Assembly (NCBI GenBank): GCA_958295905.1
Contig: OY282382.1
Location: forward strand, 372,001 to 436,000
DNA from: an uncultured Vicinamibacterales bacterium
GTDB taxonomy: Bacteria; Acidobacteriota; Vicinamibacteria; Vicinamibacterales; UBA8438
Length of the DNA stretch: 64,000 nucleotides
Direction: 5' to 3'
This document shows, piece by piece, positions 1-64,000 of the stretch (its first letter is position 1; each line of letters starts with the position of its first letter). A model generated the notes under the pieces. It made no database searches and had not been told where the DNA came from. It saw nothing but the letters and a program-made list of their open reading frames with translations. A program made the position numbers and the translations under genes.

Positions 1-809
1 TAGCGCCACGACTCGTTTTGCCACGAGTCGGCCCCGAACTCGTCGCCCTGCGGGATGGTGTGGAAGATCCACTTCATCTCACCGGTGCGGGCGTCGTAGG
101 CCCGCACGTCGCCCGGCGACGCCTCGCGCCGGGTGATGTAGGTGTCCTGGATGATGCTGCCGGTGATGATGGTGTCGCCCGCCACCGCCACCGGCGACGA
201 GTAGGTCATCCGCGACGCGTCGATCCCGCGGCTGTAGCCCTGGGTCAGGTCGACGCGGCCGTTCTCGCCGAAGTCCGGGTAGAGGGCGCCGGTGCGGGCG
301 TCGAGCGCGACCAGCTTCAGGTCGTGGTTGGACATGAAGATGCGCGCGTCGCCGCTCTCGCGGTCCTTCCAGTACGACAGGCCCCGGTGGTGCCAGCCCA
401 TGTTGGGGGGGCGGTCCATGTCGTCGTAGATGCGCGGATCGTAGGTCCAGACCGTTTCGCCGGTGCCGGCGTCGAGGGCCGCCGCCTGCCCGAGGGCGGT
501 GCTGACGTAGACCAGCCCGTCCGCCATCAACGGCGACGACTTGAACGCGCTGGGGCGGATGCGGTCGTGCTCTTCGGCGACCGCGCGGGACAGCGACGTC
601 CAGCGCCACGCGATCTCCAGGTCCGTGAAGTTCTCCGCCGTGATGTCGTCGAGCGGCGAGTATTTGGTGTTGGCGGCGTCCCGGCCGAAGTGGTGCCACT
701 CGCCGTCGGGCACCCGCGATTGGCCGCCCGCGGCCACGGGGGCGAACGCCACCGCGGCGGCCAGCGCCGCGCACGGGACGAGAAGCCGAAGCCGGGCGCC
801 GGTGTCCAT
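1..809 (-). CDS. PQQ-dependent alcohol dehydrogenase-like quinoprotein, N-terminal part
   Basis: The reading frame runs off the left edge, so only about 269 N-terminal residues are present. It opens with a signal peptide ending near a VAAGGQ stretch, followed by the quinoprotein opening 'WHHFGRDAANTKYSPL' and propeller segments such as 'VYVSTALGQAAALDAGTGETVW' in pieces typical of PQQ-binding beta-propeller dehydrogenases (methanol/ethanol family). The expected role is periplasmic oxidation of an alcohol or sugar, with electrons passed to cytochrome c; the substrate cannot be told. The start ATG at 807-809 has a strong AGGAGG ribosome site a few bases upstream. The catalytic residues lie outside the window. 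Confidence 0.85.
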   Translation of the reverse strand, partial: MDTGARLRLLVPCAALAAAVAFAPVAAGGQSRVPDGEWHHFGRDAANTKYSPLDDITAENFTDLEIAWRWTSLSRAVAEEHDRIRPSAFKSSPLMADGLVYVSTALGQAAALDAGTGETVWTYDPRIYDDMDRPPNMGWHHRGLSYWKDRESGDARIFMSNHDLKLVALDARTGALYPDFGENGRVDLTQGYSRGIDASRMTYSSPVAVAGDTIITGSIIQDTYITRREASPGDVRAYDARTGEMKWIFHTIPQGDEFGADSWQNESWR

Positions 810-859
810 CAAGGTTCCTCCTTGCCTGCCGTTCCGCGGTCCGCCGAACCGCACGGTCG

Positions 860-1144
860 TCAAATCGAGAACGAGGATCGTACCGTCCGCAGAGGCACGG
901 CATGCGAGAACCATCCGAGATCCACGGCGCGCTCCCGGACTTCCTGGACGGAGAAGAGCCCGTCGGCGAAGAGCTTCCCGCCCGCCAACTGGGCGTCTCC
1001 CGCCGTATCGAAGATCGCCTCGATCTCCGCGTTGCGGAGCAGCGCCCACTTCCCGGCGCTGGTCTTCATCAGATCGGGGAGAAGCGCCGTAAAGGCAGCG
1101 TAGTTCTGGTCGATCTGGTCCTGAATCGGCTTCTCAACAGTCAT
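860..1144 (-). CDS. conserved small protein of unknown function
   Basis: This is a 94-residue soluble protein without signal peptide or membrane segment. Its middle reads as a short alpha/beta unit ('GKWALLRNAEIEAIFDT', then 'LFSVQEV' and 'VDLGWFSHAV'), a pattern seen in short conserved hypothetical proteins that place a charged helix before a beta hairpin. A GAGGTGG ribosome site sits ahead of the ATG at 1142-1144. It lies 50 bases upstream of the PQQ dehydrogenase on the same strand and could share its transcript. No function is assigned. Confidence 0.65.
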   Translation of the reverse strand: MTVEKPIQDQIDQNYAAFTALLPDLMKTSAGKWALLRNAEIEAIFDTAGDAQLAGGKLFADGLFSVQEVRERAVDLGWFSHAVPLRTVRSSFSI

Positions 1145-1243
1145 GCAGCCACCTCGACGGAACGCGAATTACTTCCAGTCTATGCAATATGCGCTTCCGG
1201 GACAACGCGTCGCTACGCACCGGGAGGCGCGGAGCGCGGCCGG

Positions 1244-2704
1244 TTAGCCGGGTCCGCGCAGGTCGAAGAGCGGCTCGGCCACCGTCATGCCCGCCCGGTG
1301 CGCCTCGGCCGCCGCCACCACCGCAGCCAGCGCGTCGGGGTTCCCGGCCGCCACGTCGTAGCGTTCGCCGGGGTCCGCCCCGAGGTCGAACAGCAGGGGC
1401 GGGTTGTGGTCGGTCCGCTCGGGCGGGAGGCCGTACCGGCCCGCGGTCACGAAGTGCGCCTTGTGGCGCCCGAGCCGGAACGCGAACAGCTCGCCCATCC
1501 GGTAGTAGGCCATGGTCTCCCGCGGCGCCGGCCCCGTGCCCAGCAGCACCGGGCTCAGATCGACGCCGTCGATCGGCCGGTCGCCGGGTGCCGCGCCGCC
1601 GCCGAGGACGATGGCGGTGGTGAACAGATCCATGGCCGAGCCGATGGCCTGGGTCACGCCGGGCGATATCGTCCCCGGCCACCAGAACAGACCGGGCACC
1701 CGCATGCCTCCCTCGAACGTCGTCCCCTTGCCGTGCCGCAGGGGACCGGCCGACCCGCCGTGGGTGCGGTAGCTGATCCAGGGGCCGTTGTCGCTCGTGA
1801 ACACCACGAGGGTCCGCTCGGCGAGGTCGAGGCGCTCGAGCGTCTCGATCACCTGCCCCACCGCCCAGTCGATCTCTTCGATGACGTCGCCGTAGACGCC
1901 GGCGCTGCTCCGACCCCGGAAGTCCTCGGACCGGAACAGCGGCATGTGGGGCATCGTGTGGGGCAGATACAGGAAGAAGGGCCGGTCCCGGTGCGACTCG
2001 ATGAACGACACCGCCTCCTCGGCATATCGCCGGGTGATGGTGCGCTGGTCGGCGGGACGCTCGATCACCGCTTCGTCCCTCATCACAGGGACGTGCCAGT
2101 AGTCGGTCCGCGGATCGAACATCGCGGCCCGGCGCCCGGGGCCCGACGGTATCCGCCAGTCCATGTCGTTCGAGTAGGGAATGCCGAACCAGGAGTCGAA
2201 TCCGTGCCGGGTCGGCAGGTACTCGGGCCGGTGCCCGAGATGCCACTTGCCGACGATGCCGGTGGCGTAGCCGGCGTCCCGCAGGGCCTCCGCCAGGGTG
2301 ATCTCCTCGGCCGGCAGCCCGGCGCCGGAGTCGGGGAAGAAGACGCCCTGACGCCGGCCGAACATGCCGCTCCGCAGGTGGATGCGGCCGGTGAGCAGGG
2401 CCGCCCGGCTCGGGGAGCAGACCGGCGCCTGGCTGTAGAAGCTCGTCCACCGCTGTCCCTGCGCGGCCATGCGGTCGAGATGGGGCGTGCGGATGTTCGG
2501 GTGCCCGTACGACCCCAGGTCGCCCCAGCCGAGATCGTCGGCGGTGATGATGACGATGTTGGGCGGCCGGTCGCCGCCGGGCTGGCCGGACTCGCCGGCG
2601 GGGGCCGCGGCGCCGTGGCCCGACAGCGCCGCCAAGGTCAGAACGCAGACCGCGGCCGGCGGGAGTCTCCGGCGGGGCAGAACCGTTTTCCTGCTTTCGG
2701 GCAT
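1244..2704 (-). CDS. sulfatase (arylsulfatase A-type, formylglycine-dependent)
   Basis: A 486-residue exported sulfatase. After an N-terminal hydrophobic signal (residues about 15-35), 'PPNIVIITADDLGWGDLG' carries the metal-binding Asp pair (D56, D57). The CSPSR motif with C96 is the site that a formylglycine-generating enzyme converts to the catalytic aldehyde. 'GKWHLG' and 'TSDNGPW' are the other family blocks. It should hydrolyse sulfate esters on an exported carbohydrate or small substrate in the periplasm. The open frame extends far upstream, but codons before 2704 cross the repeat cluster and are not protein-like, so ATG 2702-2704 is chosen. A sugar isomerase-like gene starts divergently at 3146. 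Confidence 0.92.
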   Translation of the reverse strand: MPESRKTVLPRRRLPPAAVCVLTLAALSGHGAAAPAGESGQPGGDRPPNIVIITADDLGWGDLGSYGHPNIRTPHLDRMAAQGQRWTSFYSQAPVCSPSRAALLTGRIHLRSGMFGRRQGVFFPDSGAGLPAEEITLAEALRDAGYATGIVGKWHLGHRPEYLPTRHGFDSWFGIPYSNDMDWRIPSGPGRRAAMFDPRTDYWHVPVMRDEAVIERPADQRTITRRYAEEAVSFIESHRDRPFFLYLPHTMPHMPLFRSEDFRGRSSAGVYGDVIEEIDWAVGQVIETLERLDLAERTLVVFTSDNGPWISYRTHGGSAGPLRHGKGTTFEGGMRVPGLFWWPGTISPGVTQAIGSAMDLFTTAIVLGGGAAPGDRPIDGVDLSPVLLGTGPAPRETMAYYRMGELFAFRLGRHKAHFVTAGRYGLPPERTDHNPPLLFDLGADPGERYDVAAGNPDALAAVVAAAEAHRAGMTVAEPLFDLRGPG

Positions 2705-2711
2705 CGGCGCA

Positions 2712-2717
2712 TTTATA
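2712..2717 (-). promoter_or_regulatory. -10-like box for the sulfatase, leaderless arrangement
   Basis: On the minus strand the hexamer TATAAA lies 7 bases before the sulfatase ATG, inside an AT-rich patch in otherwise very GC-rich DNA. No ribosome site fits between it and the ATG, so a leaderless mRNA is likely. Seen in sequence; activity is inferred. Confidence 0.4.
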
Positions 2718-2778
2718 GTACGGCATGCTGCGCGCCGCGGGTGGAGTGGGTGCGGGCGCCGGGAATGAGCACCGCGCA

Positions 2779-3085
2779 GCGGCAGCCCGCGCGCCCGCGG
2801 GGGGAGTCCGGTCGAGGCGGGGTCGATCGCCTTGTTCGATCGCGTGCGCCAGCGGCAGCCCGCGCGCCCGCGGGGAGAGTCCGGTCGAGGGGCCCCCGCC
2901 GGTCCACCGCCGGGGGCAGGCCCACGGCCGACCGCGCGCCCGCGGGGGGAGCCTGCTCGACCGGCGCCGTGGCCTGATGGCAGCGCGGCAGCCCGCGCGC
3001 CCGCGGGGGGAGCCTCCCGAGTCCGCCCACAGCGCGACGCTGCCGTAGGTGCGGCAGCCCGGGCGCTCGCGGGGGGAGCCTCGGC
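2779..3085. repeat. five-copy short palindromic repeat cluster
   Basis: Five copies of a roughly 28-base unit built on the core GCGCGCCCGCGGGGGGAG occur with cores at 2789, 2862, 2934, 2995 and 3061. Each can fold as a CCCGCG/CGCGGG stem. The start-to-start distances are 73, 72, 61 and 66 bases and the intervening segments are unrelated. The third copy is degenerate at its 5' side and the last has two changes in the core. It looks CRISPR-like, but the spacing is irregular and no cas gene is in the window, so an intergenic REP-type cluster is equally possible. Confidence 0.6.
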
Positions 3086-3145
3086 AAGATGAAATCGGGC
3101 GTTGTTGCGTTCCGCATCCCGGGCCGCGAAACGAGGGGACTTCCG

Positions 3146-4051
3146 ATGACGATGCTGACAAGACGGGAATGGCACCAGCTGATGGCGGCGGGCCTGATGG
3201 CCGGCGCGGGCGGCCGGACGGCGCGGGCGCGGGGCGGGCAGGCGGAACGGCTCCCCGAGTCGCGCATCCGGGGCGTCCTGATCGGGGTGCAGAGCTACAG
3301 CTTCCGCGACCGCGGCCTTCAGGGCCTCATCGACGGCATGCGCGCCACCGGCATCACGAGCTGCGAGCTGTGGCAGGGGCACGTCGAGCCGCGCGAGCTG
3401 GGCGGCCGCGGCGCCCGGGACGAGATGCGGCGCTGGCGGCTGACGGTGCCCCTCGACCACTTCCGGTCCATCCGGACGCGTTTCGAGCAGGCCGGCCTGA
3501 CCCTGAACTCGTACAACATCAGCTTCCAGGACCATTTCTCGGACGACGAGATCGACCGCGGCTTCGAGATGGCCGAGGCCCTCGGGGTGTCCGCGATCAC
3601 CGCGTCGGCCCACGTCAACAGCGTGCCCCGCATCGCCCGCATGGCCGGCGCCCACGGCATCCCCGTGGCCATGCACAACCACTCGCGGGTCGACGCGAAC
3701 GAGTTCTCCAGCCCCGCCCAGTTCGCGGCGGCGGTGGCCCAGGGGGACGGCCGGTCGATCGCCGTCAACCTCGACGTCGGGCACTTCGTGGCCGCCAACC
3801 ACGACCCCGTCGCCTGGCTGCGCGACCACCCCGAGCAGGTCACGACCCTCCACCTCAAGGACCGCGGGCGCGACCAGGGCCCCAACGTGCCCTGGGGCGA
3901 GGGTGACGCCCCCATCACCGAAGTGCTCCGCCTGGTGCGCGACGCGGGGTGGGACATCCCCTGCAACATCGAGTACGAGTACCGCGGCGGCGACACCGTC
4001 GAGGAGGTGCGCCGCTGCTTCGACTACTGCCGGCGCGCGCTCGATGCGTGA
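3146..4051 (+). CDS. sugar phosphate isomerase/epimerase-like TIM-barrel protein, Tat signal
   Basis: A 301-residue protein of the xylose isomerase-like TIM-barrel superfamily. The N-terminus 'LTRREWHQLMAAGLMAG' is a twin-arginine signal, so it is exported folded, as is common for this family in Acidobacteria and Planctomycetes. Barrel blocks are 'GVQSYSFRDRGL', 'HNHSRVD', 'NLDVGHF', 'LHLKDRG' and 'CNIEYEY', with His, Asp and Glu metal ligands expected in the last four. It probably isomerises or epimerises a sugar in the periplasm; the substrate is not predictable. ATG 3146 is preferred over 3089 because it begins the Tat signal and has a GAGGGG stretch upstream. Confidence 0.82.
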   Translation: MTMLTRREWHQLMAAGLMAGAGGRTARARGGQAERLPESRIRGVLIGVQSYSFRDRGLQGLIDGMRATGITSCELWQGHVEPRELGGRGARDEMRRWRLTVPLDHFRSIRTRFEQAGLTLNSYNISFQDHFSDDEIDRGFEMAEALGVSAITASAHVNSVPRIARMAGAHGIPVAMHNHSRVDANEFSSPAQFAAAVAQGDGRSIAVNLDVGHFVAANHDPVAWLRDHPEQVTTLHLKDRGRDQGPNVPWGEGDAPITEVLRLVRDAGWDIPCNIEYEYRGGDTVEEVRRCFDYCRRALDA

Positions 4052-4140
4052 GGGGCGGCGCGATGATCCTCGACCGCCGGCAGATGCCCGGCCGCCCGCG
4101 GCAGACCCCCGCGTTGCGCCGAGACCGGCCGGGGCCCCCG

Positions 4141-4199
4141 CCGGCGCAAGGAACTTGCGCCGTAGAAGTTTCGCGCCGGCGAAACTCCCAACCCAACCG
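4141..4199. repeat. REP-like hairpin repeat, copy 1
   Basis: The 307-base gap 4052-4358 contains no gene. It holds one diverged copy of the dispersed hairpin family, with stem GTTTCG (4168-4173) and CGAAAC (4180-4185) around CGCCGG, followed by the 'CCCAACC' tail seen in other copies. The best copy is at 10291-10390. Confidence 0.6.
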
Positions 4200-4358
4200 T
4201 CATGATCGGGGACGCCGATCACCCCAACGCCACGAAACGCCGGGACAGGTCTCACAGCAACGTCAAGCCGCGCCGGAGGCTGGAGCCGCCCGTCTCGGTT
4301 CGGGGCGGAGCCCCGCCGGCGGGCGGCCGTCGCCGGGCGGGACACGGAGCGCGGCGCC

Positions 4359-5570
4359 ATGACCCCGCTGACCCGCGCGAAGCTCTCGGCGATGATGTTT
4401 CTGCAGTTCTTCGTGTGGGGCGCGTGGTCGGTCCCCCTCGGGACCTATCTGGGCGAGGCGCTGCAGTTTCCGGGGCAGCAGATCGGGCTGGTGTTCGGGA
4501 CGACGGCGGTCGCCGCGATGATCTCGCCGTTCTTCGTCGGCATGGTGGCCGACCGCTGGTTCGCGACCGAGAAGCTGCTGGCGGCCCTGCACGTCGCCGG
4601 CGGGGCGGTGCTGTTCCTCGCGTCGACGCGGACCGCGTTCCCCGCCGTCTACGGGGTGCTCCTGCTCTACGCGCTCTGCTACATGCCGACCCTGGCCCTG
4701 ACCAACTCGCTGTCGTTCCGCCAGATGGCCGAGCCGGCCCGGGAGTTCCCGCCCATCCGGGTACTGGGCACCCTCGGCTGGATCGCCGCCGGCCTCGTGG
4801 TGGGGTTCCTGCGTCTCGAGGACACCCAGCGGCCGATGCAGATCGCGGCGGCCGTCTCCGTCGTGCTGGGCCTGTACTGCCTGCTGCTGCCGCACACGCC
4901 GCCGAAGAAGGCGGCGACCCGGGTGACCGCCCGGGACGTCCTCGGGCTCGACGCCCTGCGCCTGCTGCGCGAGCCGTCGTTCGCGGTGTTCGTGGCCGGC
5001 TCGCTGCTGCTGTGCGTCCCGCTGCAGTTCTACTATGCGTTCGCCAACCCCTTCCTGAACGAGATCGGGGTGGTCAACGCGGCCGGCAAGATGACCCTCG
5101 GGCAGATGTCCGAGATCGGGTTCATGCTGGCGATGCCGTTCTTCTTCCGCCGGCTCGGCGTGAAGGGGATGCTCCTCGTGGGCATGGCCGCGTGGGTCGC
5201 CCGCTACCTGCTGTTCGCGTGGGGCGACAACGGCTCCCTGGTGTGGATGCTCTACGGCGGCATCCTGCTGCACGGCGTCTGCTACGACTTCTTCTTCGTG
5301 ACCGGGCAGATTCACGTCGACGAGAAGGCCCCGCCGGACCTGCGGGCGGCGGCGCAGGGCCTCATCGCATTCGTGACCCTCGGGGTCGGCATGTTCATCG
5401 GGTCGTGGCTCTCGGGGCTCATCGTCGACATCTACGTGGACGGCGCCGGGCACGCCTGGAACCGGATCTGGATCGTGCCGGCCGTCTGGGCGGCGGCGGT
5501 GCTGGCGTTGTTCGCCCTGTTCTTTCGGGACCGGCGCGCCGGCCCGTCTGCGGCGGCGGCGGCGGCGTGA
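4359..5570 (+). CDS. MFS transporter, nucleoside:H+ symporter (NupG/XapB) type
   Basis: A 403-residue integral membrane protein with about 12 hydrophobic segments and no signal peptide. The opening 'LTRAKLSAMMFLQFFVWGAWSVPLGTYL' (in pieces), the 'GWIAAGLVVGF' block and the 'HGVCYDFFFVTGQI' block match the nucleoside:H+ symporter branch of the major facilitator superfamily. It should import nucleosides or a related polar solute by proton symport across the inner membrane. It follows the sugar isomerase-like gene in the same direction with a 307-base gap, so common transcription is uncertain. The alanine-rich tail is low complexity. Confidence 0.85.
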   Translation: MTPLTRAKLSAMMFLQFFVWGAWSVPLGTYLGEALQFPGQQIGLVFGTTAVAAMISPFFVGMVADRWFATEKLLAALHVAGGAVLFLASTRTAFPAVYGVLLLYALCYMPTLALTNSLSFRQMAEPAREFPPIRVLGTLGWIAAGLVVGFLRLEDTQRPMQIAAAVSVVLGLYCLLLPHTPPKKAATRVTARDVLGLDALRLLREPSFAVFVAGSLLLCVPLQFYYAFANPFLNEIGVVNAAGKMTLGQMSEIGFMLAMPFFFRRLGVKGMLLVGMAAWVARYLLFAWGDNGSLVWMLYGGILLHGVCYDFFFVTGQIHVDEKAPPDLRAAAQGLIAFVTLGVGMFIGSWLSGLIVDIYVDGAGHAWNRIWIVPAVWAAAVLALFALFFRDRRAGPSAAAAAA

Positions 5571-5579
5571 CTCGGCAAG

Positions 5580-5821
5580 GTCGAGAGCCGGGCGCCGCCG
5601 GGAGGTCCGGTGGACAGCCCCCGGAGGACCGTCATTACCTTGGGCCTGAATGTCGAGAGCCGGGCGCCGCCGGGACGGTCCGGCGCCCCCCTGGACACGG
5701 CCTGGGACGCCCTGGCCCGGGGGAGCGCTCGCCGACGACGTGACCGGCCGCGGGGCGCAACGCCTGGACACGGCCTGGGACGACTTGGCCCGGGGGGTCG
5801 AGAGCCGGGCGCCGGGAGGGG
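5580..5821. repeat. intergenic degenerate direct repeats, about 72-base period
   Basis: The 436-base gap 5571-6006 has no gene. GTCGAGAGCCGGGCGCCG occurs at 5581, 5652 and 5797 (distances 71 and 145). A second unit beginning CCTGGACACGGCCTGGGACG occurs at 5690 and 5763 (distance 73). The units look like decayed tandem copies just past the end of the MFS gene. Confidence 0.6.
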
Positions 5822-6006
5822 TCCGATGGAGGCTCCGCCGCTCTCGTTCCAGGCTGCCGGCCACCGGTGAGTCTCGAGCCCGGGGGTGAAGTCGGCGGGG
5901 GCCGGCGGCGGCGCGGACCGGCGCGTGGAGCCGCGGCCGGGATCAGAACGGTGCGGCGGGCGTCGGATGTGAGGACGGGGCGCAAGTAACTGACGCGAGG
6001 CAGGCG

Positions 6007-6477
6007 ATGCAGGAAACGACGCGGTTCTTTCCGTTTCTGCGGTACGAGGACGCCCCGGCGGCGTTCGAGTGGCTCCATCGGGCGTTCGGGTTCGAGAAGC
6101 AGATGCTCGTGCCGGGGCCGAGGGGGACCATCGCGCATGCGCAACTGCGCTACGGGGCCAGCGTCCTCATGATCGGAACGGCGGAAGACGACTTCATGAA
6201 CATGAAGAGCCCGAAGGCGGCGGGCGGCGTCACCCAGGGAATCTACGTGCACGTGGACGACATCGAGGCCCACCACGACCGGGCCCGGGCGGCCGGAGCC
6301 GAGATCATCATGGCGCTCGAGGACACCGAGTACGGCTCGCGCGAGTACGCGGCGCGGGACCTCGAGGGGCATCTGTGGAGCTTCGGGACCTACGGGCCCG
6401 AGACCGGCGATTCCGCGGACGGCGGGCGGGTGGATGCCGGGGCCGGGTCGTCCGCCGGGGAAGGAGCGGCCCGTTGA
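6007..6477 (+). CDS. VOC family (glyoxalase/bleomycin-resistance-like) protein
   Basis: A 156-residue cytoplasmic protein with the paired beta-alpha-beta-beta-beta layout of the vicinal oxygen chelate superfamily, PhnB-like branch. Typical blocks are 'FFPFLRYEDAPAAFEWL' at the start, 'LMIGT', 'YVHVDDIEAH' and 'DLEGHLWSFGTY' at the end, where His and Glu would bind metal. The enzyme activity is unknown. Its last ~20 residues are Gly/Ala-rich. The stop overlaps the TTG start of proC by four bases (TTGA), so the two are translationally coupled. Confidence 0.82.
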   Translation: MQETTRFFPFLRYEDAPAAFEWLHRAFGFEKQMLVPGPRGTIAHAQLRYGASVLMIGTAEDDFMNMKSPKAAGGVTQGIYVHVDDIEAHHDRARAAGAEIIMALEDTEYGSREYAARDLEGHLWSFGTYGPETGDSADGGRVDAGAGSSAGEGAAR

Positions 6478-7295
6478 CACCGTTACGGAACACGGCGTGC
6501 GCGTTCATCGGGGCGGGGGCGATGGGCGAGGCGATGATCGGCGGCCTGCTGCGCCACAACCTCGTCGCGCCCGATGCGGTCACCGCATCGGACACCGACG
6601 AGAGCCGGCTGCGTGCGGTGGAGCGGCGGTTCGAGGTGCGGACTTCCCGTGACAACCGTACCGCCGTCCGGGAAGCGGGCCTCGTGGTGCTGTCGGTCAA
6701 ACCGCAGGTGCTGCCCGCGGTCTGCGACGAGCTGCGCGGGGTGCTCCGGCCCGAGACCCTGGTCGTCTCGATCGTGGCCGGGGCCCGCATCGGGTCGATC
6801 GCCGGCGGCCTGGGGCACGAAGCGATCGTGCGGACCATGCCGAACACCCCGGCCCAGGTCGGCGAGGGCATGACCGTGTGGACCGCGACCGAGGCGGTGT
6901 CGGCCGCGCAGCGGGAACAGACCGGGGCCCTCCTCGGCGCGCTGGGAAAACACCTCTACGTGAGCGACGAGGGGTTCCTCGACAAGGCGACCGCGGTCAG
7001 CGGCAGCGGCCCCGCCTACGTCTTCCTGTTGATCGAGGCGCTGATCGACGCCGCCGTCCACATCGGCTGGTCGCGTGCCGAGGCCCACGAGATGGTCGTC
7101 CAGACGGTGCTCGGCGCGGCCGCCTACGCCCGGCAGTCGGCCCTCCACCCGGCCGAGCTGCGGAACCGGGTGACGTCGCCGGGTGGAACGACGGCGGACG
7201 CGATCTGCCAGTTGGAGGAGGGCGGCTTCCGCGCCGTGCTGTCCAGGGCGGTCACCGCCGCCTACCGGCGCAGCGTCGAGCTGGGGGGCGGCTGA
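6474..7295 (+). CDS. proC: pyrroline-5-carboxylate reductase
   Basis: A 273-residue enzyme (E. coli ProC has 269) that reduces 1-pyrroline-5-carboxylate to proline with NAD(P)H in the cytoplasm. 'AFIGAGAMGEAMIGGLL' is the Rossmann dinucleotide site, 'VVLSVKPQ' the following strand, and 'RTMPNTPAQVGEG' plus 'AVSGSGPAYVFLLIEAL' the substrate and dimer region. 'VTSPGGTT' and 'AICQLEEGGFR' close the family pattern. The start is a TTG at 6474 with AAGGAG eight bases upstream, overlapping the stop of the VOC gene; no ATG in frame lies before the Rossmann motif close enough to fit the family length. Confidence 0.93.
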   Translation: MTPLRNTACAFIGAGAMGEAMIGGLLRHNLVAPDAVTASDTDESRLRAVERRFEVRTSRDNRTAVREAGLVVLSVKPQVLPAVCDELRGVLRPETLVVSIVAGARIGSIAGGLGHEAIVRTMPNTPAQVGEGMTVWTATEAVSAAQREQTGALLGALGKHLYVSDEGFLDKATAVSGSGPAYVFLLIEALIDAAVHIGWSRAEAHEMVVQTVLGAAAYARQSALHPAELRNRVTSPGGTTADAICQLEEGGFRAVLSRAVTAAYRRSVELGGG

Positions 7296-7343
7296 TGACG
7301 CCCGTCCCGCACCGCGCGCAACGGCGCCCGCGGAGCGCCGAGG

Positions 7344-7436
7344 TCACTTCTTCTTGCCGACCAGGACGAAAATCATCAGGATGTGGAGCAGAAACGCCCC
7401 GGCGGCGGTGAGCAGAAACAACAGGATCGGGTTCAT
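7344..7436 (-). CDS. 30-residue single-pass membrane microprotein
   Basis: A short frame on the minus strand, convergent with proC, encodes 30 residues: an N-terminus MNPILLF, an almost unbroken hydrophobic stretch of about 24 residues containing one His, and a C-terminal GKKK. This is a typical one-helix inner-membrane microprotein with a positively charged cytoplasmic tail. The ATG at 7434-7436 is preceded by GGGAGGAC at a good ribosome-site distance, which supports real translation. The partner is unknown; size and topology resemble small subunits such as CydX or KdpF but no sequence motif supports those names. Confidence 0.6.
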   Translation of the reverse strand: MNPILLFLLTAAGAFLLHILMIFVLVGKKK

Positions 7437-7605
7437 CGACTAGGTCCTCCCGGATCCGGCGGGAACGCCGGCACATACCTGGAAACGGACGGGCCGGTTC
7501 GCGCAGCCGCTCAATGAGGAACGGCTCCCCTTCACGGGGACCGACCGGCTCCGGCAAGCGTATTGTATCCGGTCGAAGCGTGAACCGGCGCTCCCCGGCA
7601 CCCAC

Positions 7606-7776
7606 CAGGACCATCCCACGCTCCGCCACCGCCGTGCGCAGGCGGAATCGTGGCGGGCCATGGGCTCCGGATGTGCGGAATCGTGGGGCTCACGCGGCGC
7701 CGGTCGGTCGGCAAGACGGTGGCACCCCCTCGAATCGGGGCGAATCGTCACGCGCAGTCAGCGTGGGATGCCCCTG
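7606..7776. mobile_element. MITE-like element, family A copy 1 (171 bp)
   Basis: The element starts CAGGACCATCCCACGC and ends GCGTGGGATGCCCCTG, a 16-base terminal inverted repeat with one mismatch. An inverted relative, roughly 85-90% identical by eye, lies at 56424-56595. The flanks are near-direct repeats (CCGGCACCCAC at 7595-7605 and CCGGCGCCCAC at 7778-7788), as expected of a target duplication of about 9-11 bases. It has no coding capacity, so it would move using a transposase from elsewhere. Confidence 0.75.
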
Positions 7777-7852
7777 CCCGGCGCCCACCGCCGCCGGAAT
7801 CGCGCGGAACGTGGCAGGGTGCGCGTGTCGAGGAGCGGCGGCCCCGCGCAGG

Positions 7853-7957
7853 ATGCGATCCTGCCCCGGCCAGTGCTTCTTCCCCGGCGCGAACCCGGCC
7901 GCCGGCAGGTCAGCGACCGCATGATGCGGTCCTACGCCGGCCAGTGCTTCTTCCGAT
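7853..7957. repeat. partial duplication of the 3' end of the DUF262 gene
   Basis: About 31 bases beginning ATGCGATCCTGCCCCGGCC at 7853 recur at 7924 with a few changes (distance 71). The second copy contains the last codons and stop of the DUF262 fusion gene, the first lies just downstream of it. The rest of the gap 7437-7931 holds the MITE and no gene. Confidence 0.55.
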
Positions 7958-10259
7958 AGTCGAGCAGCGCCGGTCCCGAGATCTCCTCGGTGGCGTTGTT
8001 GAGCCGGGCGAAAAAGACCTCCCGATGCTCTCCCTTTCGTGCGGCGAATACCGGCTCCGCGCCCGGACGAACATCGACGCGGGCGATCGTCCGGCCGTCG
8101 ATGGTACAGAAACGAACGGGGAGATCCGTGGCGGCGACGGTTCCCAGGGCGTTCTTGACGGCTGCGGTCAACCAGAGCTCCCAACCGTCGCGATCCTTCC
8201 CCTTGACGAGCGGGTAGTCGGATTCGATGCCGACCGGACGGCCTTCATCGTCGATCCCGACCAGCAGCGTTCCCCCGTGCGTGTTCATGAAGGCGGCGAT
8301 CGTCTTGACCACCGCCCACGTGACGGCCTCGTCCGGCGCCCCGGTATGGAGGTTGTGCCGCGCCGTCGACTTGAATTCGACGACCCTCGATTCTCCGGCT
8401 TCGATCAGCGACCGCACGCCTGGTTCGATGGCGGCGTCCTGCTCGGCGAACGGACTCTCGTCGCGGTCCGGCCGCCGGTTCACCGGCTTGCCCATGGCGC
8501 GTTCCGCGTGGCGGAGCAGGCTCTCGAAGCGCTGGTTGAAGAACTGCGGGAAGTCGTCCCCGCGCAGCGCCACCGGATCGACGTCGTGGGAGCGCAGGAA
8601 GCCGTCGAGCACGTGCGGCTCGATGCCGTCGACCGCCTCGATCCGTGGGAGATAGGTACTGGGCGCGGTGCCGCCGATGGCGGCGTTCGTGTGCCGGTCG
8701 AGCGCCGTCTTGTTCACGATGCAGTCGGCTATCGACGGCGCGACGTCGTGGTTCGCGCACCAATGCCGGGGGAAGATGTGGTGGATGTCGATGGCATGCT
8801 CCAGGTACGCGTGGACGTCGATCGGCTGACCGGTCTTGAAGTCCCGGCCGCCCTGCTTCATCTGGAGCGCGTACAGCCCCTTGTAGGCGGCGCTGTTCCG
8901 CGTGCGCAGCGTGAGCAGCCGCTCGGCCTGGAACTGCGCCGCCTGCACCGTGCGCGGCGGGCCGGCGCCGGCGTCGATCCACGCGATGCAGTCCTCCAGG
9001 TCGATGGCGAAACGGGTTTCCGCAGCGCCACCGTACATCTCGCCGAGGACGCCGCACCAGAACCATTGCCCGAGCCGTTGCCGCGACGCATACGTTTCCC
9101 CCCGGTCCTCCGTCCATCCGAAGATGGCCCCGAGGGGCACCAACTGCGTCGCGTACGGCAGATCCCGGTAGCGGAAGATGCGGTGGTTGTGCAGGAACGG
9201 CACCGCGCGCCGCAGCCCTTCCTCGGCGCGGTCCGCCCACCGCCGGTAGTCGTCGAGCGGCAGGCGTAATATCTCGCGCCGCCGGCAGGAGACCGCGGGC
9301 GCCCTGTCGTCCTCCGGGTGCGCCCGCAGGTGTGATTGGCGCTGGTCGTAGGTGGCCAGCAGCGTGACGATCTGCAGGAACGCGGCGGCGTCGACCTTCG
9401 CCAGCAGTTCATCCTGCTGCTCGAGTCGCTCGTGCCGCTCTTCCCAGTCCTTGCGCAACTCGAAGTCGCCCGTGGCGTACGTCGCCGTCAGCAGCTCGAA
9501 CACCGTCAGCGTGACCCCGCCGGTGTTGACCTTCTCGAAGACCTGGCAGACCGCTTCTTTCCGCGTCGACTTCGCGAGATCGATCGTCGGCACGTGGTAC
9601 TGCTCGAACGACTTGATGATTTCGTCCTGAAATCGCTTCCATCGGTCGACTCGATCCGGTTGCCCGCCCGGTCCCGACTGCAGATACGCCATCTGCCAGT
9701 CCATCGTGGCGCCGCTGTCGAGAACGATGTCCAGCGGGAACATCTCCTCCGCAATCTCCCGGTCGCGGGTGCTCAGATCCAGGTCGATCCTGCGGCCGAA
9801 GTCGCTCCGCACGATGCGATCCGCGGGGACACGGACGATACCCGCCTCCTCCCGGTCCACCCGCGGGTCGATGCAGGCTTCGATGTTCGCGTAATAGTGA
9901 CGCAGCAGCTCGCTGCCGCGGCTGTCCCGCGTGCGGACCGGATCGCGCGTCTTCAAGGCCTGAAACAGCGACGTCAGCCGCTGCTGGCCGTCGAGCAGGA
10001 GCGTCTCGGGCGCCGGTGTGGCGGCCAGCGTCACGCCTTCGAGCAGCCGCGCCTTGAAGTTCACGTCGGGATTGCCCGCGACCAGCGTCATGACCGCGCC
10101 GATCGGGTACGACAGCGAGATCGACACCAGCAGGCTCCGGATGTGCTCGTCGTCCCACACCCAGCCGCGCTGGAAGTCCGGCAGTTGCAGTTCGCCGCGC
10201 TCGGCCCGGCCGAGCAGTTCCGCCAGCGGCAACTCGTCGCTGCTGAACTTCTTCTCCAT
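7932..10259 (-). CDS. DUF262 - HNH (DUF1524-like) - AlbA_2 fusion protein, GmrSD-related
   Basis: A 775-residue cytoplasmic protein. The N-terminal DUF262 domain has 'LPDFQRGWVW' (residues 26-35), DGQQR (90-94) and FEKVNTGG (241-248); this domain is the NTPase part of GmrSD/BrxU-type modification-dependent restriction enzymes. Residues about 440-545 carry 'HHIFPRHWC' (493-501) and VNKTAL (515-520), an HNH/DUF1524-like nuclease core. The C-terminal domain (about 612-775) has EFKST (628-632) and 'GGTLLVGIDDEG' (662-673), an AlbA_2 (Schlafen-associated) DNA-binding module. The likely role is defence against modified foreign DNA, inferred from architecture. No methylase or other defence gene adjoins it. 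The frame is intact. Confidence 0.82.
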   Translation of the reverse strand: MEKKFSSDELPLAELLGRAERGELQLPDFQRGWVWDDEHIRSLLVSISLSYPIGAVMTLVAGNPDVNFKARLLEGVTLAATPAPETLLLDGQQRLTSLFQALKTRDPVRTRDSRGSELLRHYYANIEACIDPRVDREEAGIVRVPADRIVRSDFGRRIDLDLSTRDREIAEEMFPLDIVLDSGATMDWQMAYLQSGPGGQPDRVDRWKRFQDEIIKSFEQYHVPTIDLAKSTRKEAVCQVFEKVNTGGVTLTVFELLTATYATGDFELRKDWEERHERLEQQDELLAKVDAAAFLQIVTLLATYDQRQSHLRAHPEDDRAPAVSCRRREILRLPLDDYRRWADRAEEGLRRAVPFLHNHRIFRYRDLPYATQLVPLGAIFGWTEDRGETYASRQRLGQWFWCGVLGEMYGGAAETRFAIDLEDCIAWIDAGAGPPRTVQAAQFQAERLLTLRTRNSAAYKGLYALQMKQGGRDFKTGQPIDVHAYLEHAIDIHHIFPRHWCANHDVAPSIADCIVNKTALDRHTNAAIGGTAPSTYLPRIEAVDGIEPHVLDGFLRSHDVDPVALRGDDFPQFFNQRFESLLRHAERAMGKPVNRRPDRDESPFAEQDAAIEPGVRSLIEAGESRVVEFKSTARHNLHTGAPDEAVTWAVVKTIAAFMNTHGGTLLVGIDDEGRPVGIESDYPLVKGKDRDGWELWLTAAVKNALGTVAATDLPVRFCTIDGRTIARVDVRPGAEPVFAARKGEHREVFFARLNNATEEISGPALLDYRKKHWPA

Positions 10260-10290
10260 AGATCAACCTGTCCTGAACACCCCACTCCAG

Positions 10291-10390
10291 CCCGGAAATC
10301 GTCGCCGTAGGAGTTTCGCGCCAGCGAAACTCCTACGGCGACCGCAAGGTCGCGCTGCGGCCTCCGATGGCCGCCCAACCAACCCTCCAG
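10291..10390. repeat. REP-like hairpin repeat, best copy
   Basis: The 295-base gap 10260-10554 is taken up by this repeat. 10301-10318 and 10325-10342 form a perfect 18-base stem around the loop CGCCAG; the arm contains CGTAGGAGTTTCG. It is followed by a conserved tail with 'CCGCAAGGTCGC', 'GGCCTCCGATGGCC' and 'CCAACCAACCCTCCAGC'. Related copies are at about 4141, 14813, 32230, 36965, 40706 and 48624. The hairpin could also act as a bidirectional terminator between the two minus-strand genes here. Confidence 0.8.
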
Positions 10391-10554
10391 CGCCTCCGGG
10401 GGGAGGGCGGCGCCGTTCTACGGCGCAGACCCCCGCCCGGCTCACGCCTTCTCCTGGGTCGGCGACGACGCTGCAGGAGGTCGGCGCGCGCTCCACCGCC
10501 GCGCGGCTCTGCCGGCCGCCCGGACCATCCGGCGGTTTGCGGAAGACGCGCCTT

Positions 10555-11589
<1,035 letters not shown>

Positions 11590-12003
11590 TCAGGGTGCGA
11601 ACGGAATCTCAAGCAACGTTTCGATGTCGCTCGAGAGCGCGGTGTCTCCGGCCGGGAACCGGTTGCCGGCGAGAATATGGGCGACGAGGCTCGCGGTCTC
11701 GTCGTTCGACAGCGTGCCGGGGGCGTCCTGCGGCATCTCCTCCTGGATCAGCCCGAACAGCTCGCCGAGGGAGCGGCCCTCCCACCGGTTGCGGAAGGTG
11801 TGGTCGCCGAGCAGGGCGGCCATCTCGGGCACGAACGCGCGCAGGCCGCCGTGGCACGAGACGCACTGGTCGGCGTACAGCGCCCCGCCCCGGTCGGCCT
11901 GCGCCGGCGTGTAGAGGCCGTCCACCGTAGCGGACTGGCCGCCGGCCGCAACCACCCCGGTCAGGGCGAGGGCGCCCCCCGCCGCGAGAAGGAACGCACG
12001 CAT
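11590..12003 (-). CDS. exported c-type cytochrome
   Basis: A 137-residue protein with an N-terminal signal peptide (about 20 residues, ending near AAGGQ) and one haem site CVSCH with the downstream Met-containing region 'IQEEMPQDAPGTLSNDETASL', the usual class I cytochrome c layout. It should carry electrons in the periplasm. Its neighbours are a YVTN propeller protein and a second CxxCH protein on the same strand, which suggests one electron-transfer unit. The start ATG is at 12001-12003; the ribosome site is weak (GGGGAC). Confidence 0.82.
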   Translation of the reverse strand: MRAFLLAAGGALALTGVVAAGGQSATVDGLYTPAQADRGGALYADQCVSCHGGLRAFVPEMAALLGDHTFRNRWEGRSLGELFGLIQEEMPQDAPGTLSNDETASLVAHILAGNRFPAGDTALSSDIETLLEIPFAP

Positions 12004-12068
12004 GTTTCTGTCCCCGGCGACAGAGGGGGGGAACCCCGCCCCCCTCTCCCGCGTGCTTCCGAACGAGC

Positions 12069-13091
12069 CTACTCGTCGAGAATCACGGTCGCGTTCCGCT
12101 TCGGAACCTGACCGCCGGTCTCGATTCTGGCCACCAGCTCGACGTTCGCGATGTCGATCGCGGCGACGTTGTTGTTGCCGGACACCGAGATGTAGGCGTA
12201 CCGGCTGTCGGGGGTGATCGTGACCCAGTTCGGCGAGTGGCCCACCCGGACGCCGCCCACCAGCTCGAGGTCGGGCAGGCTGTAGACGTACACGCTGCTG
12301 TTCAGGCTGCTGTTGGCGACCAGGTACTGGTTGTCGGGGGTCACGCCGATGCCGTGGGCGGTGTTGCCGCCGTGCCCCGGGGTCCGCTCGTCGGCCGGCA
12401 CCTCGGGGTACTCGATGCGGTTGACCCACTTGCGGGTCTCGAAGTCGAGCACGCCGAACCCGTTGAAGTTCGAGAGCTGGGCGTAGATGTGCTTCGTCGA
12501 CCCGTCCTCGTTGGTGTCGAAGGTCATCGGGCGGATGCCGAGGTCCGAGTACGTCGTCCACACCGGAAAGTCCGTCTCGGTGTCGACGACGGTGATGTTG
12601 CGCCCGCCGATCATGCCGGCGATGGCGTACTTGCCGTCCGGCGTCACGTAGGTGTTGTGGACCCCGCCGTGCACCGAGATGATGGCGGTCATCTCCTCGG
12701 TCTCGGTGTCGAGGACCTGCAGCGCCCCCGGCGACTCGGCGATCGCCGTGTAGACCTTGCGGCCGTCCGGGGTGATCGCGATGTTGTTGGGACGCCCGAT
12801 GAGCTCCACCTTCTTGACGACCTTCAGCGTCTGCATGTCGACGATGTCGACGGTGTCGTCGGACTCGTTGGCGACGTACAGCTTCTTGCCGTCGGGCGAC
12901 GGCGCGGCGCCGTGGGCGCGCTCGATCCCCTGGATCTCACCGACGACGGTGTTGGTGATCGGATCGATGACGTGCACGTTGTCGCCGGCGCTGTTGGTCT
13001 GCACGATGCGGACCGTCTGCGCCGCCGCCGCGGCCGGGATGACGAGGGCGGCGACCGCCGCCAGAACCGCCAGTCTGCGTGTCGTGACCAT
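12069..13091 (-). CDS. exported YVTN-family beta-propeller protein
   Basis: A 340-residue secreted protein. After a signal peptide (to about residue 25, AAAAQ), it shows repeats of the YVTN type, for example 'SPDGKKLYVANESDDTVDIVD', 'TPDGRKVYTAI' and 'TPDSRYAYISVSGNNNVAAID' (in pieces), giving a seven-bladed propeller. Proteins of this type act as redox-cofactor dehydrogenase-like or surface proteins; no catalytic residue can be assigned. AAGGAG lies about 10 bases before the ATG at 13089-13091. It sits between two cytochrome genes (40- and 65-base gaps), so a role in the same electron-transfer chain is likely. Confidence 0.85.
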   Translation of the reverse strand: MVTTRRLAVLAAVAALVIPAAAAAQTVRIVQTNSAGDNVHVIDPITNTVVGEIQGIERAHGAAPSPDGKKLYVANESDDTVDIVDMQTLKVVKKVELIGRPNNIAITPDGRKVYTAIAESPGALQVLDTETEEMTAIISVHGGVHNTYVTPDGKYAIAGMIGGRNITVVDTETDFPVWTTYSDLGIRPMTFDTNEDGSTKHIYAQLSNFNGFGVLDFETRKWVNRIEYPEVPADERTPGHGGNTAHGIGVTPDNQYLVANSSLNSSVYVYSLPDLELVGGVRVGHSPNWVTITPDSRYAYISVSGNNNVAAIDIANVELVARIETGGQVPKRNATVILDE

Positions 13092-13131
13092 GGCTCGAAC
13101 TCCTTCTCTATGAAACGCGTTCCATCGGTTG

Positions 13132-13545
13132 CTACTGAGCCGTCTCCCCGAGCACCCAGGCTGCGAGGGTCTGGAACCAGGGGTCTTCCTGCGAACTGAA
13201 CTGCCGCCCGCCGTTGTGGAACTCGTCGCCCCCCGCGTCCGGCTCGAGGGGGTGCATGAGCAGCCGGCTCTCGAGGGGCAGGCCCGGGACGACGAGCCTC
13301 TGCAGCGACTCGAAGTTGGCGCGCGACTGCTCCTCGGTCCAGGTGTCGGCGCCCCGCTCCAACTCTTCGAGGAATCCGACCCGGCCGCCCTCCGCGTGGC
13401 AGACGACGCAGCGGGTGAAGCCCGCCTTCCTCTCCAGGAAGATCGGTTGCACGTTCTCCACGAAGTAGTCGTAATCGAGGGTCGGGGTCGCCGCATCCGC
13501 CTGCGGTTGCGCGAGCAGCGCGGTGAGAGCCAGGACGAGCGTCAT
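13132..13545 (-). CDS. exported protein with one CxxCH haem site
   Basis: A 137-residue protein with a short signal peptide (LALTALLAQPQADA) and the sequence 'FTRCVVCHAEGGR', a single c-type haem site like that of planctomycete/acidobacterial PSC-type cytochromes. The C-terminal part ('GGRQFSSQEDPWFQTLAAWV') resembles the end of such domains. It is the first gene of the minus-strand run and has a strong AAGGAGG ribosome site before ATG 13543-13545. It probably passes electrons to the downstream cytochrome. Confidence 0.75.
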   Translation of the reverse strand: MTLVLALTALLAQPQADAATPTLDYDYFVENVQPIFLERKAGFTRCVVCHAEGGRVGFLEELERGADTWTEEQSRANFESLQRLVVPGLPLESRLLMHPLEPDAGGDEFHNGGRQFSSQEDPWFQTLAAWVLGETAQ

Positions 13546-13937
13546 GGAGCCTCCTTGAAAGGTCTGTCCCTGTCGTTCAGGGCCGGGACGGACGACACGG
13601 CGGGCGTGGCAGCGCCCTCTCCGAGCGTCACGAACGCGCGCGGCCCCGGTCCGGCCCGCCGGCCGCGGGACCGCCGTGAAACCGGGTACATATCACGTTT
13701 ACCGCCCGTCCGGGTTGCATTGAGACGCCACGACGCGTCCCGCGCCCGCCTCGATGCGGGCCGCCCGCGGGATCCGGCGGCAAGAATACCACTGCCGCGG
13801 GTCCGGGGTCCGCCAAGCCCGCAGAGGCCCCATGATACTGCGGATGGGGCCCCTTCGGCTTGCCTCCGGCGCCCGGTAAGCCGACAATGGTAGAAAAAAG
13901 ATGGGACTCGAGTCCCGGAAAGGACGGAAGGTTCGTA
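13546..13937. other. divergent intergenic region without recognisable gene
   Basis: This stretch separates the cytochrome operon from the TauD-like gene, which are transcribed away from each other, so promoters for both should lie here. I see no clear -35/-10 pair, no repeat of the dispersed families, and no protein-like frame. Confidence 0.4.
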
Positions 13938-14795
13938 TTGGACAATCACATCCGGGTCGAGCCCGTGTCGCCGGTGATTGGCGCCGAGGTGTCCGGGGTC
14001 GCCCTCAGCCAGCCGCTCGCGCCGGACGCCGTCGCGGCGATCCGCGCCGCCCTGATGACCCACCTGGTGCTCTTCTTTCGCGACCAGGACCTGACTTGGC
14101 TGCAGCACAAGGCCTTCGGCCGCCGTTTCGGGGACCTGCACGTCCACCCCGCCGCCCCGAAGGACGCGGAGCATCCGGAGATCCTGGTCGTGCACGCCGA
14201 CGGGAACTCGAAGTTCGTGTCCGGCGAGCTGTGGCACTCCGACGTCTCGTGCGACGTCGAGCCCCCGTTGGGGAGCATTCTGCGGGTGGAGCAGGTGCCG
14301 TCGTCGGGCGGCGACACGCTGTTCGCCAGCATGTACGCCGCCTGGGAGGCCCTGTCCGACCGGATGCAGCGGCTGCTCGGCGAGCTGACGGCGGTTCACG
14401 AGGGCCGGCAGTACTACATCGGACGCTACGGCGGCGAGAACCTGCGGGACGGGACCTATCCGTTGGCCGAGCATCCCGCGGTGCGGACCCATCCCGAGAC
14501 CGGCCGTTCCGCGCTCTATGTCAACGAGGGTTTCACCACCGGGTTCAAGGAACTGAAGCGGGCGGAGAGTGATGCGCTGCTCGCGTTCCTGGTGCGCCAC
14601 TGCGCGTCCCCGGAGTTCCAGTGCCGGTTCCGCTGGCGCGCAAACTCGGTCGCGTTCTGGGACAACCGTTGCACCCAGCACCACGCGGTCTGGGACTACT
14701 TCCCGGAGATCCGCCACGGCTACCGGGTCACCATCCAGGGCGACCCGCCGTTCTACGCGCCGGCCGCCCGCGCCGACCGGGCGTCGGCGCCGTAG
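13938..14795 (+). CDS. TauD/TfdA family Fe(II)/2-oxoglutarate dioxygenase
   Basis: A 285-residue enzyme, close to the 283 residues of TauD. The Fe-binding facial triad is visible as H and D in 'LWHSDVSCDV' and H in 'CTQHHAVWDY', and 'HGYRVTI' holds the Arg that binds 2-oxoglutarate. The fold opens with 'VSPVIGAEVSGVALSQPL'. It couples 2-oxoglutarate decarboxylation to hydroxylation of a substrate, often a sulfonate or aryloxyacid; the substrate here is unknown. TTG 13938 is chosen because GGAAGG lies seven bases upstream and the family starts there; an ATG at 13887 would add 17 non-conserved residues. Confidence 0.85.
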   Translation: MDNHIRVEPVSPVIGAEVSGVALSQPLAPDAVAAIRAALMTHLVLFFRDQDLTWLQHKAFGRRFGDLHVHPAAPKDAEHPEILVVHADGNSKFVSGELWHSDVSCDVEPPLGSILRVEQVPSSGGDTLFASMYAAWEALSDRMQRLLGELTAVHEGRQYYIGRYGGENLRDGTYPLAEHPAVRTHPETGRSALYVNEGFTTGFKELKRAESDALLAFLVRHCASPEFQCRFRWRANSVAFWDNRCTQHHAVWDYFPEIRHGYRVTIQGDPPFYAPAARADRASAP

Positions 14796-14812
14796 AACGG
14801 CGCGGACTGCTG

Positions 14813-14981
14813 GAGGGTTGGTTGGGCGGCAATCGGACCGCAAGGCGCGGGGAACGGCGAGTTCGCGCGGTTCCGCGACAACCTGGAGGGCTGGTTGGGC
14901 GGCCATCGGAGGCCGCAGCGCGACCTTGCGGCCGCGTTCGGAGTTTCGCCGGCGCGGCACTCCTACGGCGACGATTCCGGG
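14813..14981. repeat. REP-like repeats, inverted, two units
   Basis: The gap 14796-15207 carries no gene. CTGGAGGGTTGGTTGGGCGG at 14813 is a truncated unit, and a fuller unit runs 14883-14981 in reverse orientation relative to the copy at 10291, ending in the hairpin around GAGTTTCGCC and then 'ACGATTCCGGG'. The remaining 220 bases to 15207 are GC-rich and unassigned. Confidence 0.65.
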
Positions 14982-15207
14982 CGTCGACGCGGTGATGGAG
15001 CGGCGCGGACGGCGGCAGGGTCGGTCGGTCGTCGGCGCAAAGGCGGCGGCGCCAAGCGGGCTCTTCGGGCCGGCAGTCTGCGCCGCAGACCTCGCCGCCG
15101 GCTGGGGCGTTGGGCGGCGGAAGCCGCCGGACGCGCTCTTCGGGCCGGGCCGCCGCGAGTTCTGGCACGGCCCTTGCTTTCCGTGATCGCATGGAGCGAC
15201 GAAGGCC

Positions 15208-16314
15208 ATGAACGGACCGGGGGCGGACCTGGCGCCCCGCGAGCGGCGGGCGGTCGCCGTGGACGACGTCGGGGCGGTTGTGGGTGGGCTCGACCGGGAG
15301 CTGGCGCCCCGCGAGCGGCGGGCGGTCGCCGTGGACGGCTTCGTCCACGCCCTGGCCAGCCGCCGGCAGGACCCCCATCAACTCATCGTCGACACCATCG
15401 CGGGCGCGGTCGCGGCGCGGCGGGCCGTGCTCGCAGTCTGTGACCACGCCGGCGGGAGGTTGACGGTCGCGGCAACCCGCGGGTCTCCGATCCCGCCGGT
15501 CACCGGCTCGGTGATCGCGCCCGGCGCGGGAATCACCGGACGGACCTTCGCGACCCGGCGCCCCCGGCTCGTGTCGGACGCCGCCGGGGAACCGGCGGAA
15601 CCGTGGTTGCCGTCCCGCGGCGGCTCGTGCATCTCGGTGCCGCTCGTGGCCCGAGAGTCGGCCCTGGGGGTCATCACCCTGGCCGACCGCGCCGGCGGGC
15701 GGCGGTTCGATCGGGCCGACCTGTCGGTGGTGCGGGGACTGGCCGCGACGGCTGCTCTCGCCCTCGCCTACGAGCGGGTGGTGCAGGCCAAGCATCGGCT
15801 CGAGCAGGCGGTGGCCGTCGATCCCCTCACCGGGCTCTTCAACCGCCGCTGCATCGATGCGCGGCTTCGCGAAGAGCTCGAGCGGGCGCGCCGGCACCGC
15901 GGACCGGTGGCCCTCATCGCCATCGACGTCGACCGGTTCAAGTCGCTGAACGACGCTCTCGGCCATCCCGCCGGCGACGCCGTCCTGCGGGGGCTGGCCG
16001 CGATCTTCCGCCGCTCGGTGCGGGCGTTCGACATCTGCGCGCGGTTCGGCGGCGACGAGTTCGCCATCGTGATGCCCCGCGGCGACGACGACGCCGCGGC
16101 CCGAAGCGCGGAGCGGATTCGGCGGCGGGTTCAGGACTACTGGCCCGAGGCGGTCTCCCCGCGCCCGGCCGGTCTCCGCATCACGGCCAGCTTCGGGGTG
16201 GTCGTGTCCCGGCCCGACACCACGCCGTCGGGGCTCGTCGAACGCGCCGATCGGGCGCTCTACGCGGCCAAGGCCAACGGCCGGAACCGCGTCCACCTCG
16301 GTGCCGGGGCCTGA
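15208..16314 (+). CDS. diguanylate cyclase with GAF-like sensor domain
   Basis: A 368-residue cytoplasmic protein. Residues about 55-190 form a GAF-like sensor; residues about 200-365 form a GGDEF domain with 'DPLTGLFNRRC', FGGDEF (280-285) and the C-terminal 'ADRALYAAKANGRNRV'. RAFD (272-275) five residues before GGDEF is the inhibitory I-site. It should make cyclic di-GMP from two GTP under control of a signal bound by the GAF domain. The first 50 residues contain LAPRERRAVAVD twice. A decayed copy of the 3' end of such a gene lies at 22449-22571. Confidence 0.88.
   Translation: MNGPGADLAPRERRAVAVDDVGAVVGGLDRELAPRERRAVAVDGFVHALASRRQDPHQLIVDTIAGAVAARRAVLAVCDHAGGRLTVAATRGSPIPPVTGSVIAPGAGITGRTFATRRPRLVSDAAGEPAEPWLPSRGGSCISVPLVARESALGVITLADRAGGRRFDRADLSVVRGLAATAALALAYERVVQAKHRLEQAVAVDPLTGLFNRRCIDARLREELERARRHRGPVALIAIDVDRFKSLNDALGHPAGDAVLRGLAAIFRRSVRAFDICARFGGDEFAIVMPRGDDDAAARSAERIRRRVQDYWPEAVSPRPAGLRITASFGVVVSRPDTTPSGLVERADRALYAAKANGRNRVHLGAGA
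15229..15337 (+). repeat. in-frame 72-base tandem duplication in the cyclase gene
   Basis: The 37 bases 15229-15265 and 15301-15337 are identical (start CTGGCGCCCCGCGAGCGG). The spacing of 72 bases is 24 codons, so the duplication keeps the frame and repeats LAPRERRAVAVD at residues 8-19 and 32-43. Confidence 0.85.
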
Positions 16315-16383
16315 CCGCGGCGGTCCGGTGGCGGCACACCCCGCCTTCACCGGACGACGGCCGCCGCCGGACGTGTCACGTGC

Positions 16384-16389
16384 TACGCT
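16384..16389 (+). promoter_or_regulatory. -10-like box for the amidohydrolase gene
   Basis: TACGCT preceded by TGC (extended -10 form) lies 7 bases before ATG 16397, with no ribosome site between. Seen in sequence; a leaderless transcript is inferred. Confidence 0.35.
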
Positions 16390-16396
16390 GTCCTGC

Positions 16397-17533
16397 ATGA
16401 GGAACGACAGAGTGTCGCTCGTGGTCGCCGGCGCGCTGGCCGCCGGCCTGATCCTGGTGGAGGTCGCGGTGCCCACCGAAGCATCGGCGCAGCCCGCCGC
16501 GCCGGTCCGGCTGACCCTCGACGCCTTCCGCGGCGCCGGCGCCGCGTGCTACGACCGGTCGGCGCAGCCGCAGACCGCGGTCGTCGACAGCCACCTGCAT
16601 TTCCGGCCGTTCGGCGGGCCCGCCGTCCCGTTCGAGGAGGTCGTGCAGTACCTGGAGGCGACCGGCGTCCTGTTCGCCAACGTCTACGGCATCGGCCAGA
16701 TGCTGCCCCCGTCGTCGCCGTGCACGTACTACCTCGACTGCCCCGGCACGCCGTTGACACCGACGTTGAGGAACGACTTCGTCAACGCCGCCAACGCCGT
16801 CACGAAGACGCCGGAGGGCCTCCACCTGACGCTGTCCATGACGTTTCCGGACCTCGCGGATCCCGGGTCGGTCCTCGCCGGCATGGAGCTGCTCGACGAC
16901 GAGTACCCCGGCCTCTTCCGGTGGATGGGCGAGGTCAACCTGGTCAAGCAGGCGGTTTTCGGCAACGGGCGGGGGCCGGTGCCGGCCGAGGCCATCGACG
17001 GCTGGGCCGGCTTCATGGCGGTGCTGCGCGAGCGCGGCATTCCCCTCGCCATCCACGCCGACCTCGGGAACGACGAAGAACCGACCCTCTACCTGCCGCT
17101 GATGGAGAAGGTGCTCGGCGCCTATCCCGACAACCCCATCGTCTGGGTCCACATGGGCCTGTCGAGGGAGCTGACCACCATGGACCCCGCCCGGCACGCG
17201 GCGCTGATGGCGTCGTTGCTCGAGCGCCATCCCAACCTGATGCTCGACATCACGTGGCGGGTCATCGACGACGCCTACTTCTCGACCCCGGAGGGTCGGG
17301 CGGCCTACGTGCCGTTCCTGAACGGCCACGCGGAGCGGATTCTCCCCGGCACCGACTTCCTCGCGTCGCGCGACAAGGACCTCGACGTCTACCGCGAGGA
17401 ACTCGAGGTCACCAGCCGCATCCTCGGCCATCTCGACGACGAGGCGTTCCGGAACATCGCCCTCGGCGAGAACTACTTCCGGCTGCTGGGGCTGGACTAC
17501 GAGGCGCCGCGGGTCTGTTCCGTCAACCCGTGA
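16397..17533 (+). CDS. exported amidohydrolase-2-type metal-dependent hydrolase
   Basis: A 378-residue protein with signal peptide (to about residue 32, EASAQP). 'VVDSHLHFRPFG' is the HxH metal site of the amidohydrolase superfamily (TIM-barrel, amidohydrolase_2 branch), 'GIPLAIHADLG' and 'IVWVHMGLSRE' supply further His ligands, and 'ILPGTDFLAS' the final Asp. The reaction is a hydrolysis or decarboxylation of unknown substrate in the periplasm. It reads in the same direction as the cyclase gene 83 bases upstream, but has its own -10-like box. Confidence 0.8.
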   Translation: MRNDRVSLVVAGALAAGLILVEVAVPTEASAQPAAPVRLTLDAFRGAGAACYDRSAQPQTAVVDSHLHFRPFGGPAVPFEEVVQYLEATGVLFANVYGIGQMLPPSSPCTYYLDCPGTPLTPTLRNDFVNAANAVTKTPEGLHLTLSMTFPDLADPGSVLAGMELLDDEYPGLFRWMGEVNLVKQAVFGNGRGPVPAEAIDGWAGFMAVLRERGIPLAIHADLGNDEEPTLYLPLMEKVLGAYPDNPIVWVHMGLSRELTTMDPARHAALMASLLERHPNLMLDITWRVIDDAYFSTPEGRAAYVPFLNGHAERILPGTDFLASRDKDLDVYREELEVTSRILGHLDDEAFRNIALGENYFRLLGLDYEAPRVCSVNP

Positions 17534-17665
17534 GCCGCCCGACGACGTTGACCGCGACGACGCCGGTCGCCGCCATCCTCGGTTGCCCGGCTCGTCACCC
17601 GCCCGGCTCGTCACCCGCCCGGCTTGTCGCCGGGCGCTCGCACGTCGGGGACGTCGGGTCCGGAA

Positions 17666-17970
17666 TCAGCGACCGAGCTTTTCCTCGACAATCGACGGCC
17701 GCTCGTCAATCAGCGCGAGCAGCACGCGCGCGGGTCCCCGCCGGCCCCGCCGGCCCTGCTCCCGGTTCTTGATGGCTCAGCGCGTTGCCGATGCGCCGAG
17801 CGAAAGCCGGTGGCGGCGGTCCTGGCGGCGGTCCCGTCTTGTTCCGGATCGCAATGACGTTCGGGATGGGGTGCCTCGACTTCATGCACGGCGAACCCGA
17901 CGCGACCGCCATTCAGGCAGGCGCGCGCGTCGGCGAGCCCGGCCATGATCTTGTCGACTGCCTTGGTCAC
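17666..17970 (-). pseudogene. broken HigA/XRE-type antitoxin
   Basis: The minus strand from GTG 17968-17970 reads 'VTKAVDKIMAGLADARACL' and 'RVGFAVHEVE', the usual N-terminus of short XRE antitoxins. It then needs a frame change to continue 'VIAIRNKTG' and 'PAFARRIG' (the helix-turn-helix), and another to finish 'RARVLLALIDERPSIVEEK' before the TGA at 17666-17668. The 305-base length is not a multiple of three. It is a decayed DNA-binding antitoxin; no matching toxin frame is recognisable next to it. Confidence 0.65.
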
Positions 17971-18099
17971 GAGCGTCTCCGGTGGTCCGCCCCGATCCAA
18001 ACGCGCAGGTCGATGCGGTAGACCATCATCGTGACGTGGCTATCGCTCTGGAATACGCCCGGGACCCCCAGTTGGAACATGGCCGTCCGCGCTGGCGAA

Positions 18100-18684
18100 T
18101 CAGGCAACGTCGGCATCTCCCTGCACGAGGCTGCTGAATGGCAGTGTGCCGTTGGCGGGAGAACCAATACGCAGCATGTTTTCCGGGGTGTCGTGCACTG
18201 CTGGAGTTTTCTTTCGACGCGTTGGTTTCTTGTTCATGCTGATGCGAGCCACACTCACAAAACGCTGATGGTACTTTTCCGATTCCAAAAAGCCTGTCTG
18301 CCGCCAGAATATCTGCCCAACCGCCCGACAGTAGGCCAGAAGGCACTTTGCTCCCTTCAGTTGTTCTTTTACCTCTCTCGACGGCTTGTTGCCAGCCTTG
18401 AGTTCAATGTAGACTATCCACCTCTTCGTGCCGACGGCAGCCACGATGATGAAGTCGGCCCGCCTTCGTTCTCCGCGGCTGCCTCTGAATTTCGGTTCCG
18501 GAAATTGATCCGCCTTTATTGCCAAGACGTCATCAGGCACCTTCCGAATCTCCAGCGAATACGCAGTCGATGAACTCTGTTCCTCCAGGACGAGGATGTT
18601 GTTTCCATGCCGATCGCCCTTGGCGAGCACCAGAGCGTCGTCGGCGATCAGATTACGAAGTATGCGGAAATCCGAATCACTCAT
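18100..18684 (-). CDS. putative PD-(D/E)XK nuclease, partner of the upstream ATPase
   Basis: A 194-residue cytoplasmic protein that I do not recognise by name. It contains 'RADFIIVAAVGTKRWIVYIE' continuing LK, which gives D77, E94 and K96 in the spacing of a PD-(D/E)XK nuclease core, followed by a helix 'EVKEQLKGAKCLLAY'. The C-terminal 45 residues are basic (KKPTRRKKT) and probably flexible. ATG 18684 is chosen because it overlaps the ATPase stop by 8 bases (ATGAGTGA), indicating coupled translation; a start at 18717 would add 11 residues. GC content and codon use are clearly lower than in flanking genes, a sign of horizontal transfer. The likely role is the effector of a two-gene defence module; nuclease activity is inferred. 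Confidence 0.72.
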   Translation of the reverse strand: MSDSDFRILRNLIADDALVLAKGDRHGNNILVLEEQSSSTAYSLEIRKVPDDVLAIKADQFPEPKFRGSRGERRRADFIIVAAVGTKRWIVYIELKAGNKPSREVKEQLKGAKCLLAYCRAVGQIFWRQTGFLESEKYHQRFVSVARISMNKKPTRRKKTPAVHDTPENMLRIGSPANGTLPFSSLVQGDADVA

Positions 18685-20119
18685 TATCGCCCCACACGAT
18701 CGATTCCTGGATGTCATTCATTTTGTTTATGGTTTCGTCAAAACTACGGGCCTCAATGCCCGTTGAGGGGTCGATAGGCGCGCGGACAAGAGTCTGACAC
18801 TCAATAGTTCTCTTTCCCTTTCCACGTTCAACGCGGGATTTTTCAGCAATATAGACTCTGACGCCGCCGGGGGACAGAAACTCCTCGGGTCGGTAGCCCT
18901 CCCGTTCCGCAATTCGCCTATTGTTTGGTGTATTCTGATTCAACATTATCAAAGTGTTGAGTTCTTTGACAATATAGTCACTGTGCGTAGTGACAAAAAC
19001 GCGTATACCGAGGTTGACCAAGCGCGCAAAGAGGCGCGCAACCCGACGTTGATTCTCCGGATGGAGGTTGAGTTCGGGCTCGTCGATCATCAGCAAGTCC
19101 CCTGGTTCGGCGACGTGGCGCAGGTAGAAACCGACGTCCAGCAGGGAACGTACGGCGCTGGAGCTTTCTACCATGAGGAGTCTACGCCTCACTCCAAAAG
19201 GTTTAAAGTACAGCGTGTCGTTGTTGCCCACTACGTGGTGGCCGCCGATAATATCAGCGAAGTCATCGAGTACCCAATGATGGTCATTGCTTAGGAAACT
19301 GTCTCGCTTCGCAACAACACCAAGTCGCTGGGTGAAATCCACGTTGATATTGACGGGGAGGGGGTAGTCCTGGTACGCCTTTACAAAGAGCCTCATCGGA
19401 TCGATGTCTTTGTCTGCGCGACTCATTTCCTCAAGCAGGCGATTTCGTGCGAAATACAATTCCTTTTGAAAGATTGCGGCACCGGTGCGCTCGGCGCTGG
19501 CAATAAAAGGACGTGGAAGAAATGAACCGAAGACCATGTCTTTTATTGCATCCGCAACCACGTCGCGAATCATGCCGAGAGACCTAGTCGTTTTCTGGTT
19601 GTCAGCCAGCAGCGACACCACGAGGTGCACGTCGTTTTTTTTCTTTCTGAGGGAGAAAAGTTCCTCCTTTTTGGATCCTATGTTTCGTTCAAACGATTCG
19701 TTGGTTGTCTCGTGCTGTAGTTTCTCTGGTTGTAGTTCTAATTTGAACTTTGAGTTCTTGAAATGAGTGGCTTTGGAAGCGAAGACCCGGGGCAGTTGCT
19801 GAGTGTATAGGCGACAGCCGATTTCGAGGGCCTCGGTTGATTTCGCCGCGTGGGCGGCAACGTCAATTCGAGCTACGCCGTCATGGAGTAGAGGGCGAAT
19901 CTGTGACGGAGGTATTTTTATTTGGAGGAGGTTCTTCCACCCGGCGAGGAAGCCGAACAACGCGTAGGTGGCGTATGTCTTCCCGGTGTTGTTATTGCCG
20001 CAAATCATGGTCAGGTCACCGATCTCGAACGCGGCATGCCTGAGTACGCCGAGGTTCTCGACGGTGACTGTCAGGGGGCTATGTCTACGGAGGTTGTCAG
20101 TGGAGCTTGTAGTAACCAT
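18677..20119 (-). CDS. OLD/ABC-like AAA ATPase of a two-gene defence-like module
   Basis: A 480-residue cytoplasmic ATPase of the AAA_15/AAA_21 (SMC/OLD-like) group. Walker A is GNNNTGKT (41-48), Walker B 'LLMIDEPE' (342-349), and the switch His is in TTHSD (377-381). The part between (about 100-320) is helical and likely forms the arm seen in such ATPases. There is no TOPRIM domain after the ATPase core, so it is not a full OLD nuclease; instead the next gene carries a nuclease-like motif. The region is AT-richer (26 G+C in the 60 bases 19621-19680) than the rest of the window. ATG 20119 is the first Met that fits; no ribosome site is evident. Confidence 0.85.
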   Translation of the reverse strand: MVTTSSTDNLRRHSPLTVTVENLGVLRHAAFEIGDLTMICGNNNTGKTYATYALFGFLAGWKNLLQIKIPPSQIRPLLHDGVARIDVAAHAAKSTEALEIGCRLYTQQLPRVFASKATHFKNSKFKLELQPEKLQHETTNESFERNIGSKKEELFSLRKKKNDVHLVVSLLADNQKTTRSLGMIRDVVADAIKDMVFGSFLPRPFIASAERTGAAIFQKELYFARNRLLEEMSRADKDIDPMRLFVKAYQDYPLPVNINVDFTQRLGVVAKRDSFLSNDHHWVLDDFADIIGGHHVVGNNDTLYFKPFGVRRRLLMVESSSAVRSLLDVGFYLRHVAEPGDLLMIDEPELNLHPENQRRVARLFARLVNLGIRVFVTTHSDYIVKELNTLIMLNQNTPNNRRIAEREGYRPEEFLSPGGVRVYIAEKSRVERGKGKRTIECQTLVRAPIDPSTGIEARSFDETINKMNDIQESIVWGDNE

Positions 20120-20565
20120 GGTGGGAGGGGGATGTTGGTTCGACGAATGGGCGTTCCGGAGCGTGGGTGGGATTCTACACCGAAGTGACGGAAGGGGGCG
20201 GATGGGCGAAGGCGGTGGTCCGGCGGGAGTGACGGTTGGCCCGGCGGCGAAAGGGCGTCGACTCCGGCCGGGCTGAAGCGTTCCTGCAGTCTGAGAGGTT
20301 GGACGAAGTCGTCGATCTCGTGCGGCAGGAGCGGCGGGCGACAGCGGCTGAACGAAAATCGGACGCGCCACGCATCAATGGCGCGTGGGCGCCGGGCGCT
20401 TTCGCCTGATGCCTGCAGCTCGACCCGCTCCGGCCCGGGTCGTGTCGACGACGGATGTCGCGAATCGCATCCTCTCCTTCGCGGAAGAAGCCCGGAGCTC
20501 GATCCCCGGCTGCGAGTTGCACCCCGTCGATGCCTTCGGCGGCGCGAGTGGCTTTCGCCGCCCCC
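20120..20565. other. gap upstream of the ATPase cassette
   Basis: No gene is recognised. A TAGAAT hexamer lies on the minus strand at 20172-20177, about 50 bases before the ATPase start, and is a weak promoter candidate. Base composition returns to the GC-rich level within this stretch, so it probably contains the right boundary of the transferred segment. No flanking direct repeats or tRNA were seen. Confidence 0.35.
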
Positions 20566-22032
20566 TCACCCCCCGAACAGCCCCACGACGGTGATCGCCA
20601 CCGTCACGCACACCGCCGCGCCCAGCGTCATCCAGATGCCCACCTTGGCCATGTCGCGGATCGAGAAGTAGCCGGCCGAGTACGGGAGCACGTTGGTCGG
20701 GCTCTCGGTGACGAGGATGAACGCGAGGGTCGAGGTGAAGGCGGCCGGGGCCGCGATGGTCCAGGCGTCGAGGCCGAGGTCGATGGCGAGGGCGAGCAGG
20801 ATCGGCATGATCAACGAGCCGGTCACGGTGTTGCTCGAGAACAGCAGGTGGAGCGCAGCCACCGCGAGGACGATGACGAACGGGCGCAGCAGCGGCGGGA
20901 TGAGGATGAGGTTGCCGAGCAGCAGCTGGGCGAGCCAGCGGGCGGCGCCGGTCTCGAACACCATCAGGCCGAGCGACAGGCCGGCGACGATCAGCATCAC
21001 GCCGCCCCAGTCCATGTTGGCCTGGGCCTCCTTCCACGACATGACCCGAATCATGGGGAGGAACAGGGTCAGCCCCCCGGCGAGGGCCACCGCCTGCACC
21101 GGCGGGTCCACGAGTCCGCCCGTGAGGTCGGCGAGCGACGGCGTGACGAGCCACGCGGTGATGGTCAGCGCGAAGATGACGAGGGTCTTGCGCTCGACCG
21201 GCTTCAGGGGGCCGAGGGCCTCGAGCTTGGCCTCGATCTCGCCCTCGCCGTAGGGCAGGGTCTCGATCTCCGGGGGGAAGATGCGCAGGAGCAGCCACCA
21301 GCCCACCGGCACCATCAGGATGGCGGCGGGGACCCCGAGCACCATCCACTGCCCGAACGAGATGGACACCCCGGAGATCTCCTCCAGGTAACTGAGCGCC
21401 AGCACGTTGGCGGCGGTGCCGGCGGGGGTGCCGATGCCCCCGATGAGGGGGCCGTAGGCGCACGAGATCATCAGGGCCCGGCCGTAGTTGCTCTGGAGCG
21501 GCTTGAGGCCGGCGTCCTTCAGCACCCCGACGCCGAGGGGCAGCATCACCGCGGCGACCGCCATGTCCGTGATCCACATCGAGAGCAGCGCGCCGACGAT
21601 CAGGAAGCCGAGGAGCACGCGGTCGGCCCGGGTGCCCGCCCACCGCAGCACGTGCAGCACCATGCGGGTGCCGAGCCCCGAGAACGTGAACCCGGTCGAC
21701 AGGAAGAGGACCCCGATGAAGAACACGATGAGGGGGTTGCCGAACCCGGCGTTCACCGCCGACGCGAAGTCGGTGATGCCGAAGGCCGCGATCAGAATCA
21801 CCACGAGCAGCGAGGTGACCGCGAACGGCATCGCCTCGCCGACCCACAGGGTGACCGCGAAGAGCAGGATCGCCAAGCAGGTCTTGCCCTCGGCGGTCAG
21901 CGCAATCAGCTCGCCGCCCCGCTCGATCGGAGCCGGCGTCGGCAGCAGATGGACCACGGCCATGAGGGCGGTGGCGCCCACGAGGATCAGGAGGGCGCGG
22001 TAGTCGCTGGTCGGTGCGTTGGGGTTGGACAT
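20566..22032 (-). CDS. SLC13/DASS family anion:Na+ symporter
   Basis: A 488-residue inner-membrane protein with about 12-14 hydrophobic segments. 'GFGNPLIVFFIGVLFLSTGF', 'WITDMAVAAVMLPLGVG' and 'GGIGTPAGTAANV' belong to the first SNT-like hairpin region, and 'HLLFSSNTVTGSLIMPILL' plus 'TESPTNVLPYSAGYFSIRD' to the second; both SNT/SNT-like motifs bind Na+ and the carboxylate in DASS carriers. It probably imports a di- or tricarboxylate or sulfate. It stands alone on the minus strand. ATG 22030-22032 is chosen; the longer upstream frame is not protein-like. Confidence 0.88.
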   Translation of the reverse strand: MSNPNAPTSDYRALLILVGATALMAVVHLLPTPAPIERGGELIALTAEGKTCLAILLFAVTLWVGEAMPFAVTSLLVVILIAAFGITDFASAVNAGFGNPLIVFFIGVLFLSTGFTFSGLGTRMVLHVLRWAGTRADRVLLGFLIVGALLSMWITDMAVAAVMLPLGVGVLKDAGLKPLQSNYGRALMISCAYGPLIGGIGTPAGTAANVLALSYLEEISGVSISFGQWMVLGVPAAILMVPVGWWLLLRIFPPEIETLPYGEGEIEAKLEALGPLKPVERKTLVIFALTITAWLVTPSLADLTGGLVDPPVQAVALAGGLTLFLPMIRVMSWKEAQANMDWGGVMLIVAGLSLGLMVFETGAARWLAQLLLGNLILIPPLLRPFVIVLAVAALHLLFSSNTVTGSLIMPILLALAIDLGLDAWTIAAPAAFTSTLAFILVTESPTNVLPYSAGYFSIRDMAKVGIWMTLGAAVCVTVAITVVGLFGG

Positions 22033-22279
22033 GGGTCGACGCCTTCGCTTCGAGTGCTCCGCCGGGTGACGCCGACGCGCCCGCGGTTCCGGGCGCGGGG
22101 ATCGGAAGCGCGGGGAATGATACTGCGGCGGGCGCGCGATGCGCCTCGGCGCGGCGGACGCCGACGCCGTTCGGCGCATCCGCTCAAGTGTTCGACGACG
22201 CCGCACGATGCGCGCGTCCGGACGACGCCGGCCGGGGCCGCCATCACCTCAAGCACTGCAGACTGCGGTTCGGCGGCGA

Positions 22280-22414
22280 CTAGTGGTCCGTCACGTCATA
22301 AGCTTCCGACAGACGGACTTGAGTCGATGATGTGATTCTCCTGCATGGGAGACCGTTCTTGGTTCGAGAAGAGTTCCCCGATAGTCCTAATGTTTATTTG
22401 TGGCTATGCACTAG
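22280..22414. mobile_element. MITE-like element, family B copy 1 (135 bp)
   Basis: The element begins CTAGTGGTCCGTCACGTCAT and ends with GCTATGCACTAG; the ends form an imperfect terminal inverted repeat with CTAGTG/CACTAG outermost. A copy differing by one base (C against G in the 'AAGCTTCC' part) lies at 56236-56370. It has no coding capacity. It is AT-richer than its surroundings. The surrounding gap 22033-22889 contains only relics. Confidence 0.8.
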
Positions 22415-22448
22415 TTCGCCATCGTGACACAACCGGCACTCTCGCTCT

Positions 22449-22571
22449 TCGCATCCCGGCCAGCCTCGGGGTGCGGTGTCCCGACCGGAGCCGCGCGGCC
22501 GGAACGGGCTCGTCGAACGCGCCGGCCGGCCCACTGCTACGACCAACGCGAACGGCCGGAATCGCGTCCTA
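22449..22571 (+). pseudogene. relic of the 3' end of a GGDEF cyclase gene
   Basis: From 22449 to 22571 the DNA aligns with 16176-16294 of the intact cyclase gene: 'CGGCCAGCCTCGGGGTG', 'GGCTCGTCGAACGCGCCG' and 'AACGGCCGGAATCGCGTCC' correspond to the codons of ASFGV, GLVERA and NGRNRV. Several indels break the frame. It is a dead fragment of a paralogue. Confidence 0.6.
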
Positions 22572-22627
22572 GGAGTCTGCGCCGCAGAACGGTTTCGGGT
22601 TCGATCTGACACAATATGTAGCGGTCA
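22571..22627. repeat. 57-base dispersed repeat, copy 1
   Basis: The stretch starting GGAGTCTGCGCCGCAGAACG and containing TCGATCTGACACAATA recurs, diverged, at 40791-40847. Both copies lie within a few hundred bases of a family B or related mobile element. Confidence 0.55.
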
Positions 22628-22863
22628 AGCGGGGTGCTGCCGGCGCTGCACGCCTCGCGAATCGACGCCGGCGGGCTGGCGCCGGGCGGCGGAGCCGGGT
22701 GTCGGCGGACGGCGGGCGGGGTTTCCGCATCGTCCTGGCCGCGCAACTGGCGTTGGGGTTGGCGCTGACGGTGACGACCGGTCTTGCAGTGCTGGCCGGG
22801 TGTCTCGGGCCCGCGGTCCGGGCGCTGCGGGTGGACCCGGCCGTCACCTTGCGCGAACTGTAG
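22628..22863 (+). pseudogene. relic of a MacB/FtsX-type ABC permease
   Basis: Pieces of an acidobacterial-type permease remain: 'VLPALHASRIDAGGL', then after a frame change 'FRIVLAAQLALGLALTVTTG', then a direct jump to the C-terminus 'GPAVRALRVDPAVTLREL' with TAG at 22861-22863. The middle of the gene is deleted. An intact member of the same family is at 37199-39559. Confidence 0.6.
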
Positions 22864-22889
22864 GCCGTTGGCACCCAGGGCGTGCGGGT

Positions 22890-24323
22890 TCAGGCGCGGC
22901 CCTCCGGCGGTCCCACGTTCGACGGGCGCGCCGCCGGTCCGGGCCGGCGCACCGCCAGCACCGCGAGGGTCGCGGCCAGCGCCGCCCCGATCCCGAGCGT
23001 CGCCGGAGTCAACCGCCCGATGCCGCCGTCGCCGGCCGAGAGCCGAACCGCGGCGAAAACGGCGACGCCGGCCGCGATCGAGGCGATGGCCTCGGGGGTC
23101 CGCACCCGGCCCACGTACAGCCCGACGATCACCGGCACGAACAGGCTCACCGACAGCAGCGTGTAGAAGATGCTGAGGGCCTCGATGATGGAGGTCAGGA
23201 CGATGGCCAGCGCGGTGGCCCCCGCCCCGCCGGCCACCGCGGCCCCGCGGGCGACGCGCAGCAGCCTGGCGTCGGCCGCCTCCGGGCGCAGGAACCGCGC
23301 GTAGAGGTCGCGGGACAACGACGTGGCGAGCATGAACAGGATGGCGTCGGCCGAGCTCAGCTCCGCCGAGAAGATGGCCGCGAGCCCGAGAGCGCCGAGG
23401 ACCGGCGGCAGGGTCTCGATGAGCACCGTGGGCAGGGCCAGGTTGTGGTCGTCGAGATCCGGGGCCACGGTGCGCGCCATCATGCCGAGCAGGGCCGGGG
23501 CCGCCGCGAACAGGAGCAGGGCGAGGGCGTTGAGCCCGACCCCCACCCGCACCGCGCGGTCGTCGCGGGCCGCGTAGACCCGCTGCAGGATGCCCGGCGA
23601 GTAGATGAACGACGGGGCGATCATGGCGAGCAGGAACCAGCCCGAACCGCCGCCCTGCCAGAAGTTCCAGTAGCCGTCGATTCCGCGGGTCTCGGCGACG
23701 ACCTGCGACAGCCCGCCGACCGACGCCAGGACGAGGGGGCTGACGACAAGGAAGCCGGTCAGCAGCACCGCGAGCTGCACGGCGTTGACCCGGACCGAGG
23801 TCAGCAGTCCCCCGGCCGTGAAGTAGACGGTCACGACGATCCCGCCGACCAGCGATCCGATCCACGGATCGAGCCCGCTCACGGCGTGGAGCACGGCGCC
23901 CATCGCGATGATCTGCCCGGCGAGAATGGCGAGGGTGCCGACCCACAGGAGGGCCGCGATGAGGGTGCGCACCTCCCGCCCGTAGCGGTGCTCGAGGAAG
24001 TCGCCGACCGTGCGCAGGTCGTAGACCTCGGCGAGGCGCCGCAGCCGGGGGCCCACCCAGAACGCGAGAACGATCGACCCGATGCCCGCCGACCCGACCC
24101 ACCACCAGGCGCTGAGGCCGTCGCGATAGCCCAGCGCCGCCGCCCCCATCGTCGACCCCGCCCCGATGTTGGCCGCGAGCAGGGTGGCGAAGAGGAGTCC
24201 GGGACCGAGGCGGCGGCCCGCGACGAAGAAGTCAACCGATCCCGAAACCCGCCGGCCGTACCACAGCCCGACCGCCATGAGCAGTCCGGCGTAGCCGAGA
24301 ATGACGACGAGATACAGATTCAC
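22890..24323 (-). CDS. sodium:solute symporter family (SSS) transporter
   Basis: A 477-residue inner-membrane protein with about 13 transmembrane segments. 'VDFFVAGRRLGPGLLFATLLA' and 'NIGAGSTMGAAALGYRDGLSA' (in pieces) form the Na+/substrate region of TM1-TM2, and 'GALGLAAIFSAELSSADAILF' is the TM8 Na+ site typical of SSS carriers. The substrate (sugar, amino acid or carboxylate) is unknown. GTG 24321-24323 overlaps the TGA of the peptidase gene upstream (GTGA), so the two are translationally coupled, suggesting the carrier takes up products of that peptidase. Confidence 0.87.
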   Translation of the reverse strand: MNLYLVVILGYAGLLMAVGLWYGRRVSGSVDFFVAGRRLGPGLLFATLLAANIGAGSTMGAAALGYRDGLSAWWWVGSAGIGSIVLAFWVGPRLRRLAEVYDLRTVGDFLEHRYGREVRTLIAALLWVGTLAILAGQIIAMGAVLHAVSGLDPWIGSLVGGIVVTVYFTAGGLLTSVRVNAVQLAVLLTGFLVVSPLVLASVGGLSQVVAETRGIDGYWNFWQGGGSGWFLLAMIAPSFIYSPGILQRVYAARDDRAVRVGVGLNALALLLFAAAPALLGMMARTVAPDLDDHNLALPTVLIETLPPVLGALGLAAIFSAELSSADAILFMLATSLSRDLYARFLRPEAADARLLRVARGAAVAGGAGATALAIVLTSIIEALSIFYTLLSVSLFVPVIVGLYVGRVRTPEAIASIAAGVAVFAAVRLSAGDGGIGRLTPATLGIGAALAATLAVLAVRRPGPAARPSNVGPPEGRA

Positions 24324-25378
24324 GGACTCGGGCCGGGCGCGAGGTCCCGCGCGGCGGGATAGCCGGGAATGCCGGCGGCCGCGCGCACCGCCCGCACGAT
24401 GGCCTCGGCCATCGCTTCGGCCGCGAGGGCGCCCACCGTTCCCGCGCCCACCGGCTCGTCGCGCCGCCCCGTCGCCAGGGCGAAGATGGCGTCCCCGTCG
24501 CTGGGCGTGTGCGCCGGAACGATGGCCCGGGCGAGGCCGTCGTGGGCCATCTGCGCCACCGTGGTCGCCTCGGCCTGGGTCAGCGCAGCGTTGGTTGCGA
24601 CGACCCCGAGGGTCGTGTTCTCGCGGGGCCGTCCGCCGCCGCCCGCCCCCGCCCGCAGCAGGGTGCGCGCGTCGGCCAAGCCCGCGCCGTCGGGGGTGCG
24701 CACCCCCGCCACCACCCGGCCCGTCGCGGGGTCGATGACGTCGCCCACGGCGTTGACCGCGGCCAACGCGGCCACCACGAGCCCGCCGGGCACGGTGAGC
24801 GCGGCGGAGCCGACGCCGCCCTTCATCGCCCGCCCCGCCCCGCCGAGCTTGCCGACGGTCGCGCCGGCCCCGGCGCCGACATTGCCCTCCGCCACCGGGC
24901 CCGCGGAGGCGGCGGCGGCGGCGCGGTAACCGCAGTCCGCGGTCGGCCGAATCGCCGGGTCGCGGCCGACGCCGAGATCGAACAGGATCGCAGCCGGCAC
25001 GATCGGCACCATCGCGACGCGGGTGTCGTAGCCGATGCCGCGCTCCGACAGGTAGCGGACCACCCCGCCGGCCGCGTCCAGCCCGAACGCGCTGCCCCCC
25101 GCGAAGACGACGGCGTGCACCCGCTGCACGGTCTTGGCGGGGTCGAGCAGGTCCGTCTCGCGGGTCCCCGGGGCGCCGCCCCGGACATCGACCCCGGCGA
25201 CGGCTCCCGCCTCGGCCAGCACGACGGTGCAGCCGGTGGGGCGCGCGGCGAGGGTGTGATGGCCGACCTTGAGGCCGGCGACCGCCGTCAGCCCCTGGTG
25301 GGGCTGGGCGGCCGGCGCCGGCGGAGTCAGGAGCCCTCCCGCGAGACAGGAGACGGCGGCGAGTATGCGGCGGCCCAT
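24320..25378 (-). CDS. P1 family (DmpA-like) peptidase
   Basis: A 352-residue exported protein (signal peptide to about residue 24). It has the P1/DmpA pattern: 'LTAVAGLKVGHHTL', 'VVFAGGSAFGLDAAGGV', 'GNVGAGAGATVGKLGG', and 'RENTTLGVVATNAALT', where autocleavage before the Thr or neighbouring residue would create the N-terminal nucleophile. Such enzymes are aminopeptidases acting on D- or beta-amino acid or L-peptide substrates. Coupling to the SSS carrier gene supports a scavenging pair. GAAGGGA lies upstream of ATG 25376-25378. Confidence 0.87.
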   Translation of the reverse strand: MGRRILAAVSCLAGGLLTPPAPAAQPHQGLTAVAGLKVGHHTLAARPTGCTVVLAEAGAVAGVDVRGGAPGTRETDLLDPAKTVQRVHAVVFAGGSAFGLDAAGGVVRYLSERGIGYDTRVAMVPIVPAAILFDLGVGRDPAIRPTADCGYRAAAAASAGPVAEGNVGAGAGATVGKLGGAGRAMKGGVGSAALTVPGGLVVAALAAVNAVGDVIDPATGRVVAGVRTPDGAGLADARTLLRAGAGGGGRPRENTTLGVVATNAALTQAEATTVAQMAHDGLARAIVPAHTPSDGDAIFALATGRRDEPVGAGTVGALAAEAMAEAIVRAVRAAAGIPGYPAARDLAPGPSP

Positions 25379-25433
25379 CGCTCGGGTCGGTCCCTTCGTC
25401 GAGATGCCCGGATGATAGCCCGGAAAGCGCCGC

Positions 25434-25617
25434 CGGGCGGGGCGGCTTGCCGTCCAACCCTCATGGCCATCACTCCCCGCGAACCGCCCTTCGCGCCGCC
25501 AAGCGGCGGTGCGGGGCGGCTCTCCGCCCAATCCTCATGGCCACACGCGGATGTGCTTGAACCCCTTCAAGCTTCCCCCAGGTGCGGGGCGGCTCTCCGC
25601 CCAATCCTCATGGCCAC
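25434..25617. repeat. three-copy CRISPR-like repeat, no cas genes nearby
   Basis: Two identical 37-base units at 25508-25544 and 25581-25617 (start GGTGCGGGGCGGCTCTCCGC) are separated by a unique 36-base segment. A degenerate unit at 25434-25470 precedes them by a 37-base segment. Each unit holds an inverted repeat GGGCGG/CCGCCC around four bases when read on the minus strand. Repeat and spacer lengths fit a small CRISPR array with a degenerate terminal repeat. The two spacers are unrelated by eye. The remainder of the gap 25379-25870 holds no gene. Confidence 0.45.
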
Positions 25618-25870
25618 GCTATCGCGCGACGACACCCAGCGCCTGGGAATTCGGGACACCGCCGCGCACGGACTTTCGCGGCGGCCGATCGGTAGCGCCT
25701 GCGCCGCGCCGGCGGCCCGGATTCCCGACGGCCCGAGTGTCCGGCGGGCGACGCGGGCGGGGGCGCGGGAGCGCCGGGCCGGGGGCCGGATTTCCGGCCC
25801 GTCCGGACAGCGCCGGCCAGGCTGCCCGCCCAACCGTCCGGGTGCCGGCGCCGTGCCGGAGCGCAGACGC

Positions 25871-27295
25871 CTACTCCCCGTCGTCGGTCTCGAGACGCTG
25901 CAGCGTCTCGCCCGCGAGATACCGCTCGTACTGCTCGTCGGTCATGAACGCGACGTCCGTCCAGCCGTGGCCCATCTCGTCCATGGTCCGCGACCCCCAG
26001 CCGACCCACGCGGAGGGGTCGGGGTTGTGCCGGTTCTTGGCGGTGTTGTCGTGCCAGGACACCGTGCGCAGGATCGTGCCCTTGGGAAACACGTGCGGCT
26101 TCTCGTAGGCGTAGACGATCTGCCAAGTCTGCTCGTAGTTGACGACGTCGGTCAGCACCTCGCGGCGGCCGTCGACGTGGATCGCCTCGAGGAGCATCCG
26201 CTTGCCCCGGAAGTGCATGTGGGGCTGGAAGCTGAGAATCAGCGCCGCCTGCGGCAGCGGCCAGAACCGCTCGTGGCGCGCGACGGTATGGGGCGGAATG
26301 CTCAGGAGGGCGACGCCGTTCAGGGTGTTGTCGTCGATGAGAAGCCCGGTCGGCATCCGGTCCGCGTGGAGGTCGAGGTCGTGCCCCGCGGCGAGGAGCC
26401 GGTCCTCGACCGCCTCGCGGTTCAGCTTCCAGTCGTGGCCGATGCCGGTGCGGATGCGGTGGGCGGTGACGATCAGCTCGGGAACCTGCCCCTTGGGGTA
26501 GAACTTGACGCCGACCTTCTGCCGGTCGATGGTCTCCTCGCCCCACGGGTGGTAATGCGGGGCGAACCGGAACAGCCCCCCCGCCGGCAGCTTCCGCCCC
26601 GTGCCGTCGGGATAGTACTGGCCGGTGCTGCCCATGGCGTACTCGATGAGGTCGATCTCGCGGGTGTTCGACCCCATCCCGAGCCGGAACTCCCCGCGGT
26701 CCTCCACCGTCTCCGGCACACTGACGTACACGTGCGAGTGGTGCACGCAGCAGTAGGCCTCGGGGATGATCTGCACCCATTTCACGTAGCGGTCCTCGGT
26801 CAGCCCCGGATCGACGATCTCGGATGGATAGAAGTCGGGGCCCTCGGCCGGAATCTCGAAGCCCTTCTCCATCTGGACCACCAGGTCGGGCTCGCCGTAG
26901 GTCCACTCGTTCAGGCTCGCGAACTCGAGCGGCGGCGGCGCGTCGGCCGGATTGCCGCGCGGCGCCCCGGCCGCCACCCATTCCACGATGGTGGCGATCT
27001 CGGCGTCGCTCAGCGAGGGGTCGGCGACGTACTTGCCGATGCTCCGGTCGAGGTGCCACGGCGGCATCTGGCGGGCGGCGACGCGGTCGCGAATCGCCCG
27101 CGCCCAGGGCCGGGTCTCCTCGTAGGTCAGCAGCGACATCGGGGCCCCGGTGCCCGGCCGGTGGCACTTCTGGCACGAGCGCTGCAGCAGGGGCAGCACG
27201 TCGCGGGTGAAGGTGGCGCCGTCCCCGGACTGGCCCGCGGCGGCGAAGTTCGGGCTGAAGAAACCGGCCGCGAGGACGATGGCGGCGACGCGCAT
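25871..27295 (-). CDS. exported c-haem protein with copper monooxygenase-like C-terminal region
   Basis: A 474-residue secreted protein. After a signal peptide, residues about 30-115 form a cytochrome c domain with CQKCH (haem), 'AARQMPPWH' and 'LSDAEIATIVEWVAAGAP'. The following part has clustered His (CCVHHSHVYV, HYHPWGE, HMHFRG) in the pattern of copper type II ascorbate-dependent monooxygenases such as PHM, where they bind two coppers. The combination is common in Acidobacteria and Planctomycetes, with unknown substrate. A GGAGGTC ribosome site precedes ATG 27293-27295. It is monocistronic as far as can be seen. Confidence 0.8.
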   Translation of the reverse strand: MRVAAIVLAAGFFSPNFAAAGQSGDGATFTRDVLPLLQRSCQKCHRPGTGAPMSLLTYEETRPWARAIRDRVAARQMPPWHLDRSIGKYVADPSLSDAEIATIVEWVAAGAPRGNPADAPPPLEFASLNEWTYGEPDLVVQMEKGFEIPAEGPDFYPSEIVDPGLTEDRYVKWVQIIPEAYCCVHHSHVYVSVPETVEDRGEFRLGMGSNTREIDLIEYAMGSTGQYYPDGTGRKLPAGGLFRFAPHYHPWGEETIDRQKVGVKFYPKGQVPELIVTAHRIRTGIGHDWKLNREAVEDRLLAAGHDLDLHADRMPTGLLIDDNTLNGVALLSIPPHTVARHERFWPLPQAALILSFQPHMHFRGKRMLLEAIHVDGRREVLTDVVNYEQTWQIVYAYEKPHVFPKGTILRTVSWHDNTAKNRHNPDPSAWVGWGSRTMDEMGHGWTDVAFMTDEQYERYLAGETLQRLETDDGE

Positions 27296-27682
27296 GGCGA
27301 TGACCTCCGGGAATGATGCAACCGAGCCGATGTCGTTCAGTCTAGTGGACTCCGCCGCCTAAATCCATACGGAGCCCGCGACGCCGGCCCTTGGCGCACC
27401 CTAAGATCCCTAGATCGGGTCTGGATCGGCGCCAGCGCCCGGCCCGCACGCCCGCGCGGCCTCGCGCGAAGGCGAACCGGCGGCACGGGTCGGCCGGTCC
27501 TCGTTCGGGCGCAATCCGCGCCGCGGCGCGTGGTAGAGTCTTCGTAACTTCGGTTCCCGCCCGCCCGCTCGGTTCGAGCGGGGCAGGCGGCCGATTGCCG
27601 GACCGGGGAGGCCGGTTGCCCCGCCGGTCCGTTCGGGTGTCGGCGGCGGGAATGCGGGGACGCGAAAGGAGCCGGGACCAGG
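27296..27682. other. divergent intergenic region
   Basis: This 387-base stretch lies between a minus-strand and a plus-strand gene and should hold both promoters. I see no convincing promoter pair and no member of the repeat families; an AAAGGAG ribosome site for the next gene is at its right end. Confidence 0.4.
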
Positions 27683-28453
27683 ATGACTGTCCGAGCCGTG
27701 CTGCCCGCGTTGGCGGCGTCCGCGCTGTTCGCCGGACCGTTGGCCGCACCGGCGCTCGCGCAGAACGAGCCGGTGTATCCGGTGTACGACGGCTTCACCG
27801 TCACCGCGGACGGTCTCTACGTGCTTTCGTTCGCCTACTTCAGCCACAACTTCGAGCCGGTGACGGTGCCCGCCGGAACGCAGAACCGGTTCGAGCCGGA
27901 CGACGCCGACCGCGGGCAGCCGACGACCTTCCTGCCGGGGCACCACCGGTTCCAGTGCGTGATGGTCCTCGGCCCCGACTTCGCGGGCGACCTGCGGTGG
28001 ACGGTGGACCATGCCGGCGCCGCGACCGCCACCAGCGAGGACATGCTGCAGTACAACTGGGAGTTCGAGGAGCGCTCGATACGCAACCTGCTGCGCGACG
28101 TCGAGCCGGCCGAAACGCCCCGAGGCGTCTGTCTCAACCGGTCGCCGACGGTCCGTTTCCTGGGGTTGCGAAACGGCCCCGAAGGGGCGCCGCCCGAGGT
28201 GTCGGCTGCGGTCGGCGAGCCGCTGAAGCTGTTCGGCAGCGTCCGCGACGAGGGGCTGCCCCGCGGCGGGGCGCTGGCCGCCCGCTGGCGCATGCTGAGC
28301 GGCCCCGGCGCGGTGGCCTTCAGCGCGCCGGACGAACCGCGCACGCTGGCGTCGTTCGACGCGGCGGGGCGCTACGAGCTCGAGCTGTGGGCCGGCGACG
28401 GCGAGCGTGAGGGGTCCAACCGGGTCGTGGTCACCGTCTCACCCGCGCCGTGA
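27683..28453 (+). CDS. exported protein of unknown function with C-terminal Ig/PKD-like fold
   Basis: A 256-residue protein with signal peptide (cleavage near APALAQN, residue 27). Residues about 30-165 form a beta-rich domain with 'FSHNFEPVTVPAGTQNRFEP' and 'FLPGHHRFQCVMV', which I do not recognise. Residues about 175-255 ('GEPLKLFGSVRDEGLP' to 'RVVVTVSP') look like a PKD/Ig-like domain. There is a good AAAGGAG ribosome site. It is probably a periplasmic or surface protein. Confidence 0.72.
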   Translation: MTVRAVLPALAASALFAGPLAAPALAQNEPVYPVYDGFTVTADGLYVLSFAYFSHNFEPVTVPAGTQNRFEPDDADRGQPTTFLPGHHRFQCVMVLGPDFAGDLRWTVDHAGAATATSEDMLQYNWEFEERSIRNLLRDVEPAETPRGVCLNRSPTVRFLGLRNGPEGAPPEVSAAVGEPLKLFGSVRDEGLPRGGALAARWRMLSGPGAVAFSAPDEPRTLASFDAAGRYELELWAGDGEREGSNRVVVTVSPAP

Positions 28454-28588
28454 GGGCCGGCGCCGCGGCCCGGCGCACGACGCCCCGGAGAGCGGGGGAC
28501 ATGGGAGCACGGTCGCGTGTCCATGCCGGCGTCGGCGTCGCGGCCCGGCGCGACGCCCCGGAGAGCAGATGCCGGAGCCCCCGCGGGT

Positions 28589-30202
28589 TCAGGCGGGTTC
28601 CGCGTCGAACGCGGCGATGTCGCGCTGCTCGGCGCTGATCTCGACGCCGATCAGGTGGACCGAACGGCCCGGCGTGCGGTACTTGTCGGCGTAGCGGCGC
28701 GCCCGGAGCTGCGCCATCGCCGCGGTCTCGTTCGCCGCGGGGGTCTCCCGCGCGGCGCCGCCCGCCTGTGCCGGGTTCATCGAGCGCTCCGTCACCTTGA
28801 ACTCGAAGAGGTACGCGTTCCCGTCAAGCCGCACCGCCAAGTCCAGACGGCCGCGGCTGGTGGCGTCCTCAACCGCCACCCCGTCCACCGCGGCCTGGAA
28901 GAAGGCGTAGAACACGCTCGCCCAGTAACCTTCGTAGCGGGCGATGTCGTTCCTTCGATGCCAGTCGTGCGGGATGCCCGCCAACAGCCGCCGGAACAGC
29001 GCCTCCAGCCCCGTCCAGTCCTCCGCCGCCAGCACCCGGCGCAGCGCCGCCCCGTTGCTTTCCGCACCTTCCGCGCGTCGCCAATCGGGGACCAGCGCGT
29101 CCAGCAGGCTCTCGTTCAGACCTCGCCGTACCTCGCGGTTCGGGTAGCGCAGACGGAACCTCGGAAAGCCGTCCGGGGCCTGGTCTTCCGCCGCAATCGT
29201 CAGGTAGCCGGTCTGGAACAGCAGGGCCTCCGGGGCGATGGCGTCCACGTCGAAGGCCGACAGCAGCGAGGCGCTGGCGTGGACGTTCTCCAGGTCCGGG
29301 GCCGCGAAGCCGCGCCGAAGGAGCGTGTCGATGAGGAACCGCGGCGTGGCCGTCTCGAACCAGTGCGCCTCGAACTCGCGGCTGGCGAAGAGATGCAGGA
29401 TGGCGTAGGGGTTGTACACGCGCTCGCTCCCCCGCCAGTTGTAGCCGTTGTACCACGCGCGGATCCGGCCGCGGTCGAGGCCGGGGAGCTCCGGCGAGAA
29501 CACCGAGTCCAGATCCGCCTCGGTGTAGCCGCAGACCGCCGAGTAGCGCGGGTTCAGGGTGAGGTCGGTGAGGAAGTTCAGATCGGAGAACAGACTCACC
29601 TTGCTGAACCTGCTCACCCCCGTGAGAAAGGTGAGCTCCACGTGGGCGTCGCACGCCTTGATCGCGCCGTACAGCCCGCGCAGGTCGTCCAGGTTGGCTT
29701 TCGCGGTCTCCGGCGCGTCCAGGACGTCCAGAATCGGCTTGTCGTATTCGTCCACCAGCACGACCACGCGCCGGCTCGTCCGGCGGTGCAACGCCGCCAG
29801 CAGCCGGGCGAACCGCCCCGGCGCCGTGGCCCCTTCCGAACCCGCCGCCCCCGTCTCGCGTTCGATGTCGCTCAACTGCTCGGCGACGCGCGCCAGCAGC
29901 GCGCCCGGCCGCCGGTAGTTGCCGCCGGCGAAGTCCAGCCGCACCACCGGGTGGCGCTTCGACCAGTCCCAGGCGCCGTGGACGGCCAAGCCCCGGAACA
30001 GCTTCTCGGCGCCCTCGTACAGCTCCTTGACGGTGTCCAGGAACAGGCTCTTGCCGAAGCGCCGCGGGCGCGAGAGGAAGTAGTGCTTGCCGGCGTCGTC
30101 CGCGAGCCGGCGGGCGTAGGCGGTCTTGTCGACGTAGTAGTAGCCCTCCTCGCGAATCTGCCGGAAAGTCTGGATGCCGGCGGGAAGCCTGCGCCTGTCC
30201 AC
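28589..30202 (-). CDS. AAA-ATPase-like / PDDEXK_9 protein
   Basis: A 537-residue cytoplasmic protein of a widespread family that joins an AAA-ATPase_like domain (about 1-300) to a C-terminal PD-(D/E)XK domain (about 400-537). The P-loop is degenerate: 'LSRPRRFGKSLFLDTV'. 'VVVLVDEYDKPILD' is the Walker B strand, and 'GRLDLAVRLDGNAYLFEFKV' carries the D and ExK of the nuclease core. The family is common in anaerobe and acidobacterial genomes in many copies; it is thought to be mobile or defence related but its function is unproven. The start is a GTG with TATGAT six bases upstream, suggesting a leaderless mRNA. Confidence 0.85.
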   Translation of the reverse strand: MDRRRLPAGIQTFRQIREEGYYYVDKTAYARRLADDAGKHYFLSRPRRFGKSLFLDTVKELYEGAEKLFRGLAVHGAWDWSKRHPVVRLDFAGGNYRRPGALLARVAEQLSDIERETGAAGSEGATAPGRFARLLAALHRRTSRRVVVLVDEYDKPILDVLDAPETAKANLDDLRGLYGAIKACDAHVELTFLTGVSRFSKVSLFSDLNFLTDLTLNPRYSAVCGYTEADLDSVFSPELPGLDRGRIRAWYNGYNWRGSERVYNPYAILHLFASREFEAHWFETATPRFLIDTLLRRGFAAPDLENVHASASLLSAFDVDAIAPEALLFQTGYLTIAAEDQAPDGFPRFRLRYPNREVRRGLNESLLDALVPDWRRAEGAESNGAALRRVLAAEDWTGLEALFRRLLAGIPHDWHRRNDIARYEGYWASVFYAFFQAAVDGVAVEDATSRGRLDLAVRLDGNAYLFEFKVTERSMNPAQAGGAARETPAANETAAMAQLRARRYADKYRTPGRSVHLIGVEISAEQRDIAAFDAEPA

Positions 30203-30208
30203 GGCGGC

Positions 30209-30214
30209 ATCATA
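30209..30214 (-). promoter_or_regulatory. -10-like box for the ATPase/PDDEXK gene
   Basis: TATGAT (five of six consensus bases) on the minus strand ends six bases before GTG 30200-30202. No ribosome site is present. Leaderless transcription is inferred. Confidence 0.4.
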
Positions 30215-30320
30215 CTGGCGGTTGCCGCCGGTCGGACCGGCGGTCTACAATTCACCGGTTCCCAGCGTGTCGGGATTCGCCTCGCCCGACCGGGCGCGTG
30301 GCGGTCGGGGAGACGGACGA

Positions 30321-30408
30321 CGTTCCGGTTGCCGCTGCTGACGGAACGCCGCGGTGATGGAGGCGTTTCGCGTGGCGAAACGTTCCGGTTACCGCGGCTG
30401 ACGGAGCC
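30321..30408. repeat. 60-base direct repeat with small palindrome
   Basis: CGTTCCGGTTGCCGCTGCTG at 30321 recurs as CGTTCCGGTTACCGCGGCTG at 30381, both followed by ACGGA. Between them GTTTCGCGTGGCGAAAC folds as a short hairpin related to the REP loop. The gap between the divergent genes (30203-30497) contains nothing else recognisable. Confidence 0.6.
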
Positions 30409-30497
30409 TGCCGGATCACGCCGCCACGGGGGCGGCGCAGCGGCAGGCCTGCATCGAGCGGGCGGCCGAGGCCGGCAGGATCCCAGGAAAGGACTCC

Positions 30498-32006
30498 GTG
30501 CGCGTATTCATCGTCAACCCCAGCCATTTCTCGTTCGGCGTAGCCGTCATCACCCCCCGGTGGCTGTACGTGCTCGCGGCGGCGACGCCCCGCAAGTGGG
30601 GCGATCCAATCCTGGTCGACGAGTGTCTCGAACCGTTCGACGACAGCCGGATCGAGCCCGGCGACGTCGTCGGCATCGGCATCCACACCGGCAACGCCCT
30701 CGTCGGCTATGCGCTCGGCCGGCGGGCGCGCGAGCGCGGGGCGTGGGTGGCGTACGGCGGCATCCACGCGACGCTGTATCCGGAAGAGGCGCACGAGCGG
30801 GGCGGCGCCCATGCCGTGGTCAAGGGCGACGGCGACGTCGCCTGGGGCGCCGTCATTGAGGACTGCGCCAAGGGCGGGCCGCAGCGCATCTACGACGCCG
30901 GACAGGTCGACGCCGGCGTGTTCAAGCCCGCGCGCTGGGACCTGCTGAAGCGCGAGAACTACATGTGGGCGTCGGTCCAGACCGTGCGGGGGTGCCCCAA
31001 ACACTGCTCGTTCTGCTCGGTGTGGCGCACCGACGGGCAGAAGCCGCGCCAGCGGCCGGTGAACCCCGTCGTCGAGGAGATCGTCGAGCTGCGGCGCATG
31101 GGGTTCCGGTTCGTCGCCCTCGCCGACGACAACTTCTATCCCGTCACCCTCGAAGACCTCCGGATGGCCGACCGGCGCGAGGACAAGACCCGCTACAACC
31201 AGTTGAAGGCCCTGCGGGACGAGCGCTTCGAACTGATGGCCCAGATGGAGAAACTGCCGAGCGATCTGGTGTTCTACACCCAGATCACGATGGAGGCGGC
31301 CGAGGACCCCGAGTTCCTCAAGGCGATGCGCAAGGCCCGCATTCTCGGCGCGCTGGTCGGCGTTGAGGCGGTCACCCCCGACGGCCTGAAGGACGTCTAC
31401 AAGGAGTTCAATCTCGCCGGCGAGGAGCTCGTCGAGCGGCTGAAGCTGTTCAAGGCGCACGGCGTGCACGTCCTGGGTTCGTTCATCTTCGGGCTCCCGA
31501 GCGACCGCCCGGCCACCTTCGAGGCCACGCTGGATCTGGCGCGCCGGGCCGACATCACGTTCGCGCAGTTCGTGACCCTGACGCCGTTCCCGGGCACCCT
31601 CGACTTCGACCGGTGGGAGCAGGACAACGCGGAGAACATGCCGCACGTCGACGGCATCCCCGTCTCGCGCCACTGGCTCATCCCCCAGTCGCGACGGCCC
31701 AAGCTGATGACCCCCCACCCGGTGATGTCGGGCGAGGAGATCCGCGTCCACACCCAGGCCGTCTGGGACCACTTCTACAGCGTCAGGGAGGCTTGGCGCC
31801 GCTCGGCGGTCCTGAAGTCGCTGAAGGGCCGTCTCGCCTTCCTCCTGGTGTCCAAGCTCTACCGGCAGATGTTCGCCAACACCGGCCTGTCCACCGACAG
31901 CGCCCGCGTGTCGAGGTCGACCCGGTGGGCCCGTCTGATGGCCAAGCCCGCCCACCGGCTCTTCGCCGCCCGGCCCATGCCCGACCTGCAGGCGCCCGCG
32001 CCGTAG
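30498..32006 (+). CDS. B12-binding-domain radical SAM protein
   Basis: A 502-residue cytoplasmic enzyme. Residues about 1-130 form a cobalamin-binding Rossmann domain ('GDVVGIGIHTGNALVGYAL', 'VAYGGIHATLYPEEA'). The radical SAM cluster motif is CPKHCSFC with C166, C170 and C173 (CX3CX2C), followed by a TIM-barrel core ('FVALADDNFYPVTLEDL', 'VGVEAVTPDGLKDVYKEFN'). The architecture matches the BchE/HpnJ/HpnP-type class B methylase and cyclase group; the reaction is unknown. The GTG start has GGAAAGGA upstream. A 59-residue membrane protein gene follows. Confidence 0.87.
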   Translation: MRVFIVNPSHFSFGVAVITPRWLYVLAAATPRKWGDPILVDECLEPFDDSRIEPGDVVGIGIHTGNALVGYALGRRARERGAWVAYGGIHATLYPEEAHERGGAHAVVKGDGDVAWGAVIEDCAKGGPQRIYDAGQVDAGVFKPARWDLLKRENYMWASVQTVRGCPKHCSFCSVWRTDGQKPRQRPVNPVVEEIVELRRMGFRFVALADDNFYPVTLEDLRMADRREDKTRYNQLKALRDERFELMAQMEKLPSDLVFYTQITMEAAEDPEFLKAMRKARILGALVGVEAVTPDGLKDVYKEFNLAGEELVERLKLFKAHGVHVLGSFIFGLPSDRPATFEATLDLARRADITFAQFVTLTPFPGTLDFDRWEQDNAENMPHVDGIPVSRHWLIPQSRRPKLMTPHPVMSGEEIRVHTQAVWDHFYSVREAWRRSAVLKSLKGRLAFLLVSKLYRQMFANTGLSTDSARVSRSTRWARLMAKPAHRLFAARPMPDLQAPAP

Positions 32007-32027
32007 CGGGGGTAGCCGGTTCGATGG

Positions 32028-32033
32028 TACACT
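32028..32033 (+). promoter_or_regulatory. extended -10-like box for the small membrane protein
   Basis: TGGTACACT (TGn plus TACACT) ends seven bases before GTG 32041; no ribosome site is present. A leaderless transcript is inferred. Confidence 0.35.
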
Positions 32034-32040
32034 TTGGTGC

Positions 32041-32220
32041 GTGGTCGAAACCCTCACCGCCGTTGCGGCCGTGGTCGGCGCCGTCGGGTCCCTCGCGGCA
32101 GGCGCCGGCGTGCTGGTCGTCAACGGCAAACTCGACAGACTCACCGGCCGCGTTGACGCCGTCGAGTCAACGCTGCAGACCCTCATGGTGGGCCTGATCG
32201 GCCGCTCGGACACGAAGTAG
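32041..32220 (+). CDS. 59-residue small membrane protein
   Basis: The frame GTG 32041 to TAG 32218-32220 encodes 59 residues: one hydrophobic segment (ETLTAVAAVVGAVGSLAAGA then GVLVV), and a short amphipathic helix 'KLDRLTGRVDAVESTLQTL' with heptad spacing, ending GRSDTK. This is the layout of small holin-like or phage-shock-like membrane proteins, but no family is recognised. It begins 34 bases after the radical SAM gene on the same strand. Confidence 0.5.
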   Translation: MVETLTAVAAVVGAVGSLAAGAGVLVVNGKLDRLTGRVDAVESTLQTLMVGLIGRSDTK

Positions 32221-32229
32221 ACGGCTACG

Positions 32230-32291
32230 CCGAGACTCCTGCGCGACCGGCGGTCGCGTTGGGAGTTTCGGATTACCGCCCAACCAAACCC
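32230..32291. repeat. REP-like repeat, short diverged copy
   Basis: A truncated copy of the dispersed hairpin family with 'GACCGGCGGTCGCG', 'GGGAGTTTCGG' and the tail 'CCGCCCAACCAAACCCTGC'. It lies between convergent genes and may also terminate transcription. Confidence 0.45.
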
Positions 32292-32293
32292 TG

Positions 32294-34690
32294 CTAACGC
32301 GGTCCCGACGTCCGCGCGGATGCGCCCGGCCGCAGGTGCTCGAGGATGAAGTCGAACATCTTCTGGCGCAGGTGGGCGTTCAGGTCGGGATCGGTGATGC
32401 CGTGCCGTGAGCGCGGATACAGCATCATGTCGAACTGCTTGCCGGCCTTCTGCAGCTCGTAGGCGAACTGCAGGGTGTTCTGCAGGTGGACGTTGTCGTC
32501 CATGGTGCCGTGGACGAGCAGCAGGGCGCCGTGGAGGTCGGCGGCGTTGAAGCGGGGCGAGCTCGCCCGGTAGCCGTCGGGGTTGTTCTGCGGCGTCCGC
32601 ATGTAGCGCTCGGTGTAGATGGTGTCGTAATCGCGCCAGTCGGTCACCGTGCCCCCGGCGATGCCCATGGCGAAGCTCTCGCTGTGGGTCAGCGCATAGC
32701 TGGTCATGAAGCCGCCGTAGCTCCAGCCCTCGATGCCGATGCGGGCCGCGTCGACCCACGGCTGCTGCCGCAGCCACGCCACCCCGTCCTCGATGTCGGC
32801 GAGCTCCTGCTTGCCGAACTGCTGGTAGACCGGCCAGGTCGACACCGCGCCCTTGCCGCTCGCGGTGCGGTTGTCCAGGACCCAGACGACAATGCCGTGC
32901 TGCGCCAGAAGCTGGTAGAACATGCCGGCGGCGCCGCCCCAGCGGTTCCGCACCTGCTGGGCGTGGGGGCCGCCGTAGGTGTGCTGGAACACCGGGTAGC
33001 GGCGCGCGGGATCGAAGTCGGGGGGCCGGATCAGCATCGCCTCCATGACGAACCCGTCCCGCGCGGTCACCTGCAGGAACTCGGGGCTCGACCGCCGGTA
33101 GTCGTCGAGGGCGGGGACGCGGTTCTCGGCGATCACCCGGGTCTCGGCGCCGTCGGCCGCGTGCAGGCGCACCTGGGGCGGGGTCTCGACGTCGCTCCAC
33201 GTGTCGAGATAGCGGGTGAAGCCGGGGCTGAAACGGGCGCGGTGGGTGCCGGGACGCTCGGACAGCCGCGTCGGGTCCGCGCCGTCGAGCTTGACGCGGT
33301 AGACGTCGCCGCCGATGGGGCTGCGGCGGGTGCCGGAGAAGTACACCCACCCCGATTCCTCGTCGACGCCGTGCAGGGTGCGCAGCTCCCACTCGCCGTC
33401 GGTGACCTGCCTGACGAGGGCGCCGTCGGCCTGGTAGTGGTACAGGTGCTTCCACCCCGAGCGCTCGCTGAGCCACAGGAACGTCCCGTCCTCGAGCCAC
33501 CGGGGGTCGCCGTTGACGGAGACCCAGGCCGGGCTGGTCTCGCGGAAGAGCTGCGTCATCCCGCCGGTGCCGGGCTCGGCGAGGTTCAGGTCGAGCCAGG
33601 TCTGCTCGCGGTTCTGCACCTGGAAGACGACCTGATCGCCGCCGGGCGTCCATCCCGCCGAGACCAGCAGCATGTCGGTCGGGGTGTAGCGATCGAGGTC
33701 GACCCAGGTCGTCCCGCCGCCCGCGGCGGGCACGACGCCGAGCCGCACCAGCGGGTTGCGGTCGCCGGCCTTGGGGTAGTTGGTCTGCTCCAGGCCGAGC
33801 CGGTAGGGCAGGTGGTCGACCACCGTGAACGCCTGGACGGGGCTCTCGTCGGTCTGCAGATAGGCGAGCCGCGACGAGTCGGGGCTCCACCAGAAACCCT
33901 TGAAGTTGCCGCGGCCGTAGATCTCCTCCTGGTACACCCAGTCGAGCTCGCCGTTGAGCAACTGCACGCCGTCGCCGCCCTCGGTGAGCGCCCACTCGCG
34001 GCCGGTGGCCACATCCACGACGGAGAGGTCGTAGTCGCGGACGAAAGCCACCATCCGGCCGTCGGGACTGAACGCGGGCATCGATTCCGCGGCGGGGCCG
34101 CGGGTCAGCCGCCGCACCCGCACCTCGTCGGCGCTGCGCCGGTCGAGGTGGTAGAGGTCGCTGGAGACGTTCATGACCGCGGCCGAGTGGTCGGCGTTCC
34201 AGATGAGCCGGGGGCCCCGCGCCGCGCGCCGCGCCGCGGCCGCGCTCATCCCCGGCAGGTCGGCGAGCGCCCGCTCGAGGGCGGCGGCGTCCAGGAACGC
34301 CTCGGCGTCGCCGGTCGCGGCGTTCACCGACAAGAGGTTCATGCGGCCGCTGCCCCGGTCGCGCCCGCGCTGGAGGTAGTGCCCATCATCGATCCAGGCG
34401 AGTCCGGCGGGGGTGTCGCCGCTGAAGTCGACCCGACGGTCGGGGTGGTAGATCGCGTCGATGGTCAGCGGCCGCTGCTGGGCCGTCGCCGATCCGGCGA
34501 ACGACAGCGCCGCGAGGGCCGCGAGCGCGGCGATGCATCCCGCGTGGACGGCGTCGCCCAGCGGACCGGGCGCGATCCGCGGCCGCCTCCGCCCGACCCG
34601 TACCCGCGCCGCGCCCCGCAACGCGGGCGCCTCGCCGGTCTCGGCGCAACGTGCGGTTTCGCTACGGGCTCCTCGATACCAACGGATCAT
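32294..34690 (-). CDS. S9 family dipeptidyl peptidase IV-like protease
   Basis: A 798-residue exported serine peptidase. A signal peptide (hydrophobic core about residues 50-70, 'AALAALAALSFAGSATAQ') is followed by the DPP IV beta-propeller (to about 530) and the alpha/beta-hydrolase domain. Catalytic residues are Ser in GWSYGG (about 656), Asp in MDDN (about 731) and His in SRHG (about 762). The Glu pair 'ELDWVYQEEIYGR' in the propeller binds the substrate N-terminus in DPP IV. It should release X-Pro or X-Ala dipeptides in the periplasm. ATG 34688-34690 has AAGGAGAGG upstream, better than the earlier in-frame ATG. Confidence 0.92.
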   Translation of the reverse strand: MIRWYRGARSETARCAETGEAPALRGAARVRVGRRRPRIAPGPLGDAVHAGCIAALAALAALSFAGSATAQQRPLTIDAIYHPDRRVDFSGDTPAGLAWIDDGHYLQRGRDRGSGRMNLLSVNAATGDAEAFLDAAALERALADLPGMSAAAARRAARGPRLIWNADHSAAVMNVSSDLYHLDRRSADEVRVRRLTRGPAAESMPAFSPDGRMVAFVRDYDLSVVDVATGREWALTEGGDGVQLLNGELDWVYQEEIYGRGNFKGFWWSPDSSRLAYLQTDESPVQAFTVVDHLPYRLGLEQTNYPKAGDRNPLVRLGVVPAAGGGTTWVDLDRYTPTDMLLVSAGWTPGGDQVVFQVQNREQTWLDLNLAEPGTGGMTQLFRETSPAWVSVNGDPRWLEDGTFLWLSERSGWKHLYHYQADGALVRQVTDGEWELRTLHGVDEESGWVYFSGTRRSPIGGDVYRVKLDGADPTRLSERPGTHRARFSPGFTRYLDTWSDVETPPQVRLHAADGAETRVIAENRVPALDDYRRSSPEFLQVTARDGFVMEAMLIRPPDFDPARRYPVFQHTYGGPHAQQVRNRWGGAAGMFYQLLAQHGIVVWVLDNRTASGKGAVSTWPVYQQFGKQELADIEDGVAWLRQQPWVDAARIGIEGWSYGGFMTSYALTHSESFAMGIAGGTVTDWRDYDTIYTERYMRTPQNNPDGYRASSPRFNAADLHGALLLVHGTMDDNVHLQNTLQFAYELQKAGKQFDMMLYPRSRHGITDPDLNAHLRQKMFDFILEHLRPGASARTSGPR

Positions 34691-34894
34691 CGTGCCTCTC
34701 CTTGCGATACGGACCGGACGGTTCCGTACGGGATACACTGGCGCAAGCAACCCCCCGCGGCCGGGAGCACCGGGCTGGATGTCCCGCGCGCGGGGGCGAT
34801 AGACTGCTTGGCAGCCTCGGGGCTGCCGGCAACCGCACGAGTGGCTAGCTTAGCAGACATGTGCGCGGCGACGCGGCGCAGTCGAGGAGGTTCC

Positions 34895-36904
34895 ATGCGG
34901 TATCAGAAACGGGTCGGGACGGCGGCGGCGTTGGTTCTTGCGGCGTCGGTCGGCGCGCCCCCGACGTCGGCGCAGGAGGAGGGCGAACGCCGCTACCTGC
35001 TCGAGCGGATCGACGACGCCGCGGTCGTGCAACTTTACGCCGACGGCTTCGAGGCGCTGCCGCTGCGCGAGAAGACGCTCATCTGGCATCTCTACCAAGC
35101 CGCGCTGGCCGGACGCGACATCTACTACGACCAGCGCTACGAGCACAACCTCGAGATGCGCGAGGTCCTCGAGGAGATCGTCACCCATCCCGACAGCGTC
35201 GAAGCCGGGACGCTGGCCGCGATCGAGAAGTACACGAAGCTCTTCTGGATCAACACCGGCCCGTTCAACAACCTCACCGCCCGCCGGTTCGTCATGGAGA
35301 CGACCCCCGCCGCCTTCGCCGACGCGGTCCGGGCGGCGGCCGGGGCGGGGGCCGAATTCCCCCTGCGCGACGGCGAGGACCTCGGCCGGATGGCGGAGCG
35401 GATGACGCCGCTGTTCTTCGATCCCGACTTCGAGCCGATCGTCACCAACAAGAACCCGGGCCCCGGCGAGGACATGCTGCTGGCCAGCGCGAACAACCTC
35501 TACAAGGGGGTCTCGATGGCCGACCTCGAGACGTTCGAGGAGGAGTACCCCCTGACCTCGCGTCTCGTGAAGGTCGACGGCCGGCTCGTCGAGGAGGTCT
35601 ACAAGGTCGGCGGCAGGTACAGCGACGAGATCTCCGAGATCATCCGCCACCTGGAGGCGGCGGTTCCGTACGCGGGCGAGGCCATGGCCAAGGCGCTGCG
35701 CGCGAACATCGCCTACTACCGGACGGGGTCGCCGGTCGACCAGCGGGCCTACGACGTCGCCTGGGTCGAGGACCAGAGCTCGCCGGTCGACACCATCAAC
35801 GGCTTCACCGAGGTGTACATGGACGCCCGGGGGGCCAAGGGGGCGTGGGAGGCGCTGGTCTTCTACGTCAATCCGGAGAAGACGGGGGCCATCCGGACGC
35901 TGGCCGAGAACGCCCAGTGGTTCGAGGACCGGATGCCCTGGGCCCCCCGCTACCGCAAGGCGGGCGTGGTCGGCATCACCGCCAACGCCATCGACGTCGT
36001 CATCGAGACCGGCGACTCCGGCCCCCTGACGCCCATCGGCATCAACCTGCCCAACGACCAGACGGTGCGCGAGCAGTACGGCAGCAAGTCCATCTCGCTG
36101 TCGAACGTCAACGAGGCCTACGAGCTGTCCCGGTCCGGCAGCTACCGGCAGGAATTCGCGTGGACCGAGGAGGAAGCCGAGCGGTCGCGCCGATGGGGCA
36201 GCCTCGCCGGCGAGATGACCACGAACATGCACGAGGTCATCGGCCACGCCTCGGGGCAGCTCGCGGAGCGGTTGGGCGGTTCGGCCCAGCCCTACCTGAA
36301 CGAGCAGTACTCGGCCCTCGAGGAGGCGCGGGCGGACCTGATCGGCCTCTACTTCCTGGCCGACCCGAAGCTCGTCGAAATCGGGGTGCTCCCGGCCGGG
36401 GCCCAGGACGACATCGTGCGCGCGGAGTACGAGGCCTACACCCGCAACGCGCTGCTCCAGCTCCGGCGGATGCGCGGGGGGAGCCAGATCGAGCAGGACC
36501 ACATGCGCAACCGCCAGATGATCGTCCACTGGCTGATGGCCAACACCGAGGCCATCGACCGGCGGACGCGCGACGGCAAGACCTACTACGTGATGGTCGA
36601 TGCCGAGGCGTTCCGCGCGGGGGTGGCGACGCTGCTCGCGGAGGTGCAGCGCATCAAGTCGGAGGGCGACTACGAGGCGGCCCGGACGCTGTTCGAGACC
36701 CACGGCATTCACTTCGATCCCGCCCTGCGCGACGAGATCGTGGCCCGGGTCGACGCGATCGGTCTGCCGTCGTACTCCGGGTTCGTTCAGCCGAAGCTGG
36801 AGCCGGTGCGGAACGGCGCGGGCGGGATCGTCGACGTGGAAATCTCCTACCCGCGGGACCTGACCGCGCAGATGCTGGAGTACTCCGGAAAGCGGATGCC
36901 GTAG
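34895..36904 (+). CDS. M49 family (dipeptidyl peptidase III-like) metallopeptidase
   Basis: A 669-residue exported protein with signal peptide (to about residue 26, PTSAQ). The M49 zinc motif HEVIGH (446-451; HEXXGH) and the second motif EEARAD (476-481; usual EECRAE) are both present, spaced as in DPP III. It should remove dipeptides from short peptides. DPP III proteins are usually cytosolic, so export here is a group-specific feature. GAGGAGG precedes the ATG. It is divergent from the S9 peptidase gene, 204 bases apart, so the two may be co-regulated peptide-scavenging enzymes. Confidence 0.88.
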   Translation: MRYQKRVGTAAALVLAASVGAPPTSAQEEGERRYLLERIDDAAVVQLYADGFEALPLREKTLIWHLYQAALAGRDIYYDQRYEHNLEMREVLEEIVTHPDSVEAGTLAAIEKYTKLFWINTGPFNNLTARRFVMETTPAAFADAVRAAAGAGAEFPLRDGEDLGRMAERMTPLFFDPDFEPIVTNKNPGPGEDMLLASANNLYKGVSMADLETFEEEYPLTSRLVKVDGRLVEEVYKVGGRYSDEISEIIRHLEAAVPYAGEAMAKALRANIAYYRTGSPVDQRAYDVAWVEDQSSPVDTINGFTEVYMDARGAKGAWEALVFYVNPEKTGAIRTLAENAQWFEDRMPWAPRYRKAGVVGITANAIDVVIETGDSGPLTPIGINLPNDQTVREQYGSKSISLSNVNEAYELSRSGSYRQEFAWTEEEAERSRRWGSLAGEMTTNMHEVIGHASGQLAERLGGSAQPYLNEQYSALEEARADLIGLYFLADPKLVEIGVLPAGAQDDIVRAEYEAYTRNALLQLRRMRGGSQIEQDHMRNRQMIVHWLMANTEAIDRRTRDGKTYYVMVDAEAFRAGVATLLAEVQRIKSEGDYEAARTLFETHGIHFDPALRDEIVARVDAIGLPSYSGFVQPKLEPVRNGAGGIVDVEISYPRDLTAQMLEYSGKRMP

Positions 36905-36964
36905 GCGGCAGGGGGCGGCGGGGTCGGGCGGCGGGCGGAGCCGCAGGGCGGCGTTGTTCGAGTT

Positions 36965-37180
36965 GGGAGTCTGCGCCGATGAACGCTGCCGACCTTCCGC
37001 CGGAGGCGCTGACGACTGGAGGGGTCGGGCGGGCGGAAGGCGGCCGGGAGCTTGCGCCGCAGAAGCTTCGCGCCAGCGAAACGCCGACGCGCCGCAAGGC
37101 CGCGCCGGGAGTCTGCTTCGTAGAACGCGCGGACTCCCGGCGGGTTGGTTGGTTGGGCGGCGGGTCGTGTCACCACGGAA
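36965..37180. repeat. REP-like repeats, diverged copies
   Basis: The 294-base gap 36905-37198 contains diverged pieces of the hairpin family: 'GGGAGTCTGCGCCG' at about 36965, 'GAAGCTTCGCGCCAGCGAAAC' region at about 37060-37082, a further 'GGGAGTCTGCTTCGTAGAACG', and 'GGTTGGTTGGGCGG' near 37145. No gene is present. Confidence 0.5.
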
Positions 37181-37198
37181 CGTCGAGTACGGGGCACA

Positions 37199-39559
37199 CT
37201 AATCGACAACCGACAGCACGTGGTTAGAAAAACCCGGATGGAACAGCCGACGACACGCCATCAGCAGTCCTACGGTCGTACCCGCCACCGTCAGACAGAT
37301 GGCTCCGGCCGCCGCTATCGGATCGTACGCCCCGACGTTGAAGAGCGAGGCACTCAGCCCCCGGCCCACCCAGAAAACAGCGGGCGCGCCGAGCAACAGA
37401 CCGACAGCGGTGAACCGGATGCCCGTCATCAGGATCAGGCGATACAGGTGCCCTCGGGGAGCCCCGAGGGCCATGCGGATTCGCATCTCGGGACGACGCC
37501 GTTCGAGGCGGACGGCCGCAACCGCCCAGGTTGCGACGAGCCCGGTCAGCAGGGTGATGACGGCAAGCGCCTGGATCCCCCGGACCTTGATTCGATCCGT
37601 CTGCGTGGATGCTTCCACCATCTCGTCCAACCGTGCGGCCCCCTCCGGGTCGACGGCGGCGGCCGAATCGTATGCCAGCGCCGCCCTCCTGACAGACTCC
37701 CCGAACGCTCGCCGGTCGACCTGCCCTGCGACCAAGGTCATGGTGTCCGGAACACGGGGTGAATGCCAATAGGCCACGTAGACATGCGGTGCCGGCGAGT
37801 CGACCAGCCGGGTGGCGCGCACATCGTCGACAACGCCGACGATCGCGAACGACCTGTCGTCGACCTTGATGCGTCGACCGAGCGATAGCCCGTCGGCGAT
37901 CGTTTCACTCATGCTGCGGCTGACGACGGCCACCTCGGCCGCCGCGTTCAATCGATCGAACGAACCGCCCGCCAGAAATCGGATTCCGAGCACGTCGAAG
38001 TAGTCCGGACTGACCGCCCGCACCACGGCGAAGACACCTCCGAGCGGGGTCTCGACCCAGGAGCGGCGCAGAACGCGGTGCGACATCGGCGCCATGTCGA
38101 CGAGCCCCGCCCGCGTTCCCTCGGCGATGACTCGGTTCAGGATGTTCGACCACGTCGAATCCCGGTCGACGGCATCGGTCGATTCGCTCAACGTGACCGG
38201 TTGCGCCACCACGCCGGCGGGGGCGAACCCGGGGTCGACGTCCAACTCCTCACCGATGCTGCGCGCCATCAATCCCGCGGCATAGGTCAGCGCGATGGTA
38301 CCGGCAATCTGCACCGCGAGCAGCGCGTGATCCCATTTCCCACCCGCCCCCCCGGGTCCGCGCTGACCAGACGCAAGGGCCGTGTGTCGCAGCACCCGCC
38401 GGAGCTGCAGCAACGGCCCGGCCACGGCAATGACCACGAGAACCGCCAGCCCTGCAAGGACGAGCCCCAGTACCAGCGGGTCCACCGCGATTTTTGCCAT
38501 GGCCCAGGGCGGCCTCACCAGACGGGCCGCGAACGACGTCAACCCGTGGGCCGCGCCGACGCCCGCCATCGCGGTCGCGCCGACGACCGCGCCGAACTCG
38601 ACGACGAGTTCCCAGGCCAGCAGCGGGAACGTCGCGCCGAGCGCGAAGCACTGCCGGAACTGGCCGCCCCGATCCACGATGTCGGCCGAAATGAAGGCCG
38701 CTAGACCGAGCGCCGCCACCAGCAGGAGCATCAGCACGCATGTCGTCACGATGTACAGGTCCCGCCGCACATCGCGGGTCAGCAGCTCGTGCACGCGATG
38801 AACAGAGACCGTCGAGCCCACGGGCCCGCCGCCAGCAACCTCCAGCCGCCGCTGCAGATCGGTCACCCCATCAAGCGCCGTCGCGGCGGCGACGCCCGGC
38901 CGCAACCGCGCCAGCAGGCCGAACTGGAGTTGGGCGGGCACGTCGGCAAAGACCGCACGCAACGACAAATTGCGAAGTCCTTCATCGTGCCCGGTCAGGA
39001 GCCACACGTCGGTGGGCAGCGGGAACGTGAACCGGTCCGGCATCACACCGGCGACGACGTAGGGTTGGCTGCCAAGCAGGATCGATTCCCCGACGACGAA
39101 CGCCGACGAGCCGAACTGCGACCGCCACGTCCGTTCACTGACGAGCGCCTCCGGGAGGCTCTGGCCGCCCGCCGGCGCGAGCCATCGGCCCCGGACGGGT
39201 CGGATCCCCAGCAAGGGGAAGAAGTCCGTGGATACTTCCATGGCGGAAACCAGTTTGGCTACGGACTTGGCGGTCAGGACCAATTGCCCGTTCCGGTAGG
39301 TCGCGGCGACCTCCAGCGCCGGAGACCCCGCGAACCACTCGGCCGTGTTCGTACTCTCGGGGAACGTCACGCCGCCGAACGTCACCAAGCGCTCGCCGGC
39401 GGTGAACGGCAGCGGTCGTAGGATGGCGGCGCCGGCGGCGATCGCCGTTACCGCGAGCGCCATGGCCAGCGTCATCACAATGGCGGCCGGCAAATACACG
39501 CGCCACCTCCGGCCAAGGCGTCGCGCCGCGCGTACGGTCGCCAATCGCCAGATGACCAT
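37199..39559 (-). CDS. MacB/FtsX-type ABC transporter permease (ADOP-like)
   Basis: A 786-residue inner-membrane protein with the double FtsX layout: an N-terminal helix (about 22-45), a periplasmic MacB_PCD domain ('LVTFGGVTFP' to 'VSVHRVHELL'), a block of four helices (about 270-400), a second periplasmic part ('SWVETPLGGVFAVVRAVSPDY', in pieces 'FDVLGIRFLAGGSF'), and three C-terminal helices with 'RRRPEMRIRMALGAPRGHL', the FtsX signature. It would export a substrate or transmit force together with a separate ATPase, which is not in the window. It has no ATPase domain of its own. Confidence 0.85.
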   Translation of the reverse strand: MVIWRLATVRAARRLGRRWRVYLPAAIVMTLAMALAVTAIAAGAAILRPLPFTAGERLVTFGGVTFPESTNTAEWFAGSPALEVAATYRNGQLVLTAKSVAKLVSAMEVSTDFFPLLGIRPVRGRWLAPAGGQSLPEALVSERTWRSQFGSSAFVVGESILLGSQPYVVAGVMPDRFTFPLPTDVWLLTGHDEGLRNLSLRAVFADVPAQLQFGLLARLRPGVAAATALDGVTDLQRRLEVAGGGPVGSTVSVHRVHELLTRDVRRDLYIVTTCVLMLLLVAALGLAAFISADIVDRGGQFRQCFALGATFPLLAWELVVEFGAVVGATAMAGVGAAHGLTSFAARLVRPPWAMAKIAVDPLVLGLVLAGLAVLVVIAVAGPLLQLRRVLRHTALASGQRGPGGAGGKWDHALLAVQIAGTIALTYAAGLMARSIGEELDVDPGFAPAGVVAQPVTLSESTDAVDRDSTWSNILNRVIAEGTRAGLVDMAPMSHRVLRRSWVETPLGGVFAVVRAVSPDYFDVLGIRFLAGGSFDRLNAAAEVAVVSRSMSETIADGLSLGRRIKVDDRSFAIVGVVDDVRATRLVDSPAPHVYVAYWHSPRVPDTMTLVAGQVDRRAFGESVRRAALAYDSAAAVDPEGAARLDEMVEASTQTDRIKVRGIQALAVITLLTGLVATWAVAAVRLERRRPEMRIRMALGAPRGHLYRLILMTGIRFTAVGLLLGAPAVFWVGRGLSASLFNVGAYDPIAAAGAICLTVAGTTVGLLMACRRLFHPGFSNHVLSVVD

Positions 39560-39660
39560 CGCTGTGGACCTGTCCTTGGTCCTCCCGTTCAGCCTACGGT
39601 TGACTGCCGCTGTGGGGCTTTACTTGTTCTCTCTATTAGAGAGCCTGAGCACCGGATCGA

Positions 39661-39790
39661 TTACATTTTTTCCGAGAGGCGCGCACGGCTGTGATCTGCG
39701 GCCCGGTTCGCGACGAACCCCACGAAGGTGCGCAGAAGCAGCCCCGCGCCGAACAGCAGTACGATAACGCAAGAGCTCCGGGTGGATTTC
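39661..39790 (-). pseudogene. relic of a second MacB/FtsX-type permease
   Basis: The minus strand reads 'VIVLLFGAGLLLRTFVGFVA' over about 39710-39770 before a TAA at 39661-39663. This matches the central helix of the permease family ('VVLLxGAGLLLRTF') with nothing coherent on either side. It is a short dead fragment just upstream of the intact permease gene. The rest of 39560-40021 has no gene. Confidence 0.45.
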
Positions 39791-40021
39791 CGGGTGGAGA
39801 TGCGCAGCCGGCGGGCGACTTCCTGCGCCACGTCGTCGCCCGCCACGCAGCGGGCGAGCGGCAGGAACCGACAGGTACAGCAGCGGACCCCCTGCTCGAG
39901 ATCACCCTCCAGCAGGGGACACCGGACTGCTTTCCCGAGCGTGGAATTCGACGGCGGGTGGCGCGGCCCAGTCATGACCGGACCGGTGACCGCCCGGCGG
40001 GCGAGGTTCTGGAGGTTCTGG

Positions 40022-40606
40022 CTAGCGCAGCCAGCCTGGAGGCACGCCGGCTCGCCGGGCCTCGCCGCGCAGGTCGGCGACCGCCCGGGCGAGGGCGTCG
40101 ATGGCCGCCTTGGCCTCGTCGAGCTCCGCCAGCGCCGCCAGCCGCTCCTGCTCGAGGACCGCGCGCTGCGCGGGGTCGTCGCGGCTGGTGAAATCGGCCC
40201 ACAGCCCGTCCACGCGGGTCTGGAGCGCGGCGGCGCGGAGCTCGGCCTGCTCAAGCGCCTGCCGGGCCGCGGTCATGCGGTCCCGCCACCGTTCTTCGTC
40301 GCCGGCCGCCGCGGCATCGGAGGACGGCGCGGCCGGGGCTTCCGATGTCGCCGCGGCCGCCGGGGTCGGCGCCGCCGGGTCCGGCGCGGCGTCGCCGATG
40401 CGCACGGTGAGCCTGCCGCTGCGCACGAGGTCGGCGTTCGTGTAGACCTTCGGCGGGGCCGCGTCCGGACCGGCCTGCCGGGCGAGCGCTTGGCGCCGCA
40501 GCCGTTCCTGCCGCGCGACCTCGACGAGGGACTGGGCGGTCGCGGGCGCGGCGGCCCCCGACATCAGAACGAGCGCGGGCAGGATGTGCGACTTGAGCAG
40601 TTTCAT
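40022..40606 (-). CDS. exported coiled-coil protein of unknown function
   Basis: A 194-residue protein with signal peptide (to about 25, APATAQ), then 'SLVEVARQERLRRQ' and 'KVYTNADLVRSGRL', a block that recurs in acidobacterial exported proteins, then a Pro/Ala-rich linker (about 78-100) and a long charged helix (about 102-185) with coiled-coil character. It is probably a periplasmic protein. No catalytic motif is visible. Confidence 0.72.
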   Translation of the reverse strand: MKLLKSHILPALVLMSGAAAPATAQSLVEVARQERLRRQALARQAGPDAAPPKVYTNADLVRSGRLTVRIGDAAPDPAAPTPAAAATSEAPAAPSSDAAAAGDEERWRDRMTAARQALEQAELRAAALQTRVDGLWADFTSRDDPAQRAVLEQERLAALAELDEAKAAIDALARAVADLRGEARRAGVPPGWLR

Positions 40607-40705
40607 GTGGGTTCCCCTGTCATCTCAGCCTGCTTCTTGTTCATGCTTCCTGGTTCACGCTTCCTGGTTCACGTCTTTGCAGAAATCGTGCCGGTTCTAC
40701 GCAGA

Positions 40706-40847
40706 ACCAGGAGTCTGCGCCGTAGAACGGCGACTCCTGAAGGGCTGGTTGCGCGGCAATCTCGGAGCCGCAGGCGACGATTTCCGGCCTGGGAGTCTGC
40801 GCCCCAGAACGTTTTGGGCCCGATCTGACACCATAGGCAGCGGTCAA
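40706..40847. repeat. REP-like repeat plus 57-base dispersed repeat, copy 2
   Basis: From 40706, 'GGAGTCTGCGCCGTAGAACG' and 'ACTCCTGAAGGGCTGGTTGC' are an inverted REP-like copy ending near 'ACGATTTCCGGCCTG'. 40791-40847 (start GGGAGTCTGCGCCCCAGAAC) is a diverged copy of the repeat at 22571-22627. No gene lies in 40607-41284. Confidence 0.55.
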
Positions 40848-40903
40848 TCGCCGACGGCTTGCGCAGCATATGGTGGCAAAATTGCCTGCGGCGCAGATTC
40901 CCA

Positions 40904-41033
40904 AGTGGTTCGTCACGTCATAATTTTCAGGCAGACGGACTTGGGTCGAACAACGTATTTCTTCTGCATAGGACTCTGCGGTTTCGAGGTGAGTGCCCCG
41001 GCGACCCTATTTTTAGTCGTGGCGACGCACTAG
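40904..41033. mobile_element. MITE-like element related to family B (130 bp)
   Basis: The left end AGTGGTTCGTCACGTCATAA and following 'CAGACGGACTTGGGTCGA' match the left half of the family B elements. The right half differs and ends GTCGTGGCGACGCACTAG. The two ends form an imperfect terminal inverted repeat. The right end reappears in inverted orientation at 56367-56412. Confidence 0.6.
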
Positions 41034-41284
41034 GCCGTCCTGTCTGCGGACTGGGTCGGACGCGGCCTGGCATCGCGCCGTCATGTCGGACGCGATGCGC
41101 CTGGGCCGGGCCGGGGGCGGGTCCACCCCGCCGTGGCGGGGCGCGGCGCGGCTGAGCCCCGCCGATGCGGGGCGGCCGGGAGCCGGCCCGATGAAACGAT
41201 CCGGCTCCCCGGCTCGTCCTTCGACATGCGGGCGGCGCCCTTCGCCGTGGTGAGGGGAGCCGCACCGGGGGAGATACCGCGCGC

Positions 41285-42445
41285 ATGAACGTCGGCATCG
41301 TCTGTTATCCCACCGTGGGCGGCAGCGGCATCGTCGCCACCGAGCTGGCCAAGGCGCTGGCCCAGCGGGGGCACGAGGTTCGGCTCATCAGCACCGAGAT
41401 GCCGTTCCGGGGGCCCGACTTTCAGGTCGGACTGGTCTTCCACCCTGTCCAGACCCCCGGCTATCCGCTCTTTCGCGAGCCGCAGCATCTGTTGTCGCTC
41501 GCCAACAAGATCGTCCAGGTCAGCCGCGGGCATCACCTGGACGTCATCCACGCCCACTACGCCATCCCGCATGCCGCCGCCGCCTATCTGGCGCGGCAGA
41601 TTCTCGCGAACGCCGACGGCGCGAACGTGCCGCGGGTCATCACCACCCTCCACGGCACCGACGTGACGCTGATCGGCAGCGACAGCTCGTACTCGGAGAC
41701 CGCCGCGTTCTGCATCGATCAGTCCGACGGGGTGACCGCGGTGTCGGAGAGGCTGCGCGCCGACACCTATCAGCAACTGTCGGTGCGCGCCGACATCCGG
41801 GTGATTCCGAACTTCCTCGATTGCGAGATCCACCGCCGCTCGGAGGACGTCGCGTTGCGCGCCCGTTTCACCGGGGACGACGACGCGGTTCGCCTCGTGA
41901 TCCACGTGTCGAACTTCCGGCCGGTGAAGCGGGTCGAGGCGGTGATCGACGTCTTCGACCGCATTCGCCGGCGGGTGCCGTCGAAGCTGCTCCTCGTCGG
42001 CGACGGGCCGGACCTCGACCGGGCGGGCCGCCGGGTCCGCGACCTCGGGCTGACGGGCGACGTCGTCCAATTGGGCGAGCAGGAACAGGTGGTGCCGCTG
42101 CTGTCGGTCGCCGATCTGTTCCTGCTGCCGTCGGCGCAGGAAAGCTTCGGGCTGGCCGCGCTGGAGGCGATGGCGTGTCAGGTGCCGGTGGTCGCGTCGC
42201 GGGTCGGCGGACTTCCCGAGGTGATCGACAGCGGGGTCACCGGCTATCTGCACGACCCGGACGACCTCGACGGCATGGCGTCGAGCGGCGTGGCCGTGCT
42301 GACGGATCCCGACCGGCATCGGGCGGTCGTTGCGGCCGGGCTCACCGCCGTCCAGCAACGGTTCTGCGCCAATGCCATCGTACCGAAGTACGAGGCGTTC
42401 TACACCGAGGTGCTCGCGCGCGAACCCGTGCCCGCGGCGCGCTAG
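41285..42445 (+). CDS. bshA: N-acetyl-alpha-D-glucosaminyl L-malate synthase
   Basis: A 386-residue GT4 glycosyltransferase (B. subtilis BshA has 377). 'CYPTVGGSGIVATELAKALA' with the preceding MNVGIV is the BshA signature, 'HAHYAIPHAAAAYLA' and 'TLHGTDVTLIG' follow as in BshA, and 'ESFGLAALE' is the EX7E donor-site motif. It transfers GlcNAc from UDP-GlcNAc to L-malate, the first step of bacillithiol synthesis, in the cytoplasm. GGGGGAGA lies upstream. The next gene encodes a PIG-L-type deacetylase, the family of BshB, but that one is exported. Confidence 0.88.
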   Translation: MNVGIVCYPTVGGSGIVATELAKALAQRGHEVRLISTEMPFRGPDFQVGLVFHPVQTPGYPLFREPQHLLSLANKIVQVSRGHHLDVIHAHYAIPHAAAAYLARQILANADGANVPRVITTLHGTDVTLIGSDSSYSETAAFCIDQSDGVTAVSERLRADTYQQLSVRADIRVIPNFLDCEIHRRSEDVALRARFTGDDDAVRLVIHVSNFRPVKRVEAVIDVFDRIRRRVPSKLLLVGDGPDLDRAGRRVRDLGLTGDVVQLGEQEQVVPLLSVADLFLLPSAQESFGLAALEAMACQVPVVASRVGGLPEVIDSGVTGYLHDPDDLDGMASSGVAVLTDPDRHRAVVAAGLTAVQQRFCANAIVPKYEAFYTEVLAREPVPAAR

Positions 42446-42485
42446 TCTCGCCAGTCCGCCCCGGCTGGAAGGCCCCGCCTCCGGG

Positions 42486-42491
42486 TATACT
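42486..42491 (+). promoter_or_regulatory. -10-like box for the PIG-L deacetylase gene
   Basis: TATACT lies nine bases before ATG 42501, in the 55-base gap after bshA. It suggests a separate, leaderless transcript for the deacetylase gene. Confidence 0.4.
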
Positions 42492-42500
42492 CGGAAGACC

Positions 42501-45203
42501 ATGACAAAGATGCGCGCGCTGGCGGCAAGTGGAGCCTTGTGTATTTCCCTGGCCGCGCCGGGGGGGACGTCGCAGGCGCAGCCTGCCGAAACGGTCAACG
42601 GCCGGACCGCGCTCGGGCTGGTGCTGCGGCAGATCAACAACACGGGCACGTTCATGATGGCCACGGCGCATCCCGATGACGAGATCAACGGGTTGCTGGC
42701 ATTGTTGAGTCATGGCGAGGGCGTGCGCACGACGCTGGTCACCGCCACCCGCGGCGAGGGCGGACAGAACGAGATCGGTCCCGAACTGTTCGACGCCCTG
42801 GCGGTGCTGCGGACCGAGGAGCTGCTGGCCGCGCATCGCCTGGACGGGGCGGAGCAGTTCTTCACCCGCGCGGTCGATTTCGGCTACTCCTTCAGCCGCG
42901 GCGAGACGTTCGAGGCGTGGGGGCGCGAGGTGATCCTGGGCGACTTCGTCCGCCTGATCCGCACCCTTCGACCCGACGTCATCGCCGGGATGAGTCCCGA
43001 CGGCGCGGGTGGCGGGCAGCACCATCAGGCATCGGCGGTGCTGGCGCGGGAAGCCTACGCGGCGGCCGCCGATCCCACCCGGTTTCCGGAGCAGTTGGCG
43101 GAAGGGCTGCGGCCGTGGCAGCCGCGGAAGTTCTATTTCATGGACGGATTCCCGGCCTTCCGCTTCGGCGGCGGTTTCGGGCGGACCGCCCCCGGCGGGC
43201 CGGGCGGCCCGCGGGGCGGCCGCGGACAGGCCGCGCGGGCGGGGACGGTGTCCATCAATCTCGGCCGATTCGACCCGCTGCTGGGGCGCACCTACGCCGA
43301 GATCGGCAGCCAGGCCCGCGGCTTGCACAAGTGCCAGGGGATGTCGCCGATCGTCAGTCTGCCGGGGCCGGCGGCGATCCGCTACCGGTTGGACGACACC
43401 GTCATTCCCGGCCACGCGCGGCGGGCCGAGCAGGGGCTGTTCGACGGGGTCGACACCTCGATCGCGGGGCTGGCCCGGTATGCCGGGCTCCAGCCCCCGC
43501 CGGGCCTCGTGGAGGGCCTGGCCACCCTCGCCCGGCACGCCGCCACCTCCCGGCAGGTCTACGAACGGGGCGCCGTCGAGGCGCAGCGGGTGACCCTGCT
43601 GGCGGGTCTCGGGGCGGTCCGCACGCTCCGGAACGAGCTCGCGGCGTTCGGCCTGTCCGACGAGGCGGTCTTCGAGATCGATTTCCGGTTGGCGCAGAAG
43701 GAGGCCCAGTTCGAACGGGCGGTGGTCCTGGCCCACAACCTGCGGCTCGACGTCTTCGCCGACGACGGCGTGGTGACCCCGGGGCAGCCGGTCACGGTGC
43801 TCGCCCAGGTGGCGAACCACGGCGGCGCGGCCACCGCCGTCGAGCGGGTCCGCTTCGACGGCTTCGCGGCCGCCGGCTCCACGTGCGGCGCCGGCGCCCT
43901 CGCCCCCGGCGCGGTGTACCGCTGCGAGACCCCGCTGAACCTGCCGGCGCCCGCGCCGGCGACCGACGTCCACTGGGAGCGGCTGCCCGACGCGGCCCGG
44001 TACCGGGTCGATACGGACGTGCCGTTCGGGGCGCCGTTTCGACCGACGCCGTTCCGCGCCACCTTCGAGCTCGACTTCGGCGCCGCCACCATCGCCGTCG
44101 ACCGGGCCGTCACCTTCCGGTACGGCAGCGACCTGTTCGCCGGCGAAAAGCGCATGGAGCTGCAGGTGGTGCCGCCGTTCGCCGTCGACGTCGCCCCGCA
44201 GATCGCCATCGTGCCCGTCGGGGCGGCCGAGCCCCGCGACGTCCGGGTCACGATTCGCAACGGGGGCGCAGAGCCCGCGGGCGGCGTCGTCAGCCTCGAG
44301 CTGCCCGACGGCTGGCGGGGGACGCCGGAACGGATACCGGTGGCCCTCACCCGTGAGGACGAGGCGCGAACCGTCCGCTTCGCCGTGCATCCGGCCCCCG
44401 ACGCGCCCGCCGGAGACTACCGCATCGGCGCGCGGTTCGAGGCCGGCGGCGCGCAGTTCGACCGCGGCTACCAAGTGGTGGAGTATCCCCACATCGGCCG
44501 GCGGCACTTGGTCCACGCCGCCGAAACGGCGATCAAGGTGATCGACGTCCGGCTCGATCCGGCGCTGCGGGTGGGCTACGTCGACGGGGTCGGCGACGAG
44601 GTCCCGCCGGCGATCGAGCAGCTCGGCGCGCAGTTGGAGCGCATCACGAGCGATCAACTGGTGTTCGGCGACCTGTCCGGGTTCGACGTCATCGTGACCG
44701 GGGTCCGGGCCTACGAGCGGAACCAGGATCTGCGGGCGAACAACGGCCGGTTGCTGGAGTACGTGGAGGCGGGCGGCACCCTCGTCGTGCAGTACAACAA
44801 GTTCGAGTTCAACGAGGCGCAGTACGGCCCCTATCCGGCCCGCGTCAGCCGCAACCGGGTGACGGACGAGTACGCGCCGGTGCGGGTCCTGGCGCCCGAC
44901 CATCCGGTATTCGGTTTTCCGAACGCGCTCTCCGAAGCGACCTGGAGCGGCTGGGTGCAGGAACGTGGACTGTACTTCCTCGGCGACAAGGATCCCGCGT
45001 ACACCGATCTCGTCGAGCTGCGCGATACGTTCCCGTCCAACCCCGGCACCAAGCGAGGCGCCCTGGTCGAAACGCGGTACGGCGAGGGGCGCTGGCTGTA
45101 TGTCGGGCTCGGTCTCTGGCGGCAGCTTCCCGCCGGCACCCCCGGCGCCTACCAGTTGCTGGCGAATCTGCTCAGCCTCGGCAGCGGTTCCGAAGCTCCG
45201 TGA
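42501..45203 (+). CDS. exported PIG-L (LmbE-like) deacetylase with C-terminal beta and GAT-like domains
   Basis: A 900-residue secreted protein. After a signal peptide (to about 27) comes a PIG-L domain with AHPDDE (56-61), the zinc/aspartate site, and 'GAGGGQHHQASAVLARE' with the later His ligands. The middle (about 400-660) is beta-rich with NEW3-like parts ('VRVTIRNGGAEPAGGVVSLE'). The end (about 685-900) resembles a class I glutamine amidotransferase-like domain ('VGYVDGVGDEVPPAIEQLG', 'YVEAGGTLVVQYN') without a clear catalytic Cys. It would deacetylate an N-acetylglucosamine-type compound outside the cytoplasm. It follows bshA, but size and export argue against it being ordinary BshB. 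Confidence 0.85.
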   Translation: MTKMRALAASGALCISLAAPGGTSQAQPAETVNGRTALGLVLRQINNTGTFMMATAHPDDEINGLLALLSHGEGVRTTLVTATRGEGGQNEIGPELFDALAVLRTEELLAAHRLDGAEQFFTRAVDFGYSFSRGETFEAWGREVILGDFVRLIRTLRPDVIAGMSPDGAGGGQHHQASAVLAREAYAAAADPTRFPEQLAEGLRPWQPRKFYFMDGFPAFRFGGGFGRTAPGGPGGPRGGRGQAARAGTVSINLGRFDPLLGRTYAEIGSQARGLHKCQGMSPIVSLPGPAAIRYRLDDTVIPGHARRAEQGLFDGVDTSIAGLARYAGLQPPPGLVEGLATLARHAATSRQVYERGAVEAQRVTLLAGLGAVRTLRNELAAFGLSDEAVFEIDFRLAQKEAQFERAVVLAHNLRLDVFADDGVVTPGQPVTVLAQVANHGGAATAVERVRFDGFAAAGSTCGAGALAPGAVYRCETPLNLPAPAPATDVHWERLPDAARYRVDTDVPFGAPFRPTPFRATFELDFGAATIAVDRAVTFRYGSDLFAGEKRMELQVVPPFAVDVAPQIAIVPVGAAEPRDVRVTIRNGGAEPAGGVVSLELPDGWRGTPERIPVALTREDEARTVRFAVHPAPDAPAGDYRIGARFEAGGAQFDRGYQVVEYPHIGRRHLVHAAETAIKVIDVRLDPALRVGYVDGVGDEVPPAIEQLGAQLERITSDQLVFGDLSGFDVIVTGVRAYERNQDLRANNGRLLEYVEAGGTLVVQYNKFEFNEAQYGPYPARVSRNRVTDEYAPVRVLAPDHPVFGFPNALSEATWSGWVQERGLYFLGDKDPAYTDLVELRDTFPSNPGTKRGALVETRYGEGRWLYVGLGLWRQLPAGTPGAYQLLANLLSLGSGSEAP

Positions 45204-45640
45204 GTCAGACTCGGGGGGCGGCAAGCGGCACCGGCGGCGGCGGTTCCGTGCCGGGAGCCGTGGCGGGAGCCCCGCTGGATTCGACCGGCGATGCATCCCG
45301 CATGGACTGCGTTGCTCGGTGGCTGGCGAATCTGCTCAGCCCCGGCGGCGGTTCCGAAGCTCCGTGAGTCAGCCCCGGGGGGCGGCAAGCGGCACCGGCG
45401 GCGGCGGTTCCGTGCCGGGAGCCCCGCTGGATTCGACCGGCGATGCACCCCGCATGGACTGCGTTGCTCGGTGGCTGGCGAATCTGCTCAGCCCCGGCGG
45501 CGGTTCCGAAGCTCCGTGAGTCAGCCCCGGCGGGCGGCAAGCGGCGCCGGCGGCGGCGGTTCCGTGCCGGGAGCCGCGGCGGGAGCCCCGCTGGATTCGA
45601 CCGGCGATGCCATCCCGCATGGGGATTGCGTTGCTCGGTG
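45161..45640 (+). repeat. tandem array copying the 3' end of the deacetylase gene
   Basis: GGCGAATCTGCTCAGCC, the codons for ANLLS near the end of the gene, starts units at 45161, 45325 and 45478 (periods 164 and 153). Each unit repeats the last codons and stop ('GGTTCCGAAGCTCCGTGA') plus about 110 bases of downstream sequence. A 12-base insertion explains the length difference. The third unit ends near 45640. The gap 45204-45783 has no gene. Confidence 0.85.
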
Positions 45641-45783
45641 GCCTTGCCCCCATAGGCGCCCCCGGCGCGCCAGGCGACGCGGGCGCCTCACCGGTCTCGG
45701 GGCGGGGCGCGGTTCACGACGGACTCTCGGGTCCGTGCCGCCCAGGCGGGGATCATTCAAGCGGAAACGCCCGGGGCGAAGGG

Positions 45784-46659
45784 TCAGGGCTGTCCGAGGA
45801 GATAGACATCGCCGGTGGGCACCGTCACGCCGCCGGCCGGCTCGATGGTGACGGCCATCGCCGCCGGCATCGGGATCGTTTCCGGGATATCCAGGGTCAC
45901 GGTGGCCGTGCCGTCCGCTTCCAGCGTGAGCAGCGCGGCACCGACGGCGTTGGCGCCCGGCATGACGAACCAGAGCTGGTAGGCGTCGCCCTCCGGCAGG
46001 GACGGAAGCCCGGTGGCCAGGAAGGCAAGCCGGGCCGACTCGGTCCACAGGGCGCGTCCCGTGGCGCGCGGGGCGAGGGGCTGTCCAGCCAGCGTCAGGG
46101 ACTGGACGGTCGGGTCGGTGGCGATGGCGATCACCTCTTCCCGCCGGGCGGCCTCGAGGTCCGCGACCGTCGCTTCGAGCTCGAGGATGTCCCGCCGCAG
46201 GATGGCGGACTCCGCGGTCTCCTGCAGATCGGTGATTCGCCGGTGCAGCTCGGCCGCGTACCAGCCACCGGCGGCGGCGCCCGCCACGAGCAGGGCCGCC
46301 ATGAGCCAGAACAGGGCGCCGAGGCCCGACGACCTGCGCGGCGCGGCGGCCCACCCCGGGGCCGCCGCCGGGGGCGCCGCGGGCTTGCTCGGGGCCGGCG
46401 GGGCGGCGGGCTCCGAAGGCGCCGGGGTCCAGCCCGCGACCTCCCGCAGGACCCGCGCGCGGAGCGCCGGGGGCGGGTCGAGGGGAAGGACCGTCTGCGG
46501 CAGATGGTGGGTCACCAGCAGCAGCGCCTTGACTTCCTTGACGCAGTCCACGCAAACCTCGAGGTGCGACTCGAAGCGGCTTCGCTCGCCGTCGCCGAGC
46601 GCCCCCAACGCGTAGAGGGCCGCCAACCCGTCGAACTGTTCGTGCGTCCGTTCGGTCAT
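45784..46659 (-). CDS. anti-sigma factor, RskA type
   Basis: A 291-residue single-pass membrane protein. The N-terminal zinc-binding anti-sigma domain has 'RFESHLEVCVDC' with H32, C36 and C39 (HX3CX2C). A Pro/Ala linker (78-105) leads to one membrane helix (about 112-136), a short coiled coil, and a periplasmic RskA-type C-terminal domain ('PSLPEGDAYQLWFVMPGAN'). It should hold the neighbouring ECF sigma factor inactive until a signal releases it. ATG 46657-46659 overlaps the sigma stop (ATGA), giving coupled synthesis of both. Confidence 0.88.
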   Translation of the reverse strand: MTERTHEQFDGLAALYALGALGDGERSRFESHLEVCVDCVKEVKALLLVTHHLPQTVLPLDPPPALRARVLREVAGWTPAPSEPAAPPAPSKPAAPPAAAPGWAAAPRRSSGLGALFWLMAALLVAGAAAGGWYAAELHRRITDLQETAESAILRRDILELEATVADLEAARREEVIAIATDPTVQSLTLAGQPLAPRATGRALWTESARLAFLATGLPSLPEGDAYQLWFVMPGANAVGAALLTLEADGTATVTLDIPETIPMPAAMAVTIEPAGGVTVPTGDVYLLGQP

Positions 46660-47156
46660 CCCGTCAACGCCTCCCGCAAGGTCAGCAGGCCGGTGCGGAT
46701 GCGGGTCTTGACCGTCTCGGGCGGCTGCTCGATCCGTTCGGCTATCCGGACCGCGGTCATCCCTTCGAGAGCCGCGAGCTCGATCGCGGTGCGCTCGATG
46801 GGGGGAAGAGCGGCCAGCGCCGCCCGCAGCCGGGAGATCGCTTCGGCCGGCAGGGGGGGGCGCTCGTCGGCGATGGCGGGCATCGGCAGCGCGACGACCG
46901 CAGGGTCGTCCGGGGAGGACGCGGACCGGGCGCGAAGCTGCTCGATGGCGCGGCGGCGGGTCGCGGCCAGGAGCCACGACGCCGACGGTTCGGGGGAGCC
47001 GCCGGGCCGCATCCGGGACCAGGCGCGCGAGAAAACCGCCTGCACCACCGTCTCCGCATCCCCGTGGTCCTGGAGGACCCGCAGGGCCAGTCCGTACATC
47101 GCCCGAACGTACCGGTCGTAGAGCCCTGCCAGGGCGCGCGGATCCGCGTCGGCCAT
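46656..47156 (-). CDS. ECF sigma factor (SigK-like)
   Basis: A 166-residue RNA polymerase sigma factor of the extracytoplasmic function type. Region 2 is at about 7-75 ('ALAGLYDRYVRAMYGLALRV', 'ASWLLAATRRRAIEQLR') and region 4 at about 105-165 ('LPPIERTAIELAALEG', 'AERIEQPPETVKTRIRTGL'), with a short linker. It directs transcription of a stress regulon not identifiable here. It is partnered by the coupled anti-sigma gene downstream. Confidence 0.88.
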   Translation of the reverse strand: MADADPRALAGLYDRYVRAMYGLALRVLQDHGDAETVVQAVFSRAWSRMRPGGSPEPSASWLLAATRRRAIEQLRARSASSPDDPAVVALPMPAIADERPPLPAEAISRLRAALAALPPIERTAIELAALEGMTAVRIAERIEQPPETVKTRIRTGLLTLREALTG

Positions 47157-47170
47157 GTACTGATATTACT

Positions 47171-48607
47171 TCACTCTCCGTCGGCGCGCGGGTTCGTTCC
47201 GGCCCGCGCCGCGGGGGCGGCCGGGGAAGGCGGGGCTCCCGGCCCGTCGCCCCCCGGCCCGCGGCCGTGCAGCCAGTCGTGGACGCGGTCGAGCACCGCG
47301 GCGATCGCCGCCTGCTGACGCTTGAGTCGGGCGCGCGCGCGGAGCGGGGTCTGCCGGGTGGCGAGGAACGCGCGCACGAGCCGAAGCACCGCGGCCTGCC
47401 GCTCGATCGCGGTCAAGCCGGCGAACGCCAGGAAGACCAGCCCGACCCCCGTCGCCGTCCCGATGCCGCTTCCGAACCACAGACCGCCCGCCACCGCGAG
47501 GGCCGCGACCCAGGCTCCGTAGACGACGGCGCCCCCGACGACCTCCCAGGCGGCGCGGCTCTGCGGGTCGGGGGCCCGGCCGCTGATCGCCCACGTGCCG
47601 TAGTAAGGGACGGCGAAGCAGACGAGGGCGAGCACCGCCAGGGGCGCCATCACGAGAGCCCGGCTGCCCTCCCGCAGGACGAACCGCAGCACCTGGCCCG
47701 CCGGCATCCGCCGGTCGAGGTCCTGCTCGCGCAGCCCGAGGGCCCGGAGCTGTTCGTCGTGGGCCAGCACGTCGCGCAGGATGGCGTCGTAGTGGGCCGG
47801 GTCCTCCCGCCGCAGGCGCTCCACGCCCCGTGCGATCAACCGCCGCCGACGGACCCGCTCGGCCGGATCCCGCGACACGCCGCGGGCGGCCGCGTAGAGG
47901 CGATCGATGCGGTCGACGAGCGGCAGATCCGACCGCGGGTCCGCCTCGATCATCACCCGGCGGAGCCGGGTGGAGATGCGGTCGGTCAGGATGCGGGTGG
48001 CGCCCCGCGGGTCCGCCCGGAAGGCGTCCACGAGATCGGCGGCGTCGAACGGCCGGCCGAACAGGGCCGTGACCCGCGACCGGAACATCGGCAGGCGGTC
48101 GAAGTTGAGCCCGACGGGCACGATCGCGACGGGATGGCCGGCCGCGGCGCCGGCCAGGGCCATGCGGGCGGCGCCGGTCCGCAGCGGTTCGAGCCGGCCG
48201 CTGGCGTGGCTGATGCCCTCGGGGAAGAGGCAGATGGCGTCCCCCCCGGCGAGGGCCTGCTCCACCGCCGCGAACGTCTCCGCGTTACGCGAGGTGTCGA
48301 CGCCCGGGTCGATGCGGCGATAGACGGGTATCGCGCCCGATCGGCGGACGACGGAGCTGAGCACGTGCCGGTGGAACAACGTCGACTTGGCGAGAAAGCG
48401 GACGGGCCGGGTGGCCGTCCGCTGGATGACCGCGGGGTCGAGGACCGTATTGGGGTGATTGGCGACGAGGAGGACGGGGCCCTCCGGCAGCGGCGGACCG
48501 ACCCGCTCGATGCGATAGAAGATCGATACCCCGAGCACCACGAGCCGCCAGAGCGCCGGGCTGCCGGGATACCGGCGGTCTGGCGGTTTCCGGTCCGGCG
48601 CGGTCAT
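47171..48607 (-). CDS. PlsC-type 1-acyl-glycerol-phosphate acyltransferase family protein
   Basis: A 478-residue membrane-associated protein. The acyltransferase motifs are 'LLVANHPNTVLDPAV' (a variant NHPNTVLD in place of HX4D, still with His and Asp), 'RFLAKSTLF', 'FPEGISHASG' and 'IVPVGLNF'. The C-terminal third has about three hydrophobic helices (about 325-425), then a charged tail. It probably acylates a lysophospholipid or related glycerol phosphate at the inner membrane. TAGAAT lies nine bases before ATG 48605-48607. Confidence 0.83.
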   Translation of the reverse strand: MTAPDRKPPDRRYPGSPALWRLVVLGVSIFYRIERVGPPLPEGPVLLVANHPNTVLDPAVIQRTATRPVRFLAKSTLFHRHVLSSVVRRSGAIPVYRRIDPGVDTSRNAETFAAVEQALAGGDAICLFPEGISHASGRLEPLRTGAARMALAGAAAGHPVAIVPVGLNFDRLPMFRSRVTALFGRPFDAADLVDAFRADPRGATRILTDRISTRLRRVMIEADPRSDLPLVDRIDRLYAAARGVSRDPAERVRRRRLIARGVERLRREDPAHYDAILRDVLAHDEQLRALGLREQDLDRRMPAGQVLRFVLREGSRALVMAPLAVLALVCFAVPYYGTWAISGRAPDPQSRAAWEVVGGAVVYGAWVAALAVAGGLWFGSGIGTATGVGLVFLAFAGLTAIERQAAVLRLVRAFLATRQTPLRARARLKRQQAAIAAVLDRVHDWLHGRGPGGDGPGAPPSPAAPAARAGTNPRADGE

Positions 48608-48616
48608 GACGGGCGC

Positions 48617-48622
48617 ATTCTA
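48617..48622 (-). promoter_or_regulatory. -10-like box for the acyltransferase gene
   Basis: TAGAAT (five of six consensus bases) on the minus strand ends nine bases before the ATG. No ribosome site is present. A leaderless transcript is inferred. Confidence 0.4.
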
Positions 48623-48623
48623 G

Positions 48624-48979
48624 CCCGGAAATCGTCGCCCTGCGGCTCCGATGGCCGACCAACCAACCCTCCAGCGGTCCGCGACGTGCCACGGCGCACA
48701 CGCCTGCCCCCGGAAATCGTCGCCGTAGGAGTTTCCGCGCCAGCGAAACGCCGACCGCGACCGCAAAGTCGCCCCGCGGCCTCCGATGGCCGACCAACCA
48801 CCCCTCCAGCAGTCCGCGCCGTGCCACGGCGCACACGCCTGCCCCCGGAAATCGTCGCCGTAGGAGTTTCCGCGCCAGCGAAACGCCGACCGCGACCGCA
48901 AGGTCGCCCCGCGGCCTCCGATGGCCGACCAACCAACCCTCCAGCAGTCCGCGACGTGCCACGGCGCACACGCCTGGCG
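48624..48979. repeat. three tandem REP-like units
   Basis: Units begin CCCGGAAATCGTCGCC at 48624, 48709 and 48844. Units two and three are 135 bases and nearly identical, with the hairpin 'GGAGTTTCCGCGCCAGCGAAA' region and the tail 'CTCCAGCAGTCCGCG...CCACGGCGCACACGCC'. Unit one lacks the hairpin part and is 85 bases. It fills the gap between the acyltransferase and methyltransferase genes. Confidence 0.8.
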
Positions 48980-48999
48980 CTTCCCGCCCTGCGCCGCTT

Positions 49000-49746
49000 C
49001 TACGGCCGGGCGGCGGCGAACCGCAGGCGGACGTAGTCGACGACCCAACTCCCGTCCGGGTGCTGAATGCGCGGGGCCAGCCGCCCCCGCATCTCGGCCA
49101 GCAGCGCCGCGCGTTCCGGCTCCGGCACCGCGGTGATGAACGGCTGGGCGAACACCTCCAGCCAGTGGACCACGTCGCCGGGCAGCGGGGTCGGGCGCGG
49201 GAACAACTGGACCGAGTCGACCCGGAAGCCGCGCCGTTCGAGACGGGTGCGGTACTGGTCGGCGGTGGGGAAGTACCAGGGGTCCACGGCGGCGCTGTCG
49301 ACGCCCCGCTGGCGCAGCGCCTCGGCGAAGGACTCTCGAATCGAGGCGACGCAGCCGGCGCCGCCGCACTCGGCGACGAACCGCCCGCCGGGCTTCAGGG
49401 CCTTCCAGACGCCGTCGATGGCGGCGTCCGGATCCGGGATCCAATGGAGGACGGCGTTGCTGAAGACGGCGTCGAACTCGGCTTCGAACGGCAGCTCGCG
49501 GGCATCGATGATCCGGGCGTCGAGCCCCCGCTGCAGCGCCGCCCAAATCTGCTCGGGGCTGCTGTCGACGCCGACGACCAGGCAACCCGCGTTCCGGAAC
49601 CGCTCGGTGAGGGCGCCGTCCCCGCAGCCGACGTCCAGGATGCGCTCGCCGGGCCGGGGCGCCAGCAGGTCCGCGACCGGCGCGCCCAGATCCGAGACGA
49701 ACCGGGCGTGCTCGGCGTAGGATTCCGGGTTCCAGTACTGAGTCAT
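49000..49746 (-). CDS. SAM-dependent methyltransferase (class I)
   Basis: A 248-residue cytoplasmic protein. 'ERILDVGCGDGALTERFRNA' is the SAM-binding motif I, 'VVGVDSSPEQI' motif post-I, and 'FDAVFSNAVLHWIPDPDAAI' with 'ALKPGGRFVAECGG' motifs II and III. It is like trans-aconitate or malonyl-ACP methyltransferases in layout, but the substrate is unknown. It follows the his operon on the same strand with a gap of 130 bases that contains a duplicated hisA tail. Confidence 0.83.
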   Translation of the reverse strand: MTQYWNPESYAEHARFVSDLGAPVADLLAPRPGERILDVGCGDGALTERFRNAGCLVVGVDSSPEQIWAALQRGLDARIIDARELPFEAEFDAVFSNAVLHWIPDPDAAIDGVWKALKPGGRFVAECGGAGCVASIRESFAEALRQRGVDSAAVDPWYFPTADQYRTRLERRGFRVDSVQLFPRPTPLPGDVVHWLEVFAQPFITAVPEPERAALLAEMRGRLAPRIQHPDGSWVVDYVRLRFAAARP

Positions 49747-49789
49747 GGCGGTGTGGTCCGGCTGTCCGCAACCCGGCGCGGGCGGGTTG

Positions 49790-49949
49790 CGGGATTCTAT
49801 GCGTGATCGAGGGCCAGGGCGCCGGTGTAGATCGCCATCCCCACGACCGCGTCGATGCCCGCGACATCGCGGGATTCTATGCGTGATCGAGGGCCAGGGC
49901 ACCGGTGTAGATCGCCATCCCCACGACCGCGTCGATGCCCGCGGCATCG
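49790..49949 (-). repeat. 80-base tandem duplication of the 3' end of hisA
   Basis: 49790-49869 and 49870-49949 are nearly identical (GGGATTCTATGCGTGATCGA starts each). The upstream copy, in the sense of hisA, contains the real hisA stop. The other is a silent copy of the last ~23 codons and stop lying between hisA and the methyltransferase gene. Confidence 0.85.
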
Positions 49950-50560
49950 AGGGCGTCGATCTCGTCCCGCGTGGTGATGCCGCCGGCGGCGGTGACGGGC
50001 CGGCTCGTCGCCGCCGCCACCGCCTGCGCCGCGTCCAGGTCGGTGCCGGTCATCAGCCCCTCCCGGTCCACGTGGGTGTACAGGAACTCGCCGCAGTACG
50101 GCTCGAGCCCGCGCACCGCCTCGACCGCGGTCACCTCGACCGGCTCCGTCCAGCCTCGGATGACGACCCGGCCGGCCTTGCTGTCGACCGCCGCGATGAT
50201 CCGTTCGACCCCGACCGCGTCCGCCAGCGACCGGGCGAACTCGAGGTCCGGCCGGCCGTCCCGGAAGAGGGCCGAGCTGACGATGACCGCCCGCGCGCCG
50301 TAGTCGAGCACCGCCTCGGCTCGGTCGATCGAGCGGATGCCGCCGCCGACCCGGCAGGGAAGCCGCGGCGCGACCCGACGGACCAGCGCGTCGTTGTCGC
50401 CGGACCCCAGGGCGGCGTCGAGGTCGATGAGCTGCACCTTCGGAAACGCCGCGAACCGCGCGACCCACCCGTCGAGGTCGTCGCTCTCGATGGCCAGGCG
50501 CTCCCCCTGGACGAGTTGCACCACGCGGCCGTTCTTGAGGTCGATGGAGGGGATCAGCAT
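49877..50560 (-). CDS. hisA: phosphoribosylformimino-5-aminoimidazole carboxamide ribotide isomerase
   Basis: A 227-residue TIM-barrel enzyme that isomerises ProFAR to PRFAR in histidine synthesis. '[20 protein letters not shown]' with the catalytic Asp, 'CRVGGGIRSID' and 'AAGGITTRDEIDAL' (phosphate sites) are present, as is the duplicated half-barrel pattern. It is shorter than typical HisA (about 240-245). It is the last his gene. Its ATG (50558-50560) overlaps the stop of a 33-codon duplicated frame, ATGCTGA, rather than hisF itself. Confidence 0.9.
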   Translation of the reverse strand: MLIPSIDLKNGRVVQLVQGERLAIESDDLDGWVARFAAFPKVQLIDLDAALGSGDNDALVRRVAPRLPCRVGGGIRSIDRAEAVLDYGARAVIVSSALFRDGRPDLEFARSLADAVGVERIIAAVDSKAGRVVIRGWTEPVEVTAVEAVRGLEPYCGEFLYTHVDREGLMTGTDLDAAQAVAAATSRPVTAAGGITTRDEIDALDAAGIDAVVGMAIYTGALALDHA

Positions 50561-50721
50561 GGGCCGGTCCGGGTGACCGGGTCCGGGCCGCCGGCCCCGA
50601 TCCCGGGCGGTCTCGGTAGCCGCACGAACTTGAGGTCGATGGAGGGGATCAGCATGGGCCGGTCCGGGTGACCGGGTCCGGGCCGCCTGCCCCGATCCCG
50701 GGCGGTCTCGGCAGCCGCACG
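50532..50721 (-). repeat. 95-base tandem duplication of the hisF-hisA junction
   Basis: About 95 bases around the junction occur twice (for example GGAGGGGATCAGCATGGGCC at 50546 and 50641). Each copy has the last ~23 codons of hisF and the first 9 codons of hisA. Confidence 0.85.
50554..50655 (-). other. 33-codon fused frame between hisF and hisA
   Basis: The duplication joins the first nine codons of hisA (MLIPSIDLK) to the last part of hisF ([11 protein letters not shown] ... TRTGPC). Its ATG overlaps the hisF stop, and its stop overlaps the hisA start, each as ATGCTGA. Ribosomes could therefore pass from hisF through this frame to hisA. It is probably a by-product with no function as a protein, but it preserves coupling. 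Confidence 0.6.
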
Positions 50722-51464
50722 GGGATGCCGTGCGCGCGCAGATGGGCCTTGAGGTCCTCGACCGCGTGCTCGGCATAGTGGAATATCGAGGCGGCGAGGG
50801 CGGCGTCGGCCCGTCCCGCGGTGAAGACCTCGACGAAATGGTCGAACGTGCCGGCGCCGCCGGAGGCGATCACGGGGATGGGCACGGCGGACGACACCGC
50901 CGCGGTGAGCCCGCAGTCGAAGCCCTGCTTCGTGCCGTCGCGGTCGATCGAGGTCAGCAGAATTTCGCCGGCGCCGCGGTCGGCCGCCTCGCGCGCCCAT
51001 TCCACCGCGTCCCGACCGGTGCCCTGCCGGCCGCTGCGGACGTAGATCCTGAAGCGATCGTCCTCGCGCTTGGCGTCGATGGCGACGATGACCGCCTGGC
51101 TGCCGTAGCGCCTCGCCAGGGTCGTGATCAGCGCCGGTCGGGCGAGCGCCGCGGTGTTGATGCCCACCTTGTCCGCCCCCGCCTCGATCGCCGCCTCCGC
51201 GTGGTCCTCGCCGCGGATGCCGCCGCCGACGCACAGCGGCAGGAAGATCTCGCGCGCGACGGCCCGGATCGTCTCCGCGAGCGCCTTGCGGCCCTCGATG
51301 GTCGCGGTGACGTCGAGAATCACAACCTCGTCGATCCCCTCCCGGTTGTACCGGCCGGCCAGGGTGGCGGGATCGCCCGCGCGCCGCAGGCCCTCGAAGT
51401 TGATCCCCTTGACGACCGCGCCGTCGCGAACGTCGAGGCAGGCGATGATGCGTTTCGACAGCAT
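50649..51464 (-). CDS. hisF: imidazole glycerol phosphate synthase, cyclase subunit
   Basis: A 271-residue TIM-barrel subunit that uses ammonia from HisH to convert PRFAR into IGP and AICAR. '[20 protein letters not shown]' holds the catalytic Asp, '[11 protein letters not shown]' the next, '[14 protein letters not shown]' and '[16 protein letters not shown]' the phosphate sites, and '[15 protein letters not shown]' the second Asp. It is longer than usual (about 253-258) by a Pro/Gly-rich tail after 'HGIPVR'. It follows hisH by 8 bases. Confidence 0.93.
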
Positions 51465-51472
51465 GGTGCGGC

Positions 51473-52129
51473 TCAGCGCAGCCGGCGCAGGAAGTTTCCC
51501 AGGATGCGGAGACCGACGTCCGACGACTTCTCCGGGTGGAACTGCACGCCGCCGACCGCATTCTGCTCGACCGCCGCCGCGAACTCGAGCCCGTAACGGG
51601 TCGACCCCACGCAGCTCTCCGTGAGGGGGGCGGCGTAGGAATGCGTGAAGTAGACTTGGTCGCCCTCGTCGACGCCGTCCAGCAGCCACGAGCCGCGGGT
51701 GCGGTGCAGCGAGTTCCATCCCACGTGCGGCACCTTGAACGCGGCGCGGCCGCCGCCGTCGGTCCGGGGGGGGCTGCCGCCGGTTCCCGCCGGAGCGGCC
51801 TCCTCCCCGGTGATCAGGCTGCACCGGCCCGGCAGCAGCGCCAAGCCGGGGTGGCCGGGCGCCTCGGCGCTGCCGTCGAACAGCCACTGCATGCCGACGC
51901 AGATGCCGAGAAGCGGCCGCCCCCGCGCGATATGGCTCCGGATGGCGGCGCGCCAGTCGGCGTCGAGGGCCGAGGTGACCTCGAAGTTGCCGACGCCGGG
52001 CACGATGATGCCGGCCGCCCCCGCAAGGTCCGCCGGCGCCGCCGGGGTCGTCACCGGCGCCCCCAGGTGGGCCAGCGCCTTGCGCACCGACGTCAGGTTC
52101 CCGGCCCCGTAGTCAATCAACGCAATCAT
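51473..52129 (-). CDS. hisH: imidazole glycerol phosphate synthase, glutamine amidotransferase subunit
   Basis: A 218-residue class I amidotransferase that supplies ammonia from glutamine to HisF. The catalytic triad is visible: C77 in GICVGMQ, H198 and E200 in FHPEKSS. '[15 protein letters not shown]' opens the fold. An insert '[20 protein letters not shown]' around residue 108-127 is low complexity and unusual. Its upstream gap contains a duplicated hisB tail. Confidence 0.93.
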
Positions 52130-52507
52130 CGCCCAACACCTTGCCGCCGGCCCGGCCCGCTCGGGAGCCGGCGCCCTCCCCAGGAGGCGGCGCCGTCTTC
52201 CACCGCGCAGACTCCCCGGCTACAACAACCCCTTCGTGCTCGGCAACTGCCGGGCCAGCCGGTCGTCCTTGCCGCACGCGACCCGGAGCGCCCGCGCGAA
52301 CGCCTTGAACAGCGCCTCGACCAGCAACGCAATCATCGCCCAACACCTTGCCGCCGGCCCGGCCTGCTCGGGAGGCGGCGCCGTCTTCCACCGCGCAGAC
52401 TCCCCGGCTACAACAACCCCTTCGTGCTCGGCAACTGCCGGGCCAGCCGGTCGTCCTTGTCGCACGCGACCCGGAGCGCCCGCGCGAACGCCTTGAACAG
52501 CGCCTCG
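52118..52507 (-). repeat. 207-base tandem duplication of the hisB-hisH junction
   Basis: CAACGCAATCATCGCCCAAC occurs at 52118 and 52325; each unit then carries 'CACCTTGCCGCCGGCCCGGC', 'CCGCGCAGACTCCCCGGC' and the hisB tail sequence up to 'GAACAGCGCCTCGACC'. One unit has about 20 extra bases (GAGCCGGCGCCCTCCCC part). The other contains the real hisB 3' end. Confidence 0.85.
52220..52336 (-). other. 38-codon fused frame between hisB and hisH
   Basis: The duplication joins the first four codons of hisH (MIAL) to the last ~33 codons of hisB ([18 protein letters not shown] ... PSTKGLL), ending with the duplicated hisB stop 91 bases before hisH. It differs from the real HisB tail by one residue (G for D). 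It is probably non-functional. Confidence 0.6.
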
Positions 52508-52995
52508 ACCTGGTGGTGGCTCGACCGGCCGTAGAGCACCTTGAGGTGCACGTTGGCCCGCGCCCCCTGGGCGAAGCCCTCGAAGAAGTCGTGCAGCAGC
52601 TCCGACTGCAGGTCGCCGACCCGCCTGACGCGCAGGCGCAGGTCCACCACCGCGTGGGGGCGCCCGCTGAGGTCGATGGCCGCGACGCCCAGGGTCTCGT
52701 CCATCGGCATGACGAAGTAGCCGGCGCGGTTGATGCCGCGCCGCGACCCGATCGCCTTCGCGACGGCCTCGCCGAGGGCTATCCCGACGTCCTCGACGGT
52801 GTGGTGCTGGTCGACGTCGAGGTCCCCCGCGGCGTCGATCCGCAGATCGAAGGCGCCGTGCCGCGCCACCAGCTCCAGCATGTGGTCGAGAAAGCGGATC
52901 CCGGTGCTGATCGCGTACCGGCCGCGCCCTTCGAGACCCAGCCGGATCGTGATCTGCGTCTCGGTGGTCCGCCGCTCGATCCGGGCGCGTCTCAT
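52408..52995 (-). CDS. hisB: imidazoleglycerol-phosphate dehydratase
   Basis: A 195-residue monofunctional IGP dehydratase. The manganese-binding His clusters are present: '[17 protein letters not shown]', '[18 protein letters not shown]', and '[19 protein letters not shown]'. It removes water from IGP to give imidazole acetol phosphate. The histidinol-phosphatase domain found in enterobacterial HisB is absent. It lies 61 bases after hisD. Confidence 0.94.
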
Positions 52996-53056
52996 GGCCG
53001 CCGCACCCGGCCGGGACCGCCCGCCGCCCCGCGGCCACCGTTCCGCGGCGGCGTCG

Positions 53057-54298
53057 TCATCGGCTCCTCATGCGCACCCGGACCGACTCGGCGTGGGCGG
53101 TCAGCCCCTCCGCCTCGGCCAGGGTGAGAATGGTCGGGGCCAGGGTCTCCAGCCCCGCCTGCGTGATGCGCTGGGTGCTCTGCACGGACACGAAGTCCGA
53201 CGCGCTGAGCCCGCCGCGGAACCGCGCCGCCCCCCCCGTCGGCAGGACGTGGTTCGAGCCGGTCGCATAGTCGCCGGCCGCCTGCGCCGCGTGCGGGCCG
53301 ATGAAGACGGTGCCGGCGCGGGTCGTACGCGCCGCGACCTCTTCGTCGAGGCACACCAAGTGCTCCGGCGCGATGTCGTTGGCCAGCTCGATGGCCTCGT
53401 CGAGCGAGCCGGTGACCACGATGACCCCGTACCGCTCGATGGACGCCCGCGCGGGTCCGTCGGCGGGAAGCTGCGCCTCGACGCGCCGGGCGATGCGCGC
53501 GGCGAACCGGCGGTCGGGGGTCAGCACGATGGCGCGGGCGTCGGGGTCGTGCTCGGCCTGCGCGATCAGATCGGCGGCGATCCAGCGCGTCTCGCCCCGC
53601 ACCGCGACGATGACGATCTCAGTCGGACCGGCGTGGAAGTCGATGGGGCAGTCGGCCGACACCAGCGCCTTGGCGGCGGCGACCCAGGCGCTTCCCGGTC
53701 CGACGATCTTGTCCACCCGCGGGACGGTCGCGGTGCCGTAGGCGAGCGCGGCGACGGCGTGGGCGCCGCCGAGGCGGAACAGGCGGGTGACGCCGGCGAC
53801 GGCGGCCGCGGCGAGGGTCGCGGGGTCCGGGCGCGGGCAGACCACGATGACCTCGGGCACCCCCGCGACCCGGGCGGGGATCGCGGTCATCAGCAGCGAT
53901 GACGGCAGCGGGTAGCGTCCGGCGGGGACGTAGCAGCCGACCCGCTGGAGCGGGGTCACGCGCTGCTCGATCTCGACCCCCCCGGTGACCGTCGTCCGCC
54001 ATCCCCGCGGCAACTGCCGCCGCGTGACGCGGCGGATGTGGTTCGCCGATGTGCGCAGCGCCGCCCGCAGGTCGGCGGGGACGGCCCGCAACGCCGCCTT
54101 CGCCTCCGCCGGCGGAACCTCGACCGGACCGGCGAGGCCGTCGAACCGCCGCGCATAACGCAGCAGCGCCTCATCGCCCGAGCGGCGGACCGCGCCCACG
54201 ATCCGGGCGACCCGGCGGGTCAGGGCGGGGTCGACGTCCCGGCGCCGATCGATCAGGCGCCGGACGGCCGGGCGATCCGACGCGTCGATGATCTGCAT
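53057..54298 (-). CDS. hisD: histidinol dehydrogenase
   Basis: A 413-residue NAD- and zinc-dependent enzyme that oxidises histidinol to histidine in two steps. '[20 protein letters not shown]', '[19 protein letters not shown]' and 'GPTEIVIVA' form the NAD region. '[14 protein letters not shown]' and '[12 protein letters not shown]' carry zinc and catalytic Glu/His residues, and '[20 protein letters not shown]' the final His. ATG 54296-54298 overlaps the hisG stop by one base (TGATG). Confidence 0.94.
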
Positions 54299-55188
54299 CA
54301 GAGGACGATCTTGTTCAGCGGGAACTCCACGATGCCCTCGGCCCGCGCCGCCTTCAGCTTCGGAATCAGCTCGCGCGCCGACGACTCCTCGATGATGGTG
54401 GAGACCGCGACCCACGCGTCGTCGCTGAGGGGGGCCACCGTCGGGTCGTGCAGGGCCGGCAGCAACCCGAGCACCTGGTCGAGCTCGGCGCGCCGGACGT
54501 TCAGCATCAGGCCGACCCGGCCCTGGGCCTCGATGGCCGCGCGCAGCAACAGGGCGATGTTCTCGATCTTGGTCCGCTTCCAGTCGTCCTCGAGGGCCGC
54601 GGGGTTCGCGATCAACTGGGGGTTGGACTCGATGACGGTATCGATGATGCGCAGCCGGTTGGCGCGCAGGGTCGAGCCGGTCTCGGTCGCCTCGACGATG
54701 GCGTCGGCGAGCAGCGGCGGCTTGACCTCCGTCGCCCCCCACGAGAACTCCACCTTCACCGGCACCTGCAGGCGTTCGAAGTACGCCTCGGTCACCCGCA
54801 CCAGCTCGGTCGCGATGGTGGCGCCGGCGAGGTCCTGCGGGGTGCGGTACTCCGAGTCCTCGGGGGCCGCCAGGACCCACCGGACCTTGCGGAAGCTCTG
54901 CTTCGAGTAGACGAGGTCCGCGACGTCGACGACCTCGCCGCCGGTGGAGGCATGATGCTCCGCGATCCAGTCCTGGCCGGTCAGCCCGGCGTCGAGCGCG
55001 GCGTCGGCGACGTAGCGGGCCATCTCCTGGGCCCGGATCAGCGTGCACTCGATCTCGGGGTCGTCGATCGCGGGAAAGTAGGAACGGGAACTGGTGTAGA
55101 TGTTGAAGCCCGAGTGCGCGAACAACTGGATCGTCGAGTCCTGCAGCGAACCCTTGGGGATACCGAGTCGCAGTTTCCTGTCAGCCAT
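54298..55188 (-). CDS. hisG: ATP phosphoribosyltransferase (long form)
   Basis: A 296-residue enzyme that joins ATP and PRPP in the first step of histidine synthesis. '[18 protein letters not shown]' opens domain I, '[13 protein letters not shown]' is the substrate loop, and '[19 protein letters not shown]' the PRPP site. The C-terminal ~75 residues ('[20 protein letters not shown]') are the regulatory ACT-like domain, so histidine feedback is expected and HisZ is not needed. It starts 19 bases after hisI. Confidence 0.94.
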
Positions 55189-55207
55189 GTTCGATGCGTC
55201 AACCGTG

Positions 55208-55567
55208 TCAGCGGGGAGAAGGGGTCGCGCCCGGGCCGTCCGCGGGACGATCGAGCGGGCGGTACGCGCGGTAGAAGCAGGTCCGTTCGCCGGTATGGCA
55301 GACGTTGCCGTCACCGTTGCGCGTGACCCGCAGCAGCACCGTGTCGTCGTCGCAGTCGACGAGAATCTGCTGCACCGCGAGGGTGTTGCCCGACGTTTCG
55401 CCCTTCATCCACAGCTTGCCGCGGGTCCGGCTGAAGAACGTGGCGAAGCCCGAGCTGCGGGTCCGGTCCAGCGCCTCCTGGTTCATGAAGCCGACCATCA
55501 GGACCTCGTCGCTCGAGGCGTCCTGCACGACGGCGGGGATGAGTCCGTCCAGTTTCGAAAAGTCCAT
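55208..55567 (-). CDS. hisI: phosphoribosyl-AMP cyclohydrolase
   Basis: A 119-residue monofunctional cyclohydrolase that opens the ring of PR-AMP. '[12 protein letters not shown]', '[18 protein letters not shown]' and '[11 protein letters not shown]' with the zinc/magnesium ligands, then '[11 protein letters not shown]' with the two further Cys, are all present. HisE (PR-ATP pyrophosphatase) is not fused and not in the window. It is the first gene of the operon, 74 bases after an intrinsic terminator. Confidence 0.94.
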
Positions 55568-55640
55568 GTCGTGTCCTGCCGCGCGCCGGCGGGCGGCTCC
55601 GTCCGCGGATCGTCGGCCTGATGCGTTCCCCGATGAGCTC

Positions 55641-55673
55641 AAAAAAAAAGCCCCGCCGGGTCGTCGGCGGGGC
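55641..55673 (-). terminator. intrinsic terminator in the his leader (possible attenuator)
   Basis: Read on the minus strand, GCCCCGCCG pairs perfectly with CGGCGGGGC (9 bp) around a 6-base loop and is followed directly by nine T. It sits between the candidate promoter at 55799-55827 and hisI. Upstream, GGGGCGG near 55741 on the same strand could pair with CCGCCCC in the 5' arm as an antiterminator. No His-rich leader peptide is visible, so the sensing mechanism is unknown. Confidence 0.75.
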
Positions 55674-55789
55674 GGTCGCATGCGTTGGGGTGACGGGCGG
55701 CCGCGCTACCTCACATGACATGCAGAGCCGGAGCCCGCCCCGCGGGGCAGTCCGCTGCAACAGAGTGATGGCCATGCCGCCGTACCATA

Positions 55790-56239
55790 TTGTGGAGTAC
55801 CCTATCCCACGCAGTCGGACGTGTCAAACGGATGCCGACCCCGGCCGGACGCACGCAGATCACCGCCCACGTCTGCGAGCAGGGCTGGTCGGCGATCGCC
55901 CAGTGGACCGGCGCGCCGCTGCAGCGGGTGCTCGAGGCGGCGGGCGGGGTGCAGCCGGGCGCGCGGTACGTGATGCTCGACACCGTCGACGGCTGGTACG
56001 AGGGCATCGACCTGTTCGAGGTCGCGCACTCGCAGACCATCCTCGCCTACGGCCTGAACGGCGGGGATCTACCGGTCGGCAACGGCGCGCCGCTGCGGCT
56101 CCGGGTCGAACGCCAGTGCGGGTACAAGAACCTGAAGTTCCTGAAGTCGATCCAGGTGGTCGACTCGATGGCCGGATTCGGCCAGGGCACCGGCGGCATC
56201 AACTCCGACTGGGGATTCCACTGGTACGCGGGTGTCTAG
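55790..56239 (+). pseudogene. 5'-truncated molybdopterin oxidoreductase
   Basis: The frame encodes the C-terminal part of a sulfite-oxidase-fold molybdopterin-binding protein: 'CEQGWSAIAQWTGAPL', 'SQTILAYGLNGGDLPV', 'GAPLRLRVERQCGYKNLKFL' and the terminal 'WGFHWYAG'. Homology begins abruptly at about codon 17, so the domain's first half, with the cofactor Cys, is missing. The TAG stop comes from the CTAG end of the family B element at 56236. It is likely non-functional. Confidence 0.7.
55799..55827 (-). promoter_or_regulatory. candidate his operon promoter
   Basis: A perfect -35 TTGACA (55822-55827, minus strand) is followed after 17 bases by TAGGGT (55799-55804). Transcription would start near 55792, giving a leader of about 225 bases that contains the terminator. 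The promoter overlaps the start of the truncated oxidoreductase frame on the other strand. Confidence 0.5.
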
Positions 56240-56370
56240 TGGTCCGTCACGTCATAAGGTTCCGACAGACGGACTTGAGTCGATGATGTGATTCTCCTGC
56301 ATGGGAGACCGTTCTTGGTTCGAGAAGAGTTCCCCGATAGTCCTAATGTTTATTTGTGGCTATGCACTAG
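56236..56370. mobile_element. MITE-like element, family B copy 2 (135 bp)
   Basis: Identical to 22280-22414 except for one base, with the same CTAGTG/CACTAG ends. It sits at the 3' end of the truncated oxidoreductase frame and supplies its stop codon. Confidence 0.8.
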
Positions 56371-56412
56371 CGCCTCGCCACGACTAAAAACAGGGTCGCC
56401 GGGGCACTCACT
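56367..56412. mobile_element. fragment of the 40904-type element, inverted
   Basis: From the shared CTAG, 'CGCCTCGCCACGACTAAAAA' and 'CAGGGTCGCCGGGGCACTCAC' are the reverse complement of the right end of the element at 40904-41033. The other end is missing, so one insertion interrupted or replaced another here. Confidence 0.6.
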
Positions 56413-56423
56413 GCCCGGCTGCA

Positions 56424-56595
56424 CAGGAGCATCCCACGCCGACGGCGTGTGACGGCCCGCCCCCGATTCGAGGGGTCGCCACCGCCTTGCCGACCGGCCG
56501 GCGCCGCGTGGGACCCACGATGCCGCACGTCCGGAGCCCGGGACCCGCCACGATTCCGCCTGCGCACGGCGGCGGCGGAGCGTGGGATGGTCCTG
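56424..56595. mobile_element. MITE-like element, family A copy 2 (172 bp)
   Basis: The inverted relative of 7606-7776, with ends CAGGAGCATCCCACGC and GCGTGGGATGGTCCTG. It is flanked by a perfect 9-base direct repeat CCGGCTGCA at 56415-56423 and 56596-56604, a target-site duplication. From 56605 to 56926 I see no gene or repeat. Confidence 0.8.
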
Positions 56596-56926
56596 CCGGC
56601 TGCACGGTTGCACGTCAGATTCGTGAGACGACCGCCCTGTCGCTGCCAGATTGGCGATTCCGATCCTGTTCCCGGTCTGATGCCCTCCGAACGGGCCTTT
56701 CAGGCTTCGACGCGATGGGGCGCCTCGGGGCCGCCCGCGCCGGATACCCCCCAACGGCACCGGCTCACTTTCTTGACGTGCACCCGGCTGCATGTTGACG
56801 CTCGCACGGGCGGCCAAGTGCCGATATGCTAGGGGACTGCTCTGTGGCAACGGAGCCGGCTTCTGCGGGTTGGTTGGACGAGAGAGGCGGAGCCCGGAGG
56901 CGGCGCTCCCGGGCTGGAACAACGGC

Positions 56927-59900
56927 ATGTACGACGACATGACATCGCGCGCACCGGGACATCCGTTCGAACCGTCTCCGCCGTGGCGTGGGGCGCCCGC
57001 TTCGGCCCGCCGGCGGGTGCGGATGCCCGCGGTGGTCCTCGCGGGGGCGGGGCTCATCGCCTCGGCCCCGCCCGCGGCGGGACAGGTGTCTCCCTCCGTC
57101 GTGGTCGCGCCGTTCACGAACGTGAGCCGGCAACCCGCCGATGACTGGATCGGCGCGGGCATCGCCGAGACGATCGCCGTCGATCTGCAGGACGCCGGAC
57201 TGGAGGTCGTCGGACACCGCGCCGCCGCGCCGCCACGCATCGGTCACCGCGGCGCCCGGCCCGGCTCCGGTCCCGCCGCCGCGCTCGACGCCTATCGCCG
57301 GCAGGGTGTCGCCTGGATGATCGACGGCACCCTGCAGCGGCTGGGAGACGCCCTGCGCATAACGACCCGGATCGTGGACGTCGAGACCGGCGCGGTCGAG
57401 TTCGGCACCCGTGTCGACGGCGGGATCGCCGACATCTTCGACATCCAGGACGAGGTCGCCGCGGTGCTTGCGGCCCGGCTTTCGACGGGTCCGAACGGCG
57501 GGTCTCAGCCGGGGGTGCGGCCCGCCCCGGCGAGACCCGCCCGGGATCGGCTTCCCCCGGAGCGGTTCGCGCCGGTCAGGCCCGCCCGGGATCGGTTCGC
57601 CCCGGCGAGGCCCGCCGCCCCGGCGGTCCGGCCCGCGCCCCCGCCGCCGCCCGGCGTCGGCGCGGTTCCCCCCGCGGTTTCCGAGATTCGGCCCGGGCGG
57701 CCCGTCAGCGGCGCACTGGCCTTCGGCGGCGGGTCCGCGTCCCCGCCCGCCCCGGCCCGGGACGCCGCCCGGCGGCCGTCCGGCGGCCGGGGAGGCGGGG
57801 GATTCGCCCCGACCCCCCTGGATCGTCCGAGCGCGGTCATCAAGCGGACCGTCACGCCGCCCGAGATCGACGGCCGGCTCGACGACTCGGTCTGGGAGAC
57901 CGCCACTCACCTCACGAACTTCATCCAGATCGCGCCGATCGAGGGCGCGCCGGGGTCGGAGGAGACCGAGGTGTGGATGGCCTATGACAGCGACAACCTC
58001 TACTTTGCATTCTACGCCCACTACACGCGGCCCGAGACCATGCGCATCAACCGGGCCGACCGCGAGGAGATCCGCGGCGACGACCGCATGTCGATCCTCT
58101 TCGACCCGTTCCTGGACCAGCAGCGCGCGTACCAGTTCGAGGTGAACGGCTACGGCGTGCAGGCCGACTCGCTCGTGAACGCCGACGGCAGCACCGGTTT
58201 CTCGCGGTCGAGCGGCAGCTCGTCGGCGACCCGCGGCGGCTCGCGGCGCGGCGGCAGCGGCATGAGCAGCTCGGGGCAGTTCGGCATCCGCGGCGACGAC
58301 TCGTGGAACGCCCTGTTCGACACCGGCGGCCGGGTCGTGGCGGACGGCTGGACGGCCGAGATGCGGATTCCGTTCAAGAGCCTGCGGTATCCGTCGCGCG
58401 GCCGGGGCCAGCCGCACCGCTGGGGCTTCCAGATCACCCGGATCATCCGGGACAAGTCGGAGGCGCAGTCGTGGTCGCCGATCTCGCGGGGCGTGGCCGG
58501 CCAGCTCACACAGTTCGGCGTGCTCGAGGGCCTGTCCGATCTGTCGCTGAGCCGCAACCTCGAGCTCCTGCCCGAGGTGACCGGGTTCCGGCTCGGCTCG
58601 CTCGACACCGACAGCGGCGAGTACTCCACCGACGACCCCACCGGGGAGATGGGATTCGGCGTCAAGTACGGGATCACCCCCAACTTGACCGCGGATTTCA
58701 CCATCAACCCCGACTTCTCCCAGATCGAGTCGGACCGGCCGCAGATCGAGACCAATCAGCGGTTCGCGCTGTTCTATCCCGAGCAGCGCCCGTTCTTCCT
58801 CGAGGGGCAGGAGATCTTCCAGACCGCGACGCCGCTGACCCTGGTGCACACCCGCACCATCGTCGACCCCCGCTTCGGCGGCAAGCTGACCGGCAAGGTG
58901 GGCCAAGCCACGCTGGGGGTCGTGGTGGCCGACGACGAGGCGGCGGGCCGTCTCGACGACACCGCGCATCCGCGGTACGGCACCACCGCGCAGACCGTCC
59001 TCGGACGCGCCCGCTACGACTTCTACGCCGAGTCGTATCTCGGCGCCGTCATGACGGCGAGGGAGTTCGGCGCCGACTACAACCGGGTGGCCGGGGTCGA
59101 CGGACGGTTCCGGCTGGGCCGGACCCACCGCTTGAGCTTCCTCGCGGCGGGGTCCGAGACGCGGGACGAGGCGGCCGGATCGATCTCCGGGCCGGCCATC
59201 GAGGCGGATTTCTCGAAGCAGGGGCGCAACCTCAGCTACAACGTCGCCTACAGCCGCATCGACCCCGATTTCGCCACCAACACCGGCTTCCTGCCGCGCA
59301 TCGATCTGCAGCAGACCAGCGGCACCGCGTCGTACCGGTGGTGGCCCGAGTCGACCATCATGACCTGGGGCCCCTCGGTGACCTATCTGCGCCTCTACGA
59401 CCACGCCGGCGTGCTGCAGGACGAGCAGGTCCAGGGCACCGCGAGCTTCTCGTTCCGCAACAACATGGCCATCACCGGCATGGTCAACCGCGACCTCGAG
59501 CGCTACGGGGCGATCGACTTCCGCAAGACCGGCTTCGGCTTCTTCGGGGTCATGAGCGCGCGCCTCCTCTCGATATACGGCGGCTACAACTTCGGTGACG
59601 GCATCTACTACGACCCCGACAACCCCTACATCGGGCGATCGACCGTCGGCAACGTCAACTTCCGCTTCCAGCCCACGTCCCGGCTGCGGACGGAGTTCAC
59701 CATGGTATCGAGCGACTTCGTCGATCCGGTGGCCGAGGCCGACATCTTCAACGTCAAGATATTCCGCACCCGCACCACCTACCAGTTCACCGACCGGCTG
59801 CTGGCGCGCTACATCCTGGAGCACAACACGGCGGCCGCGACCCTCGGCAACAACGTGCTCTTCACCTACCGCATCAACGCCGGCACCGTCGTCTTCATCG

Positions 59901-60019
59901 GCTACGACGACCGCTACCGGCAGGGCATGCAGATCGACGACCTGCTGTTCCCGACCGCCGAGCTGCTGCGCACGAACCGGGCCGTCTTCGGCAAGATCTC
60001 ATATCTTTTCCGGTACTGA
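56927..60019 (+). CDS. DUF5916 / CBM9-like exported protein with N-terminal TolB-like domain
   Basis: A 1030-residue exported protein. After a signal region (about 30-50) an N-terminal domain 'VVVAPFTNVSRQPADDWIGA' to 'RITTRIVDVETGAVEF' resembles the TolB-like domain of adenylate-cyclase-type sensors. Residues about 180-295 are Pro/Arg/Gly-rich repeats (ARPARDR units). Residues about 305-440 are a CBM9-like sugar-binding fold ('PPEIDGRLDDSVWETATHLT'), and the rest is a DUF5916 region of beta strands ending in Phe-Arg-Tyr (SYLFRY), like an outer-membrane barrel. The substrate is unknown. ATG 56927 is chosen with no clear ribosome site; ATG 56939 is possible. Confidence 0.8.
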   Translation: MYDDMTSRAPGHPFEPSPPWRGAPASARRRVRMPAVVLAGAGLIASAPPAAGQVSPSVVVAPFTNVSRQPADDWIGAGIAETIAVDLQDAGLEVVGHRAAAPPRIGHRGARPGSGPAAALDAYRRQGVAWMIDGTLQRLGDALRITTRIVDVETGAVEFGTRVDGGIADIFDIQDEVAAVLAARLSTGPNGGSQPGVRPAPARPARDRLPPERFAPVRPARDRFAPARPAAPAVRPAPPPPPGVGAVPPAVSEIRPGRPVSGALAFGGGSASPPAPARDAARRPSGGRGGGGFAPTPLDRPSAVIKRTVTPPEIDGRLDDSVWETATHLTNFIQIAPIEGAPGSEETEVWMAYDSDNLYFAFYAHYTRPETMRINRADREEIRGDDRMSILFDPFLDQQRAYQFEVNGYGVQADSLVNADGSTGFSRSSGSSSATRGGSRRGGSGMSSSGQFGIRGDDSWNALFDTGGRVVADGWTAEMRIPFKSLRYPSRGRGQPHRWGFQITRIIRDKSEAQSWSPISRGVAGQLTQFGVLEGLSDLSLSRNLELLPEVTGFRLGSLDTDSGEYSTDDPTGEMGFGVKYGITPNLTADFTINPDFSQIESDRPQIETNQRFALFYPEQRPFFLEGQEIFQTATPLTLVHTRTIVDPRFGGKLTGKVGQATLGVVVADDEAAGRLDDTAHPRYGTTAQTVLGRARYDFYAESYLGAVMTAREFGADYNRVAGVDGRFRLGRTHRLSFLAAGSETRDEAAGSISGPAIEADFSKQGRNLSYNVAYSRIDPDFATNTGFLPRIDLQQTSGTASYRWWPESTIMTWGPSVTYLRLYDHAGVLQDEQVQGTASFSFRNNMAITGMVNRDLERYGAIDFRKTGFGFFGVMSARLLSIYGGYNFGDGIYYDPDNPYIGRSTVGNVNFRFQPTSRLRTEFTMVSSDFVDPVAEADIFNVKIFRTRTTYQFTDRLLARYILEHNTAAATLGNNVLFTYRINAGTVVFIGYDDRYRQGMQIDDLLFPTAELLRTNRAVFGKISYLFRY

Positions 60020-60392
60020 TCGGCGCGCGTGCGACGGCCGCCCGCCTCCCGAGCCGCCCACCGAGATCGACCACTTCCGTCTTCGCGGGCGGGGAAGGCC
60101 GGGGGACGACAGGTCGAGCCGTCCCGCCAGCTCGACGCTCGTCGCCCGCCCGTCCGGTTGCGGCAGCGCGGACAACCGGCGATCCAGACCGTCGAGCCGC
60201 GGCGGCCGGTCCTCGGCGCGCGCCCCGGCCGCCCCGTTTCTTCGTCGAGCCGTACCGTCCGCCTGACGGAATCACTGGAGCTATTTTTATTATAAGCAAT
60301 ATCAGGATTAAAAGTTTATAAAACAAACACATTAAGCCAATGAAATGATTTAGATATTGCCAGTTTCAGAAAAATGCTGTTATCGTGAGTGC
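60020..60392. other. intergenic region with a sharp AT-rich segment
   Basis: 60020-60280 is ordinary GC-rich DNA without a gene. 60283-60375 turns abruptly AT-rich ('CTATTTTTATTATAAGCAAT' onward) and leads into the aminotransferase promoter. It may be an UP element or regulator-binding region. No family repeat is present. Confidence 0.5.
60357..60386 (+). promoter_or_regulatory. promoter of the aminotransferase gene
   Basis: TTGCCA (60357-60362) and TATCGT (60381-60386) are spaced by 18 bases. The -10 ends six bases before ATG 60393, so the mRNA would be leaderless. The AT-rich DNA upstream could bind the polymerase alpha subunit. Confidence 0.5.
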
Positions 60393-61607
60393 ATGCCTGT
60401 CGTCACGCTCGATCGCCCGCAGGATACGACGGCCGCCGCCGCGCCCCGCTCCGGACCGGCCCGCTCGCGCCTGCGCGAGCTCGCGCTGCTGCCCCCGCAA
60501 GCCGGCTTCGTGTCGCTCGCCGGGGGCCTCCCCGCCCCCGAGCTGATCCCCCGCGCCGCCTACGCCGCGGCCCTCGCGGACGTCCTGGACGGCGACGCCG
60601 CCACGCTGCAGTACAGCCAGCCGCACGAGCCGCTGCGGGAGCGCATCGTCGAGTTGATGCGCGAGCGCGGCATCGATTGCGACCCCCGGCAGGTGCTGCT
60701 GACGTCGGGAGCCCAGCAGGCGCTCAGCCTCGCCGCCCAACTGCTGATGACGCCGGGGGCCGAGGTGCTCACCGAAGAGCACGTCTACGCCGGCCTGCGG
60801 CAGGCGGTCCTGCCGTACCGGCCGTCCCTCCTGACCGTCCGCACCGACCGCGACACCGGCATGGACGTCGACGGCGTCCGGGCGCTCCTGATGCGGGGGG
60901 CGCGGCCCGCGTTCATCTACGCGATGGCCGACACCCACAACCCGTGCGGGGTCCGCCTCGGCCACGAGCAGCGCAAGGGGCTCGTCGCGCTCGCGCGCCG
61001 GTTCGGCGTCCCCGTCGTCGAGGACGACGCCTACGGGCTCCTGCGCTACGACGGAGACTGGCTGCCCGCCCTGCGCGCCCGCGACGCCGAGTGGGTGATC
61101 TACGCCGGCAGCTTCTCGAAGATCCTCGCGCCCGCCCTGCGCCTCGGCTGGCTCGTGCTGCCGCCGCGCCTCGCGTCCGAGGCCGGGGTCCTCAAGGAGG
61201 CGGCCGACCTGGAGTGCTCGGGGCTCACCCAGCGCGCGGTGGCCCGACTGTTGCGCCACCGCTTCGCGGGCCATCTCGATCGCATCCGGGCCGGCTACCG
61301 GCGCCGGCGGGACGTCCTGCTCGCGGCCCTGCAGGACCACTTCCCCGAGGGCACCCGGTGGACGCGCCCGCCCGGCGGCTTCTTCGTGTGGGTCGAGCTG
61401 CCGCCGGGGCTGGACGGCGACCGCGTGTGCGGGGAGGCGCTGGCCGAGGCGCGCGTCGCCGTCGTGCCGGGATCCGCGTTCGCGGCGACCGCGGGGGCGC
61501 CCGCGAACCGCCTGCGCCTGAGCTTTTCGAGCTGCGCCCCCGACGACATCCGGACCGCCGTCGAGCGCCTCGGACGACTGCTCGCCAAGAAACTGCATCC
61601 TGGCTGA
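60393..61607 (+). CDS. PLP-dependent aminotransferase (2-aminoadipate/valine-pyruvate type, class I/II)
   Basis: A 404-residue cytoplasmic enzyme of fold type I. 'VSLAGGLPAPELIPRAAYAA', 'LLTSGAQQALSLAAQLL', 'DTHNPCGVRL', 'PVVEDDAYGLLRYDG', and the PLP lysine in 'YAGSFSKILAPALRLGWL', then 'NRLRLSFSSC' with the carboxylate-binding Arg, match the LysN/MocR-type aminotransferases without the GntR domain. It moves an amino group between an amino acid and a 2-oxoacid. It is not recognisably HisC. ATG 60393 is preferred over the upstream GTG-like frame because of the promoter position. Confidence 0.87.
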   Translation: MPVVTLDRPQDTTAAAAPRSGPARSRLRELALLPPQAGFVSLAGGLPAPELIPRAAYAAALADVLDGDAATLQYSQPHEPLRERIVELMRERGIDCDPRQVLLTSGAQQALSLAAQLLMTPGAEVLTEEHVYAGLRQAVLPYRPSLLTVRTDRDTGMDVDGVRALLMRGARPAFIYAMADTHNPCGVRLGHEQRKGLVALARRFGVPVVEDDAYGLLRYDGDWLPALRARDAEWVIYAGSFSKILAPALRLGWLVLPPRLASEAGVLKEAADLECSGLTQRAVARLLRHRFAGHLDRIRAGYRRRRDVLLAALQDHFPEGTRWTRPPGGFFVWVELPPGLDGDRVCGEALAEARVAVVPGSAFAATAGAPANRLRLSFSSCAPDDIRTAVERLGRLLAKKLHPG

Positions 61608-61864
61608 CCGTTTCCCCATCCGCCGCATTCGCGGAGACGATGGGGTTCACAGAGCGCCTGCACTTCGACATGCCGTCCTGCGTCACCGCCACCGGTGGCA
61701 GCCGCCCGGTCGGCCATCGGCGAGCGACTCCGCCGGGCTCGGCCGTTCCCAGACGGCGCGGGGGCCGCGTTCACGGCCGCCCGGGCGTCGTTGACCGTAC
61801 ACTGGCCGGCGGCACCGAGGGTCGAACCTTGAAGGCAGCGCGATCTGTCGCCGACACCGGAGGT

Positions 61865-62578
61865 ATGCGCGGCGGCGCCGAACAGCCCCTTGCCGGCGCG
61901 GCGTCCATCGGCGAGCTGAACGAACGGTCGCTGCACCGGGCCCTGAAGGCGCGCTACGCCGTCGCCGGCGGCGCGACCGAGCAGGCCGTCGACGGCTTCG
62001 TCGCCGACGTCGTCGCCGGCGGCCGCATCGTCGAGGTCCACACCGGCAGCTTCCGGCCCCTCAAGCGCAAACTGCCGCGGCTGCTCGAGCGGTACCCGGT
62101 CACGCTGGTGCATCCCGTCGCCAGGGACCGTTACATCGTCAAGATGGCGGCCGACCCGAACGCGCCTCCGACCCGGCGCAAGTCGCCGAAGCGCGGCTCC
62201 GTCTTCGAGGTCTTCCCGGCCCTCGCCAGCATCCCGACCCTGCTCGCGCATCCCAACCTGACGCTCGAGGTCGTGATGACGGTCGATGAAGAAGTCCGTG
62301 CGAAGAACGGGCGCGGCAGTTGGCGACGCCGCGGCTGGGCCATCCTCGACCGCCGGCTCGTGGAGGTCGTCGAGACCCACACCATCGCGTCGATGGCCGA
62401 CCTGTTCGCCCTGCTCGACGCCGACCTGCCCGAGCGGTTCACGACCCGCGACCTCGCGGCGGCCATGAGGTCGCCGCGGCGCCTCGGTGAACTGGCCGCG
62501 TTCTGCTTCCGCAAGGGCGGCGTCAGCGAGACCTGCGGCAAGAACGGCAACGCCCTGGTGTACCGGCGGGTTGATTGA
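61865..62578 (+). CDS. conserved protein of unknown function, possible PD-(D/E)XK-like fold
   Basis: A 237-residue cytoplasmic protein. It starts 'LNERSLHRALKARYAVAGGA' and continues 'VDGFVADVVAGGRIVEVHTG' and 'LKRKLPRLLERYPVTLVHPV', which gives an Asp then E-V-H in place of the usual ExK, so a nuclease-like fold without the standard lysine is possible. The middle is basic (RRKSPKRG, NGRGSWRRRGW) and could bind DNA. The C-terminus 'TTRDLAAAMRSPRRLGELAAF' looks like a winged helix. The function is unknown. GGAGG precedes ATG 61865. Its last codons recur twice downstream. Confidence 0.7.
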   Translation: MRGGAEQPLAGAASIGELNERSLHRALKARYAVAGGATEQAVDGFVADVVAGGRIVEVHTGSFRPLKRKLPRLLERYPVTLVHPVARDRYIVKMAADPNAPPTRRKSPKRGSVFEVFPALASIPTLLAHPNLTLEVVMTVDEEVRAKNGRGSWRRRGWAILDRRLVEVVETHTIASMADLFALLDADLPERFTTRDLAAAMRSPRRLGELAAFCFRKGGVSETCGKNGNALVYRRVD

Positions 62579-62735
62579 ACCTCGCATCGACGCCCGGCCG
62601 CCCCGGCCGGCCGCGAGATCTGCGGCAAGAACAGCAACGCTTCGTGTGCCGGCGCGGCACTCTAGCAAGCATTGGATAGTTGGCTGGGCGACGGCTGCGG
62701 CAAGAACAGCAACGCTTCGTGTGCCGGCGCAGCGC
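62534..62735 (+). repeat. degenerate tandem copies of the 3' end of the preceding gene
   Basis: TGCGGCAAGAACGGCAACGC (codons CGKNGNA) in the gene at 62534 recurs as TGCGGCAAGAACAGCAACGC at 62621 and 62696, periods 87 and 75. Both copies also carry 'TTCGTGTGCCGGCGC', matching LVYRR codons. 62579-62803 contains no gene. Confidence 0.75.
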
Positions 62736-62803
62736 CTGATCGAGCCGCGCATCGACGCCCGGCCGTCCCCACCCCGCTTGATGGCGCGTGATGCGGCGGC
62801 CGG

Positions 62804-63811
62804 TCAGCGATGGCGATCGAGGTAGGCCCGGAGGCGCGCCGCCTCGTCGGCCGCCGAGCCGTCGCGTTCGACCTGGTAGAACCGGGTCCGGACCACGAAC
62901 AGGTCCCACTCGCCCGGCGGCGTGTCGCGCTCGATGAGCGCCTGCACCTTGCGCGGGAAGAAACTGCCCCAGTCGGGTCGGCGGCCGTCCACGTCGGTGA
63001 AGCCGTATTCCTTGGCCAGGCCCCAGCTCGAGAAGAGGCCGCCGCTCTTGACCCCGACGTTCGGGTCGGCGGCCAGCGCCGCCACCGCCCGCCCGACGTA
63101 GCCCGGCGTCTCCGACTCGGCGAAGTACGGGTCCTCCGCGATGGCGTCCCGCCAGTTCGCCTCGGTCACCCCGCAGGCGTCGAGCACCGCCTCGGACCGC
63201 AGCATACCCGGCGTGAGGGCCAGGACCGTCACCCGGTGCGCGTGCAGATCGGCGGCCATCGCGTAGGCGAGCCGGCTGACCGCGTTCTTCGCCAAGTCGT
63301 AGAAGAGATTGCCGCGATACCCGAGCGTGTCGCCGTCGGTGACCTCGACGACGAGCCCCGCATTCCGCTCGACCATCAGGGGGACGCCGTGCCGGCTCGT
63401 GATGATGTGGCTGTGGACCGCGCGCTCCAGCAGCGCCAGTCCCCGCGCCGTGGAGAGCTCCCAGAAGGGCTTGACCCACTCGGTCAGCGCATCGCCGCCC
63501 CAGACGTCGTTGACGAGCACGTCGAGCCGGCCCTGTTCCGCGCGGACGCGGGCGAACAGCCGCTCGACCTCGGCCTCGACGGTGTGGTCGGTCCGCACCG
63601 CAACGCCGCGGCCCCCCGCCGCGGTCACCAGCGCCGCCGTCTCCTCGATCGTCTCGGGCCGCCCCTCGGTGGCGGGGCGCCCGCGCACGCTGCGGCCGGT
63701 GCAGTAGACGGTGGCCCCCGCCGCCCCCAGCATCCGGGCGATGCCCCGCCCGGCGCCGCGGGTGGCCCCGGCGACGACGGCGACCTGATTCAGGAGAGGC
63801 GGGTCGGGCAT
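62804..63811 (-). CDS. short-chain dehydrogenase/reductase
   Basis: A 335-residue SDR family protein with a Rossmann fold. 'VAVVAGATRGAGRGIARMLG' is the TGxxxGxG cofactor loop, 'LDVLVNDVWGG' the NNAG-like block, and the catalytic Tyr and Lys are in 'YDLAKNAVSRLAYAMA' (YxxxK). The Ser position is occupied near 'LVVEVTDGDTLGYRG', where Thr may replace it. The tail (about 270-335) is longer than in classical SDRs (about 250 residues). The substrate is unknown. AAGGAGC precedes ATG 63809-63811. Confidence 0.85.
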   Translation of the reverse strand: MPDPPLLNQVAVVAGATRGAGRGIARMLGAAGATVYCTGRSVRGRPATEGRPETIEETAALVTAAGGRGVAVRTDHTVEAEVERLFARVRAEQGRLDVLVNDVWGGDALTEWVKPFWELSTARGLALLERAVHSHIITSRHGVPLMVERNAGLVVEVTDGDTLGYRGNLFYDLAKNAVSRLAYAMAADLHAHRVTVLALTPGMLRSEAVLDACGVTEANWRDAIAEDPYFAESETPGYVGRAVAALAADPNVGVKSGGLFSSWGLAKEYGFTDVDGRRPDWGSFFPRKVQALIERDTPPGEWDLFVVRTRFYQVERDGSAADEAARLRAYLDRHR

Positions 63812-63882
63812 CGGGCTCCTTCGGGTTCGGCGCGTTCAGTCCCACGATTCTACGGCGAAGGCGCCTGCTCCCGTCGAACTCG

Positions 63883-64000
63883 ATGACCTCGGTTGCGCAA
63901 GCAATCGCAGGGATCTTGATCGATCACGACGAGGTGTTCCCGCCGCCCGACCCCGGCCGTCGCCCCCCGGAGCTGTCGCTACGGCGCGAGGAGCTCTACG
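63883..64000 (+). CDS. start of an unidentified gene, cut by the window edge
   Basis: An open frame from ATG 63883 reaches the window end (39 codons): 'MTSVAQAIAGILIDHDEVF' then a Pro-rich stretch. It is divergent from the SDR gene. The composition is plausible for coding DNA but no family can be named and the ribosome site is weak, so the start is uncertain. Confidence 0.3.
   Translation, partial: MTSVAQAIAGILIDHDEVFPPPDPGRRPPELSLRREELY

Follow-up and report, generated by a model that had tools for sequence, protein, structure and literature searches.

Attenuators before his genes in other bacteria

The closest described systems are the his attenuators of gammaproteobacteria and the new His-leader attenuators in Firmicutes (Bacillus cereus group, Eubacteriales and Erysipelotrichales), as presented in the accessible part of PMC9413887. 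In the type found in E. coli, a leader ORF with His codons and an overlapping terminator and antiterminator lie ahead of the his genes; the Firmicutes leaders, found by comparison of upstream regions, combine a short peptide having three to five His codons in a row with a terminator and an antiterminator (PMC9413887, same part). Words containing "acidobacter" have 0 occurrences in the text of PMC9413887. For Actinobacteria, the accessible portion of PMC1262725 states that no conserved RNA structure was seen before histidine operons, while leader ORFs on leaderless RNA act as sensors of other amino acids, as in Corynebacterium ilvBNC (PMC11857589, accessible portion). Short leader genes have been counted in Acidobacteria, with no his gene named in the available part of that source (PMC4833913). 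Our literature search, which left the subscription literature largely outside, found no earlier report of his leader-peptide attenuation for Acidobacteriota, although an earlier report is possible, and no literature joining Vicinamibacter and leader peptide.

The window analysed here, a whole stretch of 64,000 nt from an uncultured Vicinamibacterales bacterium, has ahead of hisI an arrangement with the elements common to the gammaproteobacterial and Firmicutes systems: a short ORF with His codons, a terminator and an antiterminator. As in the gammaproteobacterial system, the terminator and antiterminator overlap and his genes lie downstream; like the Firmicutes leaders, it was recognised by comparing upstream regions. 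It differs from both in phylum, from the Firmicutes leaders also in its run of His codons, and from the gammaproteobacterial attenuator also in gene order, in having no Rfam match, in an ORF that apparently stands at the 5' end of the RNA, and in having fewer His codons than the enteric his leader, which has seven. With the actinobacterial ORFs it would share an amino-acid sensor on leaderless RNA; the phylum and the amino acid are different, and here the leaderless status is deduced from promoter position. The mechanism itself is known, its occurrence in Acidobacteriota appears unreported as far as we found, and the probable leaderless start is the feature of interest.

Organization of the leader and the his operon

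We propose that the region controls the hisIGDBHFA operon by ribosome-mediated transcription attenuation of the classical leader-peptide kind, a reading to which we assign a probability of about 0.9. The features are as follows.

55827-55822, minus strand: -35 element TTGACA, read directly in the sequence
55804-55799, minus strand: -10 element TAGGGT, 10 nt ahead of the leader ATG
55788-55711, minus strand: leader-peptide ORF MVRRHGHHSVAADCPAGRAPALHVM with its stop, 25 codons, probably leaderless
55776-55765, minus strand: putative regulatory codons CAT GGC CAT CAC (His-Gly-His-His)
55743-55735, minus strand: antiterminator 5' arm GCGGGGCGG, lying in the leader ORF after the His codons and before the stop
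55713-55711, minus strand: stop codon of the leader ORF
55675-55667, minus strand: antiterminator 3' arm CCGCCCCGC, which overlaps the 5' arm of the terminator
55673-55650, minus strand: intrinsic terminator hairpin GCCCCGCCG-ACGACC-CGGCGGGGC, 9 bp, all GC
55649-55641, minus strand: terminator U-tract, nine T
55567-55208, minus strand: hisI, first gene of the operon (PF01502 PRA-CH, E 3.7e-31)
55188-54298, minus strand: hisG (Pfam HisG)
54298-53057, minus strand: hisD (ORF)
52995-52408, minus strand: hisB (Pfam IGPD)
52129-51473, minus strand: hisH (Pfam GATase)
51464-50649, minus strand: hisF (ORF)
50560-49877, minus strand: hisA (ORF)

All genes of the operon lie on the minus strand, with hisG to hisA spanning 55188-49877; the hisD, hisF and hisA ORFs are presumably those genes, judging by their sequence. 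A 17-nt spacer separates TTGACA from TAGGGT, and about 220 nt lie between the likely start site and the hisI ATG at 55567. The preliminary description, which had given a TTGACA promoter with 17-base spacing, a leader of about 225 bases, a perfect intrinsic terminator with nine T before hisI and a GGGGCGG/CCGCCCC alternative pairing, is borne out in these respects, and the alternative pairing extends to nine GC pairs (55743-55735 with 55675-55667). Its remark that there is no His codon run does not hold, as the ATG at 55788 opens an ORF with CAT GGC CAT CAC.

A consensus promoter scan of 49500-57500 called 0 promoters, and the leader promoter was missed because TAGGGT matches only 3/6 of TATAAT, which is under the threshold; the same 8 kb hold 1 terminator-like site against 1.7 expected from shuffles, so that the promoter and terminator of the window do not by themselves clearly exceed chance. 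The ORF has three His within four codons; shuffling the 140-nt leader produced this in 25 of 5000 cases, and three or more His in six ORF codons arise in 220 of 5000 shuffles of 300 nt; at this chance level the HGHH run of the window would be suggestive only.

Conservation of the leader in related genomes

Among 100 related genomes, a set that takes in the window's own, 76 yielded a HisI; one upstream region was taken from each, giving 76 loci. In 68 of them the 300 nt ahead of hisI contain an ORF having 3 or more His per 6 codons (hereafter His ORF), compared with 5.5% of the 1520 shuffles and 7 of the 76 reverse strands; when at least 4 His per 6 codons are demanded, the count is 60 of 76 against 0.26% of 1520 shuffles and 2 of 76 reverse strands. 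Of the 76 loci, 62 have a strict terminator no more than 400 nt ahead of hisI (17 of 760 shuffles, 3 of 76 reverse strands). Some few of the 14 loci without one show imperfect hairpins by eye. In L063 the terminator lies 310-335 nt from hisI and there is no His ORF; besides L063, all four loci of the genus g9, treated below, lack the leader. Both elements occur together in 59 of the 76, and a histidine attenuator is therefore predicted before hisI in most of the hisI-bearing genomes searched. Three more His ORFs (L075, L090 and L091) appear once 420 nt are scanned; that scan lists 72 of 76 loci, of which L094, with a long open frame, is not counted. The family shows little conservation of the leader between ORF and terminator. 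The conserved layout of promoter, ORF and terminator in the related genomes supports attenuation of the his operon, and the refuting outcome named in the preliminary description, a leader that orthologous operons do not share, did not arise.

Longer His runs stand at this place in relatives (HHHHHH in L083, HHHHHHH in L095 and HGHHHHVHH in L007), and the window, with no more than three clustered His codons, belongs to a set of 8 such loci. At the place of the window's CAT GGC CAT CAC, its two congeners, L003 and L004, read CAC GGC CAC CAC. Since a His-codon ORF is present in the window, in both congeners and, not more than 300 nt from hisI, in 68 of 76 loci, the layout is that of ribosome-mediated attenuation with His codons as the sensor, and the earlier proposal of a new sensor accordingly falls: attenuation of the his operon is supported, the absence of a His leader is not.

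Six loci (L023, L030, L082, L120, L122 and L124) have a His leader ORF upstream of hisI without a T-run. By eye, GGACAAT at the ribosome-binding site of hisI in L023 has a possible pairing partner in ATTGTCC, which hints at translational attenuation; similar sequestration of the hisI Shine-Dalgarno (SD) sequence is partial in L030 and was not found by eye in L082 or L124.

Terminator and antiterminator

Covariation tests and the alignment used 21 hand-picked loci of the window's family. In the terminator, which by itself has -20.9 kcal/mol in the window, 97.4% of the cells pair, with compensatory C-G to U-A changes among them; 6 cells are changed on both sides, and the covariation score is 0.126 versus 0.075. 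For all three measures none of 500 shuffles was as high and all six slid versions were lower; two further measures were weaker, the number of pairs changed on both sides being reached by 20 of 500 shuffles and the number of further pair types by 452 of 500. C-G/G-C swaps in an order-wide terminator pair table were discarded, as that table mixes two registers.

The antiterminator was examined by energy in 59 of the 68 loci with a His ORF, the nine without a terminator by the strict criterion being excluded. The leader from just after the stalled ribosome, beginning after the second His codon, was paired with the terminator 5' arm, and the mean duplex energy was -20.4 kcal/mol versus -15.2 kcal/mol in shuffled leaders, with a mean z of -2.26 and values below -1 in 49 of the 59 loci. 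For the window the duplex is -23.7 kcal/mol with z = -1.0, which is weak for this locus alone. In every locus but L060 (58 of 59) the paired arm starts before the stop codon; that of the window, at -31 to -12 of the stop codon, lies further off than in most relatives. When own partners were compared with foreign ones, own pairing gave -22.7 kcal/mol against a permutation mean of -20.8 kcal/mol, and 0 of 2000 permutations were as low. This cross-pairing is noisy per locus (the own partner beats the row mean in 37 of 59 and has a median rank of 17 among 58), and relatedness of the loci may inflate its mean. Two energy tests over the 59 loci thus find an arm of the kind that an antiterminator needs. 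Column-wise covariation of the antiterminator in one fixed register over the 21 loci gave no signal, with 73.8% of the cells paired versus 74.4% in shuffles; slid registers drop to 34.5-65.0%.

Proposed mechanism

The proposal is built on observed features and their comparison, namely a recurrent His ORF, a terminator with compensatory changes, the complementarity and place of the antiterminator arm, and the promoter geometry. Transcription would begin at, or a few bases ahead of, the AUG at 55788, and a ribosome probably initiates on the leaderless RNA. When His-tRNA is scarce, the ribosome is expected to stall at CAU-GGC-CAU-CAC, which would leave the G-rich segment 55743-55735 exposed and able to pair with the 5' arm of the terminator at 55675-55667; this antiterminator pairing would lead to antitermination and expression of the his genes. 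With ample His-tRNA, the ribosome should reach the stop at 55713-55711 and cover or disrupt 55743-55735, and the terminator (55673-55641) would form. Once the 3' arm is there, the terminator is still part of the minimum-energy fold of the RNA freed by a stalled ribosome, so read-through would depend on folding order during transcription; attenuation models assume a folding order that favours the antiterminator.

Of the other explanations the one that survives best, unlikely as we consider it, is that the attenuator is decaying in the window's genus, the weak His run having left a mostly constitutive, partly terminating leader in which promoter and terminator persist. Only HGHH is left in the genus genomes L001, L003 and L004, and the frame of the window after the His codons (55711-55764) is shifted relative to L003 and L004 by small insertions. 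Within the same family, moreover, the leader ORF is missing in all four loci of the genus g9, which is a natural loss series, and three of these (L016, L018 and L094) keep a promoter-like TTGAC..TACGGT while leader ORF and terminator are gone; the fourth, L019, keeps a terminator-like hairpin, seen by eye, without a His ORF. Against decay, HGHH occupies the same codon positions in the three genomes of the genus although the leader DNA of the window matches that of its two congeners at only 79% and 77% (several further members of the family align over shorter stretches), and the nine-T terminator and the antiterminator arm are intact. The RNA arms are kept across the frame shift, as if the tail of the leader (55711-55764) mattered more as RNA than as peptide. 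The weak HGHH version of the genus may mean either a modest response or decay.

Much less probable than decay is a real attenuator that senses histidine or tRNA-His directly, in the manner of a T-box or riboswitch, with the His codons incidental. In its favour are the terminator with an alternative pairing and the shortness of the window's His run; against it are the enrichment of His codons, far over shuffles, at the same place in related genomes, and the poor conservation that the family shows in the leader between ORF and terminator. The T-box motif used was found in 0 of 76 leaders, and Rfam gave no match in the window at the gathering score and detected no T-box there or in the ten loci searched, so that a T-box or riboswitch was rejected; the preliminary description had likewise seen no clear T-box. 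The window and ten relatives gave only weak matches at a relaxed threshold. His_leader (Rfam family RF00514) did not turn up when the window leader and ten loci, drawn from relatives and from the window's own genome, were searched at the relaxed threshold. These weak matches, the best of which in the window is Spot_42 (22.3 bits versus a gathering score of 80, E 0.027), fall on the terminator region and were discounted.

Least credible of all, in our judgement, is a terminator that merely ends an upstream transcript, with hisI served by its own promoter downstream of it. In its favour, a hairpin alone is not rare in shuffles, and a promoter between terminator and hisI may have escaped notice, as the geometry test described below covers only the hisI start and the consensus scan misses the leader promoter too. 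Against it, no plausible minus-strand gene is seen ending just upstream (the Pfam-matched neighbours, 55790-56239 and 56792-60019, are on the plus strand), and promoter, His ORF and terminator recur together in relatives.

A probably leaderless sensor ORF

A promoter was called in the leaders when a -35 element beginning with TT matched at least 4/6 of TTGACA and a TANNNT box stood 5-12 nt before an in-frame start codon. Such a call was made in 54 of the 68 leaders and in none of the other 14, and where called, TANNNT lies 7-11 nt ahead of the leader start codon, with a mode of 9 nt (32 of 54 loci). The spacer is 18 nt in 43 of the called promoters, 17 in 10 and 19 in 1, and the -35 element is exactly TTGACA in 41 of 54. 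Directly at the hisI start, the same geometry occurs in 0 of 76 loci. In 14 further loci, which were picked for having a His ORF, the TANNNT box is 6-10 nt ahead of the start in 14 of 14, with a -35 element of at least 4/6 in 10. SD-like tetramers are found before the leader start in 2 of 68 loci versus 29 of 68 before hisI. Given this promoter position and the scarcity of SD-like tetramers, the leader ORF is probably leaderless or nearly so. Mycobacterial leaderless poly-Cys ORFs reportedly act as attenuators (Canestrari 2020). In three Acidobacteria genomes, leaderless genes average 13.3%, as deduced from such a promoter signal (accessible part of PMC3160421). The leader geometry predicts leaderless translation of the sensor peptide, and leaderless initiation in Acidobacteriota becomes testable in this way: if loading at the 5' AUG fails, the switch would fail.

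Other leaders of the same promoter geometry were sought in the window's genome and set aside. The pattern gave six matches and its reversed version, used as a control, gave four. One of the six is the his leader and another is L188; the remaining four had no His cluster. The L188 match (C1:920368 onward) opens a 53-codon ORF with HHAH near its end, and the DNA after this ORF resembles, by eye, the reverse complement of the window at about 56460-56560, perhaps a dispersed repeat.

Occurrence in other lineages of Acidobacteriota

Comparable His ORFs precede hisI in contigs labelled Bryobacterales, Granulicella, Terriglobus and Acidobacteriaceae. A contig scan for relatives, using the same test, gave a His ORF within 420 nt in 57 of 80 loci, many of which belong to the same genomes as among the 76. 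They include 51 of the 54 loci L101-L154 (mostly acidobacterial, two labelled Acidimicrobiia), where L136, with a long open frame, looks spurious; all five later loci labelled as acidobacterial (5/5: L161, L162, L165, L178 and L179); and L176, labelled only "bacterium". Loci labelled as other groups have it in 0 of 20, where hisI need not be the first gene and absence is thus unproven. The leader peptides of L107 and L109, labelled Vicinamibacteria, are identical to those of the congeners L003 and L004.

It may be that one ancient attenuator governs the his operon across Acidobacteriota through a peptide read without a leader, 70S ribosomes loading at the emerging 5' end, and that some lineages (L023, L030, perhaps L082 and L124) have swapped the terminator for a structure hiding the hisI ribosome-binding site, that is, for translational control; we offer this tentatively, at somewhat less than even odds.

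Neighbourhood of the his operon

The plus-strand ORF at 55790-56239 runs divergently over the his promoter and matches the Oxidored_molyb Pfam profile at positions 56-163 of 169 only, its N-terminal part being apparently missing. Within the operon, imperfect tandem or near-tandem duplications of 61-151 bp, with second copies 95-98% alike, mark the ends of his genes: 49789-49948 at the 3' end of hisA, 50534-50721 at the hisF-hisA junction and 52118-52510 at the 3' end of hisB with the hisB-hisH gap. Further arrays lie elsewhere in the window at 45158-45575, 48634-48976 and 62526-62733, two of 135 and 152 bp and one looser, of 46 nt.
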